Shown piece by piece: positions 1 to 12,574 of a stretch of DNA of 12,574 nt. The DNA is from Candidatus Iainarchaeum sp. (GTDB lineage: Archaea > Iainarchaeota > Iainarchaeia > Iainarchaeales > UBA10191): the NCBI GenBank assembly GCA_013331925.1, contig DUFJ01000070.1, positions 15,625 to 28,198 of the forward strand, written 5' to 3'. Position 1 is the stretch's first letter; each line of letters begins with the position of its first letter. Under the pieces are notes generated by a model, which saw only the letters and a list, made by a program, of their open reading frames with translations, was not told where the DNA came from and did no database searches. A program made the position numbers and the translations under genes.

Positions 1-204
1 CACGGAAGAACAAAAGCCCAGGTTTCAGGCCTTGGAAAGAGCGAGAAAAAGCCAAGCGTTATTTTTGGGGGCATTCTCTGCAGTTCCTGCAGAAGGCTTG
101 TCATTGACGAGGCAGCAATGCTAAGGCAAAAGTCCAAAAGCATCCAAGAGATAGACTTGAGCAGGCAGAAGCTAGTAACACAGGCAATGGAGAGGATGAA
201 ATGA
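1..204 (+). CDS. rpl34e: Ribosomal protein eL34, C-terminal part (5' end outside window)
   Basis: This is the end of a large-subunit ribosomal protein whose start lies upstream of the window. Frame 1 is open from base 1 to a TGA at 202-204, giving 67 visible residues. The segment KKPSVIFGGILCSSCRR matches the conserved core of eL34 (the family has a basic stretch, then a GG-x-LC-x-x-C-R block). The Cys pair at visible residues 27 and 30 would be half of a zinc ribbon whose other Cys pair lies in the missing part. The remaining tail of about 30 residues is a charged helix. The stop overlaps the start of the next gene (ATGA), so the two are translationally coupled. The order eL34, cmk, eL14 is common in archaea and supports the call. 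Confidence 0.85.
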   Translation, partial: HGRTKAQVSGLGKSEKKPSVIFGGILCSSCRRLVIDEAAMLRQKSKSIQEIDLSRQKLVTQAMERMK

Positions 205-671
205 TAGTCGCGATTGCAAGCTTTCCAGGAACAGAGACAAAAAAACTCTGCAAGACCCTTGCGATGAGATTGGGCCTGAAGCACTTGAGCAGGGAAATCG
301 TTGACGCGAAAGCGATTGCGGCAAGCTCTGAAAGCTCGAGGCAGGAGATTGCAGAAGAGGAAAGCAAGGGAAATTTCATAACAGACAGCATGATAGCTTG
401 CAAGCAGCTGCAGAAGGCTGTCAAAATATTCCTGCACTCCGCAAGGAAGGCAAGGGCAAAGCAGGTTTCCGAAAGGGAAAAAATTTCTATGGGAGCGGCA
501 TTGGAAAAAATAGAGGAAGAAGAGAAAGCGCTCTCAAAGGCAATAGCCGCAATTTCAGGCACCGGATACTTTGTTCCGGAAGAGTTTGACATGGTGCTAA
601 ATCTGGACAGGCTGGATGAGGAAGCTACTATAGCAGTGATTGAAAAGTTTTTGGAGAAAATAAAAAAATAA
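201..671 (+). CDS. Degenerate cytidylate kinase-like protein (probable pseudoenzyme)
   Basis: The 156-residue product sits where archaeal cytidylate kinase (CMP/dCMP to CDP/dCDP) normally lies, between eL34 and eL14. Its outline fits that family: an initial beta strand (MIVAIASFPG), helix, RLGLKHLSRE, a KGN strand near residue 55, a lid-like region SEREKISMGAALEKIEEEEK near 90-110, and an FDMVLNLDRL C-terminal strand. The catalytic motifs are damaged. The P-loop, expected as G-x-P-G-S-G-[KT]-[ST]-[ST], reads S-F-P-G-T-E-T-K-K (residues 7-15). The NMP-binding SAGDIFR-type segment reads LSREIVD, and the EGR-type arginine motif after KGN reads ITDSM. The frame is intact with a proper start (ATG overlapping the eL34 stop) and start spacing like its neighbours, so it is not a simple pseudogene. 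Family membership rests on context plus residual similarity. Loss of kinase activity is inference. Confidence 0.7.
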   Translation: MIVAIASFPGTETKKLCKTLAMRLGLKHLSREIVDAKAIAASSESSRQEIAEEESKGNFITDSMIACKQLQKAVKIFLHSARKARAKQVSEREKISMGAALEKIEEEEKALSKAIAAISGTGYFVPEEFDMVLNLDRLDEEATIAVIEKFLEKIKK

Positions 672-681
672 GGTGCAAAAA

Positions 682-912
682 ATGGCTTTGATCGAGATCG
701 GAAGAGTGTGCGGTAAAAGAGCAGGCAAGAATGCCGGAGAGAAAGTAATAGTAGTGGATTTTGGAGAGAAAGGAATGCCAATAATCGAAGGCGAGAGAGT
801 GAAAAGGAAAAAATGCAATCCCTCGCACTTGTTTCCAACAGCGTTCAAGGCAGAGCTGAAGAAAGGAGCAGCAAGGGAAGAGGTAATAAAAGCTTTGAAG
901 GAAGGAATATAA
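682..912 (+). CDS. rpl14e: Ribosomal protein eL14
   Basis: This 76-residue large-subunit ribosomal protein has the typical archaeal eL14 build. The opening ALIEIGRVCGKRAGKNAGEKVIVVDF is the SH3-like KOW fold, followed by EGERVKRKKCNPSHLFPT and a short C-terminal helix (AAREEVIKALKEG). The length equals the normal archaeal size. I chose ATG at 682 because the in-frame GTG at 673 is itself part of the ribosome binding site AGGTG (671-675). Its stop TAA (910-912) abuts the uS13 ATG at 913. In many archaea the next gene is cbf5 (tRNA/rRNA pseudouridine synthase); here it is absent. Confidence 0.9.
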   Translation: MALIEIGRVCGKRAGKNAGEKVIVVDFGEKGMPIIEGERVKRKKCNPSHLFPTAFKAELKKGAAREEVIKALKEGI

Positions 913-1446
913 ATGCAAGAGCAGAAAGAGCTAAGGCTTATTGTAAGGATAATGAACAAGGACTTGGACGGCAATCTTCCAATATACAGGGCCTTGATGA
1001 AAATCAAAGGCCTGGGGCACAGGATGAGCCGCATAATGGCTTATGAGTTTGAAAAAAACTGCAAAATCCCTTACGACCAGGCATTAGGAAGCATTCCTGA
1101 AGAGATGGACGAAAAGCTCGAGGAAATAGTCTCAAACCCTGAAAAGTTCAACATACCATCCTGGCTTTACAACAGGAGAAAAGACTACGAGACAGGCAAG
1201 AACATGCACCAGGTAATGGTAGACCTGGACTTCAGCATCAGGAAAGACATTGAAAGAATGAAAAAAATAAAAGCTTACAAGGGAGTAAGGCACATGTACG
1301 GCTTGCCTGTAAGAGGTCAAAGGACAAGAAGCAGCTTCAGGAAGCGTGGAGCAACGGTCGGAGTAGTAAAGAAAGAGGCAAAAGCCGCAGCAGCAGGGCC
1401 TGCAAAGGCAGAAGCAAAAGGGGAAAGCAAGGAAAAGAAAAAATAA
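913..1446 (+). CDS. rps13: Ribosomal protein uS13
   Basis: This small-subunit head protein contacts 16S rRNA and the A/P-site tRNAs. It begins with the conserved LRLIVRIMNKDLDGNLPIYRALMKIKGLGHRMS helix-two-turn-helix region. The middle NRRKDYETGKNMHQVMVDLDFSIRKDIERMKKIKAYKGVRHMYGLPVRGQRTRSSFRKRG is a near-perfect archaeal/eukaryotic uS13 signature, including the GLPVRGQRT basic stretch. At 177 residues it is longer than usual because of a low-complexity Ala/Lys/Glu tail from about residue 150. The ribosome binding site AAGGA (902-906) lies inside the end of the eL14 gene. A cap of uS4 follows after 9 bases. Confidence 0.96.
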   Translation: MQEQKELRLIVRIMNKDLDGNLPIYRALMKIKGLGHRMSRIMAYEFEKNCKIPYDQALGSIPEEMDEKLEEIVSNPEKFNIPSWLYNRRKDYETGKNMHQVMVDLDFSIRKDIERMKKIKAYKGVRHMYGLPVRGQRTRSSFRKRGATVGVVKKEAKAAAAGPAKAEAKGESKEKKK

Positions 1447-1455
1447 GGTGAACTA

Positions 1456-2073
1456 ATGGGCGACCCGAAAAAAAAGAGGAAAAAGTTCGAAAAGCCAAGG
1501 AAGGTCTGGGATGCTGAAAGGCTTGAGACAGACAGGAAACTCCTGGAAAAATACGGGCTGAAAAACATGCGAGAGCTCTGGAGGGCAAGGACGATGCTGC
1601 GCCTGAAAAGGCAGAACGCAAGGAAAATGCTCGCTCTTCCAATACAAAAAAGGGAAAGGCTGGAAAAAGAGCTTATAGGGAGCCTTGCAAGGATTGGATT
1701 GCTCAAGGAAAATGCAGGAATTGACGACGTTTTAAGCTTAGAGGTTGAAGCGCTTTTGGAAAGAAGACTGCAGACAATAGTGCTGAGGAAAAACCTTGCG
1801 CTGACTCCAAAACAGGCAAGGCAGTTCATAACGCACGGAAAAATAGCAGTTGGGGGAAAAAAAGTCACTATTCCAAGCTTTCTGGTAAGCACAGGGCTTG
1901 AAGCAAGCGTGGGCTATTTCAAAGAGCCAATGAAAATCGCGATCGAAGAAAAGCCAAAACAGAAAAGCACTAAGGAAGAGTTTGAGGAAGCAAAGCCTTC
2001 TGAAGATTTGGAAAATCCAGAAAGCCAGGAAGAGGCCAAAGAAATCATTGAAGAGAAAGAAGGTGAAAAATGA
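1456..2073 (+). CDS. rps4: Ribosomal protein uS4
   Basis: This primary 16S-binding protein starts early small-subunit assembly. The N-terminal half ([42 protein letters not shown]) is the archaeal uS4 N-domain. Residues about 98-145 ([44 protein letters not shown]) are the S4 RNA-binding fold. At 205 residues it carries an acidic, Glu-rich tail after about residue 160 that is not part of the core. The ribosome binding site AGGTGA (1447-1452) precedes the ATG by three bases. The stop overlaps the uS11 start (ATGATG), which suggests coupled translation. Confidence 0.96.
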
Positions 2074-2462
2074 TGGCTCTAGGAAAGACAGGAATAATAC
2101 ACATTTATGCCTCACACAACGACACTATAATACTGCTCACAGACATTACAGGAGCTGAAACACTAGCAAAATGCTCCGGAGGAATGGTAGTGAAAGCACA
2201 GCACAAAGAATCCTCGCCTTACGCTGCAATGAAAGTTGCTGAAACAGTAGCGCAAAAAGCAAGAGAGAAAGGCATTACAGAAGTGGAAGTAAGAGTAAGA
2301 GGCCAAGGAGGCCTAAGGTCAAAAAGCCCAGGCCAGGGGGCAGAGGCAGCGATTAGAATGCTTACAAGAATGGGAGTCAGGATTAAAACAATCAATAACG
2401 TAACTCCAATTCCCCACGACGGATGCAGGAAGAAAAAGCGCGACAGAGGAAAAAAACATTAA
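2070..2462 (+). CDS. rps11: Ribosomal protein uS11
   Basis: This platform protein of the small subunit lines the E-site and mRNA exit region. The 130 residues contain the family hallmarks in order: [68 protein letters not shown] and the C-terminal [19 protein letters not shown]. Two starts are adjacent (ATG at 2070 and 2073); the binding site AGGTGA at 2061-2066 is compatible with either. The gene overlaps the uS4 stop and is followed 16 bases later by rpoD, as in other archaea. Confidence 0.97.
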
Positions 2463-2478
2463 AAAAGGTGAAAAAAAA

Positions 2479-3240
2479 GTGGTTTTTGAAATCAAAGTGC
2501 TCGAAAGGAAAGCAAACACGCTGAACATTCTAATAAAAGGCGCGTCTACGGAATTAATGAACGCCTTGAGAAGGGCGATACTTACAGAAGTTCCAACACT
2601 CGCAATAGAAGAAGTGACCTTTTTCGACAATAATTCAGTGGTTTTTGACGAAATGCTCGCGCACAGGCTTGCGCTATTGCCTATAAAAACAAGCCTTAAA
2701 ACACTCAAAAAAGGAGAAAGCGTAAAACTCTGGATTGAGAAAGAAGGGCCAGGAACAGCTTACAGCAAGGACATAAAAAGCTCAGACCCGGATATTGAAA
2801 TAATAGGAAAAAAAATACCGCTTACAAAGCTTGCAAAAGGCCAAAAAATAAAGGCTGAAATGCTTGCTGTGCTGAATTCAGGAAAAGAGCACGCAAAATG
2901 GCAGCCTGCAATAGTAGGCTACAGGCAAGTGAACAAAATCACAATAAACGGCGAATGCGACTTGTGCGAAGCCTGCATCAAAGAATGCCCGAAAAACATC
3001 CTGGAAGCAAAAGGCAAGAAAATCGTGCTTACGGACGCTCTGGAATGCGATGCGTGCAACGCCTGCAGGAACAACTGCGAGAAAGGCTTAATCAGCATAG
3101 TGCCTGAAGAAGGCAGCTTTGTGCTGTTCCTTGAAACCCACGGGCAGCTGGAAAACGAGGAAATACTTTACAGCGCGATAGAAGCGCTTTCCAAGAAAAC
3201 AACAGAGTTCAAAAAGGAAATAAGCAGCTTAAAGGAGTGA
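2479..3240 (+). CDS. rpoD: DNA-directed RNA polymerase subunit D with two complete 4Fe-4S motifs
   Basis: Subunit D (homologue of bacterial alpha and eukaryotic Rpb3) dimerises with subunit L and starts assembly of archaeal RNA polymerase. The start is GTG at 2479, with binding site GGTGA at 2467-2471. Residues 1-70 carry the dimerisation domain (MNALRRAILTEVPTLAIEEVTFFDNNSVVFDEMLAHRLALLPI). An inserted ferredoxin-like domain follows, with cysteines at 160, 163, 166, 170 (CX2CX2CX3CP) and at 190, 193, 196, 200 (CX2CX2CX3C). The dimerisation domain then closes to residue 253. Archaeal D proteins vary from no cluster to two. Here both sets of four cysteines are intact, so two [4Fe-4S] clusters are predicted. 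The sequence ends with a T-run at 3241-3245. Confidence 0.96.
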   Translation: MVFEIKVLERKANTLNILIKGASTELMNALRRAILTEVPTLAIEEVTFFDNNSVVFDEMLAHRLALLPIKTSLKTLKKGESVKLWIEKEGPGTAYSKDIKSSDPDIEIIGKKIPLTKLAKGQKIKAEMLAVLNSGKEHAKWQPAIVGYRQVNKITINGECDLCEACIKECPKNILEAKGKKIVLTDALECDACNACRNNCEKGLISIVPEEGSFVLFLETHGQLENEEILYSAIEALSKKTTEFKKEISSLKE

Positions 3241-3263
3241 TTTTTCAAAAAAAAGCAGGAATG

Positions 3264-3270
3264 TTATAAA
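3264..3270 (+). promoter_or_regulatory. Probable TATA box of the tRNA-Leu gene
   Basis: TTATAAA lies 31-37 bases before the first base of the tRNA, a normal archaeal distance given a short 5' leader. It stands in an A-rich stretch between the rpoD stop and the tRNA. No BRE was judged convincing. A separate promoter here would let the tRNA be transcribed independently of the ribosomal operon. Confidence 0.5.
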
Positions 3271-3331
3271 AAAAGCATTGGAAAACAATTATTAGCGACT
3301 GCAGGGGTTTCCGAGCGGTCAAAGGGGCAGG

Positions 3332-3359
3332 AGAATTTTTTGCAAAAAAAATCTGCCAG
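3332..3359 (+). other. tRNA intron 1, non-canonical position 30/31 (28 nt)
   Basis: The segment lies before the anticodon. A bulge-helix-bulge of correct geometry can be drawn. The central four-base helix GGCA (3326-3329) pairs with TGCC (3354-3357). The three-base bulges are GGA (3330-3332) and AGA (3358-3360). The inner helix is G3333-C3353, A3334-T3352 and then a T-run/A-run. The outer pairs are G3325-C3361, G3324-T3362 and A3323-T3363. Cutting each bulge after its second base yields exactly the join CAGG/ACTTAAG needed for the anticodon arm. The A at either end makes the boundary ambiguous by one base on mature sequence alone. Confidence 0.7.
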
Positions 3360-3366
3360 ACTTAAG

Positions 3367-3388
3367 CCCTTAGCGGAACTGGGATGAA
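3367..3388 (+). other. tRNA intron 2, canonical position 37/38 (22 nt)
   Basis: The 22 bases between G37 (3366) and A38 (3389) must be removed for the anticodon stem to close. The 3-4-3 geometry places bulges at AGC (3365-3367) and AAA (3387-3389), with an inner CC/GG helix (3368-3369 with 3381-3382). Only two of the four central pairs are Watson-Crick (C3361-G3386, T3363-A3384); the others are U-U and A-G. It is therefore a relaxed motif, and the exact boundaries are less certain than for the first intron. Confidence 0.6.
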
Positions 3389-3435
3389 ATCCTGTGGCTT
3401 AGTGCCTTCAAGGGTTCAAATCCCTTCCCCTGCAA

Positions 3436-3562
3436 AAGCCTTTCCAAGGAAAAGGCTTGCGAAAAGCAGCTTTGCTCCGCAAAGCGTTTGAAAAAAAAGC
3501 TTGGCAAAAAAGCAGTCCCTTCGGAAATTTGTTTCCTGCAAAGCAAAAAAAACCTGCTTTTT
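3436..3562 (+). other. Cluster of RNA hairpins between tRNA-Leu and eL18
   Basis: The 158 bases between the tRNA and eL18 hold no credible gene but several hairpins. Hairpin one pairs AAGCCTTT (3436-3443) with AAAGGCTT (3451-3458). Hairpin two pairs GCTTTGC (3469-3475) with GCAAAGC (3479-3485) around TCC and can be extended at its base. Hairpin three pairs AAAAAGCAG (3507-3515) with CTGCTTTTT (3554-3562). Inside it sits GGAAA-TTTG-TTTCC (3523-3536), and a second CTGC at 3536-3539 competes for the same GCAG. The first hairpin may trim or end the tRNA transcript. The others could be a leader of the eL18 operon or a small RNA. TTTTTAA at 3558-3564 is a possible TATA box for eL18 but would leave almost no leader. 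Confidence 0.5.
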
Positions 3563-3592
3563 AACTCGCGTTTTAAAAAGAACGGTGAAAAA

Positions 3593-3961
3593 ATGGCAAA
3601 GAAAGGAAGCACAAAACAAAGCACCAACTTGCTAATCACAGCCCTGTACAGAAAGGCTGCAAAGGAAAAACAAGGACTGTGGAAGGCGGTTGCGGAAAAG
3701 CTTGAAAAGCCCAGAAGGCAGAGGATTGAAGTGAATGTTTCAAAGCTGGATTTTTTCAGCAAAAAGTTTGCGGGCAAGACATTCATAGTGCCAGGAAAAG
3801 TTTTAGGCAATGAAAAGATTGAAAATAAAATCAACGCAATAGCCTTGAGCTATAGTGAAGGAGCGAAAAAGGCGATAACTGAAAAGAAAGGAACTGCGGA
3901 GCTTTTGAAAAACTCCCTGGGCAGGAAATTCAAGCCTTCAGAAATAATTATTACCGCATGA
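3593..3961 (+). CDS. rpl18e: Ribosomal protein eL18
   Basis: This 122-residue large-subunit protein starts the second half of the operon. The sequence KQSTNLLITALYRKAAKEKQGLWKAVAEKLEKPRRQRIEVNVSKLDFFSKKFAGKTFIVPGKVLGNEKI matches archaeal eL18, a homologue of bacterial L15, with the conserved PGKVLG block. I start it at ATG 3593, five bases after the binding site GGTGA (3583-3587). An in-frame extension back to TTG 3488 exists, but it runs through the hairpin region and adds 35 residues unlike any eL18. The stop is followed 12 bases later by uL13. Confidence 0.94.
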   Translation: MAKKGSTKQSTNLLITALYRKAAKEKQGLWKAVAEKLEKPRRQRIEVNVSKLDFFSKKFAGKTFIVPGKVLGNEKIENKINAIALSYSEGAKKAITEKKGTAELLKNSLGRKFKPSEIIITA

Positions 3962-3973
3962 AAAGTGATGAGA

Positions 3974-4405
3974 ATGGCAAAGATAGTGAATGCAGAAGGC
4001 CTGGTGCTTGGCAGGATGGCTACTGTAGTGGCAAAACACCTGCTTCAAGGGGAAAAAGTGGAAATCGTGAACGCAGAAAAAGCTATAATAAGCGGCAGCA
4101 GGGAATTCCTTGCTGAAAAACTCAGGACAAAGATTGAAAGAGGCCCTAAAGGCAATCCAAGAAAAGGCCCTAAAGACTCAAGAATGCCTGACAGGATAGT
4201 GCGTTCAGCGATAAGGAACATGCTGCCAAAATACTCGAAAAGAGGAAGAAGAGCATTACACAGCCTAAAAGTCTGGATTGGAGTGCCAAAAGCATTAGAG
4301 AAAGAAAAAGCGGAAAGCATTGAAAGCGCAAGGAAAGAAAACATCAAGAAAAGCATAAGCGTCGGAGAGCTTGCAGTCCTTTGCGGGGCAAAATGGAATG
4401 ATTAA
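3974..4405 (+). CDS. rpl13: Ribosomal protein uL13
   Basis: This large-subunit protein of 143 residues is an early assembly factor for 23S rRNA. It shows the archaeal order: AKIVNAEGLVLGRMATVVAKHLLQGEKVEIVNAEKAIISG, then KGNPRKGPKDSRMPDRIVRSAIRNMLPKYSKRGRRALHSLKVWIGVP. Three in-frame starts lie close together: GTG 3965, ATG 3968 and ATG 3974. The first two coincide with the ribosome binding site AAGTGA (3963-3968), so I take 3974, five bases downstream of it. The C-terminal 35 residues are a charged helix ending in GAKWND. Confidence 0.94.
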   Translation: MAKIVNAEGLVLGRMATVVAKHLLQGEKVEIVNAEKAIISGSREFLAEKLRTKIERGPKGNPRKGPKDSRMPDRIVRSAIRNMLPKYSKRGRRALHSLKVWIGVPKALEKEKAESIESARKENIKKSISVGELAVLCGAKWND

Positions 4406-4419
4406 AGGTTGATTGAAAT

Positions 4420-4857
4420 ATGGCAGAAGCTGAAAAAACGCAGAAAAAAAAGAAAAAAGCAAAAGGCATTACCTCAAAAAGCAAGAAAAAGACAGCAACA
4501 GCAAGGGCAGTGATAAGGCAGGGCAAAGGAATTGTAAGGATTAACAAAAAAAGCCTGAACACTTACTCAACGCACTACCTTAGAGAGCTTATAAAAGAGC
4601 CGTTTGAGATTACGGGCGATGTGGCAAGCGAGGTAGACATTACAGTGAACGTTAATGGAGGCGGAGCAACAGCGCAGGCTCTTGCCTCAAGGACAGCAAT
4701 CGCAAAAGCTTTAGTGAACTATTTTGGCGAGAAAAAGCTAAAAGAAAAATTCACCAAATACGACAGGACATTATTAGTTGACGACTCTAGAAGGAAAGAG
4801 CCGAAAAAGCCATTAGGAAGGGGAGCAAGAGCGAAAAAACAGCTTTCCTTCAGGTAA
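4420..4857 (+). CDS. rps9: Ribosomal protein uS9
   Basis: This small-subunit protein has a C-terminal arginine that normally touches the P-site tRNA. The core runs from about residue 22 ([29 protein letters not shown]) through [25 protein letters not shown] to [32 protein letters not shown]. The family's terminal K-x-x-x-S-F/Y-R is kept. A Lys-rich N-terminal extension of about 20 residues (KKKKKAKG) is added to the usual start. The binding site AAAGGTTGA (4404-4412) is a slight variant of the operon's GGTGA motif. Confidence 0.95.
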
Positions 4858-4876
4858 AAAAAGAAGGTGGAAGAAA

Positions 4877-5071
4877 ATGATAATCCCTATAAGATGCTTC
4901 AGTTGCGGAAAAGTCATAGCGGACGTTTTTGAAGAATACGTGCGAAGGATCCAAAAGCAGGAAAAGCCCGAAAAAGCGCTTGAAGAGCTTGGAATAACGC
5001 GCTACTGCTGCAAGAGGGCTATATTCAGCCACGTTGAGTCAATAGACGACATAATGAAATACAAGGTTTAA
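4877..5071 (+). CDS. rpoN: DNA-directed RNA polymerase subunit N
   Basis: This 64-residue zinc-binding subunit, homologous to eukaryotic Rpb10, sits with subunits D and L in the assembly platform. It has the full signature: [12 protein letters not shown] at the start (Cys 7 and 10) and RYCCKR (Cys 44 and 45), which together bind one zinc, then [11 protein letters not shown]. Its length is standard. The binding site AAGGTGG (4864-4870) is six bases before the ATG. In many archaea rpoK and enolase come next; here uS2 follows after 11 bases. Confidence 0.97.
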
Positions 5072-5082
5072 GAAGTGGATTT

Positions 5083-5880
5083 ATGGCAGAGAAAGAAAAG
5101 AAAGAAGCAAAGCCAGAGGCAGAAAAAGAGCTTGAAGAGCAGATAGCAGGCAAAGTGCTTTTAGTGCCAGCAGACAAGTACCTGAAAAGCGGAGCGCACA
5201 TTGGCACAAAATTCAAAAGCGGAGAGATGAAAAAATACATTTACAAAAAAAGGCCTGACGGATTGAGCGTTTTGGACGTGCAAACCCTTGACGAAAGAAT
5301 AAGAATTGCAGCGCAAACAATAGCTCAAGTTCCAGCGGAAAAAATAGCAGTAGTTTCAAGAAGGCTTTACGGCCAGACTCCTGCGGAAAAATTCGCTGAA
5401 ACAACAGGGGCAAAGCCAATGACAAGCCGCTTTGTGCCAGGCACCTTCACAAACTCTCGCTCAAAGGAATTCTTCGAGCCAAAGCTTGTAATAGCCACAG
5501 AGCCTGAGAGCGATTCGCAGGCAATAGAAGAGGCAAGCAAGATTAAGGCAATGGTAATTGCATTATGCTCCACAAACAATTCCACAAAAAACATCGACTT
5601 GGTTATTCCAGCAAACAACAAGGGCAGGAAAAGCCTTGCGCTGGTGTACTGGCTCTTGGCGAGAGAAGTCCTAAAAGCAAAAGGCCTTCTTGCAAGCGAT
5701 GAACAATTCAGCAGGAGCATTGAAGAATTCGAGTACAAGCTTTCAGAAGCCGAAAAAAGGGCAGAGGAAGAAGGCGGCGAGGAAAGAGGCAAGAGAACTT
5801 TCCAACGCGGAGGATTCAAAAACCAAAAGCAGGACAGAAGGCCTTCCAGAGACTTCAGGCGCAAAAGTGAAAGAAGATGA
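5083..5880 (+). CDS. rps2: Ribosomal protein uS2
   Basis: This small-subunit protein joins the head late in assembly. The core begins at about residue 25 (VLLVPADKYLKSGAHIGTKFKS). It continues through GLSVLDVQTLDERIRIAAQTIA, GAKPMTSRFVPGTFTNSRSKEFFEPKLVI and VIPANNKGRKSLALVYWLLAREVL, all characteristic of archaeal/eukaryotic uS2. At 265 residues it is long for the family. It has a Glu/Lys-rich head of about 20 residues and a tail after about 210 that turns from acidic to Arg/Gly-rich (QRGGFKNQ...RRPSRDFRRKSERR). The stop overlaps the MEMO start as ATGA (5877-5880). Confidence 0.95.
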   Translation: MAEKEKKEAKPEAEKELEEQIAGKVLLVPADKYLKSGAHIGTKFKSGEMKKYIYKKRPDGLSVLDVQTLDERIRIAAQTIAQVPAEKIAVVSRRLYGQTPAEKFAETTGAKPMTSRFVPGTFTNSRSKEFFEPKLVIATEPESDSQAIEEASKIKAMVIALCSTNNSTKNIDLVIPANNKGRKSLALVYWLLAREVLKAKGLLASDEQFSRSIEEFEYKLSEAEKRAEEEGGEERGKRTFQRGGFKNQKQDRRPSRDFRRKSERR

Positions 5881-6680
5881 TTTTTAGAGAGCCTGCAGTG
5901 CAGGGCCTTTTCTACCCTAATTCTAAAGCGCTTCTTGAAAAACAGCTTGAAAAAATCTTCCAAAACATTCCGAAAGAGAAAAACTCTCAAGCAGTGATTT
6001 CAGCGCATGCTGGCCTGATTTACAGCGGAGCAACAGCAGCCAAAAGCATTTCAAGCCTTAAAGAATCAAAAAACTACGTAATACTTTGCCCAAACCACAC
6101 TGGGTTCGGAAAGCCAGTAAGCATTTTTCCCTCAGGAAAGTGGAAAACGCTTCTCGGAGAGGTAAAAGTAAACGAGAAAATTGCTGAAAGCATTGCGAAA
6201 AAAATTCCCGAAGCAGAGCTTGACCAGGAAGCGCACCTGCAAGAACACGCTATAGAAATGCAATTGCTCTTATTGCAAAAAAAATTCCCAGACTTCCAAA
6301 TCATCCCAATATGCCTTGCGGAGCAAAGGCTTGAAGTTTTGAAACGCATCGGAAAAACCCTTTCAGAAGCAAGCAAGGAATTTGAGTTTGGAGTGATAGC
6401 AAGCTCTGACTTCACTCACTTTGAGCCTGAAGAAAGCGCTAAAGAAAAAGACATGGAAGCGATTGAAAAAATCCTTGCCAACGAGGTGGAAGGCTTTTAC
6501 AAAATAGTTTTTGAAAAAAACATGAGCATTTGCGGATTCGCGGGCATTACAGCCCTTTTGGAATTCGCAAGGCTTGAAAGCCTGAAGGCAAGGCTTTTGG
6601 AATACACTAGTTCTGCAAAAACAACGCATGATTCAAGCAACGTCGTAGGCTACGCAAGCGTTGCATTTGAGAAAAACTAG
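5877..6680 (+). CDS. MEMO1 family protein (AmmeMemoRadiSam system/protocatechuate dioxygenase-like fold)
   Basis: The 267-residue product belongs to the MEMO family. These proteins have a fold like class III extradiol dioxygenases and are widespread in archaea next to uS2; their archaeal role is not settled. Visible motifs are SAHAGLIYSG (His 44), CPNHTGFG (His 74), LQEHAIEMQLL (about 121-131), SSDFTHF (176-182), SICGFAGI (Cys 219) and a terminal SNVVGYASVAF. The two His and the Cys correspond to the residues reported to bind metal in human MEMO1, so the metal site looks intact. It is translationally coupled to uS2. No AMMECR1 or radical-SAM partner is visible here. Confidence 0.92.
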   Translation: MIFREPAVQGLFYPNSKALLEKQLEKIFQNIPKEKNSQAVISAHAGLIYSGATAAKSISSLKESKNYVILCPNHTGFGKPVSIFPSGKWKTLLGEVKVNEKIAESIAKKIPEAELDQEAHLQEHAIEMQLLLLQKKFPDFQIIPICLAEQRLEVLKRIGKTLSEASKEFEFGVIASSDFTHFEPEESAKEKDMEAIEKILANEVEGFYKIVFEKNMSICGFAGITALLEFARLESLKARLLEYTSSAKTTHDSSNVVGYASVAFEKN

Positions 6681-6685
6681 CTTGG

Positions 6686-6711
6686 TGTCAAAAACCTAGT
6701 GGTTTTTGACA
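6686..6711 (+). terminator. Perfect 11-bp hairpin after MEMO, possible transcript end
   Basis: TGTCAAAAACC (6686-6696) pairs perfectly with GGTTTTTGACA (6701-6711) around a TAGT loop, six bases after the MEMO stop. It could mark or stabilise the 3' end of the long ribosomal operon. No T-run follows, so a classical intrinsic terminator is not supported. The terminator label is a guess from position. Confidence 0.4.
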
Positions 6712-6713
6712 GT

Positions 6714-6768
6714 TGCCAAATTCAACAAGCAAGATAATTATCCAGCTAAAAACCAGTTGAATTTGGCA
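6714..6768. repeat. Perfect 13-bp inverted repeat with 29-base spacer
   Basis: TGCCAAATTCAAC (6714-6726) and GTTGAATTTGGCA (6756-6768) are exact reverse complements. The spacer 6727-6755 is A-rich and without clear internal structure. Chance occurrence of a 13-bp perfect match this close is unlikely. It starts two bases after the preceding hairpin ends, so the two structures look arranged as a block. It could be a second RNA hairpin with a large loop, or paired protein-binding sites. Confidence 0.6.
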
Positions 6769-6773
6769 TGATT

Positions 6774-6793
6774 TAAAAGCCGAAAGGCTTTTA
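6774..6793 (+). other. 8-bp hairpin with GAAA tetraloop
   Basis: TAAAAGCC (6774-6781) pairs with GGCTTTTA (6786-6793) around a GAAA loop, a stable GNRA tetraloop. The T-rich 3' arm resembles a terminator. TTTAAAAG in its 5' arm could equally be a TATA box for the TrmB gene. Confidence 0.45.
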
Positions 6794-6813
6794 TTAACTG
6801 TAAACAGTAAATA
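6792..6813. promoter_or_regulatory. Candidate operator palindrome upstream of the TrmB-family gene
   Basis: The left half TATTAACTGTA and the right half AACAGTAAATA form a 22-base imperfect palindrome with perfect core ACTGT-AA-ACAGT (6797-6808). It lies 36-57 bases before the TrmB start, overlapping or just after the likely TATA element, where a repressor would act. TrmB-family regulators bind similar AT-rich dyads and often control their own gene. Autoregulation here is inference. Confidence 0.45.
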
Positions 6814-6848
6814 GTATGATTTTTGGTCTATTTTAGAAGGATGAAAAA

Positions 6849-7610
6849 ATGAGCGCTGAAGCTATAGAATTATTGGAACAGCTTGGCTTGACAGAGTACG
6901 AAGCCAAAACACTGGCAACGCTTTTCAAGCTCAGGGAAACAGAAGCCCCGGAGATAAGCCGCCTTGCACAAGTTCCAAAAACCAGGGTTTATGACGTCTT
7001 GGAAAGGCTTACGAAAAAAGGCTTAGTGATAGAAATTTACGGCCGCCCTAAAAAATACAGGGTTATAGAGCCAAACAGTGTTTTTGAAGAACTGATAAGC
7101 CAGAAAAAGCACGAAATAAAAAAGCTCGAGGAAAAAACCTCAGAGCTAAAGCAGTTTTTCGGAAACCTGAAAACAAGCGAGGAAGACTTCGGGGAAAAAG
7201 TAATGAAAGTGAAAGACAAGAACGACTTCCTGCGCATTTTAGCGCAGGAAATAGACTCAGCAAAAAGCGAGGTGATAGCGCTAAGCAGGCTTGACGAAAA
7301 CCAGGACATTCTCAAAGAAGCGCTGCACAACGCCTTGAAAAGGAAAATAAGCGTAAAACTCTTGAGCAAGCTGCCCCGCTCGCTAAACGAGGACATAAAA
7401 CGCTACGCAAGCAACGGAATGAGCCTTAAAGAACAAGACCACGGAATGAACGCATATATTATAGACAAGAAAAAAGTAGTCCTGGCATTAAGCGATTTCT
7501 CAAAGGAAAAGCCAGAATACCATTTCACAATCTGGAACAACAACAAGCCCGCAGCCGCAATGATTCAAAAATACTTCGACCACTGCTGGCAGCAAGGCAA
7601 AAGCGTCTAA
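6849..7610 (+). CDS. TrmB-family transcriptional regulator
   Basis: This 253-residue regulator has the typical TrmB layout. An N-terminal winged helix (about 1-75) reads LLEQLGLTEYEAKTLATLFKLRETEAPEISRLAQVPKTRVYDVLERLTKKGLVIEIYGRPKKYRVIEP, followed by a coiled-coil linker (about 85-115). A C-terminal domain (about 125-253) is of the phospholipase-D-like/TrmB effector type, ending with a short YFDHCW helix. No sugar-binding segment could be recognised, so the effector is unknown. The ribosome binding site is GGATGA (6839-6844). No transporter or sugar gene is adjacent, so the target cannot be read from context, though the palindrome just upstream suggests self-control. Confidence 0.88.
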   Translation: MSAEAIELLEQLGLTEYEAKTLATLFKLRETEAPEISRLAQVPKTRVYDVLERLTKKGLVIEIYGRPKKYRVIEPNSVFEELISQKKHEIKKLEEKTSELKQFFGNLKTSEEDFGEKVMKVKDKNDFLRILAQEIDSAKSEVIALSRLDENQDILKEALHNALKRKISVKLLSKLPRSLNEDIKRYASNGMSLKEQDHGMNAYIIDKKKVVLALSDFSKEKPEYHFTIWNNNKPAAAMIQKYFDHCWQQGKSV

Positions 7611-7634
7611 AGCGCCAAAAATACCAAATGCTTT

Positions 7635-7643
7635 TTTTATAAC
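7635..7643 (+). promoter_or_regulatory. Probable TATA box of gltX
   Basis: TTTTATAAC sits 48-56 bases before the gltX ATG in the 80-base gap after the TrmB gene. It predicts a start site near 7665 and a leader of about 25 bases. The T-run at 7632-7638 could also end the TrmB transcript. Confidence 0.5.
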
Positions 7644-7690
7644 AACCGCATTGATTAATTCACACACCAGCAAGAGAAAGCGGAATTATT

Positions 7691-9403
7691 ATGGGCTTTG
7701 AAGACATTGCATACAGGTATGCAATAAAGAATGCCTTCCTGCATGAAGGCAAGGCAGACATTAATGCAGTAGTAGGAAAAGTTATCGCGCTAAAGAAAGA
7801 CTTGGATTTTGTAAGCGCAATGCCGCGCATCAAAGAAATAGTGAAGCAAGTAAACGCAATGGGAATGGACGAGATAAAGGAAGAGTACGGAAAGTTTTCA
7901 GAAAACCAAGGCTACGAGCTAAAGCCCAAAGAGAAAGAGGAAGGCCTGCCATCTTTAGAATGGGCTGAAAAAGGAGAAGAGGTAATAGCGCGCTTGGCTC
8001 CAAACCCTTCAGGCCCAATGCACCTAGGGCATGCAAGGCAGGCAATCCCAAACTGGAGCTATGCTGAAAAATACAAGGGAAAATTCATACTAAAGTTTGA
8101 CGATACAGACCCAAAGATAAAAAAGCCAATGCAGATGAAAGAGGCAATCAAATCCTACACTCAAGACCTGGAATGGCTTGGGGTGAAAAAAATAGAAAAA
8201 ATTTATTTCGCCTCTGACAGAATTGAAAGGCACCTGCAGATTGCGGGCGAGCTGATGGCAAAGGGAAAAGCCTACGTTTGCACCTGCGATTCGGAAAAAT
8301 GGCGCTCTCTAATCAGGGAAAAGAAACCATGCCCTTGCAGGGAACTGCAGGCAGAAGAGCAATCAAAGCGCTGGGAAAAAATGCTAAAGCACGAATTCAA
8401 AGAAGGGGAAGCAGTCGCAAGGATTAAAACCGAGCTGGAAAACAAAGACCCAAGCGTTCGCGACTGGTGGCTTGCAAAAATAGTCGACAATCCAGAGCAT
8501 TCAAACCCTAAAACAAAAGGCTTTCATGTATGGCCTTCATACAACCTTGCCTCTGCGATTGACGACCATGATTTGGGAATCACTCTAATCATCAGGGGAC
8601 AAGAACATGCGCAAAACGCCACAAAGCAAAAATTCCTTTACGATTATTTTGGCTGGAAATACCCTCACGCTTTCCACACCGGCAGGATTCGCTTGGAAGG
8701 CTCGCTCACGAGCAAGAGCAAAATCAAGAAAGCAATCCAGGAAGGAGATTTCTCAGGCTTGGATGATCCAAGGATTGGAAACATTGCAACACTACGCAGG
8801 AGAGGAATTTCTCCAGAAGCAATCGAGAAAATAATCCTAAGCCTGGGCTTGAACACCAACGATGCTGTAATAAGCATTGACGCCTTGTACGATGCGAACA
8901 GGAAAATAATAGACCCAATCTCTGACAGGATAAGCTTTGTGCAGGAAGCCTTCAAGCTTGAGGTGCAATTCTGCCCAAAAGTTGAAGCAAAAATTCCAGT
9001 GCATCCGGACTTTCCTGAAAAAGGCGAGAAAGTGTTCCAGCTCAAGGAAGGAAACCAGGAGTTTTTGGTTTCAAAAAGCGAAGTCCTGAAGATAAAAACA
9101 AACGACACTTTCAGGCTCAGAACTGCCTATAACGCAAAGCTTACGGAGCTTGGAGAAAAGTCAGCTTTTGCGCATTTCACAGGGACTGACAAGATAGACC
9201 GTTCAACGCTTGTCTGGCTTTTGCCGGAGCAGACAGTAAAAGTGGAAATTACAATGCCTGACGGAAAGAAGATTGAAGGAATTGCTGAAAAATTCCTTGC
9301 TGAAAAAAAGCAAGGAGACCACGTCCTTCTTGAAAAATTCGGCTACTGCATTATTGACGAAAAAGTGAAAAGCTTAGTAAGGCTCTGGTATAGCCACAAG
9401 TGA
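7691..9403 (+). CDS. gltX: Glutamate--tRNA ligase, archaeal type
   Basis: This class I synthetase charges tRNA-Glu, and in most archaea also tRNA-Gln non-discriminately before amidation. The 570 residues include an archaeal N-terminal helical region (1-95) and the catalytic core from RLAPNPSGPMHLGHAR, with HLGH at 111-114. FDDTDPKIKKP follows, then a zinc-type insertion with cysteines 197, 199, 214 and 216, then SAIDDHDLGITLIIRGQEH. The KMSKS-type loop reads TSKSKI (SKSK 341-344). The C-terminal anticodon-binding part is beta-rich, as in archaeal GluRS/eukaryotic GlnRS rather than the bacterial all-helical form. Its size is normal. No clear Shine-Dalgarno is seen (AGCGGAAT is weak). Confidence 0.96.
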   Translation: MGFEDIAYRYAIKNAFLHEGKADINAVVGKVIALKKDLDFVSAMPRIKEIVKQVNAMGMDEIKEEYGKFSENQGYELKPKEKEEGLPSLEWAEKGEEVIARLAPNPSGPMHLGHARQAIPNWSYAEKYKGKFILKFDDTDPKIKKPMQMKEAIKSYTQDLEWLGVKKIEKIYFASDRIERHLQIAGELMAKGKAYVCTCDSEKWRSLIREKKPCPCRELQAEEQSKRWEKMLKHEFKEGEAVARIKTELENKDPSVRDWWLAKIVDNPEHSNPKTKGFHVWPSYNLASAIDDHDLGITLIIRGQEHAQNATKQKFLYDYFGWKYPHAFHTGRIRLEGSLTSKSKIKKAIQEGDFSGLDDPRIGNIATLRRRGISPEAIEKIILSLGLNTNDAVISIDALYDANRKIIDPISDRISFVQEAFKLEVQFCPKVEAKIPVHPDFPEKGEKVFQLKEGNQEFLVSKSEVLKIKTNDTFRLRTAYNAKLTELGEKSAFAHFTGTDKIDRSTLVWLLPEQTVKVEITMPDGKKIEGIAEKFLAEKKQGDHVLLEKFGYCIIDEKVKSLVRLWYSHK

Positions 9404-9412
9404 GGCGTTAGC

Positions 9413-10126
9413 TTGAAAATTAGGAAAGCCAGCAAAAATCAAGGCAACTTGTTTACGAGGGATAAAAAACTTCGCGGATTAGACTACCGAACAAGGCTTT
9501 CCAATAGAACACTAGGGTTTGCGGCAAGGCGTGGAAAAGACATTAGTAGTCATGAAACCGCAGATTTTGGAAGAACCCTAAACAAGTATTATAGAATTTT
9601 TAAAGCTTTAAATCAGCATTTGGGAAGCGTCAAGGATAAGACAATACTCCATTTTGGAAGCTCGACAGGCGTGCTGACAAAGCATTTGCAAAACCGTAGA
9701 GCAATTGCAATAGGCCTGGACACAAGCCCTGAAGCATTGGATATTGCAAAATTGGCAAAAAACAAGCGCTTAGTCAAAGCAACTGCCAAGCTTCGTGGAA
9801 GCGCACACAAATACCTGCCTTTCAGGGACAACTCAATAGACTGCATTGTTTCAGACCATTTTCTCTACTCGGATTATGCAGAGCTTGAAGGACGGTCTGC
9901 ATCTGGCGATAATTTCCCTTCCAGGGTTTTAAACAGCAATCTAGCAATGGCTGAGGTTTTCAGAGTTTTAAAACCCAATGGAATCATAGTACTGCATGAT
10001 TTTGTAGTATGGCCTGGTTTTGAATTTGGCGTCGGCCAAGAATCAAGCTTTAAACACTTTACAGACAAGCTGGGTTTTGAAATTCTGGAAGCAGGTGATG
10101 ATATTATAGTGCTCAGAAAAAAATAG
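9413..10126 (+). CDS. Class I SAM-dependent methyltransferase with altered motif I
   Basis: The 237-residue product has a basic N-terminal region (1-70) followed by a Rossmann methyltransferase fold. Motif I is ILHFGSSTGVLT (78-89). The usual hhD-hG-x-G-x-G has His 80 in place of the acidic residue and Ser 84 in place of the middle glycine. Asp 103 in AIGLDTSPEALDIA fits the ribose-binding acid. PFRDNSIDCIVSDHFLYS (136-153) and EVFRVLKPNGIIVLHDF (181-197) are motifs IV/post-IV of small-molecule and RNA methyltransferases. The substrate is unknown. The start is TTG at 9413, with GAGG (9402-9405) at the gltX stop as its binding site. It shares the gltX transcript with a 9-base gap. Its spelling seems more T-rich than the surrounding genes. 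Confidence 0.75.
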   Translation: MKIRKASKNQGNLFTRDKKLRGLDYRTRLSNRTLGFAARRGKDISSHETADFGRTLNKYYRIFKALNQHLGSVKDKTILHFGSSTGVLTKHLQNRRAIAIGLDTSPEALDIAKLAKNKRLVKATAKLRGSAHKYLPFRDNSIDCIVSDHFLYSDYAELEGRSASGDNFPSRVLNSNLAMAEVFRVLKPNGIIVLHDFVVWPGFEFGVGQESSFKHFTDKLGFEILEAGDDIIVLRKK

Positions 10127-10130
10127 TTTA

Positions 10131-10140
10131 ATTTTTAAAC
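10131..10140 (+). promoter_or_regulatory. Probable TATA box of the L7Ae operon
   Basis: ATTTTTAAAC, a few bases after the methyltransferase stop, is a good archaeal TATA element. It predicts a start near 10160-10165 and hence a leader of about 70 bases, unusually long among the leaders seen in this window. Confidence 0.5.
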
Positions 10141-10174
10141 CCTCTCTATCAAGAGTTCGGTATAGTTTTAGCAA

Positions 10175-10224
10175 CGGTTTCTCAAACCGATGAGAAAAAC
10201 CGCATTGTTCGGTTTTTTGGAGGT
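10175..10224 (+). promoter_or_regulatory. L7Ae mRNA leader: candidate kink-turn sequestering the Shine-Dalgarno, with a competing hairpin
   Basis: A kink-turn can be drawn across the binding site. The bulged strand is ACC-GAT-GA-G (10186-10194): C-stem, three-base loop ending in U, then GA. The hairpin AAAAACCG (10195-10202) with CGGTTTTT follows around a seven-base loop. The second strand is G-GA-GGT (10219-10224), giving tandem G-A pairs and an ACC/GGT C-stem. GGAGGT is the Shine-Dalgarno of L7Ae, so folding or protein binding would hide it. Upstream CGGTTT (10175-10180) can instead pair with AAACCG (10184-10189), which breaks the C-stem, or with the later AAACCG through CTCA/TGAG. The stem carries one mismatch or bulge depending on register, and the C-stem is short. 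Confidence 0.5.
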
Positions 10225-10231
10225 CTTTGTT

Positions 10232-10594
10232 ATGGCAGAAATGGGTTTTGAAGTTCCTAAAGAATTGCAGGAAAAACAACTGCAGCTTTTGGAAAAACTG
10301 CAAAAGAACGGAAAAGTAAAGGTCGGAGTTAACGAAACAACCAAAATGGTCGAGAGAGGGACAGCAAAACTGGTGATTGTGGCAAAAGACGTGCAGCCTT
10401 TGGAATTAGTAATGCACCTGCCATTGCTCTGCAAGGAAAAAAACATTCCATGCACTTTCGTTGCTGCCAAAAAAGACCTTGGGGAAAAGGCAGGATTGAA
10501 TGTCGGCACTTCAGCAGTCGCAATAACTGACGAAGGCGATTTGAAAAAAGAGCTGGAAGAAATACTGAAAAAGCTCAAAGACCTGGAAAAGTAA
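10232..10594 (+). CDS. rpl7ae: Ribosomal protein L7Ae (kink-turn binding protein)
   Basis: L7Ae binds kink-turns in 23S rRNA, box C/D and H/ACA guide RNAs, and archaeal RNase P. The 120 residues contain the family core in order: NGKVKVGVNETTKMVERGTAKLVIVAKDVQPLELVMHLPLLCKEKNIPCTFV, DLGEKAGLNVGTSAVAI and a C-terminal Lys/Glu helix. The VNETTK and RGTAKLVVIA-type segments carry the RNA-binding residues. I start it at ATG 10232 because GGAGGT (10219-10224) stands seven bases before it. An upstream in-frame ATG (10190) lies within the structured leader and would add 14 unrelated residues. It heads an operon with eS28, eL24 and ndk, an order common in euryarchaea. Confidence 0.96.
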   Translation: MAEMGFEVPKELQEKQLQLLEKLQKNGKVKVGVNETTKMVERGTAKLVIVAKDVQPLELVMHLPLLCKEKNIPCTFVAAKKDLGEKAGLNVGTSAVAITDEGDLKKELEEILKKLKDLEK

Positions 10595-10606
10595 AAGTGA
10601 TTGTAA

Positions 10607-10819
10607 ATGGCAGAGCAGGGAACTCCGGCAGAGATTGTTGAGATAATAAAGCGCACTGGAACTAACGGAGAGATAGTGCAGGTGCTTTGCAGAATCCTTG
10701 AAGGAGAGGAGAAAGGCAGGATTAAGAGAAGGAACGTGAAAGGAAACTGCAAGACCGGAGATGTTATAATACTTTTAAGCACTGAAAGGGAAGCCAAAGA
10801 CATTAGGGCCAAAAGGTGA
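10607..10819 (+). CDS. rps28e: Ribosomal protein eS28
   Basis: This 70-residue small-subunit protein has an OB-fold. TPAEIVEIIKRTGTNGEIVQVLCRILEGEEKGRIKRRNVKGNCKTGDVIILLSTEREAK is typical in sequence and length, including the RGxxRRNVKGPVR-like basic strand and the E-RE-A ending. The binding site AAGTGA (10595-10600) overlaps the end of the L7Ae gene. Its TGA stop is inside the binding site of eL24. Confidence 0.96.
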   Translation: MAEQGTPAEIVEIIKRTGTNGEIVQVLCRILEGEEKGRIKRRNVKGNCKTGDVIILLSTEREAKDIRAKR

Positions 10820-10824
10820 AAGCC

Positions 10825-11034
10825 GTGAAATGCTCTTTCTGCGGAAATGAAATTGCAAGAGGCACTGGAAAAATTTACGCCACAAAAGAAGGCAACGTCA
10901 GCTATTTTTGCAGCGGAAAATGCGAGAAAAACTCGCTCAAGCTCAAGCGCTCCAAGGAAAGGACAAAATGGACTCTCTCCTACCATAAAGAGAAAGGCAT
11001 AAGGCTTGGCTCAAGGCAGAAGAAAGAAAAGTGA
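10825..11034 (+). CDS. rpl24e: Ribosomal protein eL24
   Basis: This 69-residue zinc-ribbon protein lies at the subunit interface. CSFCGNEIARGTGKIYATKEGNVSYFCSGKCEKN has the four zinc cysteines (3, 6, 29 and 33 counting from this start), followed by the family's LKRSKERTKWTLSY. I start at GTG 10825, five bases after AAGGTGA (10813-10819). An in-frame GTG at 10816 is part of that binding site, is the alternative start, and would add three residues. The C-terminal end GIRLGSRQKKEK is basic and short. ndk follows after six bases. Confidence 0.92.
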   Translation: MKCSFCGNEIARGTGKIYATKEGNVSYFCSGKCEKNSLKLKRSKERTKWTLSYHKEKGIRLGSRQKKEK

Positions 11035-11040
11035 AGCTTA

Positions 11041-11535
11041 ATGCTTGAAAAAACATTGGTTGTCGTAAAGCCTGATGGGGTACAGCGCTCGCTGGCTGGA
11101 AAAATAATCCAGCGCTTTGAGGACGCAGGCTTGAAGATTGTAGGAATGAAAATGGTTTGGATAGGCAAGGAATTTGCAAAAAAGCATTACACTGAAGACA
11201 TTGAAAAAAGGCACGGAGAGAAAGTAAGGGGAATGCTTGTGGGCTATATTACAAGAGGCCCTGTTGTTGCCATTGTTCTGGAAGGCATTGAGGCAGTTGA
11301 GGCAGTCAGGAAAATAACCGGAAGCACCTATCCTTCAGCAGCAGCGCCTGGAACAATCAGGGGAGACTTTGCGCACATGACAAAAGAGCACGCAATAACA
11401 AATGACCAGGACGTGCAAAACTTGTTGCACGCTTCAGGAAGCAAGGAAGAGGCAAAGGCAGAAATCGCGCTATGGTTTTCTGAGAAAGAACTGCACTCTT
11501 ACAAGACAGTTCACGAAGCCCATGTTTTCCATTAG
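11041..11535 (+). CDS. ndk: Nucleoside diphosphate kinase
   Basis: This enzyme transfers a phosphate from one NTP to any NDP through a phospho-histidine and balances the nucleotide pools. The 164 residues show TLVVVKPDGVQRSLAGKII with Lys 10 at the start, RHGEKVRGMLVGYITRGPVVAIVLEG, and GSTYPSAAAPGTIRGDFA. The active-site loop is NLLHASGSKEEAKAEI with His 130. All residues expected for activity appear present. The length is slightly above the 150 typical of the family because of a C-terminal KTVHEAHVFH tail. It is the last gene of the L7Ae operon, as is common in euryarchaea, where infB often comes next; here it does not. Confidence 0.97.
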   Translation: MLEKTLVVVKPDGVQRSLAGKIIQRFEDAGLKIVGMKMVWIGKEFAKKHYTEDIEKRHGEKVRGMLVGYITRGPVVAIVLEGIEAVEAVRKITGSTYPSAAAPGTIRGDFAHMTKEHAITNDQDVQNLLHASGSKEEAKAEIALWFSEKELHSYKTVHEAHVFH

Positions 11536-11600
11536 CTATTATTCTAATTCCCAAAGCTTGCTATTCGGGCGATATTCTTAAAAGCCAGGAAAGCGAATGC

Positions 11601-11617
11601 AAGAGTTTTATACTCTT
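11601..11617 (+). promoter_or_regulatory. Promoter of the dCMP deaminase gene, with inverted repeat over the TATA box
   Basis: TTTTATAC (11606-11613) is centred about 27 bases before the ATG at 11637, so transcription would begin at or within a base or two of the start codon. That makes the message leaderless. AAGAGT (11601-11606) and ACTCTT (11612-11617) form a 6-bp inverted repeat spanning the TATA element, a possible repressor site. No Shine-Dalgarno is visible upstream of the ATG, which agrees with a leaderless message. Confidence 0.5.
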
Positions 11618-11636
11618 TCCTTCAAAACTTTAAATC

Positions 11637-12143
11637 ATGCAAGAGTTCAAACAGAGAATCTCCTGGGACACATACTTCATGGAGATAGCCAGCACTACCT
11701 CAAAACGCGCTTCCTGCTTTAAAAAACAGGCAGGCGCTGTAATAGTAAAAAACAAGCAAATTCTCTCAACAGGCTATAACGGCGCCCCAAAAGGCATAAC
11801 TGATTGTTTTGAGAAAGGCTACTGCATGAGGCAAGAGCGCGATATTCCATCAGGCGAAAGGCTGGAGTTTTGCATGGCGACTCACGCTGAACAGAACGCA
11901 ATAGTGCAGGCCGCAGCTAGCGGAACCTCGGTGCAGGATGCAACGCTCTACACCACAGTCCAGCCCTGCGTGCTTTGCGCTAAAATAATAATAAATGCAG
12001 GCATCAAGGAAGTGGTTTTCTCAATCCCGCAAAAAGACTTCAACAAGAAACAGCCGCTGCCTGAATCAGACATTCTCGCAGCACAGCTTTTGGAAGAGGC
12101 AGGCATTAAAGTCAGGCAGTTAAGGCCTGAAAGGAAAAAATAA
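11637..12143 (+). CDS. Deoxycytidylate (dCMP) deaminase family protein
   Basis: The 168-residue product fits dCMP deaminase, which makes dUMP for thymidylate synthesis. It opens with RISWDTYFMEIASTTSKRASCFKKQAGAVIVKNKQILSTGYNGAPKG. The zinc catalytic motif is THAEQNAIV (His 83, Glu 85) with PCVLCAK (Cys 111 and 114). The conserved SGERLEFC and the Cys 57/63/79 region resemble the structural-zinc part of bacterial and phage enzymes. Related ComE-type proteins share the fold, but the high similarity to the dCMP deaminase pattern favours that activity. It has its own, probably leaderless, promoter and is 13 bases from the CYTH gene, probably in one transcript. Confidence 0.9.
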   Translation: MQEFKQRISWDTYFMEIASTTSKRASCFKKQAGAVIVKNKQILSTGYNGAPKGITDCFEKGYCMRQERDIPSGERLEFCMATHAEQNAIVQAAASGTSVQDATLYTTVQPCVLCAKIIINAGIKEVVFSIPQKDFNKKQPLPESDILAAQLLEEAGIKVRQLRPERKK

Positions 12144-12156
12144 AAGGTTTTTTCAA

Positions 12157-12574
12157 ATGATAGAGTTGGAAAGGACTTTTCTCGCAAAATTCCTGCCTGA
12201 AGGATTGAAGAATTGCAAGAACAAAGAAATATTGGACATTTACTTTCCCACAAGCTCCGAGCATCCAACATTAAAGTTCAGGAAGAACGGGGAAAAAATG
12301 GAAATCTTGAGGAAAGCGCCGATTGAAGAAGGCGATAATTCAAGATGCCTGGAAGTCTCAATTCCTCTTTCAAGTGAAGAGTTTGAAGAGCTTTCAATAC
12401 TGGAGGGAAAAAGAGTCAGCAAAACTCGCTACTATTATCTAGTGAACGGGAGGATTGCTGAAATCGATGTTTTCAAGGATTCCCTGAAAGGGCTTGTGCT
12501 AGTGGATTTTGAATTCGAGACTGAAAAGGAAAAGCAAGAGTTTAAAATGCCTGAATTCTGTCTTGCTGAAGTGA
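12157..12574 (+). CDS. CYTH-domain (triphosphate tunnel) protein, C-terminus outside window
   Basis: The visible 139 residues show the CYTH fold. They begin IELERTFLAKFLP and continue with LDIYFPTSSEHPTLKFRKNGEKMEILRKAP, then EVSIPLSSEEFEEL. The most typical part is SKTRYYYLVNGRIAEIDVFKDSLKGLVLVDFEFETEKEKQEF. CYTH proteins hydrolyse triphosphates (thiamine-TP, tripolyphosphate) or act as class IV adenylate cyclases. The signature E-x-E-x-K near the N-terminus reads E3-L-E5-R-T7, with Thr in the Lys position. This departs from the metal/phosphate-binding lysine, though Arg 6 may serve. About 30-40 residues should remain past the end. The start is ATG 12157; the binding site AAAGGT (12144-12149) is modest. 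It follows the dCMP deaminase gene directly. Confidence 0.8.
   Translation, partial: MIELERTFLAKFLPEGLKNCKNKEILDIYFPTSSEHPTLKFRKNGEKMEILRKAPIEEGDNSRCLEVSIPLSSEEFEELSILEGKRVSKTRYYYLVNGRIAEIDVFKDSLKGLVLVDFEFETEKEKQEFKMPEFCLAEV

Follow-up and report, generated by a model that had tools for sequence, protein, structure and literature searches.

The window, that is, the whole 12,574-nucleotide stretch of archaeal DNA analysed here, carries on its forward strand a gene for ribosomal protein L7Ae (eL8), followed by rps28e, the next gene of a likely operon, and by rpl24e and ndk. The l7ae leader, defined as the stretch between the end of a methyltransferase-like open reading frame at 10126 and the AUG at 10232, contains the elements of a kink-turn (k-turn) at the Shine–Dalgarno (SD) sequence. 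The features are, in order:

Ending at 10126: upstream methyltransferase-like open reading frame, with all NCBIfam matches below cut-off
10132..10139, forward strand: TATA-like element TTTTTAAA, from sequence
10175..10180, forward strand: competing segment CGGUUU, 5' arm of an alternative hairpin, from sequence and energies; not conserved
10181-10183: CUC loop of the alternative hairpin, from sequence
10184..10189, forward strand: AAACCG, 3' arm of the alternative hairpin, overlapping the C-stem strand and L1
10186..10188, forward strand: ACC, bulged strand of the C-stem, pairing with GGU 10222-10224; its position is parsed likewise in relatives
10189..10191, forward strand: three-nucleotide bulge GAU (L1-L3); GAU in 43 of 73 parsed leaders
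10192..10193, forward strand: G1b and A2b of the tandem G:A pairs, demanded by the descriptor that 73 of 87 leaders satisfy
10194..10202, forward strand: NC stem, 5' strand GAAAAACCG; nine pairs, p=0.002 against shuffles
10203..10209, forward strand: terminal loop CAUUGUU, from sequence
10210..10218, forward strand: NC stem, 3' strand CGGUUUUUU, from sequence
10219..10224, forward strand: SD GGAGGU, also the non-bulged k-turn strand; GGAGGT here in 66 of 73 parsed leaders
10232..10594, forward strand: l7ae (ribosomal protein L7Ae / eL8), 120 amino acids; TIGR03677, 148.8 bits, cut-off 134.6
10607..10819, forward strand: rps28e; NF003080, 96.4 bits, cut-off 95
10816..11034, forward strand: rpl24e; NF034186, 75.6 bits, cut-off 73
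11041..11535, forward strand: ndk, nucleoside-diphosphate kinase; NF001908, 159.3 bits, cut-off 155

Read as RNA, positions 10186-10224 consist of ACC, GAU, GA, GAAAAACCG, CAUUGUU, CGGUUUUUU, G, GA and GGU, an arrangement that provides a three-base-pair C-stem, a C:G pair beside the GAU bulge, tandem G:A pairs, and a nine-pair NC stem with a seven-nucleotide loop. A three-nucleotide bulge and tandem G:A pairs thus lie between two helices, and the k-turn of the window is genuine at the sequence level. The hexamer GGAGGU doubles as SD and as second, non-bulged k-turn strand, with G10219 as G3n or as a bulged G, the next two letters as G2n and A1n, and GGU 10222-10224 as the C-stem strand. Every element named in an earlier sequence-only reading of this locus is present at its coordinates, and that reading was right that the stem register needs one bulge or mismatch: two registers involving G10219 are possible, one in which G10219 is bulged and G10194 pairs with U10218, and another in which G10194 and G10219 face each other as 3b:3n and the U6 run has one bulged U. 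The nine NC pairs are contiguous, and their p value was obtained by shuffling the inner segment. In the 797-kb genome to which the window belongs, the literal pattern CCGATGA-N3..30-GGAGGT has a single match, at the l7ae leader, and the reversed control also gives one match. Rfam at gathering threshold yields zero matches in the window, a permissive Rfam search of 10100-10300 yields seven matches that all fall below their gathering scores, and ARAGORN finds zero tRNAs in the window.

The protein encoded downstream retains the contact residues for such a motif. It aligns over 117 residues to L7Ae of Archaeoglobus fulgidus (PDB 4bw0, E=2.3e-37), as well as to 1rlg, and the A. fulgidus residues N33, E34, K37 and R41, reported as k-turn contacts in the complex described by Huang et al. 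(2019; PMC6298567), are kept as N34, E35, K38 and R42.

Autoregulation of L7Ae through leader k-turns, which the sequence-only reading had mentioned for archaea, is indeed on record (PMC5539422; PMC6298567), and the precedent is reported to rest on binding, reporter, crystal and in-line probing data. In Sulfolobus acidocaldarius, L7Ae binds a k-turn in its own leader according to RIP-Seq, gel shift and reporter experiments, SD masking has been proposed, and candidate strands have been described for other archaea (Daume et al., 2017; PMC5539422); the survey in that paper covers 121 species and names one DPANN archaeon, Nanoarchaeum equitans, as an exception that lacks an SD, and the words DPANN and Diapherotrites are absent from its main text. 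The A. fulgidus leader is reported to fold only with L7Ae, whereupon its ribosome-binding site becomes protected (Huang et al., 2019; PMC6298567). The overlap of the k-turn with the SD, which had been taken for the novelty of the present sequence, is therefore not new, given that SD occlusion has been published for A. fulgidus and proposed for S. acidocaldarius, and the window belongs to a known mechanism. With the published leaders, as described in these two sources, it shares the gene, the GAU bulge, the tandem G:A pairs, the short C-stem, the placement of the k-turn at the SD and, as proposed for the window, the occlusion of the SD upon protein binding. It differs from them in that the entire SD hexamer GGAGGU forms the non-bulged strand and in that -1b:-1n is C:G, an identity found in none of the six leaders given by Huang et al. 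(PMC6298567), among which 3b = C or 3n = G occurs only in M. maripaludis. A more distant parallel is the k-turn in the yeast L30e (RPL30) leader, through which an L7Ae-family protein likewise represses its own transcript, although that system is eukaryotic and splicing is also affected (PMC6298567).

Conservation was assessed in 87 oriented l7ae leaders, representing 86 genomes. An L7Ae match was present in 91 genomes, of which G028, G080, G082, G085 and G086 were left out, as they held only fragments or distant family members, and G052 contributed two leaders. A strict descriptor, requiring a C-stem of at least 3 bp, C:G at -1, a bulge ending in AU or GU, GA, and GAGG at the SD, is matched by 61 of the 86 leaders whose start was located (one had no located start), compared with 302 of 16,800 sequences made by dinucleotide shuffling of that upstream DNA (1.8%; 84 leaders with 200 shuffles each, two leaders without GAGG giving none). 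When a four-nucleotide bulge and a 2-bp C-stem are also accepted, 73 of 87 leaders parse (64/73 in the order, 70/81 in the phylum and 3/6 outside the phylum) and 14 do not. The strand facing the bulge is exactly GGAGGT in 66 of the 73. Since the descriptor demands C at -1b and GAGG at the SD, k-turns of other sequence can be missed; it also admits 13 leaders whose inner segment is only 3-8 nt long, short forms that may be k-loops or chance, so that either a long stem is not required or k-loops are involved. A first, looser parser had assigned a k-turn to 77 of 87 leaders and a double one to 22, and because it took any bulge sequence and missed four-nucleotide bulges, the counts of the relaxed descriptor (73 and, for double forms, 28) are used instead. 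A further 37 loci (L035-L071), among which 18 parse, were left uncounted, several having long inner segments or doubtful start codons. Altogether, the placement of the SD on the second strand of an l7ae leader k-turn is strongly conserved in relatives.

Two side observations concern this leader set. In L101, L103, L104 and L128, the GA strands are merely 3-4 nt apart (e.g., GCC GAU GA AAG GA GGU), which would suit k-loops. In addition, record JAFCBY010000026.1 (L032), labelled Candidatus Falkowbacteria, a bacterium, carries an archaeal l7ae and is probably mislabelled or derived from a mixed bin.

The NC stem was evaluated in 28 of the 41 single-type leaders, namely those with an inner segment of at least 9 nt. 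Together they contain 84 contiguous closing pairs, where 1000 shuffles average 43 and never exceed 63; individually, p<=0.05 is reached in 8 of 28, with the window at p=0.002, and the contiguous stems range from none to nine pairs. In the sister genome G001 the leader reads GCC-AAU-GA-AAAAAGCC...GGCUUUAA-GA-GGU, and when the two leaders are aligned from the end of the loop, two compensatory changes become visible (CCG/CGG to GCC/GGC), by which two of three G-C pairs are flipped on both sides with pairing retained. The contiguous-pair count for G001 is nevertheless zero, because two A face A next to the G:A pairs.

This strong conservation makes self-repression the likely function, and we consider it highly probable that the leader is an L7Ae-responsive translational off switch. 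Under this proposal, L7Ae in excess of its other RNA sites would bind the leader k-turn, consisting of the C-stem 10186-10188/10222-10224, the bulge GAU, the G:A pairs 10192-10193/10220-10221 and the NC stem 10194-10202/10210-10218; as the SD itself serves as the non-bulged strand, binding would take the SD away from the ribosome and lower l7ae translation, possibly together with that of rps28e, rpl24e and ndk downstream. When L7Ae is not bound, a C-stem of 3 bp would be expected to come apart, the SD would be more accessible, and the NC hairpin could persist, as it ends before the SD. Such a switch would extend L7Ae feedback, with strong comparative evidence, to Diapherotrites-type archaea, and its design would be economical, the ribosome-binding site and the protein-binding strand being the same six letters.

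The proposal presupposes that the k-turn is transcribed in full. Archaeal transcription starts about 25 nt after a TATA-like element, and TTTTTAAA would accordingly place the start at approximately 10158-10165. The start is thus predicted upstream of the k-turn, rather than downstream of 10186, a position that the sequence-only reading had named as fatal to its own proposal. Across 73 parsed leaders, the distance from the start of the best TATA-like octamer to the last C-stem base has a median of 51 nt (range 18-95; 45-60 in 37 of 73), and from these positions full transcription of the k-turn is probable. The ATG at 10190, formed within the bulge, raises the question of whether the segment is coding instead, with l7ae beginning there, gaining 14 residues and having no leader. 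The frame is indeed open from 10190 to 10594; however, a perfect SD precedes 10232 and none precedes 10190, the best PDB matches begin at residue 4-5 of the 120-residue form, and among the 69 leaders that have a bulge ATG, it is in frame and open in just 6, including the window. The leader is therefore not an N-terminal extension in general, and we rejected the upstream ATG as the true l7ae start, a reading to which we attach almost no credence.

Whether the free leader can adopt the k-turn depends on sequence rules that set the window apart from known cases. Within the parsed leaders, the SD sequence sets G at -1n and usually G at 3n, with the qualification that the descriptor itself demands C:G at -1; the outer 3b:3n, read from the two terminal letters of the inner segment, is C:G in 32, A:G in 28, G:G in 4, U:G in 4 and other in 5 of the 73. 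According to the rules given in PMC8191799, a Watson-Crick C:G should fold poorly in ions and a non-Watson-Crick combination with 3n = G should fold well. For the window, -1b:-1n = C:G together with 3b:3n = G:G in one register predicts ion-induced folding (PMC6298567; PMC8191799), unlike the published l7ae leaders, which are reported or predicted to be unable to fold without protein. Part of the leader set, perhaps including the window, may hence fold without protein, and one may ask whether switching can still depend on protein when the k-turn is itself predicted to form in metal ions.

A k-turn able to fold in ions would make a competing structure useful, and this bears on the two-state switch proposed in the sequence-only reading, in which pairing of CGGUUU 10175-10180 with AAACCG 10184-10189 would occupy the C-stem strand and leave the leader on until L7Ae shifts it to the k-turn. 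The segment exists and its pairing is physically possible in the window: the competitor with the NC hairpin is calculated at -12.2 kcal/mol, compared with -10.8 kcal/mol for the k-turn, whose G:A pairs are uncredited; without protein, the C-stem bases are 82-87% paired, with the k-turn register contributing almost nothing; and the competitor score of the window reaches p=0.056 against shuffles. What fails is conservation. When the best helix covering the two C's, sought within 28 nt upstream, was compared with shuffles in 66 parsed leaders, 43 had no qualifying helix, p<=0.1 was attained in four, including the window, and p<=0.05 in one alone, G091 from another phylum; the competitor is also absent from the sister genome G001. 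As the NC stem of the window holds the same CGGUUU and AAACCG words, the stem sequence by itself can account for the complementarity. These comparisons do not support a conserved two-state switch, which we accordingly do not accept, and we regard a two-state switch as unlikely.

On folding energies alone the k-turn does not stand out (z -0.94 and -1.36). The folding program favours other folds, at -13.3 kcal/mol with the competitor, and without protein the C-stem has a probability of 1-2%. The lowest-energy fold of 10160-10240, start codon included, pairs part of the SD with upstream sequence at -17.4 kcal/mol, and without protein the SD bases are 42-53% paired in the leader alone and 63-78% paired when the start codon is included, so that the SD of the free leader may not be freely open. 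One could accordingly imagine a plain hairpin or SD-sequestering fold that works without L7Ae, for instance as a thermosensor, the resemblance to a k-turn being incidental. Yet the energy of this fold is no better than that of shuffles (z=-0.94; 41/200 as good), and what relatives conserve is the k-turn core and not the stem, whose contiguous pairs vary from none upwards; such a fold is, in our judgement, very improbable, and the L7Ae-responsive off switch remains the preferred reading.

The part of this analysis that deserves attention is the occurrence of tandem k-turn leaders in related families. Under the relaxed descriptor, 28 of 87 l7ae leaders show two k-turns of the same polarity in tandem, with the SD as the outer second strand; they fall in families f2 (4), f4 (1), f7 (13), f11 (1), f12 (1) and f15 (8), and include L018, L019, L021, L023, L006 and L008. 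The inner turn consists of a second bulge-plus-GA, NAU-GA in 28/28, opposed by GA (13) or AA (15), and the spacer, a C:G pair in 17/28, measures 1 nt (21 leaders) or 2 nt (7 leaders) on the bulged side, with a single G opposite; in L018, for example, the leader reads GCC-GAU-GA-A-AAU-GA-AGCCGC-UUUUU-GCGGCU-GA-G-GA-GGUG. The second non-bulged position of the inner turn is A in 15 of 28, a change that would abolish the published G2n contact, so that not every inner turn is canonical.

Several measures place the tandem arrangement beyond chance. The form arises in 0.11% of letter-shuffled inner segments (44 leaders with 500 shuffles each), and in the tandem alignment all five inner-stem pairs have changed on both sides, although the pair adjoining the inner G:A is unpaired in 13/27 rows. 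Counted across the entire structure, cells altered on both sides number 45, where shuffles give 14, and the covariation score of 0.529 compares with 0.144 for shuffles; 0/500 shuffles reach either value. The number of pairs with a double change (6 against 5.5 shuffled, 280/500 as high) and that of further pair types (19 against 16.4, 71/500 as high) are not clearly above shuffles. Run over 87 phylum genomes, a covariance model, R1, gave 29 strong matches, each in a different genome. The 28 tandem leaders are matched by construction, as R1 was built from them; the remaining one, in G065 (E 4.4e-7, imperfect C-stem), is an l7ae leader, with an l7ae start in the DNA after the match. Together with it, the other matches at E<=0.01 number 11, four lying at single-class l7ae leaders (G058, G063, G054 and G045) and six elsewhere. 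In two further archaeal phyla, searched with stricter filters at E<=0.001, 1/156 and 4/196 genomes match, the latter set having been drawn from a larger group, and inspection by eye found no l7ae start in the 200 nt after these five matches or after the weak own-phylum match in G086. The window itself is not tandem: it is classed as single, and its R1 match (7.1 bits, E=2.6) is the second of four chance-level matches in the window.

A further arrangement is seen in f9 leaders L106, L110, L117 and L118, in which two k-turns of opposite polarity share an NC stem of about 4 positions, a form found in 0.14% of shuffles. It is quite possible, though we lean slightly against it, that the l7ae leader became a two-site sensor in several lineages of this archaeal order, with two L7Ae per leader and steeper, cooperative feedback, the window representing the simple form. 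If true, the two-site sensor would be a natural mRNA double k-turn switch. With single, tandem and opposed k-turns on one gene, these leaders offer a means of asking whether the steepness of ribosomal-protein feedback is set by one L7Ae molecule or by two.

Among the matches listed by literature searches on tandem, double or two k-turns, on L7Ae leaders since 2018 and on Diapherotrites, judged mostly by title or the start of the abstract, no two-k-turn mRNA leader appeared; the topics returned for two k-turns included RNase P, box C/D and synthetic objects, and those for Diapherotrites with kink-turn concerned RNase P proteins. RNase P RNA is known to be bound by L7Ae, and the title of a 2017 paper by Lai et al. 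refers to a double K-turn module in the euryarchaeal form of this RNA. To judge from that title, the module has two k-turns side by side and resembles the tandem leaders; it differs in not being an mRNA leader, and the window has one k-turn. The two-k-turn RNA of Huang et al. (PMC6298567) is described as a crystal construct. A synthetic duplex in which two k-turns are joined via a common NC helix (PMC5058347) has, as described there, the topology of the back-to-back f9 leaders; that duplex is man-made, whereas the f9 leaders are natural mRNA leaders with their short shared stem.

Genes other than l7ae may possess similar leaders. Over 87 phylum genomes, the literal pattern given above has 78 matches against 24 for the reversed control, of which 38 lie at a known l7ae leader, one has letters identical to one, and 39 lie elsewhere; as these 39 exceed the 24 control matches, the pattern is not unique to l7ae, and k-turn leaders of other genes are possible.

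Two other genes of the window may be mentioned. A cytidine/deoxycytidylate deaminase-like gene lies behind ndk at 11637-12143, its top NCBIfam match being ComEB at 100 bits, below the cut-off of 219. The open reading frame at 2479-3240, which we take to be RNA polymerase subunit D-like, contains two cysteine clusters (CDLCEACIKECP and CDACNACRNNC) that resemble an iron-sulfur insertion.
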